A DNA stretch of 64,000 nucleotides, taken from Lyngbya sp. HA4199-MV5. Its GTDB lineage: Bacteria > Cyanobacteriota > Cyanobacteriia > Leptolyngbyales > Leptolyngbyaceae. This document shows, one piece after another, positions 1 through 64,000 of this stretch. Below the pieces are notes generated by a model. The model did not search any database and was not told where the DNA came from. It saw only the letters and a program-made list of their open reading frames with translations. The position numbers and the translations under genes are program-made. The stretch spans positions 123,748-187,747 of the forward strand of contig JAHHHL010000006.1 in assembly GCA_019359375.1 (NCBI GenBank), written 5' to 3'. How positions within the stretch are numbered: position 1 is the first letter of the stretch; every line of letters begins with the position of its first letter.

Positions 1-79
1 CCACGCTTTGAGCTACAAGCATAGATAACAGGATGGTTGCAACAACCATCATCCCAATCAGTGCAGCCTGACGCTTCAT
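1..79 (-). CDS. Partial N-terminus of a secreted or membrane protein (signal-peptide-like start), truncated by window edge
   Basis: Reverse complement from ATG at 79 reads MKRQAALIGMMVVATILLSMLVAQSV..., open to the edge; basic start plus hydrophobic core. Confidence 0.45.
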   Translation of the reverse strand, partial: MKRQAALIGMMVVATILLSMLVAQSV

Positions 80-216
80 GCAAGCCTCTTTTGCTAATAG
101 TCTAAAAATTGCCAGTAATCTGTAACTGCGTATGATAATGGATGCCTATACCGCTGAATAAATTATACTTTGACCGTTAAATAACAGGCTTAAAGATGGC
201 AAGGCACATGCTCTTC

Positions 217-272
217 TTGAAAACAAGAGCTTGAAAACAGGAGCTTGAAAACAAGAGCTTGAGAACAAAGAG
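217..272. repeat. About four tandem copies of a 14-bp unit (ttgaaaacaagagc)
   Basis: 217-230, 231-244, 245-258, then a degenerate copy from 259. Confidence 0.85.
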
Positions 273-316
273 TAATCAGCAAACGCGTCGTATGCTTTCT
301 ATTGATGCTTCAACTT

Positions 317-444
317 ACAGCGGTTTTCATATGGGTTAGCCACAGTGCGTGCGCGAAGCGAGGCTTTGCACTTACATCTTGCTCGCGTCCGTGAGCGAGA
401 CGCGCACACTCTTTGATGTGGCTTATGCAAACGAAAATTGCTGT
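317..444. repeat. Hairpin/MITE-like element with ~28-bp imperfect terminal inverted repeats
   Basis: Left ACAGCGGTTTTCATATGGGTTAGCCACA; right end reverse complement ACAGCAATTTTCGTTTGCATAAGCCACA (21/28 identical by eye); related element at 27729-27810. Confidence 0.6.
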
Positions 445-1233
445 ATGTGTATGTTCAAAAATGTATGCCTGATCCTACAAGCTCACCCCTTGCTCATTCC
501 CTCAACGCACTGGTACACCAAAAACCCTCCTCGTTGAGAGAAGGGCTGAGGTAGGACCATGAAGTGCGTTGAAACAAAACGTGCATCGGAACAAGCGTCA
601 AGGATGGTTAACTGCCACATCACTGGGCGCTTTGGTGCTGCGTAGCGTTTGAAATCATGGCGAGAGCCTGCGATCGCTACCTAACTAACGGGCTCCACGC
701 TTGTGTAAGGACGCAAGAAGCTGTGGACGCACCTGCTTTGCCCACAGGTCAAAATTAAACTCATTTGCATTGCTGCCAACGGGTTCAGCAGTCTTCTTTT
801 GTTCGTTCTCAGCTTTACTTTTCATACAGTTCCCAAGTGTCTCTCTAAGTTACTCTGAAGCAAAACAGGGGTAAGAGTCTACGCCCTGGGGCATAATTTG
901 TGCCAAACCATGCAACCAACGCAATTGCTCAATGTCCTTTGCGCATACCGTCCGTCAGAACAGGCAACGGTGTTGCATCTAATCAAAGCTTGACCTGCGG
1001 CTGCACGCTACTAACGGCTTTCGGGAGTAGGGTTCTGTGGCATCAACTACAGAATCATTTTAAAGGCTGGAGCCTGAGCTATGGTTAAGCTTTGGTGAAT
1101 GTTCAGCGAATCTAGAATGCCCCTCATCAGTCATAAAACCCCATCTCTCAAAGAAATGTTTTCAGCTCCCTCTGGAGTGACTGACAACCTTAAGGGGAAG
1201 TCCATCACAATGAATTTAGTCCCTGTGTAAGGA

Positions 1234-1824
1234 TTAGCTGGTTTTAAGCACCTGTTTAATTTGCTCGATCGTCCGTTCTGTAACTTGCTCTGGCGTTTCA
1301 TCTTCATGCTGACGAATGCACACATCTGCTTGCGCGTAGAGAGACTGCCGCTGCTCAAGAAGCAACTGGAGCTTAGCTGCTGGGTCGGTATCTTGGAGTA
1401 AAGGGCGCGTCTGATCTGTCTGTAACCGCATGTGGAGTTGCGCGACTGGAACATCAAGCCACACAACAATGCCGTGACGCAGATAGCCCCAGTTTTCGCG
1501 CTTGAGGACAATACCACCACCTGTTGCGATCGCGGATCGTGTATAGGCTGATAACTCTGCCAAAACCTGACTTTCGAGGGTGCGAAAGGCTTCTTCTCCT
1601 GACTGTGCAAACAGGTCACGAATCGACAGTCCGGCGACGCGCTCAATGATCTGATCAGTATCAAAAAAGCGGTAGTGGAGCCTTGCTGCCAAATGTTGCC
1701 CGATCGTGGTCTTCCCTGCCCCCATCATGCCAATGAGGTAAAGGTTCGTACCTTTTAAGAAATCACTCACACGCCAACGCCCAAGCCAAATTGCTTTTGT
1801 CAGAATACCGCGATCGCGCTCCAC
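1234..1824 (-). CDS. aroK: Shikimate kinase
   Basis: LYLIGMMGAGKTTIGQHLAARL Walker A, DTDQIIE, ATGGGIV motifs. Confidence 0.93.
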   Translation of the reverse strand: MERDRGILTKAIWLGRWRVSDFLKGTNLYLIGMMGAGKTTIGQHLAARLHYRFFDTDQIIERVAGLSIRDLFAQSGEEAFRTLESQVLAELSAYTRSAIATGGGIVLKRENWGYLRHGIVVWLDVPVAQLHMRLQTDQTRPLLQDTDPAAKLQLLLEQRQSLYAQADVCIRQHEDETPEQVTERTIEQIKQVLKTS

Positions 1825-1938
1825 CTGGCACCCGCCACCTCAGCGCTTCACCATCTAACTCCTGCGGCTCGCTTCCCCTGATCCCTCTGCTTCTCTAGCC
1901 CAACCTCTGCCTCCTTCCACCCTACAGCCTTCGTTCCT

Positions 1939-3597
1939 ATGCGACCACTCACCTCTGCACAGCGTCAGCATCTCTATGTTGAAGCCGCCGCTCGAACAGG
2001 AATCCATCAAGCCATCCTTGCAGCGCTCTACCAGGTGCAAGCGAAACCAGCCCTCACAGAGGGTGAAAGCGGTTTGGGCATTGCTCCTGCAAACCAGATT
2101 GTTTTGGAGCAGGTTGATACCTTCCCAGCCCAAGTGAACTACGCAGCCCACACCATTCGTAGCCTGATCCATCACCTGACGGATGAAGGCTGGCAAAGTG
2201 CAGAGCTGTGGCATGTAGAGCAAGGACGCTACACAAACAGGTTTGTACAGGCGATCGCGGCAGGCTATACAGCACCGTCCAGCGACCCAACAGCGGCACT
2301 CTTAGAAGCAAGCGACGCAGACAACTTATTACAGGCATACGTTGATCATTGGACAGCAGACGCTCAACGCGTAGGACTATCAGGATCGCTTGCAGGTCTT
2401 GATGCTGCCTTGATTGCGTTTTTAGAGCCATTGCCCCGCTGCTATTTCAGCCTGCCTTACCAGCGGAATGCGTTAGTGGAAGCTGCTCGCTTGTGGCACC
2501 AGTTGGATACACCCGCAGCTACGATCGCAGCCCTCTTGATCGAGCCATTCACTCAGGGAGCAATCGCAGACGATGCCCAGCTTGATCTGGCGTTACGGCA
2601 GTTTGCATCGCGCATCGCCTCTGACTATGCTGGTTACCCTTACCAGAGAGAAGCCCTGCTACGCCTGACACAGCTCTGGCACCAGTTAGACTCACGCGAA
2701 GCCGCGATCGCCTCTCTTTTGCATCATCGTTTACCCATGCTCGACTTCAATAGCCTTGATGCTGCTTTGATGGCGATCGTTCAGCGCCTTCCCCAACACT
2801 ATGAAGGCAAAGGCGACCAACGCAATGCTCTTGTTGAAGCTTTTCGCCTCTGGCATCAGCAAGATAGCCGCAGTGAGTCTCTGATCGCACTTGGCATCAA
2901 TCCTGACCTTTTCACCACAGCCGACCCATCCCAGGCTACCATCACCCATGCAGCCGTTCAGCTAGATCAGGCATTGCTGGACTTCTTCCACCGTCTGCCG
3001 CTTTTTTACACAGGTACTAAGGTTCAACGAGATGCGTTGCTGCGGCTCACTCAGCTTTGGCGATCGATCAACACACCAGAACAAGCTCTGCAATCATTGC
3101 TAAATGACCTTAAGCACATGGCAACAGCGCAACGCGATACGCCAGAAGCTACGCCCATCCCCACTTCGCTCCCTTTACCAACTCGCCCCGATCGCTGGAC
3201 TCCAGACACGCTTCAACTCCATGCGTCCATTATCCCCAATGGCAGCTTTACCTGGGCAGAGGCAACTAGCGGCGGTGTCAGAATGCCATCGAATCAGTCT
3301 GCCGTGGACGCGATCGTTCGCCTTGCCCAACTCATTCAGCAGGTGCGCGATCGGCTTGATCGTCCGCTTCACATTACAAGCTGGTATGGTGCCCCGGATG
3401 CAACTGCCACCGCCAAAATGATGTCCAACCGCCATTGTTTGGGCGATGCACTCACCTTCTACTGCCACGGACTCACAGGTGCCCAACTCTATTGGTTCTT
3501 AGACCCCTGGTGGACAGGAGGATTAGGGCGTTATGAGTCTTTCCCCTATCTCTGCTATGTCGATGCCCGGGGCGATCGCGCCCGTTGGGTACAGTAA
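1939..3597 (+). CDS. Repeat-containing protein with C-terminal peptidase M15A-like domain
   Basis: Four ~60-aa repeats (e.g. ALIAFLEPLPRCYFSLPYQRNALVEAARLWHQLDTPAATIAALL); C-terminus PLHITSWYGAPDATATAKMMSNRHCLGDALTFYC resembles M15A peptidase motifs. Confidence 0.75.
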   Translation: MRPLTSAQRQHLYVEAAARTGIHQAILAALYQVQAKPALTEGESGLGIAPANQIVLEQVDTFPAQVNYAAHTIRSLIHHLTDEGWQSAELWHVEQGRYTNRFVQAIAAGYTAPSSDPTAALLEASDADNLLQAYVDHWTADAQRVGLSGSLAGLDAALIAFLEPLPRCYFSLPYQRNALVEAARLWHQLDTPAATIAALLIEPFTQGAIADDAQLDLALRQFASRIASDYAGYPYQREALLRLTQLWHQLDSREAAIASLLHHRLPMLDFNSLDAALMAIVQRLPQHYEGKGDQRNALVEAFRLWHQQDSRSESLIALGINPDLFTTADPSQATITHAAVQLDQALLDFFHRLPLFYTGTKVQRDALLRLTQLWRSINTPEQALQSLLNDLKHMATAQRDTPEATPIPTSLPLPTRPDRWTPDTLQLHASIIPNGSFTWAEATSGGVRMPSNQSAVDAIVRLAQLIQQVRDRLDRPLHITSWYGAPDATATAKMMSNRHCLGDALTFYCHGLTGAQLYWFLDPWWTGGLGRYESFPYLCYVDARGDRARWVQ

Positions 3598-3643
3598 CGC
3601 TCGCTCCATGCCATCAACACTCCATCAGGCAGCACAGCATGAG

Positions 3644-3694
3644 CCAGTCACCATCGATTCCCAGTCACTATCGCTTCCCAGTCACTACCGATTC
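3644..3694. repeat. Three tandem copies of a 17-bp unit (ccagtcactatcgattc-like)
   Basis: 3644-3660, 3661-3677, 3678-3694. Confidence 0.85.
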
Positions 3695-3879
3695 AGACAC
3701 GTCCAAACTCAAACAACGATGCTTGAGAATGCGATCGTTGTTTAATGCATCAGAAAGCAAATACAAGCAACGGCTTCTTAACGGTCTTTCTGTCTACAAA
3801 TTAAGGTAGGTTAGTGATGTCAAGCGCGTGATTCAGGGCATTCTACAAATAGAACGAACCGTTTTCATCCCTCACTGCC

Positions 3880-4671
3880 ATGTCAACCCCTATGCTCTTT
3901 GTAGAAACCTGGTTGGCGCAAACGCCTAGCAAGTCCATAAAGCCCAAACCAATCACCACAGAACCTGCAAAGGCTCCGGATGCGAATTCCAATCAGCTAT
4001 GGATGATGACATCTGGCGGGTTGGTGCTGCTCATCGTCATTTTGGGAGTCTTTTCCAAGCTGGCGATGGATAAACTTGCCAAGCAGATGAAATTTGAAAC
4101 GTTTAAGAACCGGGAACTGCAAAAGAAGCTGAAGTTTGCCGTCGAAACGATCGGCAAGATGGAGAAAAACCCCGACCTCATTCACTCACGCGAGTTTAAC
4201 CTCGACTATCTCAGAATGCGGATGGATGAGGAAGTCTTTCACTTTGCCATCCTGAACCAGATCAAGCTGAAGGTTAAAGAAAAGATTTCGGTCGCTCTAC
4301 GTCCCAGTCAAGCCAATCAAGGTGAAATCGGCATTGCCAGCACTGGTAGACAGATTGATGAAATTTTTGACGTGGAATACGAACCCGGCGATCTCCCCAA
4401 AGGCACCAAGCGCGTTCTCTTTCGGGTTGAAATCAAGATCTTTAAGCTTCCCACGCAGCCTACGTCGGTCACGATCGGGCAAATTATTGACTGCATGGAG
4501 ACCTTCCTCAATCCCACCAGCGAACACGACAGTTGGCAACCCACGATTCAAGGACGCATTGCCAACATGCGCTGGGATCAAAAAGCAAAACCAACGCCGC
4601 TGCTGGTGCTAGAGCAAACTCAGGAAGGCTCCAACGTCACCTTCAAAACCACCCGCATGGCACACAATTAA
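3880..4671 (+). CDS. Conserved hypothetical single-pass membrane protein
   Basis: One TM segment (LWMMTSGGLVLLIVILGVFSKLAM) followed by a soluble domain; good coding character. Confidence 0.8.
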   Translation: MSTPMLFVETWLAQTPSKSIKPKPITTEPAKAPDANSNQLWMMTSGGLVLLIVILGVFSKLAMDKLAKQMKFETFKNRELQKKLKFAVETIGKMEKNPDLIHSREFNLDYLRMRMDEEVFHFAILNQIKLKVKEKISVALRPSQANQGEIGIASTGRQIDEIFDVEYEPGDLPKGTKRVLFRVEIKIFKLPTQPTSVTIGQIIDCMETFLNPTSEHDSWQPTIQGRIANMRWDQKAKPTPLLVLEQTQEGSNVTFKTTRMAHN

Positions 4672-4739
4672 GTGTGTAAATTGCAGATCGCGTCACTGTA
4701 TGACAAGCAGTTTGAAGGAGGGAGACAGGCATCAGCTCC

Positions 4740-6353
4740 CTACCACATGCCCCGTTTACCACTGGGGCGGACCGTCATCCAATTAGTTCGTGCCATTGAA
4801 AGTTGATCTTCAGTGAGCTTGGCACCCGTCAGATTAGCACCGCAAAGGTTGGCACCGCGCAGGTTGGCATTCAGTAAATAGGCATGGGACAGGTCAGCCC
4901 CTCGTAAATCAGCCCCTTCTAAATCAGCGTTATTCATGTACGCCTTGATCATATTGGCATCGCGCAGGTTTGCCCGGTTCAAGGTTGCCCGCCCAAAATC
5001 GGCGTTAAAGAGGTTTGCGCCTTGCAGATTAATCTTGCTCAAGTTGGCTTGATGAAAGGTCGCGCCAGACAGATTTGCTTTGGGCAAATTGAGTGAGTTG
5101 AGGTCAAACGAGGCAAAGTCTCGCCGTCCCTTAGAATAGTAACTCTGCAAGCCTTCCGCATCCAGGCGAGTAGGCGGTTTGGTCTTCTCACCCTGACCAT
5201 CTCTGCCTCGACCTGTAGAGTCTTTGCTTTTCAGCGAGGTACTGGCAGCCCCTCTAGAGTCAAAAACACGGCTCCGTGCTGGACCAGATTGAAGGCTCGT
5301 TGCATCGGATTTGATTTGACGTGCTCGAATGGCGGCGGCTGCACGCGAGTGGGGAGAAGACGGGGTGCCCGTGGAGTCAGGACCAAAGCGGTAATCACCT
5401 GGTTTGCGTGCAGCGCTACCTGGCTGCGTAATCATGCTGTTAGCGAGACTGTCCAGGTAGGGTTCCAGGTCAAGTGCTCTAAAGATATCGTCGGCGGACT
5501 GGTAGCGGTGGCGCACTGACACTTCGAGCATCTTTTTCAAAACGCTGATGAAGTGTTCGTTGATGTGGACGTGCTTTTGCCAGAGCAATTCGCCCGTCGA
5601 TGGATCGTAATCCAGATCTTTCGGCGATTTCCCAGTGAGTAAGTAGATACAGGTAACACCTAACGCATAGATATCACTGGCGGGTACAGGGCGCATCGCC
5701 ATTTGTTCGGGCGGGGCAAACCCTGGTGTGCCGATCGCGTAGGACGTAAACGCCGTTTGCTCAGAATTGGTGGAGTTGGGCTGATGCTGGTATTTGACGG
5801 CACCAAAATCAATCAACACCAGCTTGCCATCCTGGGCGCGGCGGATCATATTAGCAGGCTTGATATCGCGGTGAATGACTCGGTTTTTGTGAATATACTC
5901 CAGGACGGGTAAAACCTCGCTCAAAAAGCGCTTGACTTCTTGCTCAATCATCGGACCGTCACGCTTCACTATTTGCTGTAGCGTGAAACCACTGACGTAC
6001 TCTTGTACTAAGTAAAACTCCTGATTCGCTTCAAAATAGTCGAGTAAGCGTGGCACCTGGGGATGATTCCCAATTTGACCTAATGTGCGGGCTTCGCGTT
6101 CAAACAGCTCCCGTGCCATCTGCAAAACGTGAGGAGCGGTGGCACTGGGACGGAGCTGCTTAATGACGCAGTTGGGCTGACCGGGCAAAGATTCGTCGAT
6201 CGCCAGAAACGTCGCCCCAAAGCCGCCCTGTCCTAGTGCTTGAATGACCCGGTAGCGATCGTTCAGCAAAATGTTGGAGCCACAGGCTGGACAGATATCA
6301 GCCATGGCAGAGTCTTCAGGATTAGGACAGCTTGGATTTAAGCAGTAGCTCAT
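4740..6353 (-). CDS. Serine/threonine protein kinase with N-terminal Cys motif and C-terminal pentapeptide repeats (SpkB-like architecture)
   Basis: CLNPSCPNPED...CPACG; LGQGGFGATFLA; HRDIKPANMI; IDFGAVK; C-terminal A(D/N)LxxA repeats. Confidence 0.93.
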   Translation of the reverse strand: MSYCLNPSCPNPEDSAMADICPACGSNILLNDRYRVIQALGQGGFGATFLAIDESLPGQPNCVIKQLRPSATAPHVLQMARELFEREARTLGQIGNHPQVPRLLDYFEANQEFYLVQEYVSGFTLQQIVKRDGPMIEQEVKRFLSEVLPVLEYIHKNRVIHRDIKPANMIRRAQDGKLVLIDFGAVKYQHQPNSTNSEQTAFTSYAIGTPGFAPPEQMAMRPVPASDIYALGVTCIYLLTGKSPKDLDYDPSTGELLWQKHVHINEHFISVLKKMLEVSVRHRYQSADDIFRALDLEPYLDSLANSMITQPGSAARKPGDYRFGPDSTGTPSSPHSRAAAAIRARQIKSDATSLQSGPARSRVFDSRGAASTSLKSKDSTGRGRDGQGEKTKPPTRLDAEGLQSYYSKGRRDFASFDLNSLNLPKANLSGATFHQANLSKINLQGANLFNADFGRATLNRANLRDANMIKAYMNNADLEGADLRGADLSHAYLLNANLRGANLCGANLTGAKLTEDQLSMARTNWMTVRPSGKRGMW

Positions 6354-6719
6354 TTAGCATCACTCGCTTTGACGTTGCCTACCGGGGTATCGCTACCCTA
6401 GCTTCATTATCTGTGCAGGAACAGCAAACCGGAGTGTCGTTCATGCGGGTTACCCCTTGAAGAGTTGCTAAAGTTCTTCTGCCTGCGCGTAAAGCTATTG
6501 ATCGTGTCCTTACATCTACGGACTTTGCTGTCTCTTCAAGATACACCCCTGCTTTTAATGTGCCCAAAAGCTAAAGGCGCACAACAGGCTGATAGCTAAT
6601 CCTACTAAGTTATTACTAAAGACCGAGAGAAATTCCGAACGTTTACGATTAATTTTCGCTTCCTTGATTCTCCATTGCTAAAAGGATTTTGAAAAGGTGT
6701 CGAAGGGATTTTGTGGGGA

Positions 6720-6850
6720 AAGGAAGGATGAAGGATAAAAGGCAGAAGGCAGAGGGCAGAAGGGATGAGGGACGAGGGATGAGGGATGAGGGCTAAAGAC
6801 TAAAGGCTAAAAACCTGACCCCTAACCCCTGCCCCCTCACTTCCTGACCG
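6720..6850. repeat. Purine-rich to pyrimidine-rich dispersed repeat element (intergenic, upstream of pheT)
   Basis: ggcagaaggcagagggcagaagg...gagggatgaggg...cctgacccctaacccctgccccctcac. Confidence 0.7.
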
Positions 6851-6908
6851 CTGATGCCGGGGAGAACGGTAGAATAGGTTTGCATAAAGCAAGGTTGGCA
6901 GGCAGGTC

Positions 6909-9437
6909 ATGCGTATTTCTTTAAACTGGTTGAGCGAACTGGTTGACATCACAATGAGTCCGGAAGCGCTGGCAGAAATGCTGACGATGGCAGGGTTTGA
7001 GGTAGAGGAGATTGAGGATCGGCGAGCGTGGGCAGACGGTGTGGTCGTCGGTAAGGTGATCGATCGCCAGCAGCATCCTAATGCCGATCGCTTGAGTGTG
7101 TGTCAGGTGGATATTGGCACGGGAACGCCTTCGACGATTGTCTGTGGTGCGGCGAATGTCAAAGCAGGACTGTTTGTGCCTGTGGCAACCCTGGGTGCCT
7201 TTTTACCGAAAGCTGGGGACGGTCTCAGAATTAAGCCTGCTAAGCTGCGTGGCGTGGCATCAGAGGGCATGATCTGTTCGCTGGCAGAACTCGGTTTAGC
7301 AAAGGACTCAGAAGGGATTCATAGCTTTGAGGGTGATGGGTTGCAGGTGGGCAGCGATGTGCGTCCACTGCTGGGGCTGGATGATGTCATTCTGGACTTG
7401 ACTTCAACGGCAAACCGAGCCGATGCGCTGAGTATGGTGGGCATTGCGCGTGAGGTCGTGGCGCTGACGGGTGCGGCTTTAAAGCTTCCTCAAGCAGCCG
7501 CATCCACCATTCCAACGGGCACAGAATCCTTGACGCTCAAGATCTCTGAACCGCAGGCGTGTCCAACCTACATCGGCACGATCATTGAGCAAGTGACGAT
7601 CGCACCGTCTCCTCCCTGGCTTCAACAGCGTCTACAGGCAGCCGGAACGCGCCCCATCAACAATGTGGTGGACATTACAAACTACATTTTGCTGGAATGG
7701 GGACAACCGTTACACGCGTTTGATGGCGATCAGTTAGGAGCGGTCAGCCATCAGCCGTCAGCGGTCAGCCAGAAGGCAGAAGGCAGAGGGCAGAAGGCAG
7801 AAGGCAAGCTCCTTCACTCCTCACCCCTTACCCCTCACTCCTCACTTCAAATCGGGGTGCGCTTTGCGGAAGCGGGCGAAACGCTCAAAACGCTGGATGG
7901 GCAGACACGATCGCTCCAAGAGCAGACGTTGCTGATCACGGCGGGCAAGGAGCCTGTGGCGCTGGCAGGGGTGATGGGCGGCGAGGCAACGGAAGTGCAT
8001 GCAGGGACACAACGACTTGTGCTAGAGGCGGCTTTGTTTGATGCGGCTGCGATTCGCCGCTCTGCCCGATCGCAGGGGATGCGAACCGAGGCTTCAGCAC
8101 GCTATGAGCGGGGTGTCAATGAGGCTGAGCTGGAAGTTGCCTGTCGTCGTGCGATCGCGCTGATTGGCGAACTGACAGGGGGTGTGGTTGTGGCGCAGAC
8201 GGTTGCAGATGCTCGGAGCAGTCAGCTTTCAACAGTGCGAACAATTGAGTTACGGCTCGATCGGGTCAATCAAATCCTGGGACCTGTCACCGTTGGTGAG
8301 GAACTCGGTGAACTCCAACCGCAAGACATTGAGCGGACTCTCACGGCGTTGGGCTGTGAATTGACGACCGTTACTACCGATCGTGTGTGGTCTGTCACGG
8401 TGCCGCCCTATCGCTACCGGGATCTGGAGCGCGAGATTGATCTCATCGAAGAAATTGCGCGTCTCTACGGGTACAACAATTTTTGCGATACGCTACCCGA
8501 CAAAACCGAAGCCGGGTTCCTCTCGGTTGAACAGGCGCTGGGTCGCAATCTGCGTCAGGCGCTACGGGCGATCGGGCTCACTGAAGTGACCCACTACACT
8601 CTGGGAAAACCGGGTGGCACTCGGCAAATCGTGCTTTCAAATCCACTGTTCGCAGAATATTCTGCCTTGCGAACAAACTTGATAGCAGGACTGATTGATG
8701 CCTTCCAATACAATCTGGAGCAAGGCAACGGTGCCTTAAACGCTTTTGAAATCGGTCGCATCTTCTGGTCTGAGGAGGATGGTTTAAGCGAGGCAGATTC
8801 CGTAGCAGGCATTTTGGGTGGGGATGCCACACGCGGTCAATGGGTGCGCTCTGGTCGGGAGCAACCGCTGACGTGGTTTGAAGCAAAGGGTCTCTTGGAA
8901 AGCGTCTTTCAACGGTTAGGGTTGGCGGTTGAGTATCAGCCTGATCGCCGGGATGAACGCCTCCATCCCGGTCGCACGGCTTCTCTATGGATTCGGGGCA
9001 GTCGGTTAGGCACCTTTGGGCAACTGCACCCCCAACTCCGCCAGGAACGAGGACTACCCGATGAAGTCTACGTGTTTGAACTCGATCTGGATGTGCTGTT
9101 GGATCAACTCGACCAGGATGAAACGCAAGTTCCCATCTTTCAACCCTTCTCCACCTATCCACCGTCCGATCGCGACATTGCCTTCTATGTTTCCACCCAG
9201 GTTTCGGTGGCAGACATTGAGCGCGTGATTACCAAAGTAGGCGGCAGTTTACTGGAAGCGATCGACCTGTTCGATGAATATCGCGGCGAGAATGTCCCAG
9301 CAGAACAACGCAGCTTAGCATTCCGACTCCTGTATCGAGCGGACGATCGTACCCTCAAAGACGAAGACATCGACCCTGTGCATCAACAAGTGCGCGAGGC
9401 GTTAGTGGATAAATTCCGCGTTGATCTGAGAAGCTAG
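6909..9437 (+). CDS. pheT: Phenylalanine--tRNA ligase beta subunit
   Basis: [14 protein letters not shown]; tRNA-binding domain, B3/B4, B5 and FDX-ACB-like C-terminus; contains an unusual 38-aa insertion. Confidence 0.96.
7737..7850. repeat. Dispersed repeat sequence lying in frame inside pheT
   Basis: cagaaggcagaaggcagagggcagaaggcagaaggc...cactcctcaccccttacccctcactcctcac, same vocabulary as the intergenic elements. Confidence 0.8.
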
Positions 9438-9439
9438 AA

Positions 9440-9675
9440 AAGCAGAAGGCAGAGGGCAGAGGGCAGAAGGGGAAGCAGAGGAGGCAGGGGAAGCGAGGTG
9501 CAAGACCATACCGATTCAACGCTTGAAACTCAAAACTCATAACTCTCAAACTGACTACTGACCGCTCAATCAACTCGAAACTCAAAACTCATAACGTCCA
9601 TCCCTCATCCCTCACCCTTCTGCCCTCTGCCTTCTGCTTCCTCTGCTCCCCTCTCCTCTCTCCTCCCCCCTCACC
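9440..9675. repeat. Dispersed purine/pyrimidine imperfect palindrome
   Basis: gcagaaggcagagggcagagggcagaagg on the left pairs with cccttctgccctctgccttctgc on the right; interior repeats gaaactcaaaactcataac twice. Confidence 0.75.
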
Positions 9676-9686
9676 CTACTCAAACC

Positions 9687-9956
9687 ATGACTAAATATGT
9701 TCTCTGGGGCACCTATTGCGACGACGTGTTGGAAAAGCGTGCCCCTCATCGGCAGGCACATCTAGACGGACTGGCGAAACAAAAAGCAGCAGGTGTACTG
9801 GTGACGATCGGTCCCACGAAAGACCTCACAAAAGTCTTTGGCATTTATGAAGCGGCGGATGAAGCCACGGTGCGCCAACTGATCGAGTCTGATCCCTACT
9901 GGCAAAACGGCGTGTGGACAGAGTACACCGTGAAAGAGTGGATTCAGGCGCTGTAG
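9687..9956 (+). CDS. YciI-like family protein
   Basis: RQAHLDGLAKQKAAGVLVTIGPT...VRQLIESDPYWQNGVWTEYTVKEW. Confidence 0.85.
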   Translation: MTKYVLWGTYCDDVLEKRAPHRQAHLDGLAKQKAAGVLVTIGPTKDLTKVFGIYEAADEATVRQLIESDPYWQNGVWTEYTVKEWIQAL

Positions 9957-9976
9957 AAACGTTCCATGAAACGTCC

Positions 9977-10741
9977 CTACACAGGTGTTTGCATCAAGCG
10001 TTGTTTGAGGCGATGCGGATCGCCCCGATCGACCACCTTGCCCTGCTCCAACAGAAACGCGCCATCGCAGTAATCCAGTTCATCCAGGCGATGGGTGACC
10101 CATAGTGCCGTTAACCCACGCTCTTTGACGAGTTGCCGTACCTGAGCAACCAGATCGAGCTGGCTATCGGGATCTAAAAGGGCTGTGGGTTCATCCAGCA
10201 GCAGGACTTCGCAGCGAGTGGCGATCGCGCCTGCAATAGCAACCCGCTGTTTTTGTCCGCCGCTGAGGGCATAAATGGGTCGCCGGAGGAGTGGCAGCAG
10301 ATTTACGGCACCGAGCGCTTCTTCTACCCGTCGCCGCACCTGGGCATAGGTGAGTTTTTCTGCCACCAGCCCAAAGGCAACATCTGCACCCACTGTTGGC
10401 ATGACAAGCTGGTGGTCAGGATTTTGAAACACAAAGCCAATATGGGGGCTGATGTGAATCGAGCCTGTTTGAGGCTGCAAGAGGTTTGCCAGCAGTTTCA
10501 GCAGCGTCGATTTGCCGCTGCCGTTAGTGCCCAACAGCATCCAGAATTCGCCTTGAGGGACTTCCAGGCTGCACGAGTCCAAAACGGTCTCACCCTTATA
10601 CCAGCGGAAGCCTAAATCCTCAACCTGAATCGCTGGGGGGGCAGAGACGGACTCCAGAGGCTCTAGTTTCCCAACAGAGAGAGAGGGCTGATTGCCAAAA
10701 CTGTCATCATTCTGCCGTGCAAAACTTCCTGAGTCGTTCAT
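9977..10741 (-). CDS. ABC transporter ATP-binding protein (energy-coupling factor/CbiO-like)
   Basis: GTNGSGKSTLLKLL; FQNPDHQLVMPTV; LSGGQKQRVAIAGA; LLLDEPTALLD. Confidence 0.9.
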   Translation of the reverse strand: MNDSGSFARQNDDSFGNQPSLSVGKLEPLESVSAPPAIQVEDLGFRWYKGETVLDSCSLEVPQGEFWMLLGTNGSGKSTLLKLLANLLQPQTGSIHISPHIGFVFQNPDHQLVMPTVGADVAFGLVAEKLTYAQVRRRVEEALGAVNLLPLLRRPIYALSGGQKQRVAIAGAIATRCEVLLLDEPTALLDPDSQLDLVAQVRQLVKERGLTALWVTHRLDELDYCDGAFLLEQGKVVDRGDPHRLKQRLMQTPV

Positions 10742-11007
10742 TCTGCTAGGGCAAAGAAACCGGGTGGTCTACCAGAAGCCGCAGCCGTACCCGATTTGTC
10801 AGAGATCTGCACGGCGGAGATTTCGCTGCCAAGAATGCCAATTTTTTTCCCAGGCTGCTTCTCGCATACCAGTTCCAACAGTTCGTTGCTGCCAGACCGG
10901 AGTACCTCCAAGATTTTTTGATAGACCGCTTCGGCATCCTCTTCCGCTTTGCGCTGTACGGACAACGAGAGGGGCGTATTTTTGAGCGTAATGTCGATAA
11001 TAAACAT
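10738..11007 (-). CDS. UPF0367-like conserved cyanobacterial protein
   Basis: MFIIDITLKNTPLSLSVQRKAEEDAEAVYQKI; 4-bp overlap with the ABC gene. Confidence 0.8.
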   Translation of the reverse strand: MFIIDITLKNTPLSLSVQRKAEEDAEAVYQKILEVLRSGSNELLELVCEKQPGKKIGILGSEISAVQISDKSGTAAASGRPPGFFALAE

Positions 11008-11210
11008 GTGTTGCGTGCGTCACAGAACCAGCTTCTAGTATCGCAAATCGCGGCGATCTTGGTAGAGAGATTATGGCGCGATCGTTCAGTGAGATGCTTT
11101 TCCTTACCCGATTCGGTTCGCTAAAGAATGAGCAATGCCACAACATCGAACTTTTTTAAGCGGTGTAAAGCCTTCGGCATGGCTGGTCGAGCTTACTTAG
11201 TTTTTATTTC

Positions 11211-11969
11211 TTAGAGAAATAAGGCTTGCCGATGCGCCAATACTTGAGCGGGTTCAATCTCAGTCACTGCTTCATCGAGTGGTAGCATCCGCACGCAGCG
11301 CTTGAAGACATTCGCCTGGTAGACGCGTCGATTGGTCATATCCACACCCGTCAGCCAGCCACTTTTGGGATGGTACGCACCCGTATCAATATCCAACCAG
11401 CCATGACCGCGTGCCAACTCACCAGGCGCAACATTTGGTAGTGTAAACGTAATGGTGTGCCCCGTAATGATGAGCTTGTCTGCAAAGTATGGTTTGGGGC
11501 TACTGTGAAATTCATCTCGAATCCAACAAAACTCTTGCGTCGTTTGCGCCTGAATGGGCAGATTAGGATGGACACCTGCATGGACCAGCCACAGGTCGCC
11601 CAGGTCAAGGTAGATGGGCAACGTTCTCAACCATTCGATGTGATCGGGTCGAATGCCCGCATCGCCGTAGCTAGCCACGGTTGCACGTCCACCGCTATAG
11701 AGCCAAGCCTGTAGCGCAGGATGGAAGACGCGCCCATTGGGAAAGGCATCGAGCAAAAGCTGCTCATGGTTCCCCAGCAGGCAATTGTAGCCATTCTGCT
11801 GGACAAAGTTGATGACCTCGGCGCTATCGGGACCCCGATCGATTAAGTCGCCCAAAAAATAAAGCTGATCACCAGTACCCGGTGCGATCGCCTCCAGTAG
11901 CGTCATCAACCCTTCGTAGTGACCGTGTACATCGCCAATGATGATACGACGATGATTAGCTTCACTCAT
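11211..11969 (-). CDS. Metallophosphoesterase / serine-threonine phosphatase-like protein
   Basis: IGDVHGHYEGL, FLGDLIDRGPDSAEV, LLGNHEQLLL motifs. Confidence 0.9.
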   Translation of the reverse strand: MSEANHRRIIIGDVHGHYEGLMTLLEAIAPGTGDQLYFLGDLIDRGPDSAEVINFVQQNGYNCLLGNHEQLLLDAFPNGRVFHPALQAWLYSGGRATVASYGDAGIRPDHIEWLRTLPIYLDLGDLWLVHAGVHPNLPIQAQTTQEFCWIRDEFHSSPKPYFADKLIITGHTITFTLPNVAPGELARGHGWLDIDTGAYHPKSGWLTGVDMTNRRVYQANVFKRCVRMLPLDEAVTEIEPAQVLAHRQALFL

Positions 11970-12249
11970 GCGATCGCCTTCTCTATAAGCTTCTGATTCG
12001 TCTTCTGCTTGCTCAACAGCACTCTACACACAATGATCATGATGCAAATCGTTGCTGTAAGTTGTTCAGGTGAGCCTTTATTCTCAGGGTGATTTGAATC
12101 ACTAGACTCATTATGCCCTGATTTTTTTACCCGTTCCATGTCAGGTATTAAAGATTACACTTGTTGGCGAGAAATTTACTAAACGTTCACTGATCTATTT
12201 CGCTATCAAATAGCTTAAACACAGAACTGGTCTGGCATTCGACAGGTAT

Positions 12250-12975
12250 TTACTGACCCAAGGCTCTCAAAAAGCGCTGCATCTCTTCAATCACATTTCG
12301 CTTCGGTGAGGCTTGCGTACCGCCAGCCTGAAGCAAAAGTTGTTCTAGCCGTTCGGTGCCTGGTTTTGTCAATTCTTCGACAACTAAAGCATAGGTATTG
12401 TCTGTCTCACGCCACACTTGCCAGGGTGCAGGATAGCAACGCAGCAACGCCGTTCGATCGAAGGGGCGCAGATAGTAACACGGCTCAAACGTGCTGAGAA
12501 ACCGCTCACGAATTTTGCGTGCCGCGTAGCCAATGCCAACCGTGCCAATATCCTCTAAGCGTGGGGCAAACAAAACAACGGGACGATCGCCCGCAGCAGT
12601 ACAGACCTGTTCCACAGGTGAAACCTCGACCGAAGAGGGTGCAACAAACAGAAATAGTTGGTCATCGGGACTCACCAATTCGTCAACGGGGGTTGTCTGT
12701 CGCGCTCCTGCTACATCTAAGCTGCAAATGTTGAAGGGAGTTTCGCCCCAATCTCGTCTTGCCAGCGCCGCCGCTCCAGCATCGGTAAAAAAGACTTTGA
12801 GTCCAGCACCCATGTGGCTAAAAACTGGGAGATACTGAAATGCGATCGGGGTCGGCTTTAGCTCTGGTAACAGTAGATCGATTTGCAGACGAGTGTAGCC
12901 CGCGGCGATCGCCGCTTGGGTGGCGCTTTGTGCCTGCGCGATCGCTGCGTCTAACGTTTGAGGAAATTCAACCAT
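12250..12975 (-). CDS. DUF1995 family protein
   Basis: MVEFPQTLDAAIAQAQSATQAAIAAGYTRLQIDLLLPELK; likely start at 12975 (ORF extends to 12993). Confidence 0.82.
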   Translation of the reverse strand: MVEFPQTLDAAIAQAQSATQAAIAAGYTRLQIDLLLPELKPTPIAFQYLPVFSHMGAGLKVFFTDAGAAALARRDWGETPFNICSLDVAGARQTTPVDELVSPDDQLFLFVAPSSVEVSPVEQVCTAAGDRPVVLFAPRLEDIGTVGIGYAARKIRERFLSTFEPCYYLRPFDRTALLRCYPAPWQVWRETDNTYALVVEELTKPGTERLEQLLLQAGGTQASPKRNVIEEMQRFLRALGQ

Positions 12976-13198
12976 GATTGCGAGTAAAGCCAAAAATTAA
13001 AGAACCGAAGAGGAAGAACGTAACCTTAATGCAGTTTTTCATGGCATACAAAGCATCTTCGCTGAAAATGCGGCTGGTGGGAACCATTAGTTTTAACCAA
13101 AATCTCCGAGGTTTGCGTCAGTCCTCATTGAAAATGGGTCACGCCTTGAAGACCTGACCCCGCTTGCATGAGTATGTTTGGCTCGCGTCAGTCGCCCA

Positions 13199-13810
13199 CT
13201 AATCCTTACTGAGGATTGCATTCGGCTCTAAACACCAAACAGCGTAACCCTGAACTGCCCTGGTAATTAAAGCGCCAACATCTTTGCGCTGCAATCTGGC
13301 AGCCAGCGTTAATGCCTGCTGTTGGGTGGTCGCTACTTTAAGCAGACTGTAATATTTACCATCAAACAGCACAGCGGCTAGGCGCTGATCAGAATCCGGC
13401 AGGCTGATGTGGCACGCTTTGTAATCGCTGCGAGATTCAAGAATCTTGCAGGCAGGGACATCAGTAATTTGGGAGAATGCTTGGGATGGTGTTGGCGACG
13501 GTAACCGGGGGCAGGCATCAACATAGGCTTCAGGCTCTAACCGCCAAATCGCGTATCCTTTAGCCAGTCTGGTAATGACGGCTGCTTTGCCCACCGATGT
13601 CAACCGTTTGGCGATTTCGAGCGATCGCGCCCGGTCTTGCACCACTTTGACAAGACTGTAATACTTATCATTTACCACAACCGCTGCCACTCGATAATCT
13701 TCCCCTGGCAGGCAAATATGACAGGAATGGTATTGGTCACGAGATTCGAGTATTTTAGGAGTCAGATCCAGAGGATCTACGGAGAATGGAGAGTGCGTCG
13801 GAGTTAGCAT
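13199..13810 (-). CDS. Hypothetical protein with two copies of a ~79-aa domain
   Basis: KILESRDQYHSCHICLPGEDYRVAAVVV... and KILESRSDYKACHISLPDSDQRLAAVLF... align along their length. Confidence 0.85.
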   Translation of the reverse strand: MLTPTHSPFSVDPLDLTPKILESRDQYHSCHICLPGEDYRVAAVVVNDKYYSLVKVVQDRARSLEIAKRLTSVGKAAVITRLAKGYAIWRLEPEAYVDACPRLPSPTPSQAFSQITDVPACKILESRSDYKACHISLPDSDQRLAAVLFDGKYYSLLKVATTQQQALTLAARLQRKDVGALITRAVQGYAVWCLEPNAILSKD

Positions 13811-14010
13811 GAACTGACCTCAAATAGATGCTCCAGAAGAGTCACTTTTTGAGATGCTCTTTTTAAGAACCTCAAAATAACTTCACCAGGATGGTTCTAT
13901 TTTCGCCGCCTCAATCTTCAACTGAAACCGTGATAACGCGCATTTTCAGCCTTTTCGCGTAGAACTTTCCTGCTCGAAGCCAGTCAGCCTTATGCTCAAT
14001 ACTTAAATCC

Positions 14011-14391
14011 ATGTCTCATCCCTGCCATATCGTCGTAGCGGGCAATCCTGCCATTATTTATGCCAGCCGTAACGGTACGCCCGATCGTATACTGCCAATT
14101 CTCAAGCGCTTTTTGGATAAGTTTTGGCAAGAGCGTGATTTAGTGGGAGAAAACAGCGATACGCCTGAGTGCTTGGTAGCCCAAATTATCGTGCGCTTTG
14201 GCTTTGAAATTTGTGAGGATGACTTCTCAAATTTGCGCGTTGGCGTGCGGTATGACCCAAACGTTGAGTATTTTTACTGGATAACGTCTGAACGGGATAT
14301 CAGTGTATGGGTACCCGAAGAGGCTTATCGCCAGGAGCCAATGCTTGGGTTGAAGGGGTGTAAGCGGTGGAAGAGAGAAGGGAAGGGGTGA
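14011..14391 (+). CDS. Conserved hypothetical protein
   Basis: 126-aa ORF with coding character; C-terminus runs into a repeat element. Confidence 0.7.
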   Translation: MSHPCHIVVAGNPAIIYASRNGTPDRILPILKRFLDKFWQERDLVGENSDTPECLVAQIIVRFGFEICEDDFSNLRVGVRYDPNVEYFYWITSERDISVWVPEEAYRQEPMLGLKGCKRWKREGKG

Positions 14392-14566
14392 GGAGAGAGG
14401 GGTGAGGAGTCAAGGGAGTTTTTAGCTGCTAGTTTTTAGTTGTTAGAAATTAGGAGTCAGGAATCAGCCTTTTATCCTAATTCTTGTCTAACAGCTAACA
14501 GCTCACAATTCTCTGTTTCCTCCACTCCCCACTCCCTACTCCCTATTCCACCTTTTGCCTTCTCTC
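14385..14566. repeat. Dispersed purine/pyrimidine imperfect palindrome between convergent genes
   Basis: gaggagagaggggtgaggag...agctaacagctcac...ctccactccccactccctactccc. Confidence 0.75.
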
Positions 14567-15748
14567 TCACAGCTTGGCGTTGCAGAATGTTTGATAATCG
14601 TCTTCTACTTGAATGGTGTAGGTACAAGCGTACGCTAATAAAGGGTCATGCCAGGCATTGTTTTGAGCGAAGGTGATGAGGTCGTCGGCGATCGCAGAGC
14701 CTTGTCGCCCGCTGCTGAGTAGTTGCCCCCAGGCGGTTACTTCTGCCATTGTTTCGATTACTTTTCTCAAGCGATGGAGTTTGCCATTCCATTGACTGAG
14801 ATTGATTTCATCATCCATCGGCTGCAACTCGCGCAAAACATACGCCTGCCCATCGAGTTCTACGGTATCTAACAACGCAGGGGGAGACCAATGGACGCGC
14901 TGCTGAACAGACACAATGCGATCGGCTTGGGATGCCCACTGGGGCTGCGGCAGTGTGAGATAAGGCTGGAGCGATGAGCTTGAACCAGCCTTGAGATCTA
15001 GCAGATAATTATTGTGGGGTGAGCCGTTGCCTTCGATCAGTAGAACATAGCGCTCAAGCCCCAAACTACCTGTGCCGGTTACCCGGTACGCCACGTCGAG
15101 TAGCCGAAAGAATTTAGGTTTTTTCTGTTTGGCTGCCCAATTTTTGAGCAGTACTTCAATTTTATCTCGCCGGGTTTGGGCGATCGCACGGGCTTTTTCA
15201 TTGAGCAAAAGTTGGCGCAGCTTTCCCACTTTCTGAGTACGCTTCTCTAAGAAGTCTTTGCGCTTTCGTCGTTTCAAGCTGTCTAAAAGCTCTTTGACCA
15301 AACCAGTAGCAGTATCTCGACTCACGATCCCAGCTTTCCCCTTTGCCAGCACGTTGGTGTAGGCAGTCAGAAAGTTTTGGCAAAGCGCCAGTGCATCAAT
15401 GCTATCGATATCAAGGCTCTGTCCGGCGACCAGGATTGAGGTGAGGAACCGTGCCAAGTCCCAGGTGCAAGGTGCGAGAGCGGCTTCATCAAAATCATTG
15501 ATATCAAAGTAGACCAGACGATCGTTCCCTTTGTAGGTGCCAAAATTTTCGAGATGTAAATCGCCACAAAGCCACACAGACGGAGCTGCATTGAGCGGTG
15601 AGTGTACCGGAAAATCTTCGTAAAAGAGATGGCAGGTGCCGCGCAAAAAGGCAAACGCATCTTGCCGCATCAACTGATATTTACGGGCAAGTAGCTCTGG
15701 CTGTCGATCGTGATTAAACTGCTGAATGCGCTCAATAAGGTCTGCCAT
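14567..15748 (-). CDS. DUF2252 family protein
   Basis: MRQDAFAFLRGTCHLFYEDF; VWLCGDLHLENFGTY; FDINDFDEAALAPCTWDLARF; likely start MADLIERIQQFN at 15748 (ORF to 15865). Confidence 0.88.
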   Translation of the reverse strand: MADLIERIQQFNHDRQPELLARKYQLMRQDAFAFLRGTCHLFYEDFPVHSPLNAAPSVWLCGDLHLENFGTYKGNDRLVYFDINDFDEAALAPCTWDLARFLTSILVAGQSLDIDSIDALALCQNFLTAYTNVLAKGKAGIVSRDTATGLVKELLDSLKRRKRKDFLEKRTQKVGKLRQLLLNEKARAIAQTRRDKIEVLLKNWAAKQKKPKFFRLLDVAYRVTGTGSLGLERYVLLIEGNGSPHNNYLLDLKAGSSSSLQPYLTLPQPQWASQADRIVSVQQRVHWSPPALLDTVELDGQAYVLRELQPMDDEINLSQWNGKLHRLRKVIETMAEVTAWGQLLSSGRQGSAIADDLITFAQNNAWHDPLLAYACTYTIQVEDDYQTFCNAKL

Positions 15749-15845
15749 CTGTCTTAGAAGCCGAATCTGGTGTGATCTGAGCGTGTTGCTGGAGCGGAAC
15801 GAAAACCTGAAAACACAAACGGTTTCAACTCTTGTCTTGCACCTC

Positions 15846-16643
15846 CTAACCACCTTGCTTCCCAAACGTCAAAATGTGCTGTTGCGGTAAGGTTTCCTTC
15901 GTTGCTAGCCAGGTTAGCCCTACGGCAGTCATTTCTCTACGTACTTGTCTCTGAGTCATTTTGTGCAGCGCTTTGATCGGAATCAGGGGATTTTCGCCAC
16001 GATATTCCACTAAAACAACACGCCCGCTGGGTTTGAGTGCTTGCGCGATCGCCGTCATCATTTCTTGGGGATGGTCAAACTCGTGATAGGCATCAACCAG
16101 CAGCGCCAGGTCGATCGAGGCAGCCTTCAAATTTGGATTCGTGATACTGCCTGACACTGTTTCGACATTCGTGATCTTTTTCTCTTGCTTGACGGCATTC
16201 ACAATCTCCAGCATTTCGGGCTGTATATCCACTGCCAGCACCTTTCCCTGCGGCACCAAAGGACTTAATCGAAAGCTAAAGTAACCCGTTCCAGCGCCAA
16301 TATCAGTAACCACATCGGTAGGCTTCAGGTTTAGGGCGTTGATCAAAGTCTGCGGCTGCTCTTCTCGCTCTCGATTGGGACGCTCTAGCCAACCCGCACC
16401 GAGATGCCCCATCACTTGAGCGATTTCTCTACCCATGTAAACTTTGCCGATCCCGTCTCGACTGGGTGTTTTTTGCTGATAGACAGAATCGGCAATCGGC
16501 GTAGATGGTGATGGGGCGATCGCCGTTGGTGCAGGCAACACCTGACAACCAGATAGCAGCACTGCAAAGCAGACCACTAGGATCAGCACGTCCCTGGGAA
16601 GCGTCTTCTGCACCCAGCACAACCAACGCTTTGTCATAAACAT
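15846..16643 (-). CDS. Class I SAM-dependent methyltransferase with N-terminal lipoprotein-like signal
   Basis: TDIGAGTGYFSFRLSPLV; VLAVDIQPEM; N-terminal VVCFAVLLSGCQ lipobox-like; start at 16643 or 16637 (ORF to 16718). Confidence 0.85.
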   Translation of the reverse strand: MFMTKRWLCWVQKTLPRDVLILVVCFAVLLSGCQVLPAPTAIAPSPSTPIADSVYQQKTPSRDGIGKVYMGREIAQVMGHLGAGWLERPNREREEQPQTLINALNLKPTDVVTDIGAGTGYFSFRLSPLVPQGKVLAVDIQPEMLEIVNAVKQEKKITNVETVSGSITNPNLKAASIDLALLVDAYHEFDHPQEMMTAIAQALKPSGRVVLVEYRGENPLIPIKALHKMTQRQVRREMTAVGLTWLATKETLPQQHILTFGKQGG

Positions 16644-16650
16644 GCCTAAA

Positions 16651-19600
16651 TTAGCCTGTATTCCGCATACCAGCGGCGATGCCATTGATGGTGAGCAGGG
16701 CACCCCGCAGCAGTTCACCTTTGCTGTAGCGCGATCGCACCACTCCAGTCACCGCTTCAGTATTGTGTTGCCGTAACCGCTTGAGCAACGACACTTGCAG
16801 GAATCCAAGGGGAACGATCGTGCCATTGCGTAGCTGCACCGATCGTTGCAAATCGGGATCGCCATCTAGCAGGCGCTTGTGTCCTGTAATAGCAAGCACC
16901 ATATCGCGGGTGAGATGATACTCGTTGGCAATTTGCTCGTAAACAGGCTCTAAACGTGCTTTGTCTTCTGGTTTAGCCAGTTCACGCACGTAGTGCCCAG
17001 CAATTTGCAAATCGACTTTTGAGAGCGTCATTTCGACCTTAGAAATCGCCATTTTGAAAAAGGGCCATTTGAAGTAGAAGTAGCGCAATAGCTTCAGGTG
17101 CTCTTCCGGTTGCTCGATGAGAAAGTCTTGGAGAGCCGTGCCCATACCGTACCAGGCAGGCAGCAGAAACCGACTTTGTGTCCAGCTAAAAACCCAGGGA
17201 ATGGCTCGTAACCCGCTAAGGTCTTTCTTGCCACCGCCACGACGGGCGGGACGGGAGCTAATTTGAAGTTGACTGATTTCTTCGATCGGCGTAACCTGCA
17301 AGAAAAAGTCCAGAAAGTCCGGCTGCTCGTAGATGAGGGCACGGTAATGGATGCGCGATCGGTCTGCCAGCTCTTCCATAATTTCGTGCCAGGGCTGGAT
17401 GTCGTCAAACCCGGTGCGGAGCAAGCTACCTTGAATGACGGCTGTTGTGACGGTTTCCAGGTTGTACAGCGCCAGTTCCGGCAGCGAATACTTGGATGCC
17501 AGTACTTCACCCTGCTCGGTAATCTTGATGCGACCATTCACGCTGCGACCGGGTTGCGCCAGGATGGCTTCGTAGGCAGGACCGCCACCGCGACCCACCG
17601 ACCCACCGCGACCGTGGAAGATGCGGAGCGCGACATCAAAGCTTTCAGCAACGGTCTGCAATGCCTGTTGCGCCTTGTGGATCTCCCAACTACTGCTCAG
17701 AAACCCAGAATCTTTGTTGCTATCTGAGTAGCCCAGCATGACCTCTTGCAACGAGGGTGCCTGTGCCTCTAGCTGAGCAAAGCCGCCCGCTAGCACCGCC
17801 CGGTAGAGCGGCAACTCAAACAAAAGCTTCAGGACAGACGGTGCCTTTTGCAGATCCTCAACGGTCTCAAACAAGGGAACGACATGGAGTGAGCTGTTGC
17901 CCGTCGCCGGATCGTAAAGCCCTGCTTCTTTTGCCAGCAAGAGGACTTCCAGAAGGTCACTCACCTCGTGGCTCATGCTGATGACGTAGGTGTTGCAAAC
18001 TTCAGTGCCAAACTCTTGCTGGAGTCGCCGCACCATGCGAAAGGTTTCGACGGTTTCTCGCGCTTTGTCTGAGAAATGCAGCTCAGTGGGAATCAACGGT
18101 CGGCGCGTTTGCAGTTCTGTAGCAAGCCAGAGGGTGCGTTCGGGTTCAGTTAGCTCGTTGTAGGGCTTGGACAGGATTTGCAGGTAGTCAACGATTTCGC
18201 TGAGGGTATCGGAGTGGCGGGTGCTTTCCTGCCGAATGTCGAGGTGCGCCAGGTTAAAGCCGTAGATTTCGACCTGGCAAATCAGCGTCTCCAGATCCCG
18301 GCAGCTTAGCCCCGTTTCAGTAAGGCTGCGCTCGATGAGCCGGAGTTCTGCTAAGAACGCTTCACCAGAACTATAGATGGTGTTGGGGTTGCAGTCGGGT
18401 TCGTCTCCGCGCAGGCAATCGCTGTTGTTGATGATGGCGTTGCGATCGCGCGTATTTTCCAGCCGCTTCTGGATATAGGACAACTTCAGCCGATAGGGTT
18501 CCTGCCGATAGCGGATCGCTAATTGATCGTAGATTGCGGGCATTTGAAGCTGGTCTTGCTCCAGCGATTCCAGCAAGTCGGGCAACACATCGCTCCAGTG
18601 CAGTGACAGGCTCAGCAAATCCTTTAACCGATGCACCGACTGAATGTATTTTTCCAGCACCATGCCCCGCTGATAGCACGCCGTTTGCCAGGTAATTTGG
18701 GGCGTGACGGAGGGGTTGCCATCGCGATCGGAGCCAACCCAGGAGCCAAACTTACAAAAGTTATTGCTGGGGGGTGTCATGGCTGGGAACGAGGCATGCA
18801 GGGCTTGCTTAAACCGCTGGTAAAGCTGCGGAATGGCATCAAACAGCACTTCCTGAAAATAGTGGAGCGTATAGTCCACTTCATCCAGCACGGTGGGCTT
18901 AAACTGATGCAGTTCATCGGTGCGCCACCAGAGTCGAATTTCTTCAGTCAGTTGTTCGCGCAAAACCTCGGCTTCCCAAGATGCAGCGGGAAGACCCTGA
19001 GAATTGAGCCGATCTTCGACGTGATCAAGCTGTCGCAAAATCCGCGCAATGCGGCGTTGCTTATCCCGAATGGTATGACGGACGATTTCCGTGGGATGAG
19101 CGGTGAAGACCAGTCGAATATCTAACTGGCTAATTAAATTTTGGATGTGCTGCGGCGGCACATTCAGGCTGCGAAGCTTGGGAAACAGCCAGTGAAAGGT
19201 GCCCATTTCTTTGCGGGCTTCTGGGTCTTGCAGGCTTTTTTCGAGCAGATCGGCTTCGAGTCTGCCCATGGGTGTTGACGACTCCCCGTTAGAACCGGGA
19301 TAGCCCGCGATCGCCGCACTCGGATCAACCCCCACTGACGAAGCGGTATCCCGCGAGGCCCGGTACTGCTGCTGCTGGTCGCGCTGTTCGTAGTGCTGCT
19401 CGACAATATTAATTAACTGAAAGTAAAGCGCAAAGGCACGCGCTGCTCGAATTGCCTCGTTAAGATCCAGCCGTTCCACGACCTTGAGTACTTCTGACTC
19501 TAAAAAGCTGGGAGCCTGTCCTTCGGGTGAGCACAGGTCGCGCAACTGGTTCAGCAGATCGACCAGTTCTTGACCGCATTCCTGTTGCAGCACAAACGCC

Positions 19601-19740
19601 CACAAGTCTTCAATAATCTTGAGTCGATGCCGCAAAAATAGATCAGATGTAGATGTCACGGGGATTGCCTCGGATGCTCTGGATTCGGTCGCCGTGCTGA
19701 GACCCAATCCATCATCTGACGAAGGTCTTGTCGAACTCAT
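16651..19740 (-). CDS. ppc: Phosphoenolpyruvate carboxylase
   Basis: [42 protein letters not shown]-terminal [11 protein letters not shown]. Confidence 0.98.
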
Positions 19741-19839
19741 GGGGCTGCTCTTATCAAAGATCTTTCAATAATTCTATGGGGTAATCCTCCGTTTTGTGGT
19801 TTCAGGAGAACCAAATTGTTACTTAGGAGCCAAATGGGG

Positions 19840-20085
19840 CTAAGAAGCGGCGCGATCGTCCGGATCCGTCGGCTTCTCGTGGGGGAAATGAAGCACAGGG
19901 AGTCGATCGCCACGAAAGATTTCTTCACTTAATAGCCCCAGTTCTTGAATGGCTTTGGCAACAACGTGACTGCCCACCAACGCTACGAGTACTGGAGCTG
20001 TCGCCAGACTTAGCAAAACGTCTGGAGAAATCAACGGTGCTGCATTGGACTCGATCGAAGAAGCGGATTGTTCAGAAGATGGCAT
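19840..20085 (-). CDS. Conserved hypothetical cyanobacterial small protein
   Basis: MPSSEQSASSIESNAAPLISPDVLLSLATAPVLVALVGSHVVAKAIQELGLLSEEIFRGDRLPVL; likely start 20085 (ORF to 20205). Confidence 0.65.
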   Translation of the reverse strand: MPSSEQSASSIESNAAPLISPDVLLSLATAPVLVALVGSHVVAKAIQELGLLSEEIFRGDRLPVLHFPHEKPTDPDDRAAS

Positions 20086-20433
20086 AATCAAAAGCTCGTG
20101 AAGGTGAGAAACATGAATCGGTAGCCCGTGCAAAGAGTCTGTGCTGATTTTCTTCTGTACTGAATGTCTTCTGCGCTGCTTGTTCACCAGGGCAACTGCT
20201 ATCAAGGGACTTCTGACCCAGTTCTCCCAACTGAACTATCAGAAGGCAATCTCGCTAAGATTGTGGTGCAGTTTCGTTCAATACGATTCGCTTTGAAACC
20301 AGACTTTATGACTAGAGTTACAGAGAAACTGCGCCAAAGCTCTGGGTATATGTTATCTCTATGGGGCAAATGACGGTGGGGCAAATGACGGTACCTCACG
20401 TTTCTGAATCACGTCGCAATTGTTAAGGCGCTC

Positions 20434-23400
20434 ATGCTGGATGTACATGGACACAATGCTTCCTCTGCTCATGCCAAACGCTCTCCGATGGGGAACGGCA
20501 CGTCGCTCACCCATTGGCTCCAGCAGCAGTTGGCTGTGTCACACCTGCAAGTAAAAAGTAAGCTGCGTGGCAACAATCTCTATCTGTTGTTTGAGGGGCA
20601 GCCATGTCCAGAGCAAGCTGCCATTGTTCCTCCCTTGGCTACCGCACTTTCAACGGCGATGATCGCGCAGTTACTGCCGCCTCAATCGCCTCCTGTCTAT
20701 CGAGTCATCGTCTACGGGCGGGAGCCACAGCAGCCGAAGCCTGCATGGGCAGAGTCCTTTGTGCCGATCGTCGATCGCGCCGCCTCACCCCAACCTGCCG
20801 AGTCGAATAGTTCGCGATCGCTCTCAGAAATTGCTGGCTTTAACGCTCAGGATTGCAACGTACAGGCATCAGGTCTTTCGGTGCTGAATGCCGCACGTTT
20901 AGGACAACCAGACGCGATCGCCCACTACCTGAGCGAAACCCTGAGCGCGCTAGGAGTCTCCGTCCGCGTTCGTTTAGAAAAACCCCAACCACCTGCCCAA
21001 CCAGCCTCCTCCCCCACTCCCGACTCCCCACTCCCCACTCCCCCAAAACGCCTTTTTGTTGCCTGCGAATCTGCCTACAGCCCCGATCCATTCCTGTTTG
21101 CCGAGCCGATCGCGCAGCACCTGCGGGCATTGGAACTCAAAGGCTTTCAGGATGCCGTTGTCTTTGGACAGGTCGCTGGTGAAGCCAGTCCTGAGTGGGT
21201 GCTACGCGTTGATCTAACCCCACCCGATGACATGCTAAAGGCGTGGGCACGCTGGGGCGATGTGCAGGCGATTACCCGCTTGCTCGATCGGGTGCTACGC
21301 GCTGAAAAGGTACAAACCTCAGCGCTGCTGAAAGAAGCAACACTACACTTAACGTGCCGAAGCACCCAGCCCTCTGCACCCGATAAGCTGACGACGATCG
21401 CCGCGATCGTCCCCCTACTCGAATCGCTTTCGCCCCAAGGTCTTCGTGCTGCCACACTCTATGGCTTTGCCTATCAGGACGGTAGCGCTGATTTATTAAG
21501 TGACTCCACAGCCCCTGCGCCTGCCTGGGTGCATTGGCTGGATCTGTCTGCTGACCCCCAGCCGCGATCGACGCTTGATCTGGCACAGGAAGGAAATCTG
21601 GACGCGATCGCCTTCTTGCTGACGCGCATGTTGAACCCCGACCTGGATCGCACCCTGGCAACCGGAGGCATTCGGGTACAGGTACGGCTCAAAGGCGACC
21701 TGCTGCATATTATGGGCGAAGCACCAATCTGCCCTGCTCAAAACCAGATGGGGTCAGCGATCGCCCGCTTTTTGAAGCCCTTGCAAATCCCAACGATCAC
21801 AGGGATTCGGGTGTATGGTCGTCGGTCTGGGCAAAAGCAACCCCTTTGGAGCTACGGGGTCGATTTTGGTACGCGCGATCGCCTGGTGCCCGAAGCAACT
21901 CCAGAGTTTGCGGTGTCTGAGGCGTATGTGGGTGATTTGCTCTCGCCGCCCGGTGCCCTTGTACTGCGGACAGAACACCCATCGGATACGCCACCGTCGT
22001 TTCTCGCCACGCTGCTTGAAAGCCTCCTGCAGCGGGTGCGGCAACCCCTGGTCTGGTCGCAACTGTTTATACCGTTAGATCCCACGCAGCGGAACATTCC
22101 CCTAACCCATGCGTTGAGTGCGCCAGAGTTAACAGCCAATCGCAGCTTGAAGGTGGCTGTTGTGTGGGGCGCGATCGGTTTACTGCTGGTGGTGCAATCT
22201 GATTGGTTGCTCAGCCGCTGGCTTAAACTAGCGCCGATCGCGTCTAGCCAACCTTCGCCAACGGTGCTTCCTTCAGCGCCCCCTTCGATCGCCCCTGCAT
22301 CCAACGATTCTCCCTTTGCAAAGCTGTCTCTAAAGCAACGTAAGGCAGGCGATCAAACGGCTTTTAATGGCTCCGGCTTTACTCAATCAGGTGCCTCTAC
22401 AGAAACACAGCCTTTAGACGGCTCGGCTCAAGAGCCAGCCAATGCTCAAAGCACGCTTCCGGCTTCCCCGCTTCGTCCCAAAGCCAGCAGCCTGACCCAG
22501 GGGTTAGAGAGGTATCCCACCTTTAACAGCCGCCAGCTTGACGAGAAGCTTGCCCTGTATCAAGGCTACCTCCGCGAGTACGGCACTCCTGATGTGCTCA
22601 TTATTGGCAGTTCACGCGCCTTGAGAGGCGTTGATCCAATCGCCCTCCAAAAAGCGCTGGCTGACCAGGGCTACACCGGAACCAAAATCTTTAACTTTGG
22701 GGTGAATGGTGCTACGGCTCAAGTGGTGGATGCGATCGTGCGTCAAATGCTGCCAGCGGATAAGTTGCCCAAGCTCATTGTGTGGGCGGATGGGGCGCGT
22801 GCGTTTAATAGCGGTCGTCCAGATGTCACCTATAACGGTATGGTGGCATCAGATGGCTGCAGAACTCTGGCAGCAGGCAAACCACCCATTCCTGGTACTG
22901 CTGTAGCGCAGGTGCCAGATGGAGCTAAACGTGCTGAACCCGCTCCAGAAACCTCTGTTACTGAAGAGCCACCAACGTCTTTGTCGGGTGGGTATCAAAC
23001 GGTCAACCAGGAACTCAACCGACGTTTAATGGCTCTGTCGGCTCTGTACATGCAGCGTGACCAGTTCAAAACACGCTTACGGGATGGTGTGGTGAGCTTG
23101 CTTCCTCAACGTGCGCTTGATTTAGCGTTTGGCAGCGCGATCGCGCCCAACATGCTCAGCGAGGCGACCAGTCCTGGTGCAGCGGCGAGTGATCCGACAT
23201 CCGTTCTTTCTGAAGGGCAGAGCGCGATCGACCTGGATGGGTTCTTGCCGTTAGCCAACCAATTTAACCCAGCCACTTACTACCAAAAATACGCCAGAGT
23301 CAACGGAGACTACGATACCGATTACGACTCGTTCAGCCTGGAAGGCAACCAAACTCAAGCCCTGACCAATCTGGCTCAGTTCAGTCAAGAGCACCAGATT

Positions 23401-23655
23401 CCGCTCATTTTCGTCAACTTGCCCTTGACGAACGATTACCTCGATCCTACACGCAAGCGGCACGAAGACACATTTCAGCAACAGATGCTGCGGCTTTCGA
23501 CCCAGTTGGGCTTTGTCTACCGTGATCTTGGGCAAGCATTTGTGGCTCAACCCCATTATTTCTCAGACCCCAGCCATCTGAATCGCTATGGCGCTTACGA
23601 AGTTTCTCGACGGCTGGCAGTGGATGTCATGATTCCCTGGAATCAGGCTCGATAG
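20434..23655 (+). CDS. DUF1574-like protein: four N-terminal repeat modules, one TM, C-terminal SGNH/DUF1574-like domain
   Basis: Repeats (AIAFLLTRMLNP...VRVQVRLKGDLLHIMGEA...VYGR); TM LKVAVVWGAIGLLLVVQSDWLLS; C-terminal PDVLIIGSSRALRGVDP...DPSHLNRYGAYEVS. Confidence 0.85.
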   Translation: MLDVHGHNASSAHAKRSPMGNGTSLTHWLQQQLAVSHLQVKSKLRGNNLYLLFEGQPCPEQAAIVPPLATALSTAMIAQLLPPQSPPVYRVIVYGREPQQPKPAWAESFVPIVDRAASPQPAESNSSRSLSEIAGFNAQDCNVQASGLSVLNAARLGQPDAIAHYLSETLSALGVSVRVRLEKPQPPAQPASSPTPDSPLPTPPKRLFVACESAYSPDPFLFAEPIAQHLRALELKGFQDAVVFGQVAGEASPEWVLRVDLTPPDDMLKAWARWGDVQAITRLLDRVLRAEKVQTSALLKEATLHLTCRSTQPSAPDKLTTIAAIVPLLESLSPQGLRAATLYGFAYQDGSADLLSDSTAPAPAWVHWLDLSADPQPRSTLDLAQEGNLDAIAFLLTRMLNPDLDRTLATGGIRVQVRLKGDLLHIMGEAPICPAQNQMGSAIARFLKPLQIPTITGIRVYGRRSGQKQPLWSYGVDFGTRDRLVPEATPEFAVSEAYVGDLLSPPGALVLRTEHPSDTPPSFLATLLESLLQRVRQPLVWSQLFIPLDPTQRNIPLTHALSAPELTANRSLKVAVVWGAIGLLLVVQSDWLLSRWLKLAPIASSQPSPTVLPSAPPSIAPASNDSPFAKLSLKQRKAGDQTAFNGSGFTQSGASTETQPLDGSAQEPANAQSTLPASPLRPKASSLTQGLERYPTFNSRQLDEKLALYQGYLREYGTPDVLIIGSSRALRGVDPIALQKALADQGYTGTKIFNFGVNGATAQVVDAIVRQMLPADKLPKLIVWADGARAFNSGRPDVTYNGMVASDGCRTLAAGKPPIPGTAVAQVPDGAKRAEPAPETSVTEEPPTSLSGGYQTVNQELNRRLMALSALYMQRDQFKTRLRDGVVSLLPQRALDLAFGSAIAPNMLSEATSPGAAASDPTSVLSEGQSAIDLDGFLPLANQFNPATYYQKYARVNGDYDTDYDSFSLEGNQTQALTNLAQFSQEHQIPLIFVNLPLTNDYLDPTRKRHEDTFQQQMLRLSTQLGFVYRDLGQAFVAQPHYFSDPSHLNRYGAYEVSRRLAVDVMIPWNQAR

Positions 23656-23818
23656 TGATATACCAACGTTGAGTAGGACTGACGCGGTTGAAGCTTGAAG
23701 TAATTCTTTGTGTAGGAACGTTATATGTAAGTCCCTACAGACGGGAAGTAGTTCAGGTTAATTAATCCACGACCTTAGCTGCCTTAAGAAGGGAGAAGCC
23801 CCTAAAGCTCTCTTTTTT

Positions 23819-23949
23819 CTAGGGGCTGTCATCAATTACGGCTATACATACCTTGCAGAAAGGGTTCCAGCCCCTAGCTTTGTGTGTTGGGATGGGCGCG
23901 ACAATGCTGACACCGCAAGGTTTCGAGCTGAATTGATGCCGCGCCCTAG
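23819..23949 (+). mobile_element. 131-bp CTAG-bounded MITE-like element, copy A
   Basis: CTAGGGGCTGTCATCAATTA ... CGCGCCCTAG; aligns at the same length with copies B and C. Confidence 0.8.
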
Positions 23950-24042
23950 CAAAGCGGTGCGTTAGCAAGGGGTTGGGAGATCTCTTCTGCGTAAGTCCTG
24001 TGGTAATCTGATGCGTCAGATGGTGTACGGCACACGGGCAAA

Positions 24043-25599
24043 GTGACAGGTGGCATGAACCCCCAACTCGAAGCATTTTTAACCAATGTGAATCGGCTCA
24101 TTCAGGTCTCTCTGTTTAAGGTTGGGGATGAGTCAATTTCGCTGCTGTGGCTGTTGAAGCTGGCGATCGCGTTTCTCATCGTCATTATCCTCTCGACCCT
24201 TTTCAAGCGGTTACTCAAAGATCGCATCCTGCTGCGCTTTGGGATGAGCCAGGGGCATCGGGAAGCCCTGTCAACCTTTCTCAGTTATGGGGTTGGCGCG
24301 CTTGGCTTTGTGGTGGTTTTGCAAGTAAATGGGCTAAACCCGGCACCGCTAGCTGTCGCGTTAGGAGGGTTGGGCATTGGTGTTGGCTTTGGGCTACAAG
24401 AAATTACCAAAAACCTCATCAGCGGGCTGACATTGCTGATTGAAGGCAAGCTTCAGGTCGGCGATTACATTGAGTTTGACGGCTTGTCTGGCTATATCAA
24501 AGAAATCTCCATGCGCTCTACCGTCATGCGTACCTTTGATGGCGGCGATGTGGTCGTGCCCAATAGCAACTTGACCAGTAACCGGGTTCTGAACTGGAGC
24601 TATAAAAGTCTGACCGGTAAGATTCACCTACCGATTAATGTCGCCTATGACAGTGACCCTATTCTGGTCACCGAAACCCTTCTAGACTCTGCCTATATGG
24701 AAGCAGCCGTGTTGCATGACCCACCGCCCAAGGTCATTTTTAAGGGGTTTGGCGACAGTTCGCTGGAATTTGACCTCTGGGTATGGGTGGCTCGGATTGA
24801 TGAGGGCATTACCGTCAGAAGCTCGTTGAACTTTATCATTGAAGACAACCTGCGCCGCATGGGACTCAAAATTCCGTTTCCCCAACGGGACTTGTGGCTA
24901 CGCAATGCGGATGCGCTCAATTTCGGCGATCGCTCTCAGCCTCGAGCAGACGGTTCACCTACAGAATCAGCCGCTAAAGGGACAGGCAAAGAGCTACCAG
25001 GCAAGACATCGGGGCAGGCGATCGCCCACCATACTCGCCAACCAATCTCCATTCGGGATTCTCTGCGCCAGCTACCACACCTCAGCATCTGTTCTGACCT
25101 GAGTTTGCGAGAGCTGATTGAAACAGGCTACCGCAAGTATTTTGCGGCCTCAGATATTGTGTTTAACGAGGGAGAGACGGGCAGCGACTTTTATCTGATC
25201 CTGTCCGGCTCGGTTGAAACGGTGGTCACTCGGCTCAACCAGTCGATCAAGGTTTACCGCGCTGGGGATGTGTTTGGCGAAGTGGCGATTATGCTCAAGC
25301 TCCCTTATGCCAGTACCGCCCGTGTGCTAGAAGATACAAGCTTGTTTGTTATTCATCAGAAAAGCTTTGAGCGCTTGTTGCAATTGCACCCGCATTTAGC
25401 CGATGTTTTCAGCCAGGAATTAACGAAAGAAACAGCTATCTACCAATCGGTGCGGCAACAGTTACAAGACCTTGGACTGCTGGCAATGGATGAGCGGCAT
25501 AACCAGTTTGTCACCTGGGTGCAAACAAGACTCAAGAGCTTCTTCCCGGTTCGATCGTCCCTCAAGCAAGAAGATACTCTCAAGAGAATTAGTTCTTAA
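24043..25599 (+). CDS. Mechanosensitive channel MscS family protein with C-terminal cyclic-nucleotide-binding-like domain
   Basis: ALGGLGIGVGFGLQEITKNLISGLTLLIEGKLQVGDYIEFDG; DGGDVVVPNSNLTSNRVLNWS; cNMP-like FNEGETGSDFYLILSGSVE...GDVFGEVAIM. Confidence 0.92.
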   Translation: MTGGMNPQLEAFLTNVNRLIQVSLFKVGDESISLLWLLKLAIAFLIVIILSTLFKRLLKDRILLRFGMSQGHREALSTFLSYGVGALGFVVVLQVNGLNPAPLAVALGGLGIGVGFGLQEITKNLISGLTLLIEGKLQVGDYIEFDGLSGYIKEISMRSTVMRTFDGGDVVVPNSNLTSNRVLNWSYKSLTGKIHLPINVAYDSDPILVTETLLDSAYMEAAVLHDPPPKVIFKGFGDSSLEFDLWVWVARIDEGITVRSSLNFIIEDNLRRMGLKIPFPQRDLWLRNADALNFGDRSQPRADGSPTESAAKGTGKELPGKTSGQAIAHHTRQPISIRDSLRQLPHLSICSDLSLRELIETGYRKYFAASDIVFNEGETGSDFYLILSGSVETVVTRLNQSIKVYRAGDVFGEVAIMLKLPYASTARVLEDTSLFVIHQKSFERLLQLHPHLADVFSQELTKETAIYQSVRQQLQDLGLLAMDERHNQFVTWVQTRLKSFFPVRSSLKQEDTLKRISS

Positions 25600-25624
25600 C
25601 CGTGGAGGTTCTGATATCAATGTC

Positions 25625-25740
25625 ATAGCAGGAGGCAGGAGGCAGGAGGCAGGAGTTAAAGTGATTGTCGCTTCCCCTGCCCTCCCTGCTTCCTATTCCC
25701 CACTCCCTACTCCTCACTCCCCTGATTTACCCCCCCCCTC
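25625..25740. repeat. Dispersed purine/pyrimidine imperfect palindrome upstream of hisB
   Basis: aggaggcaggaggcaggaggcaggag...cccctgccctccctgcttcc; ends in a 9-C homopolymer (25730-25738). Confidence 0.7.
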
Positions 25741-25794
25741 ACGCATCGTTGCCAAAATTGCCGATAATGAAGCTGTTGCCTTTCAACGACTGCC

Positions 25795-26457
25795 ATGCAG
25801 ACCAGTGATGCTCTTACAGAGTCACGGCATGATCGCCTCACGACTCTCGCCCAAAACCTGAATATCCCTGACCGCGTAGCCACAGTCAGCCGCAAAACGG
25901 GTGAGACTGATGTGCAAGTGACGCTAAATCTGGACGGTACAGGGCAATGTACGGCGAAAACGGGGATTCCTTTCCTCGACCACATGCTCCATCAGATTGC
26001 CTCGCATGGGCTGCTTGACCTGGAAGTGTATGCGACTGGCGATCTTGAGATTGACGACCACCACACAAACGAAGATGTGGGCATTACGTTGGGCATGGCG
26101 CTGGCAAAAGCGCTGGGCGATCGCAAAGGCATTATGCGTTTTGGACACTTCGTTGCCCCACTGGATGAAGCCCTGGTGCAGGTCGCACTCGATTTTTCGG
26201 GTCGTCCGCACCTCAGCTATGGGTTAGAGATTCCCACTCAACGGGTTGGCACCTACGATACGCAACTGGTACGAGAATTCTTCGTGGCGATCGTCAATCA
26301 CGCTCAGATGACCCTGCACATTCGCCAGCTTGATGGTATTAACTCGCACCACATTATTGAAGCGACGTTCAAAGCTGTGGCGCGATCGCTTCGCATGGCA
26401 ACCGAAAGCGACCCTCGACGGGCACAAGCGATTCCCAGCTCTAAGGGGGTACTTTAG
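25795..26457 (+). CDS. hisB: Imidazoleglycerol-phosphate dehydratase
   Basis: [63 protein letters not shown]. Confidence 0.97.
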
Positions 26458-26460
26458 GAA

Positions 26461-26627
26461 GGGGTGAGAAACAGTTGTTAGTTGTTAGTTGTTAGAGAAG
26501 AGTGGGGAATGAGGGTAGGGCTAAAGGATGAAGCTTTGAGTGCTTGCTGTCCGCTAACTCCTGACCTCTGACTCCTTCTAAGAACTAAAAACTAAAAACC
26601 AACAACTCTTTTGCCTTCTGCCTTTCC
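26461..26627. repeat. Dispersed imperfect palindrome, copy inverted relative to 28730-28908
   Basis: Shares agggctaaaggatgaagctttgagtgc...ctgtccgctaactcctgacctctgactccttcta with the reverse complement of the 28730 copy. Confidence 0.85.
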
Positions 26628-26695
26628 CAATCTAGACAGATTGTAAAGAACCCCGTAACATTCAAAAACAGTATTGGCTTAGTTAATCGTGTGCT

Positions 26696-27154
26696 ATGGC
26701 TCTTAATGTTGGTGATCCGGCTCCCTTATTTAGCTTGCCGGATAGCGATGGTAAGCTCGTGAACCTGGTCGATTTGAAAGGTCGTCGTGTGGTGTTGTAT
26801 TTCTACCCACGCGATAACACTCCTGGTTGCACTAAAGAAGCGTGTAACTTTCGGGACGCTTACGCTCAATTTCAGGCGAAAGATGTAATCATTTTGGGCG
26901 TTAGTACAGACGATGCGAAGTCTCACAACAAATTTGCCACTAAGTTTGAGTTACCATTTCCACTGTTGATTGATGAGGGTGGTCAGGTTGCGGCTACCTA
27001 TGAAAGCTATGGACTCAAGAAGTTCATGGGCAAGGAGTACATGGGCATCAGTCGCAATACCTTTGTGATTGCCCCAGATGGTACGATCGAGAAGATTTAC
27101 AAGAAAGTGAAGCCTGAATCCCACGCTGAGGAAATTTTGGCAGCGCTGACTTAA
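26696..27154 (+). CDS. bcp: Peroxiredoxin (Bcp/PrxQ-like thioredoxin-dependent thiol peroxidase)
   Basis: VVLYFYPRDNTPGCTKEACNFRD; STDDAKSHNKFATKFELPFPLL. Confidence 0.93.
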   Translation: MALNVGDPAPLFSLPDSDGKLVNLVDLKGRRVVLYFYPRDNTPGCTKEACNFRDAYAQFQAKDVIILGVSTDDAKSHNKFATKFELPFPLLIDEGGQVAATYESYGLKKFMGKEYMGISRNTFVIAPDGTIEKIYKKVKPESHAEEILAALT

Positions 27155-27191
27155 AGACGATCGTCACGACCCTGGATGCAAATGCCTTTGT

Positions 27192-27236
27192 ATCTGGTCA
27201 TCAGGCATTTGGTCATCAGGTGTCTGGTCATCAGGC
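27192..27236. repeat. Three tandem copies of a 15-bp unit (atctggtcatcaggc)
   Basis: 27192-27206, 27207-27221, 27222-27236. Confidence 0.85.
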
Positions 27237-27263
27237 AGCCCTTTCTTAGCCAAACAGTAATCT

Positions 27264-27719
27264 ATGCGTCGGTTATGGCATTTTGGACAAGCAGTGTTAG
27301 GCATCCTGTTCCGGCATCCGGTGGCAGGCACAAGCATTATTCCAATTTTGCCGGATGGGCGCATTGTGCTGGTGCAGCGTCGTGATAACGGTCAGTGGGG
27401 GCTACCGGGCGGCATGGTTGATTGGGGAGAAGATCTGATTACAACGGTTCACCGCGAGCTAACCGAAGAAACAGGATTAGAGGTTGCCACGATTCGTCGC
27501 CTGGTTGGGGTCTATTCTTCGCCAGAGCGTGATCCCCGCATTCATTCGATCTGCGTTGTGGTGGAGGTGGAGGCACGGGGCACCATGCACATTAGCGACC
27601 CGATGGAAGTGCTGAATGTCAAAGCCTTCTCACGGGCAGACTTGCCCTTGGGTCATCTTTCGCACGACCACGATCGCCAGCTTCAGGATTACTTCAACGG
27701 ACAAACCACTCTGGCGTAG
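27264..27719 (+). CDS. NUDIX hydrolase
   Basis: GLPGGMVDWGEDLITTVHRELTEETGLEV Nudix box. Confidence 0.92.
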   Translation: MRRLWHFGQAVLGILFRHPVAGTSIIPILPDGRIVLVQRRDNGQWGLPGGMVDWGEDLITTVHRELTEETGLEVATIRRLVGVYSSPERDPRIHSICVVVEVEARGTMHISDPMEVLNVKAFSRADLPLGHLSHDHDRQLQDYFNGQTTLA

Positions 27720-27728
27720 AAGCGTCTT

Positions 27729-27810
27729 ACAGCAGTTACCGATTGGGTAAGCCACAGTCCAGAATATGGGTGTGGGGTGTGGGGTGTGGTGAATGCAAAC
27801 AAAAACGGCT
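27729..27810. repeat. Second copy of the ACAGC...GCTGT-type hairpin element, containing three tandem gggtgtg heptamers (27768-27788)
   Basis: acagcagttaccgattgggtaagccacag ... gaatgcaaacaaaaacggct, compare 317-444. Confidence 0.55.
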
Positions 27811-27919
27811 CTAGGATGAAGCATCGTTGAAGACTCTTCGCTGATGCATCTGAGTTGATGGCTTTTAAAAGTGGCGATCGACGTTTAGTATTAACTCAAA
27901 ACTCATAAATCAATGCAGG

Positions 27920-28726
27920 ATGCCTCTACCCCTCAGAAATGCTCGCATTAGGCTCACACATGGACAAATCTTCTGGCGTGAAGTGGGTCAGGGAGACACG
28001 ATCGTCTTTCTTCACGGTGCTTGGGAGGACAGCAGCCAATGGGTACCACTCATTGAGCAGTTGAGCGCAGAGTACCACTGCATCGCGCCAGACCTGCTAG
28101 GGTGTGGGGAATCAGAGCAGCCTAACGTCCATTACTCGATCGGACTTGAGGTCGCTTGTTTGGCAGAGCATTTGGATGCCTTACGCTTGCGGCGAGTGTA
28201 TGTCGTAGGAGCATCCTTAGGCGGCTGGATTGCGGCAAGCTACGCACTGAAGTATCTGGAGCAGGTCGAAGGGGTTGTGCTGCTGGCTCCAGAAGGCGTG
28301 CAGGTAGAAGGACTGAACAGGCGCTGGTGGCAAGCAAAGCTTTTGAAGCTGTCGATCGTCGGCTGGGGATTGCGATCGCTCCATTCACTCCAAAAAATCG
28401 TGCCCGATCGTAAGGTGGAACGACTGTTACAGCGACGAAAGCAACTACTTGACCACCCTGTTGCCTGCAAGCTACTCTTTCAACGACGGCGTGCCGAGCT
28501 GCGGTCAGAACAACTCCAGGAACAGTTGAAATGGCTCAAGCTGCCTGTGCTGGTACTGCAAGGGGATCACGATACTGATGATGTCAAGCGTTTGAGTCAC
28601 GCGTATGCTCAGCTTGCGCCCCAAGCCACACTACAGCAGCTACGTGGCAACAGCCAAACTCTTCTAGCAACCCAGCCAGATGTTGTAGCAGAGGTAATTC
28701 GATCGTTTGTGGGAGAAAAGGGGTAG
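27920..28726 (+). CDS. Alpha/beta fold hydrolase
   Basis: VFLHGAWEDSSQW; APDLLGCGES; VVGASLGGWIA; LVLQGDHDTDD. Confidence 0.9.
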   Translation: MPLPLRNARIRLTHGQIFWREVGQGDTIVFLHGAWEDSSQWVPLIEQLSAEYHCIAPDLLGCGESEQPNVHYSIGLEVACLAEHLDALRLRRVYVVGASLGGWIAASYALKYLEQVEGVVLLAPEGVQVEGLNRRWWQAKLLKLSIVGWGLRSLHSLQKIVPDRKVERLLQRRKQLLDHPVACKLLFQRRRAELRSEQLQEQLKWLKLPVLVLQGDHDTDDVKRLSHAYAQLAPQATLQQLRGNSQTLLATQPDVVAEVIRSFVGEKG

Positions 28727-28729
28727 GGA

Positions 28730-28908
28730 GCAAGGCATAAGGCAGAAGAGTTGTTGGTTGTTAGTTTTTAGTTTTTAGAAGGAGTCAGAAGTCAGGAGTG
28801 AGCGGACAGCGCGCACTCAAAGCTTCAGCCTTTAGCCCTACTCCCTACTCTCCCCTCTTCTCTAATAACCAACAACCAACAACTGTCTCTCACCCCTCAC
28901 CCCTCACC
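28730..28908. repeat. Dispersed imperfect palindrome, inverted copy of 26461-26627
   Basis: Reverse complement gives gagagacagttgttggttgttgg...ctaaaggctgaagctttgagtgc...ctgtccgctcactcctgacttctgactcc. Confidence 0.85.
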
Positions 28909-29663
28909 GATCGCAGTCCCCAAAAAATCAACTGCGGCTCGATGGTGACTTTGCTAGCCAGGGCAGGATCGTAAGCGGTGAGATAAGCATGGAGTCGATC
29001 GCGATCGCCGCCTCTGAGCAGCACTGGGCTACCGGGAAACTGCTGCCACCAGGTGGTGATAAAGTCTCGTATCCCTGCCAGAAGTGTGTAGAGGATGCCG
29101 CTGGCGATCGCGTCTGTTGTATTGAGTGCCCAGCGGTATGGTAGGTGATGCTGCGCGGTAAGGTGGTCTCTTACATCAGGTAAAGCCGCTGTTGCTTGAT
29201 TGAGGGACTGTAACTGTAACCCTAGCCCTGGCAAAATGGCTCCACCGACAAGCTGTTTGCTATCTGCTCCTGTAAAGGTCAGCGCCGTGCCTGCATCAAT
29301 GACCAAAACGGGACTGCCAACAGTGGCGATCGCGCCCCATACTGCCAGCACACGATCGATCCCCAGCGTTGGATACACTCCCTTAAGCGGGACTTGTTCT
29401 AGCGTGACGAAGTGGACAAACGGATAACGTTCCCACAATTGAGATTGCGCTGACACGACAGAGGCAATGTAAAGAGCAGGTTTCTGGGTGAATTGAGTCT
29501 TAATGACCTGCTGTACTTCAACGGGAGAAAGATGAGGGGTGTTCCAGGTGCGATGGAGGTCGTTGCCGATGAATTCTGCCCAATGTAGGCGCGAGTTACC
29601 GATCGACAGCGCAAACCAGCGATCGGAGAGCACTTCAGCTTCTGGGGCATCAAACCGTTCCAT
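28890..29663 (-). CDS. coaX: Type III pantothenate kinase
   Basis: FALSIGNSRLHWAEF; GIDRVLAVWGA; LVIDAGTALTFTGAD; GGAILPGLGLQLQSLNQATAALP. Confidence 0.93.
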   Translation of the reverse strand: MERFDAPEAEVLSDRWFALSIGNSRLHWAEFIGNDLHRTWNTPHLSPVEVQQVIKTQFTQKPALYIASVVSAQSQLWERYPFVHFVTLEQVPLKGVYPTLGIDRVLAVWGAIATVGSPVLVIDAGTALTFTGADSKQLVGGAILPGLGLQLQSLNQATAALPDVRDHLTAQHHLPYRWALNTTDAIASGILYTLLAGIRDFITTWWQQFPGSPVLLRGGDRDRLHAYLTAYDPALASKVTIEPQLIFWGLRSVRGEG

Positions 29664-29901
29664 GCGCTCTCATCTCTTTGTGCGGCGATCGAGAAATGTG
29701 TTTACGCCATTAACACCCTACACGTTCAGAATGTGGTTATCTCACCGAATAGGTGTTCATATTCGTGCAAGAATATCGACTTGAGTGAACAACGGTGCAT
29801 GTCCCTCTAGGCGTTACTCACACTAGGAGTAACTCACAGACTTTCTCATGGTGAGAAGGTGGGAACTTGCGTAGTGTTCTAGGTGTGTGAAGGGATAGAC
29901 G

Positions 29902-30465
29902 ATGAAAGAGAAGCCCTTACCTGAGGCGTTAGACCGTCTTTTTGAGCCATTTACGGAGCCAAACAATCTCTTTACAGCGTTGGTGTCAGCCCTGGGAGCG
30001 GTACTGCCGTGTGATCGCTGCTTCCTTTATTTACGGGAGCCAACACAAAAGCGAGGCATCATTACCCACTGCTGGTCATGTGATGGTCACGACGCAGAAA
30101 CATGGCTTGGAGCCGACTGGTTAGAAGACCCCAGCGCGCCTGAAGATCCGCTCATGACGATCGCCCTGCGTACTCCGGTTGCCGTGTTTGTGGATGATGT
30201 TGAAACCACGAGTCATGAGGTGGTCGATCGCGCTTACGAGCGGGAGAAATTTCGTCACCGAGCACTGGTTCACGCACCCATTTATGACGATCATTTGCTC
30301 ATCGGTATTTTGGAGTGTTCTATCTTTGCAGAGCCGCGAGTCTGGACAGAGGGCGATCGTCAACTCATCGCTTGCCTGCAAGCAAAGCTCACGGAGCCAG
30401 CAAACACTTATATTGAGCAATACCAGCCTTTTAAGTACTTATGGGAAGGCAGATCCAACGGTTAA
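29902..30465 (+). CDS. GAF domain-containing protein
   Basis: LFTALVSALGAVLPCDRCFLYLREP...HRALVHAPIYDDHLLIGILECSIFAEPRVWTEGDRQLI. Confidence 0.85.
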   Translation: MKEKPLPEALDRLFEPFTEPNNLFTALVSALGAVLPCDRCFLYLREPTQKRGIITHCWSCDGHDAETWLGADWLEDPSAPEDPLMTIALRTPVAVFVDDVETTSHEVVDRAYEREKFRHRALVHAPIYDDHLLIGILECSIFAEPRVWTEGDRQLIACLQAKLTEPANTYIEQYQPFKYLWEGRSNG

Positions 30466-30701
30466 AGCAGAAAGGTTTAACGTGTTCAGAGGCTGCGATC
30501 GCTGAAAGTCTGTATTCCATTACACTACCGAGTCCTCATAGTACCGCTAGAAACTAACCATACGCGTCAAAAACTCTCTTCATGACTCAGTTCATTTTCT
30601 CAATCAGGCAGCGATGGCAAGCGTGTTGGTGATTAAAGATGAGCGTCAATGATGGGAAAACGCACCCCTTGCATTAGTCAAACTGCCTGAAAGGAAACAT
30701 T

Positions 30702-31151
30702 ATGTCAGATATTGAAATTCCGACCATTACTGAGAAACTACTTGCCGCTAAGCAGGCAAAAGGACTCACCTTTACCGATTTGGAACAAGCGATCGGTCGG
30801 GATGAGGTGTGGATTGCAGCCGTGTTCTATCGGCAAGCCAGCCCCTCAGAAGATGAAGCCAGTAAGCTACTCAGTGCTTTAGGACTGAGTGCTGATCTTA
30901 TCCCTGCCTTGACCGCTTCTTCCGTCAAAGGCTTGGGACCGATCGTACCCACCGATCCGCTCATCTACCGCTTCTACGAAATCATGCAGGTGTATGGTAT
31001 GCCGATCAAAGCAATCATTCACGAAAAGTTTGGCGATGGCATCATGAGCGCGATCGATTTCACCCTGGACATCGAAAAAGAAGTCGATCCCAAGGGCGAT
31101 CGGGTCATAATCACCATGAACGGCAAGTTCTTACCCTACAAGAAGTGGTAG
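30702..31151 (+). CDS. cynS: Cyanate hydratase (cyanase)
   Basis: [36 protein letters not shown] contains the Arg, Glu and Ser catalytic context. Confidence 0.97.
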
Positions 31152-31200
31152 CCAACCGTTGAATGTCACCTTGGCTGCCCTATGCGGTGCAGCCTCTAAT

Positions 31201-31752
31201 TCACTGCTTGCCAAAGCGCAATTTCATCAATTGCTGTTGTGCAGCGGGATCTAAAGCGTGGGCAAGGAACCGAGTGGAGGGCTTTTTGGATGTTTTTTGC
31301 TGGCGCTGTACTCGACGCGCGATCGCCTCCACTTCTGCACCTAACCGCTCAGCGGATAGCCACTCTGCCCCGTAACCCACAACCGTTAGCTGCTGTGCGC
31401 GATCGGAGGTTGCGACGATGAGCCGCTGCTGAAATTTTCGCAGGTCGTAGCGAAAGTCAGCGCAGGCTTTTTCAATATAAGTATCGGCAGTCTGTCCAAA
31501 ATCTGTGTAGCAAACAGATAGGTTAGGGGTAATGACTTCGCGGCTACTACCAGTCTCCCGATATTGAGAATCAAAGATGATCTGGGTATCAAACCCTTGA
31601 AACGCACTGTAGCCTGCTAATGCCTCCACCAACTGACGACGTGCAGGTTCCAACCCATCACGATCGCGGATTTGCCGCAAGTCAGCCCACAGCCCGACGA
31701 CATTGTAGCCATCGACCAAGAGCACAGCTTGGGGAGACGATCGTCGCGGCAT
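31201..31752 (-). CDS. NYN domain protein (YacP-like)
   Basis: AVLLVDGYNVVGLW; VCYTDFGQTADTYIEKAC; VATSDRAQQLTVVGYGAEWLSA. Confidence 0.88.
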   Translation of the reverse strand: MPRRSSPQAVLLVDGYNVVGLWADLRQIRDRDGLEPARRQLVEALAGYSAFQGFDTQIIFDSQYRETGSSREVITPNLSVCYTDFGQTADTYIEKACADFRYDLRKFQQRLIVATSDRAQQLTVVGYGAEWLSAERLGAEVEAIARRVQRQQKTSKKPSTRFLAHALDPAAQQQLMKLRFGKQ

Positions 31753-32022
31753 AGCTAAAAATCAAAGGGCGTGATTGGCATTCGCTTAACCTCAGACTCA
31801 TTCAATCATCACACATTTTGTTGAGTTCTGTTACAAACCGTTTGGACAATACCAAACCTTTTTGAACCAAGAGCACCCAGTGTACCCACATCCGGCTTCT
31901 GAATCTGAATGCACGCAGACGACTTGAATCTTGCGTGAAAAACTATACTGCTGTGCAGATTTCAACCTGGTTGAACTTCGTTAAAAGAAAGGAGTGAACA
32001 ATCTTTTACTTCTTAACAGTCC

Positions 32023-33177
32023 ATGCAGCGTAAGGTTCAGAAACGGACGACTCAAGCGCGATCGCGTCAAAAGCGATCCCTGCAAAAGCATCTGCGAGCA
32101 GTGACAACCGCCGACCCGATCAAATCAGCAGAGGAAATCGGCTTGCGGTACGTTGTAGACAATATTCCCGGCATTCAGCGCAAACGTTCTGGTAAGAAAG
32201 GGTTTGCCTATTTTGAACCCAATGGCGATCGCATTCGTGATCCAGACGAAATTCGCCGCATTAATGCGCTAGCCATTCCGCCAGCCTACAAGAATGTGTG
32301 GATTTGTCCCTTTGCTAACGGGCATTTGCAAGCAACCGGGCGCGATGCCAAAGGACGCAAGCAATATCGCTATCACCCACTGTGGCGCACGATTCGCGAT
32401 CAAAGCAAATTCACTCGGTTGCTTGTGTTTAGCCAATCGCTACCGCAAATTCGGCAACGTTTGGAGCACGATCTGTCGTTACCAGGTTTACCAAAAGAAA
32501 AAGTACTGGCTGCGATCGTTCGCCTCATGGAGCTGACTCGCGTTCGCGTTGGCAATGAAGAATACGCTCGCTCTAACCAATCCTATGGTTTAACAACATT
32601 GCGAGACGAACACGTTGATATTACAGGCTCCAAAATTCAATTTCAATTTCGCGGTAAAAGTGGTGTTGAACACGATATTGAGCTGAACGATAAACGCTTG
32701 GCTAAAATCGTTAAGCGATGTCAGGATATTCCTGGTCAGGAGTTATTTCAATATCGGGATGAAGCGGGGCAGTATCAGACGATCGACTCTGGCACCGTTA
32801 ACAGTTATTTGAAAACCATTACTGAGCAAGATTTTACAGCTAAAGATTTTCGCACCTGGGCAGGCACAGTACTAGCGGCATCAGAGCTTACAGACATTGG
32901 CACCTTCACCTCCGAAACAGCGGCGAAGAAGAACATCGTTCAGGCAGTCAAAACAGTCGCTTCCTATCTCAGAAACCGTCCGGCAACGTGTCGCAAATAC
33001 TACGTTCATCCAGCCATCTTAGACGCATATCTGGATGAATCATTGCATCAAATTATGCAAAAACATGCTGCGATCGTGGTTGAAAATAGCCTTGCCTTGA
33101 AACCTGAAGAACTAGCCGTTGTTGCCGTGTTGGAACAGCAGTTGATGCGCGAACTACAGTCGCCGATCGCCTCCTGA
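32023..33177 (+). CDS. DNA topoisomerase IB
   Basis: [78 protein letters not shown] (catalytic Tyr context). Confidence 0.95.
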
Positions 33178-33385
33178 AAAGGCGGGGAACGGGGAACGGG
33201 AAAGGGGGAAAGGTTTATCGATCAGCTCCTTCGTCTTTTCTATTTCGCCGTTCGCCCCTGATCGATCGACAACTTCTTCAAATCGAATTGGTATAACTCG
33301 GTATCTGTTGTCGCTCAAACCCAAAAGACTACTGACCATTAAGCGGTACGATGAAACATGCAAAATGAGGAACTTCGACGCTGCT

Positions 33386-34759
33386 ATGCCCAACGCGTAT
33401 GTCATTGGTCTTGGAAAATCGGGAATGGCCGCCGCTCGATTACTTAAACGCGAAGGATGGCACGTCACCGTTAGCGATGCGGGTATCTCTGATAGTTTGC
33501 GCCAGCAGCAGCAGCAACTTGCAGCCGAGCAGATCCCTGTTAAGCTCAGTGAATCATTTAGCCCTCAGCACGTTGAGACCTTAGCACAGTCTCTCCAGCG
33601 AATCGTCGTTAGCCCTGGTGTTCCCTGGGATCTGCCGGGTCTGGTGCGTGCCAGAGAACTTGGTATGGAAACGATCGGTGAAACCGAATTGGCGTGGCAA
33701 CATCTAAAAAATTGCCCCTGGGTCGGCATTACAGGCACCAACGGTAAAACAACCACCACTGCACTCATTGCCGCCATCTTTCAAGCCGCAGGGCTACATG
33801 CGCCTGCTTTTGGCAATATTGGCTATGCTGCTTGCGAAGTGGCGCTAGAGGAGAAGAAGCCTGATTGGGCGATCGCCGAACTCAGCAGTTATCAAATCGA
33901 ATCTTCGCCCTCGATCGCGCCTCGCATTGGCGTATGGACAACCTTCACGCCCGATCATCTGAGTCGCCACAAAACGTTGGAGCGTTACTGCGAAATCAAG
34001 TCACACCTGCTGAGCCAATCTCATCAGCAGATCTTCAATGGAGACGACCCGTTTCTACAAAATCTGGGTACGCAACAGCTTGCTCCCGTGCGCTCAGATG
34101 CCTGCTGGACAAGTGTAACGGGCAAGACTATGTTAACCAATGGTTCCGCTCAGAGTGTTTACATCGAAGATGCCTGGGTGCGCACACCGACCGAACTGAT
34201 TTTGCCGGTGAGTCTGCTGCGGATGCCCGGAGCGCATAATCGGCAGAACCTTCTGATGGCAGTTGCCGCTGCAAAATTGGCAGGCATCGACAAACACGCG
34301 ATCGCCCATGCGATCGCCACCTTCCCTGGTGTACCCCACCGTCTGGAGCATATTCGCACCTGGCAAGGCATCGACTTCATCAACGACAGCAAAGCCACCA
34401 ACTACGATGCGGCAGAAGTTGGGTTGTCAGCCGTGAAACATCCTGTCATTCTCATCGCGGGTGGCGAAGCAAAACAAGGTGACGATCACGCCTGGATTGC
34501 CGCCATTCAAGCCAGAGCCGCTACGGTTCTGCTGATTGGCAACGCAGCTTCTGCCTTTGCTGAACGCTTACACCAGGTTGGCTACACCACCGTTGAAATT
34601 GTAGAGACGATGGAACAAGCCGTCACACAATCGACGACGCTTGCCAAACAGTATCAAATCCCTGTCGTGCTCCTTTCCCCCGCCTGCGCCAGTTTCGACC
34701 AGTACCAAAACTTTGAACAGCGCGGTGATCACTTTCGCACACTGTGTAAGGCGTTGTAG
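33386..34759 (+). CDS. murD: UDP-N-acetylmuramoylalanine--D-glutamate ligase
   Basis: [47 protein letters not shown]; likely start 33386 (ORF from 33308). Confidence 0.95.
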
Positions 34760-34806
34760 ATAGGAGATCTCTACACAAAGAAGCACACCTTATTAAATTC
34801 GCGTTT

Positions 34807-35385
34807 CTAAGGTGTAGGAACTGCTTGCGGAGAAACTAGCCCCGGTGTGACTTTGCCACCTGTCTTAAATTCTCGACCGTCGGGCATTTTAGCTCCATCC
34901 AGTTTTGCGTCTGTCAGCGTAGCGCCTCCCATGCGTGCCCGCAGCAGGTTCGCCTTTTGCAGATTGGTTCCCACTAAAGTGGCTCCCCGCAAGTTGGCTC
35001 CTTCCAGGTTGGCATTGCTCAAATCGGCACCTGACAAATCAGCACCTGACAAATCGGCTCCATAAAGATTAGCTCTACCCAGCTTTGCCCCCTTCAAATC
35101 TGCTCCGTTTAGCTTGACCAGTGCCAGGTTTGCTTTCTCCAAATTGGCATTCGTCAGCAGGGCATACTCTAGATTGGAGCCTTGAAATGCCGCTTCGACA
35201 AGATTGGCACCGCTGAGATTAGCTCCTTGAAGGTCATAGCTATACAAATTAGCTCCAGCAAGATCACAATTTGCACACGCACGATCGTCAATCAATTTCT
35301 TCAGATGATCAGGGTTGGCGGCTGTGGCAACAGTTGCTAGCGTGAGCGCCAGAATGCTCAGAATGGCTGGAAGAGTCAGTTTCAT
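34807..35385 (-). CDS. Secreted pentapeptide-repeat protein
   Basis: Signal peptide MKLTLPAILSILALTLATVATA; tandem A(D/N)LxxA repeats; start at 35385 (ORF to 35457). Confidence 0.9.
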   Translation of the reverse strand: MKLTLPAILSILALTLATVATAANPDHLKKLIDDRACANCDLAGANLYSYDLQGANLSGANLVEAAFQGSNLEYALLTNANLEKANLALVKLNGADLKGAKLGRANLYGADLSGADLSGADLSNANLEGANLRGATLVGTNLQKANLLRARMGGATLTDAKLDGAKMPDGREFKTGGKVTPGLVSPQAVPTP

Positions 35386-35440
35386 GGAAGAGGAGCGGTT
35401 TGGAATTGTGAGGCAAGGGTACGATCGTCCGCCTGATTCC

Positions 35441-35571
35441 CTAGGGGCTGTCATCAATTAATACTACACATTGCTTGCAGCAAGGATTCCAGCCCCTAGC
35501 CTCGTGTGTTGGGACGGGCGTGACACTGCTGATATTGCAAGGTTTCGGAGCTAATTGATGACACGCCCTAG
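35441..35571 (+). mobile_element. 131-bp CTAG-bounded MITE-like element, copy B
   Basis: CTAGGGGCTGTCATCAATTA ... TAATTGATGACACGCCCTAG; 18/20 TIR match. Confidence 0.85.
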
Positions 35572-35709
35572 ATGATTGATGGCAAAACGGATGATCGCTA
35601 TCTCCAGTAAACCGCGATCGGGCTGCATCCGTCCGCTGGTTGTCAAAGTTTGCCCCACAACCTACTTGTACGAGTTGACCTCCGAGCAACCCGCCACCGT
35701 TAGTTGCTT

Positions 35710-35925
35710 CTACAGAATCGTTGAAAGCTCATTGACAATCTGTACTCGTCCCTTCCGTAAAGAGTGCAAGAGGCGATCGATGCAGTGCAGTTCCTCTTCG
35801 CTTGTGGGTTCGTGCAACAGCACTGCCAAGATGCCGTAGCGATCGGCTACCGTCATCTTTCCAGAGACGCTGACTTGAGCAAATAGTTCAGAGATGGCGC
35901 AAGGCAGTGGACTGATAGCAACCAT
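35710..35925 (-). CDS. Conserved small hypothetical protein
   Basis: ISELFAQVSVSGKMTVADRYGILAVLLHEPTSEEELHCIDRLLHSLRKGRVQIVNELS: amphipathic, protein-like composition. Confidence 0.65.
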   Translation of the reverse strand: MVAISPLPCAISELFAQVSVSGKMTVADRYGILAVLLHEPTSEEELHCIDRLLHSLRKGRVQIVNELSTIL

Positions 35926-36111
35926 GACGACAATTAGAACTCGATGGTTTTAGTATCGAGCCTTTGGCATAAAGTTCCAGTGACAGCCCAACGTAGAACC
36001 TGTGATTCCTTCTACATCGGTAGGTGATCGCGGTCAATACTCTAACGTGATCTACGTCACACAATTCGTAAGATGCAACGGTCAAAACTCTGCTATACAG
36101 CGCGCCCAGCC

Positions 36112-36528
36112 TTAACAATTGTTGCCGGAAGACGGCAGGGACGGTTGAGAGGGCGATCGGGCAGCACCAAAAATGGGGGTGGGATCAAGCCCTGTAATTT
36201 GCTGAAACTGATCGGGTGAAATGGTGCTGGCGCGTTGTTGTGTTATGGAGTCGCTCCTGGTAAGCGCCTGTTCTTCCCATTGTTTGAGCAGCTCATACGC
36301 TTTAGCTAGAAACGCACAGCCTCGCAGAAGCGGCACCTGGAGCCAGCCATCAACCAGTGTTTCAACGAGGGCAAGCTCAATAAGGGGAGATGGATAATGG
36401 GCAAAGAGCAACTGTAAATCGTGTTCAAAGGCTTCTGCGTCACGACCATCCAGTTGGTAACTGCTGACAATATGTTTGACTCGCTGCCAGCTAAGCTGTA
36501 CTCCAAGTTCCATGAAAATCCTCGTCAA
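36112..36528 (-). CDS. Conserved hypothetical protein
   Basis: 138-aa ORF, globular composition (ELALVETLVDGWLQVPLLRGCAFLAKAYELLKQWEEQ). Confidence 0.7.
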   Translation of the reverse strand: MTRIFMELGVQLSWQRVKHIVSSYQLDGRDAEAFEHDLQLLFAHYPSPLIELALVETLVDGWLQVPLLRGCAFLAKAYELLKQWEEQALTRSDSITQQRASTISPDQFQQITGLDPTPIFGAARSPSQPSLPSSGNNC

Positions 36529-36635
36529 GGCACCTCACTTGAGTGCTCTGCCTATAAATACTCTATCTACGAGTGCTCTACCTAATGACCGATTGTAGCC
36601 CACCTTGAGCGAGGACCGAATCCGATCGCACGTCC

Positions 36636-36766
36636 CTAGAGCGTGTTATCAATTAGCTCTGAAACCTTGCAGTATCAGCAGTGTCACGCCCGTTTCAACA
36701 CGTCAGGCTAAGGGCTGGAACCCGTGGTACAAGTAATGTGTAGTCGTAATTGATGACAGCCCCTAG
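36636..36766 (-). mobile_element. 131-bp CTAG-bounded MITE-like element, copy C (inverted relative to A and B)
   Basis: CTAGAGCGTGTTATCAATTAGCTC ... TAATTGATGACAGCCCCTAG. Confidence 0.8.
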
Positions 36767-36832
36767 CACCAATGCCAATCATGCAATCGCAGTCATCTCA
36801 AGAGCTACTGTCTATTTTCCTACAATCGCTCT

Positions 36833-37858
36833 CTAGCTTTCGTAGCCAGGAATCACATGATGCTGTACTTCTTCATAGGCAGCGAGTTGAAGCTTGAGGA
36901 ATTGATTTTGGTCTTCGATCGCCTTTAACTCTTCCAGCTTTTGCAGAATGGCGTGGGTAAAGTTGTTGGCATCGGGCAGTTGATCTGCAATCCAGGAGGT
37001 TTCCACCTCAATTTCAATCATTTGTAACGCCCGTCGGTATTCCCGCACGAGCCGTTGGCTGTTAGTAATCTGCTGCTTCAAGATTGTGATCGCGCCCGTC
37101 GTTCTAAAGATGCGCGGAGCATAAAGTTGTTGATCTACATCGACCATTTTGCGCTTCAAGTCTTCTAGCCGATCGATAAGCCCCTGGTTGGCTTTGCACT
37201 CGTGGTTGATTTCATCGATGCGATGCTCAATCTTGACCTTCTGCGTTAAAAGACGCTGATCCCCTGTTAAACGCCTCCCCTCATGCCCTTGTGCATCCAA
37301 TGGTGGACTGGTTAACTGAGCACTATTGGTCACTTTGAGATAGGCTAGTACGCCCAGAGCCGTCACGATCGAGACGAGAAAAACGTTCACCCCGCTTAAG
37401 AGAAAAGAACCTGTCAAAAGCCCAAGGACGATCGTGCTTAGGGTCACGGTTCGGTGAGTGGTACTGGGTACGGGCTTCGGCAGGACGTAGCGCTTACCAG
37501 TCGTGTGGTTGGTGACGACAACGAGCTTTTTCATCAGGTAGCCCTGCATGGTGTAGAGCACAGACACCACATCGCCATAGTGAACCGAGAGCGGGTCTGC
37601 TTTGCCAGGGATCGAAAACTGAAGCTGCTTTAAGTTGCGATCGGGCGTTGTAATTTGCAGCGTGTAGTGCCGTTTGTGAAAACTGGGCAGCTTGTCGCTA
37701 AGAAATAGCAGTGGTTCGCTGATGGAAGAATGCTTAGAGAGCTTGCCATGCACCAACCCATAGCGACGTTGACAGGCTGCACAAGTGATCTGCGGCATGG
37801 TGTTGTTGAGGTCAGCGATCGGTCGAGAGCAGGTAGGGCAATAAAGCGACAGTTTCAT
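36833..37858 (-). CDS. Hypothetical membrane protein with N-terminal zinc-ribbon-like motif
   Basis: YCPTCSRPIADLNNTMPQITCAACQRRYG; two adjacent TM segments; C-terminal coiled coil. Confidence 0.78.
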   Translation of the reverse strand: MKLSLYCPTCSRPIADLNNTMPQITCAACQRRYGLVHGKLSKHSSISEPLLFLSDKLPSFHKRHYTLQITTPDRNLKQLQFSIPGKADPLSVHYGDVVSVLYTMQGYLMKKLVVVTNHTTGKRYVLPKPVPSTTHRTVTLSTIVLGLLTGSFLLSGVNVFLVSIVTALGVLAYLKVTNSAQLTSPPLDAQGHEGRRLTGDQRLLTQKVKIEHRIDEINHECKANQGLIDRLEDLKRKMVDVDQQLYAPRIFRTTGAITILKQQITNSQRLVREYRRALQMIEIEVETSWIADQLPDANNFTHAILQKLEELKAIEDQNQFLKLQLAAYEEVQHHVIPGYES

Positions 37859-38358
37859 TGAGTCAAAAATTCAGTGACAACTGGTTCCAAGCGCTCCCAG
37901 ATTTCCCTGAAACGCGCAGATTTAGTAGCGATAGCTCAAACTTTGAGAGCGAGGGTGCAACAGGTGCGCCAATGAGAACAGCTAATAAGAACAACTGACA
38001 AGGCGAATTTGAAGAGAACGTGTATCTTCTGTTAATCAATAAAAAGTGGGATAGCAGCGATTCACTTCATCTTAGACTGCGATGCGATCGCTGGGAGGCT
38101 GACGTAATGTCGTCTTAACGATCGAATCTATCAAAAGACCAAGCCATGACAACAGCAAAATTAATGCTTGTGGTAGAGGGATATAACTGTAATTTTTCGC
38201 AACATTACCCCAGCGCTTTACGTAGCGTTTGCAACTAACTGAACGTTAGACCTGTGGATAGGCATGAGCCATCACGAAGTAAAGGAAAGCTCTAGCAGAA
38301 GGAGCGAACTCTTATCTAACTTTTTCTGATAAGGCTGCTGTTGAAGAGGGAACACATA

Positions 38359-39213
38359 ATGCCAATCGCCATTAGAGACGATGTCGTCTACATCATGTTG
38401 AAAAAGATCCAGGACAGCGATCGTGTCCCTGGAACAGATCCAGTCGCGTTTAGTCAAGCTGATTTCGTCGGCATCGAATTAGCAACCGCAGGTTTTCTTG
38501 GTCATCTCGATTATCTAAACCAAGAGCACTATATCAACGCTGAATTCAGTGGTAACGCCTACGGAAACCAGGATGATGTGCCCAATGTCATCAACTCTAA
38601 AGAAGTTGATTTTTGCATCGCGAACACCTACGGTGCTCCCGATGGTCCCCTGCCACACTTGATTGAGTTTAAGAGAGCAGAGTTAACCGAAAAAGGTCGC
38701 CAAATGCTAGAAGACATGCAAAAGAATCCACCAGAATCAATGAAACGAGGAACCACTGTTCCGATCGCTACTAAAGACACACCTTTTCTTGAGAAGGTAA
38801 AGGTTAAAGGCGGCTTATCCGACCTGTATGATGCAAGAGATATCACAGAAGTTGTGTTTCGCACGATGCGTGACATGATGCCTAATCAAGCGGTCGATCG
38901 TGTTGCGAATGAACTGCATAAAGAGATGGAATCAACCAGCGAAAAAGCGCTTCAAAACGAAATCAGCGAGCTTTGGGAAGACACCAATCCTTTAGTGCGC
39001 TTCATTAGTCGGGTCAGACAACCGCTTGATATTAAGGACGGCACGTTCTTGTTTAGAGTCAAGCAAGAAGCCAGTCTGCAAAGAACGGTTGATCCGGAGA
39101 TTGCTGTTAAAGCTGTATTTTCTGCAACCAAGGACGAATTATCTGAAGACCGCATTCAGGAAGTCAAAGGCTTTTTGCCCGGTGTCATTCGACGGTTATG
39201 GGATGAAGCTTAA
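38359..39213 (+). CDS. Hypothetical protein with C-terminal DUF2267-like domain
   Basis: ATG at 38359 (ORF from TTG 38341); C-terminus FISRVRQPLDIKDGTFLFRVKQEASLQRTVDPEIAVKAVFSATKDELSEDRIQEVKGFLPGVIRRLW. Confidence 0.75.
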   Translation: MPIAIRDDVVYIMLKKIQDSDRVPGTDPVAFSQADFVGIELATAGFLGHLDYLNQEHYINAEFSGNAYGNQDDVPNVINSKEVDFCIANTYGAPDGPLPHLIEFKRAELTEKGRQMLEDMQKNPPESMKRGTTVPIATKDTPFLEKVKVKGGLSDLYDARDITEVVFRTMRDMMPNQAVDRVANELHKEMESTSEKALQNEISELWEDTNPLVRFISRVRQPLDIKDGTFLFRVKQEASLQRTVDPEIAVKAVFSATKDELSEDRIQEVKGFLPGVIRRLWDEA

Positions 39214-39243
39214 TTGTCTCCTTTAGTCGTTTTCTATGTGTAG

Positions 39244-39284
39244 AAAGAAGCGAGTTTTAGCTAACTAACCATACTCGCTTCTTT
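39244..39284 (+). terminator. Candidate hairpin terminator downstream of the DUF2267-like gene
   Basis: AAAGAAGCGAGT (39244-39255) perfectly complementary to ACTCGCTTCTTT (39273-39284), 17-nt loop; weak U-tract. Confidence 0.55.
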
Positions 39285-39632
39285 GCTTTGCATCGCTTGA
39301 AGATGCTCATTAAGAGCAGAGTTGTTTCATTTCAATACCAATTTCACATAAGCTTGTACACAAATGGTCGGCTGAGTCGAGTCTAGTGAACCTCAACAAT
39401 ACGATTCTGCGCACCCTCAAAGAGAATTAGCATTGGCTACGTGGAAACTATTTGTGTTCCTAGCTCGTCTTAGGTTACACGTAAAAGTATGAATAGCGCT
39501 CAGAAGGATGGTCGTGCTTCATCTAACAGCACAAGGGCTGAGCTATTTCAACAGGGCAATTCTTTGCTGTTAGCGGAGGTCGATCTCTAAAAGAACGATC
39601 GTAGACGCGCTTTCTCGCTAAGGAGACTATTT

Positions 39633-40154
39633 GTGCAAACAGAAACAGTGTCGGGAGAAACCATGATGCGCTCAGCGTTACAAAAGGCAGGCAAAATGAT
39701 CACTCGCATCGGGATGCTTGGCAGCATCTTGATTGCCACCGCAATGGTGCTGCCAACTGCAAGCAATGCAACTGCTCAAATGCGTCCTTCGCCTCCCGTC
39801 ATCAATCCACCCTTACCCAGTCAGCAGCAGCCTCCTATTGCCACACTTAGACCGACCAATGGACTGGTAGGTGTTAAGTTGATCAACAAAACTGGGGCTG
39901 ACATTGCCTATCAGGTGATTGGTGATACACAGGTGCGGACGCTGGTAGGACGATCGACCGTAACGCTACAAGCCCTGAAAACGCCCGCCAACGTCACGTT
40001 CTATCGGCGCGATCGAGGGTTTTTGCTCGTGAATCCGCAGGTGCCTACAACGGCTGCCAATACGATCGAACTCACGCTTACTGAAACCACTGACTTTGCC
40101 CTTGATAAAACAGCACTTACCATTGAGTCCGATGGTGAAGTTTACTTAAACTAG
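39633..40154 (+). CDS. Secreted hypothetical protein
   Basis: Signal-like IGMLGSILIATAMVLPTASNATAQ, proline-rich linker, beta-rich C-terminus. Confidence 0.75.
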   Translation: MQTETVSGETMMRSALQKAGKMITRIGMLGSILIATAMVLPTASNATAQMRPSPPVINPPLPSQQQPPIATLRPTNGLVGVKLINKTGADIAYQVIGDTQVRTLVGRSTVTLQALKTPANVTFYRRDRGFLLVNPQVPTTAANTIELTLTETTDFALDKTALTIESDGEVYLN

Positions 40155-40195
40155 GGCAGAATAAATGCCATTGCTTGCAGCGTGAGCGAAACCTT

Positions 40196-41407
40196 CTACG
40201 AATTACGTGCGGCTGTTTTAGATAACGTCACGGTCTGCGTCACAGCATCATTAAGACTATCGGTCAACGAAATTTGAACGGTTTCTAAGCGTGATCGCGC
40301 CAGATCACGATCACGACCAACTAACCGCACGACCAGTTGGGGGAACCGGGTCGCCTGCGCTATCAAGGCTTCAGGGCTGATCTCGCTAATGCTACGTGGT
40401 TTGCGCACTCGATTAAGTAAATAGTGGACAATCACGGCTGCGATGTCGTCGCAAGGGATCAGTCCACTCACTAAGTTAATGAGCAGTACGCGCACCTGTT
40501 TTGCTTGCACCATCTGCTCTAGACCACGTTCCAATTGTTCTCGCAAACCTTCTGGAGTGGCACTCCATTGGGTTTCGCCCCCGATCGTCAAAAAGGCGGC
40601 TGGCTTGCCTCCCGCTTGAGCAACCGCATCCATCGTTGCCATCATCAAGCCTGCACCATTGCACAAAATGCCAATCTGACCGTCTGGCTCCATCGTGACA
40701 AGCTCTGTACCAGGATGCCCAGCAGTGCTGTCTGTCCTTGCACTGTCTGTCCTTGAAATGAGAGCAGCTAGCGCAGAATGTCGTGCCAGTGCATCATCGT
40801 TGACAGTAATTTTGCCGTCCAGCGCCATCACTTCACCCATGCTGGTAACACCCAGGGGGTTGATTTCCACAAGGTCTAAGTCGTGCTGTATAAAAAGCCG
40901 ATACATCTTCTCCAGCATGGCGCTAACGGATTCAATCAGTTCCCCTTGCAACCCCATTTTGAGCGCAAGACGACGAGCATAGAAGGGTGAAAAATCTTGA
41001 TCAACCACCACATGCTGCATCCGCTCCAATGCTGTTTGGACATCAATGCCACCCTGCTGCGACCCCAGCAGTACGGGACGGCAAATCGATCGGTTGAGAA
41101 CCACTGCTAGATAAAATTCGCGTTCGGAGTCGTATTTTGCTTCTGCTAATAGCGCGGTTGGATACTCCCCCATGATTGGTAAGTTAAAAATCGTTTGCGC
41201 GGCGGCGACAGCATCGATCGTGTTTTCGACAAACCGCACGCCACCTACTCGCCCGCGCTCCCCAATGTATACCTGTGATTTCAGCACAACCGGGTAAGGA
41301 ATGGTAAGTCCTTTCAAATCTTTGGGGCGATCGATGCGCTGAGAGGGCAGCACCGGAATGCCCATATCGCGAAAGAGTTCCTTTGCCTGATACTCCAACA
41401 GATCCAT
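40196..41407 (-). CDS. sucC: Succinate--CoA ligase (ADP-forming) beta subunit-like
   Basis: MDLLEYQAKELFRDMGIPV; LVEINPLGVTSMGEVMALDGKITVNDDAL; GILCNGAGLMMATMDAVAQAGGKPAAFLTIGG. Confidence 0.92.
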   Translation of the reverse strand: MDLLEYQAKELFRDMGIPVLPSQRIDRPKDLKGLTIPYPVVLKSQVYIGERGRVGGVRFVENTIDAVAAAQTIFNLPIMGEYPTALLAEAKYDSEREFYLAVVLNRSICRPVLLGSQQGGIDVQTALERMQHVVVDQDFSPFYARRLALKMGLQGELIESVSAMLEKMYRLFIQHDLDLVEINPLGVTSMGEVMALDGKITVNDDALARHSALAALISRTDSARTDSTAGHPGTELVTMEPDGQIGILCNGAGLMMATMDAVAQAGGKPAAFLTIGGETQWSATPEGLREQLERGLEQMVQAKQVRVLLINLVSGLIPCDDIAAVIVHYLLNRVRKPRSISEISPEALIAQATRFPQLVVRLVGRDRDLARSRLETVQISLTDSLNDAVTQTVTLSKTAARNS

Positions 41408-41725
41408 ACCGCTGCTACCTTGCTTACCGACAACCCGTAACCATCAAACCGATTCTTAAAGATAGCCTCTAGCTAGGTTTCACTCTACCGTGCATTTGCC
41501 CGATTGCTTACAGGTGGAGTGTTAAAGAATGACTAGAGACCAAGGACGATCGGCGACCCGATTTAGGTATTCAGTCTATTTGTCACGATCGAGTCTGCGA
41601 TCGCAAACGTAAGGTGTTGCAGGATGGTATGTCCCTCTTGCGAAATAGCAAGCATCGCTCCATTAGAAAGATGAGCTTTCCTAGCTCTCCTTCTATTCTG
41701 TAGGCAGAGATACAAAGAGGACTGT

Positions 41726-42067
41726 GTGATGAACAAAGACTCTACGCCAAACGATAATGCAGCGACCATCAATCAGCCGATGACACCTGAAGAGGTTGAT
41801 CCCGCGCAAAAACAAGAGCAAAAGGAAGCGCTTGATCGCAACCCAGACATGACAGTCAATCCGGGCGATCGAATCGATGAGTCTAAATCGTTAGAAGAAA
41901 AGGCTCAGCAAGTGGCTGTCGATTCGCCTGACATTACGGGCGACCACATTGTTGTACCGGCTTACTTTGTTGTAGATGAAGCGGACGGTAGCCAGAAGGC
42001 GCTCCACCATGTCAAGGATGCTGAAGAGATTTCCGATGTCGTTCGACAGGCAGGCTACGGCGGCTAG
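41726..42067 (+). CDS. Hypothetical hydrophilic protein
   Basis: 113-aa ORF starting MNKDSTPNDNAATINQ, acidic, probably disordered N-terminus. Confidence 0.6.
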   Translation: MMNKDSTPNDNAATINQPMTPEEVDPAQKQEQKEALDRNPDMTVNPGDRIDESKSLEEKAQQVAVDSPDITGDHIVVPAYFVVDEADGSQKALHHVKDAEEISDVVRQAGYGG

Positions 42068-42602
42068 GCGAACCTTAGCCCAATTTGCCTATCGGGGGCG
42101 ATGTTTAACGCATGGGGCAGAAGCAACGAGAGCGGTTGGTTTCCCTGCCTCATGTGCTTTGACTATCGGTTGTTGCAGCGTTTTCCAGTTTGCTGAGGTA
42201 TACCTTATTCCATTCACTCCCTGCATGGATCTGTACTTCACCTGATTGAAAATTGCTGTGTATCACGCGACTACACCAAGCGACGACGACTTCTTCCCCT
42301 TGCTCCTACGCCTTTCCCAATTTCTATGGCTTGCGTGGAGTTGCATCAATCGTTCGATGTACTGCGCTGACGTGAGTACGGCAAGCGTCATCAGTTGGAA
42401 ACCCCGATCGCTTCTGAAGGTATCTAAATCAATTTCACGGAAAGCCGTCTGGATACAGATCTGCTTGAAGGATTGTGTTTATGATGAGGACACCGAATAC
42501 TGATTGAGAGGCTGGCTTTCGATGTTTCCTTTCTTTTACTCATCAAGTGAAGGCAAGCGATGACAAAGGCAGTCAGCATAACGGTATAGAAAAGCCGCAA
42601 AT

Positions 42603-44315
42603 ATGCAAACGAGCCACGCACAGTCTGTAGTTAAGCCTTCTGACCCTATTCCCACGCCTCTTTCTACACAGGATGCTTGGTCTCGTACCGTTCGTCCATT
42701 AGGCGCTTATGCAATTCAGGGGCTTGCGGTTTTAGGTCACTCTCTCATAGCGCTGGATTCCATCCGGGGCTATTTGCTACGGATTGATCCCGCTACCGAC
42801 AATGCCACAGTCCTCAACTCCTGCCAGGTGGATAATTTTATTGGTGCGACTGGGTTAGCCGTTTGGCAGTCGAGTCTTTGGTTTGCACGCGAAGAGAATG
42901 TCTACGTTTGCAGCGTCGATGATTTTGCGCCCCAGCTTTTTATCACCATGCCTTATGAGGTTGATGGTGTTGCGGTATGGGAATCAACGGTCTATGTTTC
43001 CAGCCAAAAAGAGGGATACATCTCGATTTTTGAGCGTCAGTCGCGGCGATTAATCACCCGCTTGCCCATGCCTGGTGTGGGTGTTGCCAATCTGTCGATT
43101 CGTGGTGAAGAACTGTGGGTATGCGATCGCCTGGAACAAACGGTTTACTGCCTCGATCGAGCAACGGGTGAGCAGCAGTTTTGCGTCTTAACGCCCTTTG
43201 AATTTCCGACAGGTCTGGCATTCTACCCTTCTCCAGACCAGAAGCGAGATATCCTTTATGTTTCCTATGCCGGTGAAGAGCCGTATATTCGAGACAACCC
43301 AAACAATCTCGAAGAACCGCTAGAGTTGACGTTCCGCGATCGTACCTTCATTCACCCTCTCTACATTCAGCACAATGCCAGCGATCGCTATACCCTGTCT
43401 AACGGTTATCTGATTGAAATGTCTTATGCGGAAGAGTTGCTGCCGCTAGAGGAAGTCGAGATCCACGATTTAGAATGGCGGATTGCCTTACCCACCGAAA
43501 CACACCGCCAAAAAATTCTGCGTGTTGAGTCGATCGGTCTCCCGTTTACCGAAGAACTGCAAGATGGGCAACGGGTCGCTGTCTTCCACTTTGACACGCT
43601 CAAAGCGCAGGAACGACAAATCTTTGGCTGGAAGGCACTGCTGGAAGTACGCGGCATTAAGTACGCTCTGACTCCCGACGACGTGGACACGCTACCCGCC
43701 ATGCCTGCTGATTTTCATGCCCGTTATCTTGTCGATGACGACGAATTGGCGATGGATACACCTGTAATCCAACAGGCAGCAAAAGCTGCGATCGGCACTG
43801 AAACAAACCTGTTGCGGAAAATCCTGAAAATTCGCAATTACGTCTACGATCGCCTCTCCTACAGCCTTACGCCTCATATCGATACACCCGATACGGTGTG
43901 GGAGAGAGGCGTTGGTTCGTGTGGAGAATATGTAGGGGTGCTGCTAGCCTTGGCGCGGTTAAATGGCATTGCCTGCCGCACAGTTGGTCGCTACAAATGC
44001 CCTGCTAAAGCAGAGCAGCATAACGTGCCGCTAGAGCCAGACTACAACCACGTTTGGATCGAGTTTTATGTGCCTGGTTACGGTTGGTTACCTATGGAGT
44101 CAAACCCTGACGATGTGGTTGAACGCGGTCCCTACCCAACTCGGTTTTTTATGGGACTGCCCTGGTATCACGCCGAAATTGGCAAAGGGATTCCGTTTGA
44201 AACGATGACGACGCAGAATGATGGCGTGGATGTCTCGATCGGCGAGTTAGCCATTAATCACGTCCGCTTTACAATCCTCGGCGAATTGCCACCAGAGGAT
44301 ACGGTCAGCCTGTAA
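42603..44315 (+). CDS. Beta-propeller-like plus transglutaminase-like protein
   Basis: N-terminal repeats resembling NHL/YVTN blades; C-terminal GSCGEYVGVLLALARLNGIACRTV...YNHVWIEFYVPGYGWLPMESNPDD. Confidence 0.87.
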   Translation: MQTSHAQSVVKPSDPIPTPLSTQDAWSRTVRPLGAYAIQGLAVLGHSLIALDSIRGYLLRIDPATDNATVLNSCQVDNFIGATGLAVWQSSLWFAREENVYVCSVDDFAPQLFITMPYEVDGVAVWESTVYVSSQKEGYISIFERQSRRLITRLPMPGVGVANLSIRGEELWVCDRLEQTVYCLDRATGEQQFCVLTPFEFPTGLAFYPSPDQKRDILYVSYAGEEPYIRDNPNNLEEPLELTFRDRTFIHPLYIQHNASDRYTLSNGYLIEMSYAEELLPLEEVEIHDLEWRIALPTETHRQKILRVESIGLPFTEELQDGQRVAVFHFDTLKAQERQIFGWKALLEVRGIKYALTPDDVDTLPAMPADFHARYLVDDDELAMDTPVIQQAAKAAIGTETNLLRKILKIRNYVYDRLSYSLTPHIDTPDTVWERGVGSCGEYVGVLLALARLNGIACRTVGRYKCPAKAEQHNVPLEPDYNHVWIEFYVPGYGWLPMESNPDDVVERGPYPTRFFMGLPWYHAEIGKGIPFETMTTQNDGVDVSIGELAINHVRFTILGELPPEDTVSL

Positions 44316-44487
44316 TTTTACGCCGCGTTTGCTGTGATCCTCGTGAACTTACCCAGTTGACGAAGAACCGATCTCCGTGAAAAACCCGATTTCGCGCTTT
44401 GGGCAATTGCTCATACTAGAGTTCAATACCCTGATAAAAACACCATGTTTGCTTAGCGGCACGCCATAAGCGGTGCTCTGTTAGACG

Positions 44488-45534
44488 GTGTGCTTTATCT
44501 CTACCGTGAGGTCCTTAGTGAACCGCCTTTATACAGAGCGACCCAGAGTGCTTGTTGTGGACGATAATCCCTCCAGTCGCCTCACAGCAGTGGCGTTGCT
44601 GTCAGTCGAAGGCTACGACGTATTGGAGGCAGATAGTGGTCCCGCAGCATTAGACTCTGTTGTTGCAACTAATCCCGATTTAATTCTGCTGGATGTCATG
44701 ATGCCTGGTATGGACGGCTTTGAAGTGTGTCGCCGACTCAAGCAGGATGAGCAGACCCGCCTGACTCCGGTGGTTTTTGTCACCGCGTTGGACGATCGTC
44801 GGGCGCGCTTAAAAGGCATTGAAGCGGGGGGCGATGATTTTTTGACCAAACCCTTTGATCAGCTAGAACTGTCTGCCCGCGTCAAATCGCTCATTCGTCA
44901 AAAACGCCTGAACGAAGATCTCGATCACGCTGAAAGAGTGTTGTTTTCGATCGCGCAAACGGTCGAAAGCCGTGACCCCAACACGGGCGATCACTGCGAA
45001 CGCTTGGTTGCTCATGGTCAAGCCTTTGGGGAATTTCTAGGGCTATCCCGTATTGAGATCCGTGACCTGATGTGGGGTGGATACCTTCATGACATCGGCA
45101 AGGTGGGCATTCCTGATGCCATTTTGCTGAAACCAGGAAAGTTCACCCCCGAAGAATGGGCGGTCATGCAGCAACATGTAGCCATTGGGGTCAAAATCTG
45201 CCAGCCGCTCCGAACCATGCGTGGTGTGCTGCCCATCATTCGCCATCATCACGAACGGTGGGATGGGACAGGGTATCCAGACGGTTTGCTAGGAGAGCAA
45301 ATCCCTCTACTTGCCCAAATTTTTCAGATTATCGATATCTATGATGCGTTGACCAGTGAGCGCCCGTATAAGAAAGCCTTTACTCCGATCGAGGCACTCA
45401 CCATTTTGGATGAAGAAACTGCTAAAGGCTGGCGCAACCCTCAGTTGGTGGAGCAGTTTAAAGCATTCATTCAATCAGTTCACTCAGAGCAAGATCTGTC
45501 ACTGGAGCTATCGCGCCTCCCTCAATCAGCCTAA
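44488..45534 (+). CDS. Response regulator with HD-GYP output domain
   Basis: VLVVDDNPSSRLT...LILLDVMMPGMDGFEVC...KPFDQLEL; HDIGKVGIPDAIL; HHERWDGTGYPDGL. Confidence 0.95.
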   Translation: MCFISTVRSLVNRLYTERPRVLVVDDNPSSRLTAVALLSVEGYDVLEADSGPAALDSVVATNPDLILLDVMMPGMDGFEVCRRLKQDEQTRLTPVVFVTALDDRRARLKGIEAGGDDFLTKPFDQLELSARVKSLIRQKRLNEDLDHAERVLFSIAQTVESRDPNTGDHCERLVAHGQAFGEFLGLSRIEIRDLMWGGYLHDIGKVGIPDAILLKPGKFTPEEWAVMQQHVAIGVKICQPLRTMRGVLPIIRHHHERWDGTGYPDGLLGEQIPLLAQIFQIIDIYDALTSERPYKKAFTPIEALTILDEETAKGWRNPQLVEQFKAFIQSVHSEQDLSLELSRLPQSA

Positions 45535-45703
45535 CTGCATCTGAATCCGCCTTAAGCGAAGGAACCCATGGTACATCAGCAAGAAATTAGCTATCGAAAG
45601 GTACCTTGGCAGGGTCATGTCGCTAAGACGAATGGTATCCTGTAGAGCGTGACAAGGCAGAGAGACGGCGCGATCGCCCGTGTCGCTTTTCATGGCAAAC
45701 TAA

Positions 45704-47098
45704 GTGGCAGAAACGATCATGGTAGCGGTGGCAATTTTGGCTGCTGGGCGAGGCACTCGGATGAAATCCGACCTGCCCAAGGTCTTGCATCAACTCGGAG
45801 GGAAAGCCCTAATCGAATGGGTGCTTGGCAGTCTATCAGCGGTTGAAACGGTTCGGCGGCTGGTGATTGTAGGCTACCGGGGTGAGTTGGTGACGCAAGC
45901 GCTGACAAACGAAGAAAATGATGGCACACTGCCCCAGTTGGAATTTGTCGAGCAGACCGAGCAACTGGGCACGGGACATGCTGTACAGCAGCTACTGCCG
46001 CATTTAGAAGGGTTCCAGGGCGATTTGTTGATCTTGAATGGGGATGTCCCGCTACTGCGTCCCCAGACCCTCAAGCATCTGCTAGAAACCCACCGAGAGC
46101 ATCACAATGCAGGAACGATCTTGACGGCTCAGTTGCCCAACCCCAAGGGTTACGGGCGCGTGTTTTGCAATAGTCAAAATCTGTTGCAGCACATTGTCGA
46201 AGACCGTGACTGTACGCCCGCACAGAAGCAAAACCGTCGCATTAATGCGGGTGTCTATTGCTTCCGCTGGGCTGATCTGGCAGCAGTGCTACCCAAGCTG
46301 ACTGCCAATAATGACCAGCAAGAATATTACCTGACCGATGTGGTGAATTACCTTGATCCGGTGATGGCAGTCGATGTGGAGGATTATCAGGAGATTCTCG
46401 GCATTAACGATCGCAGACAACTTGCCAGCGCTTATGACATCCTCCAAACCCGAATTAAAGATGATTGGATGGCGGCTGGGGTGACGTTGATTGACCCGGA
46501 TAGCATCACGATCGACGATACAGTGACGCTAGAGCCAGATGTGGTGATTGAACCCCAAACCCATCTACGGGGCACGACAACGATTCAAACTGGTAGCCGT
46601 ATCGGTCCTGGTAGCCTGATTGAAAATAGTCATATTGGTGCCAAGGTCACAGTGTTGTACTCGGTGGTGACTGGTAGTACGGTAGCGGCAAACACCCGCA
46701 TTGGTCCTTACACCCATCTCCGAGGACAGGTCGAAACGGGTGCTGGTTGCCGTATTGGTAATTTTGTCGAACTGAAAAATACAAAGCTGGGCGATCGCAC
46801 TAACGTGGCACACCTTTCCTATCTGGGTGATGCAACGCTGGGGGAACAGGTGAATGTGGGTGCTGGCACGATCACCGCGAATTATGACGGGGTGAAAAAG
46901 CATCGTACGCAGATTGGCGATCGCACAAAAACAGGTGCTAACAGTGTTTTGGTGGCACCAATTACGGTTGGCGAAGATGTCAACATTGCGGCTGGCTCAA
47001 CGGTGACAGAGAATGTCTCTAACGATTGCCTGGTGATTGCCCGTGCGCGTCAGGTCATTAAACCAGGTTGGAAACTTAAAGCCAAGTCTGATAGTTAA
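45704..47098 (+). CDS. glmU: Bifunctional UDP-N-acetylglucosamine diphosphorylase / glucosamine-1-phosphate N-acetyltransferase
   Basis: [23 protein letters not shown]; left-handed beta-helix C-terminus; [31 protein letters not shown]. Confidence 0.97.
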
Positions 47099-47121
47099 GC
47101 TAAATCTATCGGTTGAAGCCT

Positions 47122-48201
47122 CTATGGATTTGAGCCAAGGGCAAACCCTTGATCGTAAGCCGATTCATAGCCTACAGGCACTTGCCGTTGCTGCTGGAGT
47201 TTGGCATCCCAATAGCCCGCTTCCCACCAGAGATAGTCCGATCGGTGGCGGCTGATGAAGTCATAGGGATTTAGGGTGTCTGGCTGTAGCTTGAGTAGGT
47301 TCAGACTACGCTGGTCGGCAGGTAGCCCTGCAAGCTGCTGTTGGGCGATCGTCAAAGCACGGGCGATCGCCAGCAGTCGTCGGTCTTGATCGTGACGGAT
47401 ACTGATTTCGACGTTGCCCAACCCAGGTGCATCCCAGCGGTTCTTTTGAGGACTCCAGTAGCTCCATACCCGCGCTTCGAGAATGGCATCCTGTCCCTTG
47501 AAGCCTTTTTGCTTGGCTTGCAGCAGGCGATCGATATATCCCTGGTTGCTCAAGGCTGCTAGGGGCGCTTGATTGGCGAGATCAACAGCATTAAGTTCTT
47601 CCAATAGCGTCATCTGAAGTTTGGCGGCGCCTGCCCGTCGCTGCAAAGCCGTATGTTGTGACTGCAAGCGTTGCAGTTGGCGATCGTCTGCTTCTTCAGG
47701 AGTTGAGCAGTGGTAACGAGCCTCCCCGCAGTGCTGAAAGGAGAAGCTGCCCAGATTCCAAACTCCATTACCAGGGTCTTTATGCCCGTAGTACGCACGG
47801 GTTTTGCGACCGTCTGGTGTGCGTGTACCTTCAGCATGTCCCACAGTGCGAGCAATCAGGGAATTAGAACCGCCTGCAAACAGCGCTTGCTGTCCAGACA
47901 AATTGCTGCCCTCACTCCCTACAAGAGGCGGTTTGGATGTGACAGCACTTTTGGCAACACTTTTGTTAACTTGTTGCTGCCGTTGTCGATCGAAATCTGC
48001 TTTCCAGATAGGAATACAAGTCACGATGAGGAGCGCCATCCCTACCCAGCCTGCATGCACCAGTAGCATGAGTTCCCCGCGCAATCGCCCATTTCGCGGT
48101 GGCTGGGGAGACACGGCGATCGGGCGTAGCGTCTGCAAAGACACAGCACGCCGACGTTGAAAAGGTTCTGCGAGGGTTGCCTGGGCGATCGGCTTTCTCA
48201 A
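47122..48201 (-). CDS. Hypothetical membrane-anchored protein
   Basis: TM ELMLLVHAGWVGMALLIVTCIPIW; ectodomain with GHKDPGNGVWNLGSFSFQH. Confidence 0.72.
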   Translation of the reverse strand: MRKPIAQATLAEPFQRRRAVSLQTLRPIAVSPQPPRNGRLRGELMLLVHAGWVGMALLIVTCIPIWKADFDRQRQQQVNKSVAKSAVTSKPPLVGSEGSNLSGQQALFAGGSNSLIARTVGHAEGTRTPDGRKTRAYYGHKDPGNGVWNLGSFSFQHCGEARYHCSTPEEADDRQLQRLQSQHTALQRRAGAAKLQMTLLEELNAVDLANQAPLAALSNQGYIDRLLQAKQKGFKGQDAILEARVWSYWSPQKNRWDAPGLGNVEISIRHDQDRRLLAIARALTIAQQQLAGLPADQRSLNLLKLQPDTLNPYDFISRHRSDYLWWEAGYWDAKLQQQRQVPVGYESAYDQGFALGSNP

Positions 48202-48893
48202 AACGACCCACTCAATCAGGACGAATGTTCTACCGTATTGTACCCTGCTGGCAAAGCAACACGCGACTATGGCATGATGATTGCGGTTTTTCCTACCAAA
48301 ACGAATTAATGTCAGGGTTTAGTGCCCACTTGCCACTGGAACGGATTTGCCTAACTGATATCGCTCGTGCCACCAAGGTTTCTGCCTAATAATCGCTACT
48401 ATCTGTCAGATAAGATGCTCCATTACTCTCGCCTCTCTGCCAATTTTCTTTCTTCTACAGCTTACCGGAGGAGAGCTTTTTCCCTGGCGCCGCACTATAC
48501 CTGGGCTTTCAAGACATCCTCTGATTGTAAGGTTTTGACAAAGACATCCATGTTTGCCTTGAGTTAAGCTGTGCAAAACATTACTATTTCTACAGTAAAG
48601 ATAAATTTAAGGATTATGGAAGAACCAAGTCGCTGTTCTATGTGAAAGCAAGAGTCATGCTTCAGTAAATTTTTCTTAGCCTCTCATATGCTTGCAGTAA
48701 CGGTCATTTTGGCGTTCTTCTCAGGTATGCAATTACTTCAGAGATTTCTACTCAGATAGTGAATTGATTCGCAAATCTCAAAATCACTTTCTTAGCAGTC
48801 TTCGCTAAAGGAGCTTTTCCCAAAGAAGTTGATTTATATTGGCTGGATGTAAATACCGAAGACTATTCACATCAAATACTTTGAGTATTATTC

Positions 48894-50030
48894 ATGAACA
48901 ACCTTCGAGTTGCTTGGCTGCTACCAGTTGCATGGTTTTACTGGCAACCCTCCTTAAGTGAATTTGCGCAACTATTTCCTAATACAGCAGTCTTTACAGG
49001 ACTCTTCCCTGGGTTCGCAAAAGGTTTAGAAGGCACCCTTCGCGTCGAAGTGGTCGGTAAGTTTCGAGTTGTAGAGATCCATCGAGACGACAGTAGCTAT
49101 GGCGATAACTTTACCTACCTCTCGCCAGGTATCATCGGACATTTGTTGAAGTTTAGACCGCACGTAATTTTTTCCAGCTCTTTTGGGGTCTGGACAATTT
49201 TGGCACTATTGTTGAAGCCACTTCTGTGGTCGCGGGTGATTATTGCTTATGAGGGAAGCTCGCCTGGTGTGGATTATCGCCATTCAGCACTGCGGCTGTT
49301 TGTACGGCGATCGATGGTATGGCTTGCCGATGCCTACGTTACCAACAGTCAGGCAGGGAAAGACTACCTGATTGATGTGCTGTATGCTCGTCAGGAGCGG
49401 GTCTTTCTACAACCCTATGAAATTCCTGATGAGAAGACGCTACCTGGTTCCGGTGACATTGGTGGTGATTTACCTTCCTTAGAACGCCCGATCTTTTTGT
49501 TTGTAGGGCATGTCATTCCACGTAAAGGGTTGTCCGTTTTATTGCAAGCGTGTGCAACGTTGCAAGCACGAGGCTACACCAATTACACCCTGTTAGTGGT
49601 AGGCGATGGTTCTCAGCAGGACGAACTGGAAGCCTTTTGCCAGGAGCATGGTTTGAGCGATCGCATTCAATGGATCGGGCGAGTGAGCTACGACAAAATT
49701 GGTAGCTACTTCAAGAGCGCGGATGTCTTTGTGTTCCCAACAATGGAAGATACCTGGGGCGTTGTGACGCTAGAGGCAATGCTGCTGGGTAAACCCATTC
49801 TCTGCTCCAAGGGGGCAGGTACCTCAGAATTGGTGGTGCATGGTGAGAATGGGTATGTCTTTCTACCTGATGATCCACATGAGTTAGCAGGTCTGATGCA
49901 GAAGTTTCTAGAAAATCCACAGTTAATTGATGCAATGGGCAAGCGATCACAACAGATTATGGCGCAATACACTCCAGCGGCTGCGGCGAGGTGTCTGGCA
50001 GAGGTTGCAGAGCTGGTTATGGCAAATTAA
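48894..50030 (+). CDS. Glycosyltransferase family 4-like
   Basis: PIFLFVGHVIPRKGLSVLLQA; VVGDGSQQDELEA; ADVFVFPTMEDTWGVVTLEAMLLGKPI. Confidence 0.92.
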   Translation: MNNLRVAWLLPVAWFYWQPSLSEFAQLFPNTAVFTGLFPGFAKGLEGTLRVEVVGKFRVVEIHRDDSSYGDNFTYLSPGIIGHLLKFRPHVIFSSSFGVWTILALLLKPLLWSRVIIAYEGSSPGVDYRHSALRLFVRRSMVWLADAYVTNSQAGKDYLIDVLYARQERVFLQPYEIPDEKTLPGSGDIGGDLPSLERPIFLFVGHVIPRKGLSVLLQACATLQARGYTNYTLLVVGDGSQQDELEAFCQEHGLSDRIQWIGRVSYDKIGSYFKSADVFVFPTMEDTWGVVTLEAMLLGKPILCSKGAGTSELVVHGENGYVFLPDDPHELAGLMQKFLENPQLIDAMGKRSQQIMAQYTPAAAARCLAEVAELVMAN

Positions 50031-50086
50031 GAGTGAGTACCTGAGGGAGAATAGCGAATTTCACGACAGAACCTATAAGACAACCT

Positions 50087-51247
50087 ATGAAAGCACTCAA
50101 GGTTTCCATACTGACCCACGATATCAGTGGAGGCACATTTACAAATCTCTGCATTGCCCTTGTTCGTGGTTTTCAAGAGCTTGGGGTTGATTCTAATCTG
50201 GTCGTCCTCAATGCTACGCCTGAAGAGCTTGCCCGCTATCCTGATGTCTCGATTGTGACCCTAGATGTGAAGCGTACAGCCTTTTCTCTTTGGGCAACCG
50301 CGCGCTATTTGAGAGACTATAAACCCGATGTCATGCTGCCAATGCCTTGGTATTTTAATGTTGTGGCGGTCTGGGCACGTTATCTCTCTGGCAATCACAC
50401 AAAAGTGATTTTGGGAGAGCACAACATTATCAGCCTGGAAGCCAGCATTGAGCACCGCGACAAACCTCATCTTCGTTTTTTGCCTGTCCTGATGCGGTAC
50501 GTTTACCCACACGGTGATGGTTTGATTGGTGTTTCTAAAGATACCATCACTGACCTAGTAGAGACACTCAAGATTGCTGCTAATATCCCTATGCGAGTCG
50601 TGCTGAACCCAATTAACCCTAAGCGAGTACAGCAATTGGCTCAAACAAAAATTGAGCATCTCTGGTTTCAAAAGCGGGAAATTCCAGTTATCGTCACGGC
50701 TGCTCGATTGGCAAAACAGAAGCAACTAGATGGGTTGCTCCATGCTTTTGCTCAAGTAGTCAAGGTAACGCCAGCACGACTGCTAATTTTGGGAGACGGA
50801 CCTTTGCGCACAGACCTGGAACGTTTGAGTCAAGAGTTGGGAGTAACTGACTCCGTCTGGATGCCGGGGTATGATCCCAATCCTTACCGTTACATGGCAA
50901 ATGCCGATGTGTTTGTTTTGGCATCTGCTTGGGAGGGTTGCCCGATCGCCCTACAAGAAGCAATGGCATGTGGAGCAGCCGTAATCGTGACAGATGCGCC
51001 TGGAGGAATGAAAGACATTGTTGAATATGGGAAATCAGGCTTGATGGTGCAGAACGGGAGATCAGAAGCCCTTGCAGAAGGTCTTTTAAAGATTTTGACG
51101 CAGCCTGAGTTGAAACAGCATTACCAGGAACAGGCAAAGCGGCGATCGCAGGATTTTGATTATCTGAATACCAGCCAGCAGTATCTCGAATTTTGTCATC
51201 AAGTGCTTTCCGCCTCCCAGAAAACGAAGGAGGCAATAGCGCCATGA
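50087..51247 (+). CDS. Glycosyltransferase family 4-like
   Basis: ILGDGPLRTDLERL; ADVFVLASAWEGCPIALQEAMACGAAVIVTDAPGG. Confidence 0.92.
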   Translation: MKALKVSILTHDISGGTFTNLCIALVRGFQELGVDSNLVVLNATPEELARYPDVSIVTLDVKRTAFSLWATARYLRDYKPDVMLPMPWYFNVVAVWARYLSGNHTKVILGEHNIISLEASIEHRDKPHLRFLPVLMRYVYPHGDGLIGVSKDTITDLVETLKIAANIPMRVVLNPINPKRVQQLAQTKIEHLWFQKREIPVIVTAARLAKQKQLDGLLHAFAQVVKVTPARLLILGDGPLRTDLERLSQELGVTDSVWMPGYDPNPYRYMANADVFVLASAWEGCPIALQEAMACGAAVIVTDAPGGMKDIVEYGKSGLMVQNGRSEALAEGLLKILTQPELKQHYQEQAKRRSQDFDYLNTSQQYLEFCHQVLSASQKTKEAIAP

Positions 51248-52476
51248 AGGTTTTGCTATCGGCGTATGCTTGTGAACCAGGGCGAGGGACAGAGTTGGGA
51301 GTAGGCTGGAATACAGTACGGGAAGTTGCCCGCTACTGTGAGGTCTGGGTGCTTACCCGTCCTGATGATGGACGTGAGGCGATCGAAGCTGAGTTGGCAC
51401 GTAATCCAATTCCCAACCTCCACTTTGTTTATTTCACCCTGCCGATCTGGGGCGATGGATGGACATGGGGACAGGGTGCGTTTCAAATTCACTACTATCT
51501 GTGGCAGATTCAGGCGTATTTTGTCGCCCGGAAGTTGCATCGTGACATTGGCTTTGACTTGGCACATCATGTCACATTCGTAAAACATTCTACGCCTAGC
51601 TTTCTCTCTCTTCTACCCATTCCCTTTATTCTGGGACCAGTCGGTGGTGGAGAAACTGCTCCCAAAGCATTTTTTCGAGATTTCAGTCGACGTGGCAAGC
51701 TCTACGAAGCTCTACGCAGCCTGAGTCGCTGGATTGGGGAACGTGATCCGTTTTCTCGGATCACTGCGCAGCGTAGTGTGCTTGCCTGGGCAACAACAGA
51801 TGACACAGCCAAAAGGTTGGTGTCGATGGGCTGCAAAAACGTTCAAATCCTCTCACAGGTTGGGCTTTTGTCTGAAGAAGTAGAACAATTGGCGCAATAT
51901 CCTTTAATCGATCAAGCGCCTACACGATTTATCAGCATTGGACGGTTTTTGCACTGGAAAGGTTTTCACCTGGGATTGCGAGCATTCGCCCAAGCGTCTT
52001 TACCACCGGAGGCGGAGTATTGGCTTGTAGGCAAAGGAGTAGAGCAGGAAGCACTTCAGTCTCTTGCGATCGATCTTGGTATTGCTGCTCAAGTCAAGTT
52101 CTTGAATGAAATGCCGCGAACTGATTTGTTGCAAAAGCTAGGTACTTGTATGGCACTGGTGCATCCAAGCTTGCATGAATCGGGCGGGTTTGTTTGTCTG
52201 GAAGCGATGGCAGCAGGTCGTCCAGTGATTTGTTTAGATTTGGGAGGACCAGCCGTACAGGTGACAGCAGAAACAGGCTTCAAGATTTCAGCAGTCGATC
52301 CCGACCAGGCTGTGCAAGAAATGGCAAAAGCCATGACTCAATTGGTGCAGGAGCCAGAGCTACGTTCTCGTCTGGGGCACGCAGGACGAGAGCGAGTCAA
52401 TACGTTCTTTAACTGGGAGTCGAAGGGCAAGTTTTTGGTGGGTGTTTACAAAACGATTCTGGCACACCAGGGGTAA
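51244..52476 (+). CDS. Glycosyltransferase family 4-like
   Basis: MKVLLSAYACEPGRGTELGVGWN start at 51244 (ATGA overlap with previous stop); FISIGRFLHWKGFHLGLRAF; HPSLHESGGFVCLEAMAAGRPVI. Confidence 0.92.
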   Translation: MKVLLSAYACEPGRGTELGVGWNTVREVARYCEVWVLTRPDDGREAIEAELARNPIPNLHFVYFTLPIWGDGWTWGQGAFQIHYYLWQIQAYFVARKLHRDIGFDLAHHVTFVKHSTPSFLSLLPIPFILGPVGGGETAPKAFFRDFSRRGKLYEALRSLSRWIGERDPFSRITAQRSVLAWATTDDTAKRLVSMGCKNVQILSQVGLLSEEVEQLAQYPLIDQAPTRFISIGRFLHWKGFHLGLRAFAQASLPPEAEYWLVGKGVEQEALQSLAIDLGIAAQVKFLNEMPRTDLLQKLGTCMALVHPSLHESGGFVCLEAMAAGRPVICLDLGGPAVQVTAETGFKISAVDPDQAVQEMAKAMTQLVQEPELRSRLGHAGRERVNTFFNWESKGKFLVGVYKTILAHQG

Positions 52477-52481
52477 AGACC

Positions 52482-53642
52482 ATGCGAGTTTTAACGGTTC
52501 ATAACTACTATCAACAACCAGGAGGCGAAGAGCAAATCTTTGCTACGGAAGCTGCTTTGCTGGAATCCTACGGGCATGAGGTTTTGCGCTACACACTTCA
52601 TAATGACAACATTATGGGGTCAAACTCTCTGCGGCTAGCTAAGAATACATTATGGAATGGCACAGTGTATCGGGAGTTGCGATCGCTGTTACGTCAAGAA
52701 AAGCCACAGATTGTTCATTTCCACAACACATTTCCTTTAATATCCCCTGCTGCCTATCATGCTGTTCAGGATGAAGGTATTGCTGTGGTGCAAACCTTGC
52801 ATAACTACCGCTTGCTCTGCCCAAATGCACTTTTCTTTCGCAATGGACGCATCTGTGAAGACTGTCTGGGCAAACCGTTTCCACTACCAGGGGTTGTACA
52901 TGGCTGCTATCGAGGTGATCAGGGTGCCACTGCAACTGTAGCAACGATGATCGGTCTGCATTCATTTCTGGGTACATGGCAAAACAAGGTCGATGTTTTC
53001 ATTGCCTACAGCCAGTTTGCGATGCAGAAGTTTATTCAAGGTGGTTTACCAGCGAAGAAACTCGCCTTTAAGACAAACTTTCTTCATCCTGCACCTGAAC
53101 CAGGAGAGGGTAAGGGTGGCTATGCCCTCTTTGTGGGACGGCTCTCGATCGAGAAAGGGCTTGGAGTGATGCTGGATGCCTGGCAACAACTGGGTGGCAA
53201 ACTTCCACTTAAAATTCTGGGCGATGGACCGCTGGCAGGGCAGGTGATTGAAGCCACACAGCAAATGCCGGAAATTGAATGGCTGGGACGCAAATCGCTA
53301 GAGCAAGTGTATGAAATTGTGGGCAATGCTGCCTTCCTGGTGTTTCCCTCCGAGTGGTACGAGACGTTTGGGCGAGTGGCGATCGAAGCCTTTGCCCGGG
53401 GCACACCTGTCGTTGCTTCAAAAGTTGGGGCAATTACGGAACTCATTGATCACGAGCGTACAGGCTTACACTTTCAGCCCAGTGATGCAGCCGACCTGGC
53501 AGCAAAAGTAGATTGGCTTTTGACTCATCCCCAAGAGCTGAGCAAGATGCGCCGAGAAGCTCGTGCTGAATTTGAAGCGCGGTATACAGCCGCTGATAAC
53601 TATAAGCGCCTGATGGAAATTTATCAGTCCGTCATTAAGTAA
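52482..53642 (+). CDS. Glycosyltransferase family 4-like
   Basis: MRVLTVHNYYQQPGGEEQ; ALFVGRLSIEKGLGVMLDAW; FPSEWYETFGRVAIEAFARGTPVVAS. Confidence 0.93.
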   Translation: MRVLTVHNYYQQPGGEEQIFATEAALLESYGHEVLRYTLHNDNIMGSNSLRLAKNTLWNGTVYRELRSLLRQEKPQIVHFHNTFPLISPAAYHAVQDEGIAVVQTLHNYRLLCPNALFFRNGRICEDCLGKPFPLPGVVHGCYRGDQGATATVATMIGLHSFLGTWQNKVDVFIAYSQFAMQKFIQGGLPAKKLAFKTNFLHPAPEPGEGKGGYALFVGRLSIEKGLGVMLDAWQQLGGKLPLKILGDGPLAGQVIEATQQMPEIEWLGRKSLEQVYEIVGNAAFLVFPSEWYETFGRVAIEAFARGTPVVASKVGAITELIDHERTGLHFQPSDAADLAAKVDWLLTHPQELSKMRREARAEFEARYTAADNYKRLMEIYQSVIK

Positions 53643-54017
53643 GTTGCCAACCTAATATCTCGATCGTACTAAGAAACGCTTTCTCTATCAATTCTTAAAG
53701 CCTTGATTAAGATCAGGCGATGAACAGGTATAAAGCTATCAAGATTCCGTAAGCTCCTGTTAGAGAAATACAGCTTTCCCACAGAGCAGTCTGTTTTCAG
53801 TAGAAGAATGGTCGCTGCTCCGGACACTGTATGTCGAGCGCGATCGTGGTGAACGAGCGTGCCACTTTACGTCAGTTTATCTAAGCTAATAGGGGCGTTA
53901 AAAGCAGCAGTTCAGCGCTTGTAGACTTCACTTTTTTTGATCGAGTGGCTTATTGTCTGCAAATAACTTTGATTTTGATCGCACTCTCTTCATACGTAAT
54001 AACGCTAGGAGCGAGGT

Positions 54018-56015
54018 ATGAGTCGCCGAAACGTAGCAAGCCAGCTATTGGCACGGTTTCAGCTCAAAGCAGCCGATGGAAAACTTTATTTGATGCTAAT
54101 TCTGCCTATCTCATTGGTTTTCATCACATGCTGTGGTTCTCAACCCAACAGAAAAGCTTGGCAGCAGCACAGCACATTGGCTAATGCATCGCCATTAAAG
54201 ACCAAAATTGAAAAGCCAGAAAATATCATTTTTCCTTTGGATGCAGGCGTTCTGAATGTAAAAACGCAGTATAAAGCCAAGGGGGATGGTGTCACAGATG
54301 ATACGGCAGCCATTCAAGCCGCCCTCAATGCTTTTCCAAATGGACAGCGAATCATTTATCTACCGAATGGCACCTATCTGGTTTCTGGTACTTTGTCCTG
54401 GCCCGCAGGCACTCCAGGTACAGGCAACGATTACAAAAACACCATTCTGCAAGGACAAAGCCAAAAAGGAGCGGTGATCAAACTTAAAAATAGGGCAGCA
54501 GGTTTTACGGATGCTAGCGCACCAAAAGCAGTCATTTTTACTGGACCAGCTCCTGCTCAACGGTTTGGCAACTCAATTCGGAATTTAACAGTCGATACAG
54601 GTGTGGGCAATACCGGTGCGATCGGCATTCAATTTAACGCCAGTAATCAAGGTTCAATGCGTCAAGTAACCATTCAGTCTGGGGACAGGCAGGGGGTTAA
54701 TGGTTTAGACATGAGCTTTACCGATGAAATTGGTCCACTGCTGATCAAAAGCGTTACGGTCAAAGGGTTTCAGCATGGTATCCGGACAGGCTTCAGCGTC
54801 AACAGCCAAACGCTGGAAGATGTCACGCTTCACAATCAAACGGTTTATGGACTATACAACACGGGACAAATCGTCACCATTCGTAGTTTAACCAGCACGA
54901 ATACAGTTACCGGCATTTATAACGCGAGTGGACGGGTTACAGTCCTTGATTCATCTTTCGTTGGCGTGGGTGCTGCTGCCACTAAACCTGCAATTAAAAG
55001 TGACGTTCCGCTTGGTCTGGTCGCTCGAAACGTCACAACATCAGGCTATCAAGCGGCAATTCAAGATGCCACTGTGACGTTGGCAGATCCAGCGCTTACG
55101 GAGTTTGTGCCCGGTAGGGTAAACAGTTTATTTAAATCACCCGCTCAAACGCTGAACCTGCCAATTAAGGAAACACCTGACGTTCCCTGGGACAACCCGT
55201 TGACAACCCCTTGGGCGAACGTCACGTCCTATGGTGCGGTTCCCAACGATGGGAAGGACGATACGGCTGCGATTCAAGCGGCGATCGACTCTGGCAAAAC
55301 GACCGTCTATCTACCAGTAGGCAATTATGACTTGCAGAAAACCGTGTTTGTTCGCAACCGTGCCCGTCGGATTATCGGTACAGAGGCTTCTGTCCAAGTT
55401 CCCAATACGGTCAATCCGGGCTTCAAAGTGGTCGATGGCGTACATCCAGTGGTTGTCATTGAGCGCATTCAGTCTGGCTATGACTCTACGCCGACGATCG
55501 AAAACGCCTCCTCTAGGACATTGGTGATTCGCGATGCCACAAATGTATCTGGTAACATGACCGGATCAGGTGACGTGTTCATTGAAAACGTAGTTTCTAA
55601 CCCATCTCAAAGCTGGACGTTTAACGCCCAAAATGTTTGGGCACGTCAATTTAACGTTGAGAACGAAGGCACACACATCACAAATAAGGGCGGCAACCTA
55701 TGGATTTTGGGGCTCAAAACTGAGCGAGGTGGTACGTTAATTGAGACAAGAGGCGGCAAAACAGAACTGCTGGGCGGGTTAGCCTACACAACCACAGGTG
55801 GACCGGGTGGTACGCAAAGCGCCCCAATGTTTATCAATCATGAGTCTTCCGTCTCTATTACTCTAGGTGAAGTGAATTTCGGCGCGCCCAGTTACCCGAT
55901 CTACGTTAGAGAAATCCGCAGCGGAGTTACCCGCGATCTCGCCAACAGCAGCTTGCAAAACTATATTGGTACTGGTAAGCAGTTTACTCTTTACACAGGC
56001 TATCAGAGAAATTAG
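54018..56015 (+). CDS. Pectate-lyase-like (glycosyl hydrolase family 55-like) right-handed beta-helix protein with two helix-initiating segments
   Basis: YKAKGDGVTDDTAAIQAALNAFPNGQRIIYLPNGTYLVSGTL and YGAVPNDGKDDTAAIQAAIDSGKTTVYLPVGNYDL. Confidence 0.9.
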   Translation: MSRRNVASQLLARFQLKAADGKLYLMLILPISLVFITCCGSQPNRKAWQQHSTLANASPLKTKIEKPENIIFPLDAGVLNVKTQYKAKGDGVTDDTAAIQAALNAFPNGQRIIYLPNGTYLVSGTLSWPAGTPGTGNDYKNTILQGQSQKGAVIKLKNRAAGFTDASAPKAVIFTGPAPAQRFGNSIRNLTVDTGVGNTGAIGIQFNASNQGSMRQVTIQSGDRQGVNGLDMSFTDEIGPLLIKSVTVKGFQHGIRTGFSVNSQTLEDVTLHNQTVYGLYNTGQIVTIRSLTSTNTVTGIYNASGRVTVLDSSFVGVGAAATKPAIKSDVPLGLVARNVTTSGYQAAIQDATVTLADPALTEFVPGRVNSLFKSPAQTLNLPIKETPDVPWDNPLTTPWANVTSYGAVPNDGKDDTAAIQAAIDSGKTTVYLPVGNYDLQKTVFVRNRARRIIGTEASVQVPNTVNPGFKVVDGVHPVVVIERIQSGYDSTPTIENASSRTLVIRDATNVSGNMTGSGDVFIENVVSNPSQSWTFNAQNVWARQFNVENEGTHITNKGGNLWILGLKTERGGTLIETRGGKTELLGGLAYTTTGGPGGTQSAPMFINHESSVSITLGEVNFGAPSYPIYVREIRSGVTRDLANSSLQNYIGTGKQFTLYTGYQRN

Positions 56016-56038
56016 AGTAAGCTCTCTACTAAGCCCCA

Positions 56039-57406
56039 TTGATCATAGGCAGACAAATGACGACACAACTAGAGGCTGTATCCAAACCAAAGGGGTATGT
56101 CACCAATTCAAACTTGACACTGTTTGGCATTGGTACGGCTCTTTTCCCTAGAGTTCTTACCGCGCTTAAAATACCTTCTCCAATCAACTTTTTACACTTT
56201 GTGATGATCCCACTTGCCTGTGGATCGGTATTGTTTAAATCTCGCAGTAAAGACCCAAAACAAGTTGCGATTTCAAAAGGTATTCTACTCAGTTTATTTC
56301 TATTTTTAATTGTTGTTGTTGCCAGTGCTTTGCTCAATGATGCCGGACTTGTTAATGTTATCTTGGACTACTTATTGCTGGCAGAACCTTTTATTTTGAT
56401 CTTGACAATCGTCAGCATACCCATGACGACAGAGAGTTATCAAAGCTTTCGTAAGTGGATTTTGCAAGCTGCCCTCATTAACATGTTATTCGCTTACGTC
56501 CAGAAATATGTCTTTAAAATGGATAAATTAATTGGTTTAGAAGACAATGTAAAGGGACTTTTTATTGGACAAGGAGCTGGTCATGTTTTGGGAGGGTCAG
56601 TTGCTATGACCTTCGCAGTCTACTACTTCGTTACAGCTAAAACGAAACCGCTCTGGTTTCGCATTGCGATCGTCCTGGCTTGCTTTAACCAAATCCTTAT
56701 CTCAGACACAAAGCAAGTATTGCTGTCATTTATTGTTGGCTATATTCTGCTTTACCTTGTTAATGTCAAAGATTTTGGAAAAACTTTAATGTATTTAATT
56801 CTGGGTTTTGTTTTGATTAGTATTTTCCTTTGGGCTTGCTACAATATCGAAGCGTTACAACCCTATACCGTCTGGATTCGACCAGAAATTTATGGTCCAG
56901 ACGGGGAAGCAACCTTATTAAAGTTTGCAACCTTTCGTCTTGTTCCCCAACACTTTCACTCCCCCCTCAACTGGTTTCTAGGACTGGGACCCGGGCATAC
57001 GGTGGGGCGATTAGGCGGTTGGATGTTAGAGTCATACTGGAATTTGTTAGCGCCACTGGGTGCAACCATGCATCCTGTTAGCAAGGAGATATGGAGAGCT
57101 GTAGCTGCTAGTTGGTTAGGTGATCAGTCAAGTCTTTTCTCTCCTTTATTTGGCTGGGCAGGCATCTGGGGAGATCTGGGGATTCTAGGCTTGGCAATGT
57201 ACTTCTATATGGCATTTTTAGTCTGGCACCATGTCTGTGTGACCGAGCTTTCTAAATATCTCATGCTGACCGTATTCGCCTTTGGTTTAGTATTTTCTCA
57301 ACTCGAAGAGCCAGGCTATACCCTCTTTGTTGCTAGTATGATTGGGCTAGGATGGCAAGATCAAAAAATTACTCTTCAGAATGAACTGACCAAGAGTTTT
57401 AAATAA
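56039..57406 (+). CDS. O-antigen ligase/polymerase-like membrane protein
   Basis: Multiple TM segments throughout; cluster context; large extracytoplasmic loop before SLFSPLFGWAGIWGDLG. Confidence 0.75.
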   Translation: MIIGRQMTTQLEAVSKPKGYVTNSNLTLFGIGTALFPRVLTALKIPSPINFLHFVMIPLACGSVLFKSRSKDPKQVAISKGILLSLFLFLIVVVASALLNDAGLVNVILDYLLLAEPFILILTIVSIPMTTESYQSFRKWILQAALINMLFAYVQKYVFKMDKLIGLEDNVKGLFIGQGAGHVLGGSVAMTFAVYYFVTAKTKPLWFRIAIVLACFNQILISDTKQVLLSFIVGYILLYLVNVKDFGKTLMYLILGFVLISIFLWACYNIEALQPYTVWIRPEIYGPDGEATLLKFATFRLVPQHFHSPLNWFLGLGPGHTVGRLGGWMLESYWNLLAPLGATMHPVSKEIWRAVAASWLGDQSSLFSPLFGWAGIWGDLGILGLAMYFYMAFLVWHHVCVTELSKYLMLTVFAFGLVFSQLEEPGYTLFVASMIGLGWQDQKITLQNELTKSFK

Positions 57407-57469
57407 TTTCTATTCGTTTTCTCTGTTAGTCTATGAGTAGTGAGAAATCTTCGACCAGTCAAAAATAGA

Positions 57470-57670
57470 TCAAGGCAAGTCAAAGGAATTTAGAACCCTC
57501 AAGACGATCGCAGTCACAGCGATTTGCACAACTACTTGAACTGGCGATTGCACATTGCCCCCTCCTTCACCACCACTGGCTTGAGCTTGTACTACCATCG
57601 AATGAGTAGTGAAAAGCAGTAGCAGAGTACAAAAAACAAGTCTAAAAAACTTGAATATTACAATTTTCAT
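57470..57670 (-). CDS. Small secreted hypothetical protein
   Basis: MKIVIFKFFRLVFCTLLLLFTTHSMVVQAQASGGEGGGNVQSPV...; start at 57670 (ORF to 57694). Confidence 0.5.
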   Translation of the reverse strand: MKIVIFKFFRLVFCTLLLLFTTHSMVVQAQASGGEGGGNVQSPVQVVVQIAVTAIVLRVLNSFDLP

Positions 57671-57740
57671 CGTTCTAACCTGTGCTAAAAGCAAGAGATA
57701 TAAATCATTTTCCTATTTTGTTTAGGGAAAAGGTAACGAC

Positions 57741-60700
57741 TTATGCTGGCTCTGGTTTCATCACTACTTTCACGGATGTGTTTGTTGGAAATGCGCTTCC
57801 AAGTTTTACGCTCATTTGCTTTCCTCGGATCTGCACGTTCATTTCTTTACCATCCCATATCCAGCCAACAACACTACCGTTCATTAATAGACCTTTGACA
57901 CTCAGAGGCTGATTGAGCCAATCCTGTGGAATACCTCCTCCAATGACTAACGTCGGAGCGGTTGCTGTCGAATCAACGTAAGCCAGCATATCTAGTTGTA
58001 ATAACAACATCTCTGCTGCAGTCCAGTAATAGGGTGTAACGTGGGGTGGGTTTATCCAACCCCGAAGGCGATGCCAATGGGAAAGGCTAGCTGGAATGCG
58101 AATACCATTTGGGTCATCATTCTTGCCCCACCAGGTATATAGTCCAGGCGATACCTGGTTCTGCCAAAACCATTGTAAAGTTGTCCAGACTCGTTCATGT
58201 CGGTTGAGATATAGCCATTGATGGGTTTCAGCCAGATTGAAGTTAGTGTTTTCTGGTAGCTGACGCAGGCTTCCCTTGTCATCATGTGCTGTCTTCCAAC
58301 GAGTTTCCAAACCCTGCGTGAAAGCGCTCTGATGAGCCGTTGCAATCCCACTAGGCCAAAGTCCATTTGTGTAGGTTGCATCCATTTCAGCAAACTGGCG
58401 ATCGAAGGTTTGCTTCCATGCCGTTTGTATCTGAGTTGCCTGCGATCGCCAACGGGTTGACATATCAGATTGTTTGACGCGATCAGCAAAGGTGGCAGCA
58501 TCTAATAGCGCTCGATAACTCATAAGGGTTGCTGAAGGATCAAGCCCTATCAGCCCAAGTGAGCCTTCCATTTTGCCTGCGACAAGATCAAGACCGATTG
58601 CGTCTGGGTTTTCAGAAAAAAGAATTCTCGACTTGTCTGCGATCAAGTAACCAGGTCGATTGCTTGTTGCCATCTCAACAATCAGCTCAGCCTTGCGACG
58701 GACATCAGACCATAGCAACTGGTCATATGCTGGCTGATTGATCTGCTCCGCGATTGTAGTTAATACCCAAATACCGAGGGCAGGAATATCGGCCTCTGGC
58801 TGCGTACCATTTATGAAATCGGTCGCTGCAAAGTAAGATACAAGCCTTTTGACTAGATCCAGGTGCCCGGTACGAGCTAACGCTACCACTTCATAGGCAC
58901 CGTCCCGGAAACGCGGCAGCGGATAGTCAACTGGGTCACCCGGACGAGTTTGATTACCGACCAAGCCCATCTTCAGGTGAGCAATTTGAGCCTTGAAGCT
59001 ATCAATAAATTGGGAGTTTGGTAGGTTCAGGACTGGGTTAGATGCCGTATCAGTAAAATTCAAATCTAGCTTAGAAACTGGGGCTAAATCTTCAATCACA
59101 AGGCTTACAGTCCTGCTAGTATCCAGTTCCAGTCGGGCGTAACCCCATCCTTTTTCATCCTGCCACTGAGTCGTGGCTGCTTTTTGACGAATCCAACCTG
59201 GAGAGCGCTCACTGCCTAAGTAAACCTTGGTTTGAGTCGGTAATTCTTTGACCAACCAACGATCGTTAATCAGCAGTTGTTGCCCGTCCCAATGCAAAGA
59301 CTGAATATCGCCACCTGCTGGACCCACACTACGAATCACGATCGCAGGTCGAACGCTAGAAGTTGCAGATGGGTTCAGGTTGAGTTGCCAAACTCCTGGC
59401 TTAGATGACGACCAGGATGCCTGGTAAGAGCCTGTCTTCGTTAGGATTCCTGGTATCGCTTGCCCCGACGTATCAGTGAGTTGCTGCTGAATCTGGTTGA
59501 GCGGAATGGTATCACTTGTGATCTGAGGCTTCCCGTCTTTGTCAATCATCCAAATTGCTACACCAAAACTGCCAACTTTCGGGCTAAAACTCCCCCCCGG
59601 TTCGTGGTATGTCTTGTCTTCTAACGAACTCCCTGTTGCAGCTAAAACGATATGACCAGCGCTACGCGGCCAAAAGTCAGTGGGTCGTATACTCATTTGA
59701 GCCTGCATTTGTTGTCGTGGCGTACCATAGTCCAGCAAGGCTGCGGTGAACTGATTGAACTGCAAACGGTTATTAATTCCTGCACCAACGATTAATACAC
59801 ATGCCAAAGCCAACCCCACCAAGCGTAACCGAGTTAAAGAAGCGAACGCTGCTAGGGCAAGGAGTAGTGGAGCAAAGTGGAGAGAGTAGAGAAAGGTTTC
59901 TCCTGTTCCATACACACTGTGAATAAGCAGTTGTCCGACAATAGAGAACCCCAGGACGAGGCGTAGCTTTGGATAGTGCTTTGTGGAGAAATAGCCCCAT
60001 AACCCTAAAATTAACAGCCCTGTCCATGCAACTACTGCAAGAGTGCCCCAAAAACCACCAGAACCTGGAGCGAGAGTGTTAACGTACGGCGTAGTCCACC
60101 CAGGTCGCAAAAGAGAATCTCTCAATTGGACAGCAGGCATGATCATTGTCTGATACACAAAAGAGCTGAGTGCCGACAGAATACTTTCAGCACTGGGTCC
60201 AGAGATAAATTTCTTTTCACCGATGAAGGTCTTAGGTTGAAAAGGAAAACCAGAACTAGGAAAAACAACTCGCTGCACCATCCAAATTCCAGTTACCACG
60301 CAGAGCGTTAGGGATGTAATTTGAAGCGCCTTCTTCCAGCGGAAGTTTACGATCGTCATCAGCAAGCCCACCATCCAATTGGTAATAGTGATGCTGAGGG
60401 TCAAAGCACTAATTGCAACATACCAGGCTGGAGAAAATTTTCGATGCTGAGTCAGCGCGACAAAAATGAGCGCCAGCAGTATCGTAACGGACGCAAACGG
60501 GAATGAATCTGGCACCACAAACCAGAACATAGCAGCAGCGCTAACACCCCCTAATAGACTGAAGAGCGTAGCATCCAAGCGTGGGCAACTGATTAAACGA
60601 AAGAGGGTATAAAGTGAGGCGACCCATAGCGAAGCAGTCAGCGCCAGTAATAATCGAACTGCTGTAATTGGTTCAAGGTGAAGTAGTTTACTGATTCCAA

Positions 60701-60995
60701 AAACAAATGGAAAAACAAGAATAGGTAAGAGGGGATGCTTATTATTACGACCAAAATCACTTTTCAAGCTTGTGATGTTGTCAAAGACGGTAGGAATGTC
60801 ACCACCGAACCAGGTATCTTGGGCATAGAAATCGGTCAGCACTGGATGAGGAATTTGTTGAGATGACAGAAAAGAAGTAACTGTCACTACGATCGTCAGA
60901 ATGAGAACAATCGCAATATCTCTCCAGTGTATGTAGATCTGTTTAGATAAAAACTCTCTGAACATTTTGAAGTCGAATGTTTCTTCTTTAGACAT
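57741..60995 (-). CDS. Large fusion: N-terminal polytopic membrane domain (GT-C-like) plus C-terminal six-hairpin-glycosidase-like domain
   Basis: About 400 aa polytopic N-terminus; C-terminal DPVDYPLPRFRDGAYEVVALARTGHLDLVKRLVSYF...THQWLYLNRHERVWTTLQWFWQNQ...TPYYWTAAEMLLLQLDMLAYVD. Confidence 0.75.
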   Translation of the reverse strand: MSKEETFDFKMFREFLSKQIYIHWRDIAIVLILTIVVTVTSFLSSQQIPHPVLTDFYAQDTWFGGDIPTVFDNITSLKSDFGRNNKHPLLPILVFPFVFGISKLLHLEPITAVRLLLALTASLWVASLYTLFRLISCPRLDATLFSLLGGVSAAAMFWFVVPDSFPFASVTILLALIFVALTQHRKFSPAWYVAISALTLSITITNWMVGLLMTIVNFRWKKALQITSLTLCVVTGIWMVQRVVFPSSGFPFQPKTFIGEKKFISGPSAESILSALSSFVYQTMIMPAVQLRDSLLRPGWTTPYVNTLAPGSGGFWGTLAVVAWTGLLILGLWGYFSTKHYPKLRLVLGFSIVGQLLIHSVYGTGETFLYSLHFAPLLLALAAFASLTRLRLVGLALACVLIVGAGINNRLQFNQFTAALLDYGTPRQQMQAQMSIRPTDFWPRSAGHIVLAATGSSLEDKTYHEPGGSFSPKVGSFGVAIWMIDKDGKPQITSDTIPLNQIQQQLTDTSGQAIPGILTKTGSYQASWSSSKPGVWQLNLNPSATSSVRPAIVIRSVGPAGGDIQSLHWDGQQLLINDRWLVKELPTQTKVYLGSERSPGWIRQKAATTQWQDEKGWGYARLELDTSRTVSLVIEDLAPVSKLDLNFTDTASNPVLNLPNSQFIDSFKAQIAHLKMGLVGNQTRPGDPVDYPLPRFRDGAYEVVALARTGHLDLVKRLVSYFAATDFINGTQPEADIPALGIWVLTTIAEQINQPAYDQLLWSDVRRKAELIVEMATSNRPGYLIADKSRILFSENPDAIGLDLVAGKMEGSLGLIGLDPSATLMSYRALLDAATFADRVKQSDMSTRWRSQATQIQTAWKQTFDRQFAEMDATYTNGLWPSGIATAHQSAFTQGLETRWKTAHDDKGSLRQLPENTNFNLAETHQWLYLNRHERVWTTLQWFWQNQVSPGLYTWWGKNDDPNGIRIPASLSHWHRLRGWINPPHVTPYYWTAAEMLLLQLDMLAYVDSTATAPTLVIGGGIPQDWLNQPLSVKGLLMNGSVVGWIWDGKEMNVQIRGKQMSVKLGSAFPTNTSVKVVMKPEPA

Positions 60996-61186
60996 CGTCT
61001 CAATATTAATTAAGAGATTACTGATAAACAGCTAAATTGCAGTCTAGATACGATATAGATGAATGAATTTCATGCGTCTAAACATCTCGATTGAGTGTGG
61101 GCTTTTCTAGATCTTTAAAGTGTCTTCTAACAAACTAAACCTTCTCGTTAAAGCATTTAACTCTTAAAAATAGCTAAAGCTTACTG

Positions 61187-61789
61187 CTATTCTCGCGTCC
61201 CTATACGTTTAGCGGGAACTCCCGCAGCAATAGAGTATGGCTCAACGTTCCTTGTGATCACAGCTCCAGCACCGATGATAGAGCCTTCTCCAATAGTACA
61301 GCCATCCAGGATTGTCACTCCAGCTCCAATCCAGACATTATCTTCAATCGTAATTCCTTTCATTGTTGGAATTTGCAGCCTAAAAGGAACGTCTTTGTCT
61401 TTAAAACCATAATTGGCAGGCACAATTGTCACCTGTGGTCCAATTAAACAGCCGTTTCCAATCGTTAAATTGCCATGCCCATAAAGCACAGTAAAAGAGT
61501 TTATGAAGCAGGAGTCTCCAATTTTTATCGTTCCACCATAAGTACGCAGAATTGCGAACGAACTAATTAGAGTATTGCTACCAATGACGATTTTTGATTC
61601 ACTGATACTGACAGTATCAACTTCCAGCGTTGCGTGTTTGCATATCAGGCTATCTTCTCCAACAAAAATGCCTTTTTTTTGACCTCGCAAATCTGCCAAG
61701 ATACTAACATTTGTTCTTTTGCCTACACACCCCAACCTGAATCTTTGATAGTACCAGATTAGTGTTTTAAGGATTACCTGGAGTTTCAT
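61187..61789 (-). CDS. Hexapeptide-repeat acyltransferase (LbH, maltose-acetyltransferase-like)
   Basis: IGDSCFINSFTVLYGHGNLTIGNGCLIGP; ITIEDNVWIGAGVTILDGCTIGEGSIIGAGAVITRNV. Confidence 0.9.
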   Translation of the reverse strand: MKLQVILKTLIWYYQRFRLGCVGKRTNVSILADLRGQKKGIFVGEDSLICKHATLEVDTVSISESKIVIGSNTLISSFAILRTYGGTIKIGDSCFINSFTVLYGHGNLTIGNGCLIGPQVTIVPANYGFKDKDVPFRLQIPTMKGITIEDNVWIGAGVTILDGCTIGEGSIIGAGAVITRNVEPYSIAAGVPAKRIGTRE

Positions 61790-61848
61790 GAGAGAACGAC
61801 TTTAGCAGTCATACATAGTGAATGAGCATTGTTTCTAGTAGTGTTTAG

Positions 61849-62187
61849 TTAAGTAGGTTTTCCAAAAGCTATCGCTGAAATGCCACTAAGCATTAATCCA
61901 ATTCCTATCCACTGTACAGGCAACACTTTTTCCCCTAATAGTAATGAGCCAGTAATTGTAGTGAAGAGAACAGTTAGACCAATCACTACAGGGTAAGCAA
62001 GTGACAGGTTAAGCTTACTTAGAACCAAAATATATAAGCCTGTGCTTAATCCGTAGATAAGTATACCTCCAAATAAATAAAAGTTAAGCAAATTTTTCCC
62101 TGATCCAAGCTTAAGAAGAGCTTGTGCTAGTGTATTTAGTCCCACGGTAGCTAAAATGAGTAGACTTGGAAGAAGGTATGCGGGCAT
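61849..62187 (-). CDS. Small EamA/SMR-like transporter (4 TM)
   Basis: MPAYLLPSLLILATVGLNTLAQALLKLGSG...LSLAYPVVIGLTVLFTTITGSLLLGEKVLPVQWIGIGLMLSGI; start at 62187 (ORF to 62352). Confidence 0.85.
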   Translation of the reverse strand: MPAYLLPSLLILATVGLNTLAQALLKLGSGKNLLNFYLFGGILIYGLSTGLYILVLSKLNLSLAYPVVIGLTVLFTTITGSLLLGEKVLPVQWIGIGLMLSGISAIAFGKPT

Positions 62188-62195
62188 AGAAATAC

Positions 62196-62819
62196 TTAGG
62201 GATTGCCGTAGTGGTAACTTGACGGTTGAAAAGCCCATGGCTTTTGATCTGAAGGGTAAGGTTTTTGGACGTATTTTCCCAGCAATCTTTCCCACCATCG
62301 GGGAGGATGTGGGAGAGATGCCACTTGAATACTTGAGCAACTGACCAACCATGCCCCCAGAATGTCCGTATGGCGGCTATCTCCAATGATCACAACTTCT
62401 CTCGGTGATAGTTGCATGTATCTCATTGCTTTACGAAATGCACGAGGGAAGGGCTTCTTCGCCGGACTGCTTGCTGGTATATCTAAATAGCTAGACCAAT
62501 ACTCGACTCGGTGATGTCGCTTACCATTTGATAGGAAGAAAAACTTGATTCCTAAGTCTTTCGCTTGACCGATCCAGGCTTCTGCATAGGGCGACAAGTA
62601 GCGATCGTCTTCAGAGACGATGGTGTTATCTAGATCAAGGATGACTCCTCGAATTCCAACAGATAGCAGTTGATTGATGTCGATCGATGCAAGTATATCT
62701 ACCTGTGCTGGCAGCTCGTTTGCTTTGAGCGTTGCGATTACAGTACTCGACTGCTTTAGAAAACATCGAGCAGTTGGGAATACTAATTTTTTAAGAACAA
62801 TAGCTAGAAGGTTCAGCAT
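62196..62819 (-). CDS. YqeG-like HAD IIIA phosphatase
   Basis: GVILDLDNTIV; FFLSNGKRHHRVEYW; KKPFPRAFRKAM; VVIIGDSRHTDILGA. Confidence 0.85.
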   Translation of the reverse strand: MLNLLAIVLKKLVFPTARCFLKQSSTVIATLKANELPAQVDILASIDINQLLSVGIRGVILDLDNTIVSEDDRYLSPYAEAWIGQAKDLGIKFFFLSNGKRHHRVEYWSSYLDIPASSPAKKPFPRAFRKAMRYMQLSPREVVIIGDSRHTDILGAWLVSCSSIQVASLPHPPRWWERLLGKYVQKPYPSDQKPWAFQPSSYHYGNP

Positions 62820-62882
62820 CGATATTCCAGTAACTAAGCTTATCTTCAGTACAAATCCTCAGTACAAGGGTCGTCAAGACGT

Positions 62883-63845
62883 TTAAGTTAACAATCCTTG
62901 GCTTTTCAAAAATAAGATGCTAGATGTCATTGCCACCCAAGTTAAGACAGTCAACAGCAGCGGTCTATCACCGAGCAAAACTTCTTCTGGACGCTCTGTC
63001 TGTCCTCCTTCTTCAATCCCAGTAGTTCGACGAGCGATTTCTTCGGGATCGCTCAGCAATTGGTAGCGAAAAATTCCATACAACACAAAGGGTAAGGTTA
63101 ACATCATCCAGGGGGTCGAAGCGCCGCTAACGATAGGACCAGAACTCCACAACGCATAGGTAAGAATAGTTCCGTTTGTTACTACGCTTTCCATCCGATT
63201 TAACAGTGGGAGAGAATACCGATGCAGAACTGATCTAGATTTTTTCCCTTTAATTTCTGAAAGTCGGAGCTCCGCTTTGCGTTTTTCAATGCCTAAAAAC
63301 AGAGCCAACATTGCAGTACAAAGCAAAAACCAAGGAGACAAAGCAATGCCAGTAGCAGCGGCTCCACCACAGGCGCGCAGAATGAAGCCGATTGAAATGG
63401 CAACCACATCCAGAATGACTGTGCGTTTCAAGCGAAGATTGTAGACAATTTGTAAAAGGGCATAGCTGAGAATTGCTAACCCTAAACCAGGAGATCGCCA
63501 CCAACCCAAAATGAGTGCTGTTGTCAGCAAAGTTGCTGACATTGCGATCGCTGTTGGGACAGCTACTAAGCCTGAAGCAATGGGTCGCTTACACTTAATA
63601 GGATGACGACGGTCGGATTCTACATCAACGACATCATTCAATAGATAAAAGCTGCTAGAGGTAAGACAGAAAAGCGTAAATGCTAGTAGACTGCCCAGTA
63701 AAACGTTCACAGTGAGTGCAAACGCAAATAAAGGTGCAGCAAACACAATAAAATTTTTGGTCCACTGCCGGGGACGTAGTGCTTTAAAGTGCGCCCAAAT
63801 TAAATCGGCAGTCTGATTTTCAAGCGTAGTCGGTTTAGAGTTCAT
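62883..63845 (-). CDS. UbiA-family prenyltransferase, decaprenyl-phosphate phosphoribosyltransferase-like
   Basis: LRPRQWTKNFIVFAAPLFA; SSFYLLNDVVDVESDRRHPIKCKRPIASG; polytopic. Confidence 0.9.
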   Translation of the reverse strand: MNSKPTTLENQTADLIWAHFKALRPRQWTKNFIVFAAPLFAFALTVNVLLGSLLAFTLFCLTSSSFYLLNDVVDVESDRRHPIKCKRPIASGLVAVPTAIAMSATLLTTALILGWWRSPGLGLAILSYALLQIVYNLRLKRTVILDVVAISIGFILRACGGAAATGIALSPWFLLCTAMLALFLGIEKRKAELRLSEIKGKKSRSVLHRYSLPLLNRMESVVTNGTILTYALWSSGPIVSGASTPWMMLTLPFVLYGIFRYQLLSDPEEIARRTTGIEEGGQTERPEEVLLGDRPLLLTVLTWVAMTSSILFLKSQGLLT

Positions 63846-63872
63846 AGTCTGCGGAAAAGTTTATATTTTCGT

Positions 63873-64000
<128 letters not shown>

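Follow-up and report, generated by a model that had tools for sequence, protein, structure and literature searches.

An In-Frame Array of Heptamer Repeats in the Editing-Domain Loop of PheT from a Stenomitos-Like Cyanobacterium

Overview

The pheT gene of Lyngbya sp. HA4199-MV5, which encodes the beta subunit of phenylalanyl-tRNA synthetase (PheRS), carries a stretch of tandem 7-nt repeats within the region coding for the B3/4 editing domain. We assign a probability of roughly 0.85 to the interpretation that this insert is a translated heptamer-repeat array of the cyanobacterial STRR type which fills an exposed loop of the editing domain. The array is in frame, contains no stop codon, occupies the same site throughout the genus and undergoes turnover of its content. 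The encoded segment is predicted to be disordered by AlphaFold2. We further infer the mechanism by which the array was seeded and copied, its actual translation and the neutrality of the resulting peptide. An earlier note had interpreted the insert as one intergenic-type element, a reading that covers too little and partly misjudges its nature. All positions refer to the analyzed window, a stretch of 64,000 nucleotides from contig JAHHHL010000006.1, and the in-depth comparison covers one genus.

The PheT Insert Consists of Heptamers

The pheT gene forms one continuous and complete open reading frame (Table 1). Its product contains the full set of Pfam domains (B3_4, B5, CLM, FDX-ACB, and tRNA_bind) and is 85% identical to PheT of Stenomitos frigidus ULC18. 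The heptamer array is located between L276 and I315. The 38 in-frame residues reported before are indeed present at this position in an uninterrupted frame; regarded as the size of the insertion, however, the number is too high, as the net gain amounts to 28 codons (84 nt, equivalent to 12 heptamers) and about ten of the residues correspond to the ancestral loop. From HAFD to GVR the loop comprises 43 amino acids in this protein compared to 15 in most other cyanobacteria.

The insert starts with the units GGTCAGC/CATCAGC/CGTCAGC/GGTCAGC, continues with five CAGAAGG-type units and CAAGCTC and ends with CTTCACT/CCTCACC/CCTTACC/CCTCACT/CCTCACT. Between positions 7743 and 7847 the sequence identity was 72% at a lag of 7 nt and 62% at a lag of 14 nt, while the other lags from 3 to 15 nt gave 40% or less. 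At 72% lag-7 identity the insert displays the tandem 7-nt unit of the cyanobacterial STRR-type repeats. Block 1 possibly grew from ancestral AVS codons (GCGGTCAGC), which are still present in relatives; one relative (L120) contains GCGGTCAGCCAGAAG within a PheT loop of 16 amino acids.

Table 1: Heptamer arrays in the analyzed window and PheT loops of the compared genus members (G001–G006).
Feature	Position	Strand	Length	Description
pheT, phenylalanyl-tRNA synthetase beta subunit	6909..9437	+	842 aa	Five Pfam PheT domains
Heptamer-array insert	7737..7850	+	Residues 277–314	B3/4 editing domain, net +28 codons
Block 1	7743..7770	+	10 residues	Four GTCAGCx-type heptamers
Block 2	7771..7805	+	12 residues	Five purine-rich CAGAAGG-type heptamers, near-identical copies genome-wide
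Block 3	7813..7847	+	11 residues	Pyrimidine-rich CCTCACT/CCTTACC-type heptamers
Intergenic arrays upstream of pheT	6737..6811			AAGGCAG, GGGATGA, and AAAGGCT units, some stop-bearing
Intergenic composite arrays downstream of pheT	9439..9672			Purine-rich first, pyrimidine-rich last
In-frame array in 1073-aa ORF	21012..21045	+		Coding SPTPDSPLPTPP
PheT loop, G002			43 aa	GTCAGCx, AGAAGGC, and CGACTCC units
PheT loop, G003			40 aa	GTCAGCG and ACTCAAA units
PheT loop, G004			39 aa	GGAGTCA and ACTCAAA units
PheT loop, G001			32 aa	ACTCAAA units, identical to Stenomitos frigidus ULC18 (L031) loop
PheT loop, G005			29 aa	GTCAGCG units
PheT loop, G006			26 aa	Almost no recognisable repeat

Heptamer Arrays Are Dispersed over the Genome

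The sequence GGCAGAAGGCAGA was found 345 times in the 6.9-Mb genome; its reversed control did not occur at all, and among 158 genomes sampled across the phylum the next-highest contained 53 copies. A sample of 1.226 Mb (18% of the genome, including the window), whose densities may run slightly high as it was drawn from the first part of repeat-carrying contigs, yielded 391 arrays with a period of 7 nt. Each of the other periods from 4 to 12 nt was represented by at most 34 arrays. A Markov-1 simulation of 0.6 Mb produced no period-7 array, compared to 183 observed. Although coding DNA makes up 84% of the sample, 175 of 252 array loci were intergenic, and the repeats therefore share the dispersed, mainly intergenic distribution of the STRR type. 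The proposed resemblance of the insert to the intergenic repeats next to pheT was confirmed by units shared with the arrays on both sides of the gene.

Interior arrays were detected in 39 of the 671 mechanically called ORFs of at least 200 amino acids in the 1.226-Mb sample (approximately 6%), the longest in-gene array encoding about 91 residues. Consequently, PheT is not the exceptional case it had been taken for. The median of the longest perfect run was 2.86 copies for in-gene and 2.43 copies for intergenic arrays. The idea that interruptions stabilize the arrays inside genes was rejected, since the in-gene arrays are slightly more perfect and give no indication that repeat stability is selected for in genes.

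The closest known kind are the cyanobacterial heptameric STRR and G-rich repeats. Cyanobacterial STRRs were reportedly described by Mazel et al. in 1990. Like the arrays described here, these heptameric repeats have a 7-nt unit and occur at many, mostly intergenic loci with variable length. For the GGGGA(C/T)T arrays of Nostoc sp. PCC 7120, the portion of the study considered here describes 68% as intergenic and a notable fraction as lying inside genes (Rehm et al. 2015, PMC4692102). Unlike the Nostoc heptamers, the present arrays combine many unit types at one locus and follow a strict purine-then-pyrimidine order. Moreover, those within genes are in frame, stop-free and rewritten across the genus, whereas reading frames and products do not figure in that portion of Rehm et al. 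2015 (PMC4692102). The units of the insert lack a run of three G, unlike G-quadruplex-capable units, four consecutive ones of which each contribute a G-run; this separates the insert only from the G-quadruplex subtype of the Nostoc and Xanthomonas heptamers (Rehm et al. 2015), not from the heptamer class. Apart from Rehm et al. 2015 (PMC4692102), a literature search for in-frame heptamer inserts retrieved nothing; Elhai et al. 2008 might describe them.

The Loop Is Extended in the Whole Genus

The PheT loops of the genus were compared. The loop is extended in frame in all seven genomes, with lengths of 26–43 amino acids, and the heptamer units differ in at least six of them, being of the GTCAGCG, GGAGTCA, ACTCAAA, AGAAGGC or CGACTCC type (Table 1). 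The expected absence of the 38 residues from cyanobacterial homologs thus holds for most other cyanobacteria with their 15-residue loop, whereas all genus members have an extended loop at this site. Independent assemblies, including that of Stenomitos frigidus ULC18, bear their own versions of the loop at the same site, which rules out the assembly error that the earlier note had named as a refuting condition. Insertion of a single dispersed element is likewise contradicted by seven extended loops with differing repeats and lengths. The claim that an essential aminoacyl-tRNA synthetase gene harbors an intergenic-type repeat in frame stands, whereas its portrayal as one inserted dispersed element does not.

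Since all genus members possess the loop with different repeats, the site is best described as a long-lived, repeatedly rewritten array site. The extended loop is thus at least as old as the genus, its content being quickly replaced. No orthologous site that had recently been empty was found for pheT. The loops measure 78–129 nt, and their differences do not all correspond to whole heptamers or 21-nt steps. Simple gain and loss of units is thus insufficient, and other indels or replacement are needed. A model of 21-nt steps starting from a 45-nt loop fitted our genome, with a gain of 84 nt, and G005, with a gain of 42 nt, but not the rest. The G002 loop has the same length as that of our genome. 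A member of another genus of the same family (G022, L119) contains 19 residues at the insert site and shares with our PheT nearly the same insert peptide of ten residues in the same place.

Block Order and the Case against a Mobile Element

The purine-rich and pyrimidine-rich blocks are arranged in a fixed order. When blocks at most 150 nt apart were counted as pairs, the purine-rich block was located 5' of its pyrimidine-rich neighbor in 47 cases (30 intergenic, 17 in genes) and never in the opposite arrangement in the sample of our genome. Together with a congener (9 pairs), another genus of the family (15) and a distant cyanobacterium (2), the ratio over four genomes is 73:0. The order is the same on both strands, and gene orientation is thus not its cause. 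A hairpin alone provides no explanation either, as the opposite order would also pair, and slippage alone does not explain the order. This suggests directional copying or elements with inverted ends. No precedent for the rule was encountered in the literature examined; it represents a specific and checkable clue to the spread of the heptamer repeats. A junction motif shared between the blocks (GGCAGAAGTGGCT), suspected from three copies, was not recurrent in the sample.

Such an order would be expected of a discrete mobile palindromic element with inverted ends, comparable to Rickettsia palindromic elements (RPEs), REPINs or the small dispersed repeats (SDRs) of Nostoc, that was inserted once into pheT and has decayed since. 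About ten other loci bear composite copies with 78–86% identity to most of the insert, which also fits this origin; six of the nine examined lie inside long ORFs. However, the composite copies have neither a shared linker nor fixed ends, the variation of the linkers from copy to copy argues against an intact mobile unit, and the genus members bear different units at the PheT site. Furthermore, the predicted RNA fold of the insert showed no excess over its own shuffles (z = −0.71), as was the case for the intergenic array upstream (z = −0.36). We therefore regard a mobile element as improbable.

RPEs, reported by Ogata et al. in 2000, are said to occur in frame in conserved protein genes. They share with the present arrays the in-frame presence of an intergenic-type repeat as a tolerated segment of such genes. 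RPEs are defined palindromic sequences, whereas the arrays are tandem 7-nt repeats in which blocks, linkers and the units of sister species vary and which show no excess folding. The close kinship assumed in the earlier note was therefore not borne out: lacking a fixed sequence and a palindromic fold, the PheT insert is not a Rickettsia-type palindromic element, and the parallel holds in effect but not in the defining features. Very small dispersed repeats also occur in cyanobacterial genomes, according to a statement in Bertels and Rainey 2011 (PMC3116915) that cites Elhai et al. 2008. REPINs and these small repeats are mobile units of defined sequence; the present arrays are tandem and variable in content.

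The Insert Probably Lies Close to the Editing Site

An AlphaFold2 model was built from 36 PheT sequences. The mean pLDDT was 86, with values below 50 for insert residues 285–309 and above 90 for the flanking domain. The insert is bordered by a helix (residues 273–280) and a strand (residues 313–319) of the B3/4 domain, both modeled with high pLDDT. The mapping advised by the earlier note thus gave an intact editing domain bearing a loop that is predicted to be disordered. The invariant H269, which aligns with H265 of E. coli, precedes the start of the insert by 8 residues. In the PheRS of T. thermophilus, His261 is an editing-site residue (PMC3275996), and the alignment offsets suggest that E. 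coli H265 corresponds to it. In the simplest reading of the model, the insert would be a disordered surface loop near, but outside, the editing pocket.

This proximity to the editing-site histidine, as well as the retention of the extended loop in all seven species, would be consistent with a selected function in PheRS such as tuning of editing or partner binding. Neither the sequence nor the length of the loop is conserved in the genus, however, and similar loops occur in unrelated proteins, which makes such a function quite unlikely.

Arrays in Genes Keep the Reading Frame

As 7 equals 1 modulo 3, a pure heptamer array yields one and the same 7-residue peptide whichever of the three frames is read. 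A unit free of stop codons is consequently open in all frames, and survival of an array within a gene requires only that the total change in length be a multiple of three. In the 1.226-Mb sample, stop-containing units on the sense strand accounted for 0.8% in genes and 46% in intergenic arrays, a contrast that is partly built in, as an array inside an ORF needs at least one open frame. Among arrays of at least 100 nt, on average 2.09 of the three sense frames were open in genes and 0.39 in intergenic regions. The contrast shows which unit vocabulary survives in genes.

A change by a single unit of 7 nt, not being a multiple of three, shifts the downstream frame and could toggle genes off and on as in phase-variable contingency repeats. 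PheT and LeuRS are, however, essential. Besides, the arrays are located in the middle of genes, all sister PheT loops are in frame and the perfect runs have a short median length of 2.9 copies, and phase variation is accordingly very improbable. Removal of the stretch before the protein works, by RNA-level excision or translational bypassing that would render its coding content irrelevant, is suggested only by the presence of a repeat in an essential gene and is hardly credible. Every site compared over the genus preserves the frame and lacks stops, and stop-bearing units, common intergenically, are almost missing from genes; excision would require neither constraint.

Proposed Origin of the Array

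For the translated heptamer array favored here, the following sequence of events can be envisaged. Heptamer units would arise in, or be copied into, a tolerant loop, in PheT perhaps starting from the native GCGGTCAGC (AVS) codons. The array would then grow and be rewritten by 7-nt slippage together with recombination or template switching among genomic arrays, and selection would eliminate every variant that breaks the frame or contains a stop. The resulting loop would be disordered, and the enzyme core would remain untouched.

More tentatively, and at present rather doubtfully, the heptamers may constitute a genome-wide system that generates disordered loops and rewrites them in hundreds of conserved proteins. 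The composite purine-first, pyrimidine-last arrays would then result from directional copying, for example when purine-rich nascent strands undergo fold-back template switching, and frame-indifferent coding would allow arrays to enter loops and to keep rewriting them.

Repeat DNA of an intergenic kind would here become protein sequence genome-wide in a free-living bacterium, at core-enzyme sites that can be compared over at least seven genomes. The origin of new disordered loops and their tolerance by core enzymes become directly testable.

Arrays in Other Proteins

According to their Pfam matches, array-bearing proteins include LeuRS, MutS2, RadA, UvrA, TrpE, RsmB, MetH, NurA, CheA and other histidine kinases. 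In-frame array sites shared by the genus were found in LeuRS (two), RadA (one), TrpE (one) and MutS2 (three). Their content diverges rapidly between highly conserved flanks in those genus members whose gene could be read; in G004, no whole LeuRS was found and a contig end truncates RadA. In RadA, an insert of 73 amino acids takes the place of a turn that comprises 4 residues in the solved structure 5lkm.

An ORF of at least 922 amino acids, which resembles a class-I aminoacyl-tRNA synthetase by a weak LeuRS match, carries a composite array like that of PheT at G000:C87:57009-57080 (L309). UvrA of our genome (L188:16639-19692) and that of G022 (L270, a 1013-aa ORF) have nearly the same insert peptide of 12 residues in the same place. 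For UvrA as for PheT, the likeness to G022 may reflect either shared ancestry or repeated use of one site.

Within the window, the 1073-aa ORF at 20434-23655 that hosts the second in-frame array gave no Pfam match at 1e-5. Finally, the stop-codon end of a minus-strand ORF (28890-29663) is overlapped by a heptamer array (28886-28912), and the C-terminus of its product may be array-encoded.

Follow-up and report, generated by a model that had tools for sequence, protein, structure and literature searches.

MITEs are usually regarded as short-lived deletion products of a local IS. Besides such MITEs, two kinds of described element come close to the one analysed here: members of the IS427 group of the IS5 family are ~830-865 bp long and have two overlapping ORFs and a 2-bp duplication (PMC3281130), and REPINs consist of two inverted conserved end units around a variable middle, occur extragenically in high copy and are moved by RAYT, an HUH transposase (PMC3116915). 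The repeated element in our window (the whole 64-kb stretch of DNA that was analysed) is an IS5-type MITE, and in this respect it is of a known kind. We consider it probable that this MITE is a 125-bp deletion-type derivative of an IS5-family (IS427-like) IS and that a pair of inner arms forms part of its competent ends.

Three copies lie in the window. A first-pass annotation of this DNA had placed all of them correctly, each at 131 bp and with copy C inverted, and its description of their repeats also holds. The outer repeats of copy B match at 18/20 positions; hairpin 1 of this copy is formed by CTAGGGGCTG and CAGCCCCTAG, and hairpin 2 by GGGCGTG and CACGCCC. Hairpin 2 of copy A is GGGCGCG/CGCGCCC, a T-A to C-G change relative to copy B, and the single stem differences of copy C, read in the orientation of A and B, are of the G.U type (C to T at element columns 56 and 127). 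The features are given below, those within the element for copy B.

23819-23949, plus strand: MITE copy A, 131 bp, with the C-G variant of the right hairpin.
35441-35571, plus strand: MITE copy B, 131 bp including the flanking CTA...TAG.
36636-36766, minus strand: MITE copy C, 131 bp, inverted.
35442-35443, no strand: left TA of the target duplication; the base before it is C in 95% of copies.
35444-35568, plus strand: element proper, 125 bp between the two TA dinucleotides, as judged from the flanks, the empty sites and the YTA/TAR flanks of IS relatives.
35444-35460, plus strand: left terminal inverted repeat (TIR), GGGGCTGTCATCAATTA; the outer arm of hairpin 1 is 35444-35450.
35490-35499, plus strand: inner arm 1 (CAGCCCC) plus TAG, which repeats the left tip together with its flanking CTA in inverted form and lies 47-53 nt in from the left end.
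35500-35515, plus strand: variable spacer between the two end units, 68% conserved.
35516-35522, plus strand: inner arm 2 (GGGCGTG), the right tip inverted, 47-53 nt from the right end.
35552-35568, plus strand: right TIR (GGGCGTGTCATCAATTA read inward), identical to the TIR of the IS5-family IS; the outer arm of hairpin 2 is 35562-35568.
35569-35570, no strand: right TA of the target duplication; the next base is G (72%) or A (28%).

The annotation had taken CTAG as the boundary of the element, which we correct here. Because the right end is CTAG or CTAA and the left end nearly always CTAG, we define the element as the 125 bp between two TAs. The length between the flanking tetramers is mostly 131 bp (range ~128-133), and the 17-bp TIRs are identical between the two ends at 15/17 positions. 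Copies in the host genome are flanked by CTA on the left and by TAG or TAA on the right, and the fourth base on the left is the element's own G; the duplication is therefore TA. At the locus in the window's genome that is orthologous to a Stenomitos-type copy, the empty site is a single CTAG, and the relatives' loci orthologous to two of the host's own copies are empty as well, both reading CTAA (L276 and L279). For copy A, a paralogous but diverged site shows CTAG once, a weak case, and other empty sites are diverged (CTTA, CCAA). Two longer duplications were also considered and ruled out: a CTAG-bounded 4-bp duplication, because copies with CTAA on the right still begin with CTAG, and a 3-bp CTA duplication, because TTA precedes and TAG follows the ISs and a few of the MITEs.

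Full-size relatives of 811-856 bp carry the TIR GGGCGTGTCATCAATTA at both ends, between YTA and TAR flanks. Each has two overlapping ORFs (frameshifted) with matches to the IS5 family transposase model NF033580, at 134 bits in each ORF against a cut-off of 110, and to DUF4096 and DDE_Tnp_1 (PF13340 and PF01609). Since their size, split ORFs and 2-bp duplication, here TA, agree with the table in PMC3281130, and their DDE transposase is of the IS5_3/DUF4096 type, these relatives fit the IS427 group. Such same-TIR ISs are present in G009, G011, G012, G037, G056, Leptolyngbya sp. SIOISBB and other genomes. The one in SIOISBB (L257:1070-1921) has the same asymmetric ends as the MITE, GGGGCTG-type on the left and GGGCGTG on the right, and the left TIR of copy B equals its 5′ end except at 2 bases. 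The annotation's proposal of a non-autonomous IS5-type element is thus borne out by same-TIR transposases in related cyanobacteria and by empty sites that are single CTAR tetramers. The MITE itself is short, non-coding and multicopy, with TIRs, a target duplication shown by empty sites and an autonomous same-TIR relative elsewhere. Searches of the host genome at 1e-15 to 1e-40 gave no match to a close transposase, and none of the host's IS5-type proteins, all of them distant, is flanked by matching TIRs. Judging from these sequences, the MITE would be mobilised in trans by a transposase recognising the 17-bp TIRs, and its movement may have stopped or slowed once the autonomous partner was lost.

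Further genomic copies, which the annotation had suggested seeking, are abundant: ~310-350 in the 6.9-Mb host genome. A first look returned 340-346 candidates; among 40 of 340 that were scored, nearly all are full-length matches with 96-100% identity to copy B. Genome-wide matches to the terminal repeat number 622, against 3 for a reversed control pattern (both at ≤3 mismatches), a count far above what chance would give. Between sampled own-genome copies, pairwise identity has a median of 0.85 and reaches at most 0.985, which gives no sign of a very recent burst. Relatives of the MITE occur in ~20 other cyanobacterial genomes, and our alignment comprises 227 distinct near-full-length copies from 21 groups (genomes). 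By locus sequence identity, the host's GTDB genus includes Tildeniella nuda (G002) and the Oscillatoriales MAG Centralia_MAG_596 (G004); within this genus the MITE is present in G002, G006 and G004, and no match was found in G001, G003 or G005. An exact search with the 20-base terminal repeat named Kaiparowitsia, Nodosilinea, Leptolyngbya and others, and a search of plasmids and phages gave no match.

Several neighbouring or similar sequences were seen along the way. In the planctomycete Candidatus Uabimicrobium amorphum, a ~235-bp element (L108:3816-4054) has CTAG at both ends and the same asymmetric TIRs, GGGGCTG on the left and GGGCGTG on the right, around an interior unrelated to the MITE. 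No close transposase was found in that genome, and horizontal transfer is possible. At three places (G000:C48:8040-8242, G000:C84:116398-116651 and G002:C36:122313-122518), a full copy has the right half of the MITE (positions 54-131) behind it, directly or almost directly attached at CCCTAG; it looks as though the internal CTAG had served as an alternative end or a recombination point. The host genome also contains a dispersed repeat of ~220 bp (GGCGGGTGAGCAACGAAGC...; L191 around 12839-14219, L136, L188, L204 and L211), one copy of which holds an inserted MITE. The right flank of the MITE copy at 16539 of L209 contains an unrelated palindromic repeat of ~100 bp (AGACTTAC...CTCGGAGGTTT; query 2210-2310) with dozens of matches in most genomes of the genus.

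Each end of the MITE forms a 53-nt unit that contains a second, inverted copy of its 7-nt tip, giving inner arms at 47-53 nt that are complementary to the tips at 7/7 positions. Over the 21 groups, conservation is 98% and 90% in the outer arms, 97% and 86% in the inner arms and 94% in the internal TAG; it is 54% and 62% in the loops and 68% in the spacer. The remainder at inner arm 2 is mostly the covarying T81/A123 pair. This pair is C-G in 111 copies and T-A in 100, that is, complementary in 211/227, and on the loop tree it has undergone at least nine double changes, of which four fall on internal branches. The compensatory stem change first noticed in copy A is thus real and recurrent in the family, and the G055 left tip GGGCCTG, with inner CAGGCCC, is a further case. 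At the other 16 pairs, compensated double variants are only modestly above expectation (10, against a shuffle mean of 3.6 and maximum of 12). The IS of SIOISBB has inner arms as well, 6/7 complementary at 48 and 47 nt (7/7 at 47 and 47 in the MITE). Seven other ISs that we checked lack them at those positions, and similarity between the MITE loops and the SIOISBB IS beyond TIR and arms is not significant. Because the same geometry recurs in one autonomous relative, we infer that the inner arms contribute to making an end competent for transposition. They could provide a second transposase contact, or let the end extrude as a hairpin when the DNA is single-stranded or supercoiled.

Arm complementarity might instead be kept only by mutational correction, through template switching within the hairpin of imperfect palindromes, and have no function. 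Such correction could also yield the double changes at 81/123, and double changes do occur on terminal branches too, including pairs with the target-derived flank (1/59 and 2/58). It offers no reason, however, for the arms keeping their sequence in 21 genomes while the loops diverge, as it homogenises and does not conserve, and many terminal single-sided changes remain uncorrected. We regard this explanation as unlikely.

The distribution of changes indicates where the constraint on the arms acts. Private variants per site, summed over four genomes, are ~0.51 in arms and ~0.54 in loops, a comparison in which singletons are undercounted in the variable loops; for shared divergence, the arms lie below the loops by a factor of two to four. 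By parsimony on a loop-only tree, the arms without pair 81/123 show 192 terminal and 3 internal changes and the loops ~741 terminal and 383 internal (~12.8 and 6.6 per site), although a tree built from loop columns favours putting loop changes on internal branches. The tree-free comparison of private variants agrees with the tree, more weakly. Few descendants seem to come from copies whose arms are damaged, a pattern expected if the arms matter for transposition and not for the host after insertion. The arm constraint thus looks like one on mobility, acting on lineages that transposed rather than on single copies.

The first-pass annotation had proposed a transposable element that might also be a selected structured RNA or DNA element; its transposable part, a non-autonomous IS5-type element, is supported, and a selected structured RNA that serves the host is not. 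Under such a reading, transposition would have dispersed a regulatory element or structured RNA under host selection, such as a terminator, a signal for RNA processing or a small RNA, and the conserved complementary arms with their compensatory change fit this. It also fits the placement of the copies: all 72 in 847 kb lie between predicted genes, at a median of 31 bp from gene 3′ ends, where gene calls are simple ORF choices and distances rough. We attribute this 3′-end proximity to the purging of promoter insertions and to overextended ORF starts. The neighbour arrangement, however, does not depart from that of the intergenic background, and no orientation bias is seen between tandem genes, where 17 copies point the same way as the genes and 20 the opposite way. 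Private mutations being as common in arms as in loops argues against host selection as well, and stem departures of the G.U type (82) and the A.C type (63) are not clearly different. For the three window copies, the minimum RNA fold is a long TIR stem and not two hairpins; a two-hairpin fold was obtained for the G055 copy and, with DNA parameters, hairpin 1 formed in copy C. No Rfam match above the gathering score was found in the window. A host RNA function is not supported by these data, and we judge it improbable.

Still less credible, and largely refuted, is a REPIN-like element, an inverted hairpin pair with a tetranucleotide tag moved by an HUH (Y1/RAYT) transposase: its two hairpin ends and variable interior do resemble REPINs (PMC3116915) and the host has 11 Y1_Tnp matches, but the TIRs exactly match a DDE IS5 element, the 7-bp stems enclose 39-nt loops where REPINs have tight GTAG- or CGTC-tagged palindromes, the tetramer is CTAR and not GTAG, and RAYT association is lacking, with the MITE near 2/11 Y1 loci, one of them through a Y1 element landing inside a MITE. 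At L341:1332-2104 (G000 contig C2), a Y1 (IS200-like) element lies inside a MITE and splits it into model positions 1-41 and 31-131.

Insertion of the element has a preferred direction. Summed across the genomes, CTA...TAA is found 58 times and TTA...TAG 7 times, although these are one and the same site seen from opposite strands. C occupies the left flank base in 215/227 copies and G the right flank base in 163/227; no MITE-like bias was seen in ten IS copies from one genome, where the transposase-oriented left base is C in five and T in five. The left flank C pairs with the G of the conserved internal TAG in hairpin 1, and hairpin 2 has no such extension into the flank, the right flank being freer. 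The left end unit extends 3 bp into the target-derived CTA, which goes with an oriented choice of CTAR sites. Among non-CTA left flanks, 2/19 match the complementary internal triplet (shuffle p ~0.04), which is too little to support guide pairing. In nine copies the right flank is TGG or TGA and the left CTA, more than single one-sided mutations would give. A tentative idea, to which we assign a rather low probability, is that the internal TAG, placed by the left end hairpin, pairs with the target-derived CTA and so sets target choice and insertion direction. Guide-like target pairing is otherwise known from single-strand (IS200/IS605) transposition.

We found no description of this element, or of directional CTAR insertion, in the literature searched, which covers Nezha and small dispersed repeats thinly, and none there of a tip repeated in each end across many genera and shared with one autonomous IS. 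The tips, inner arms and spacing have persisted over many cyanobacterial genera, mostly outliving the transposase, and the 227 aligned copies are a ready dataset on what transposon ends need beyond the TIR. Should the inner arms and the CTA/TAG complementarity on the left prove to affect mobility or insertion direction, IS5-type elements would have end structures outside the family features that were checked.

Compared with bacterial MITEs in general, including Nezha in cyanobacteria (review PMC10969869, with Nezha taken from citations), this MITE is alike in size, TIRs, intergenic location, fold potential and copies in excess of the parent IS. It differs in that one architecture is kept across ~20 genera and in that its paired inner arms covary with the tips. 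REPINs share with it two inverted conserved ends, a variable middle, high copy number and extragenic location, whereas the ends of the MITE are those of a DDE IS. With IS427 ISs it has in common the 17-bp TIR, the TA duplication in YTAR-type targets and, in its autonomous relatives, a DUF4096 and DDE transposase split by a frameshift. The MITE itself encodes nothing; its left tip is GGGGCTG in place of GGGCGTG, and it adds inverted copies of both tips and a preference for C on the left that the ten IS copies do not share.
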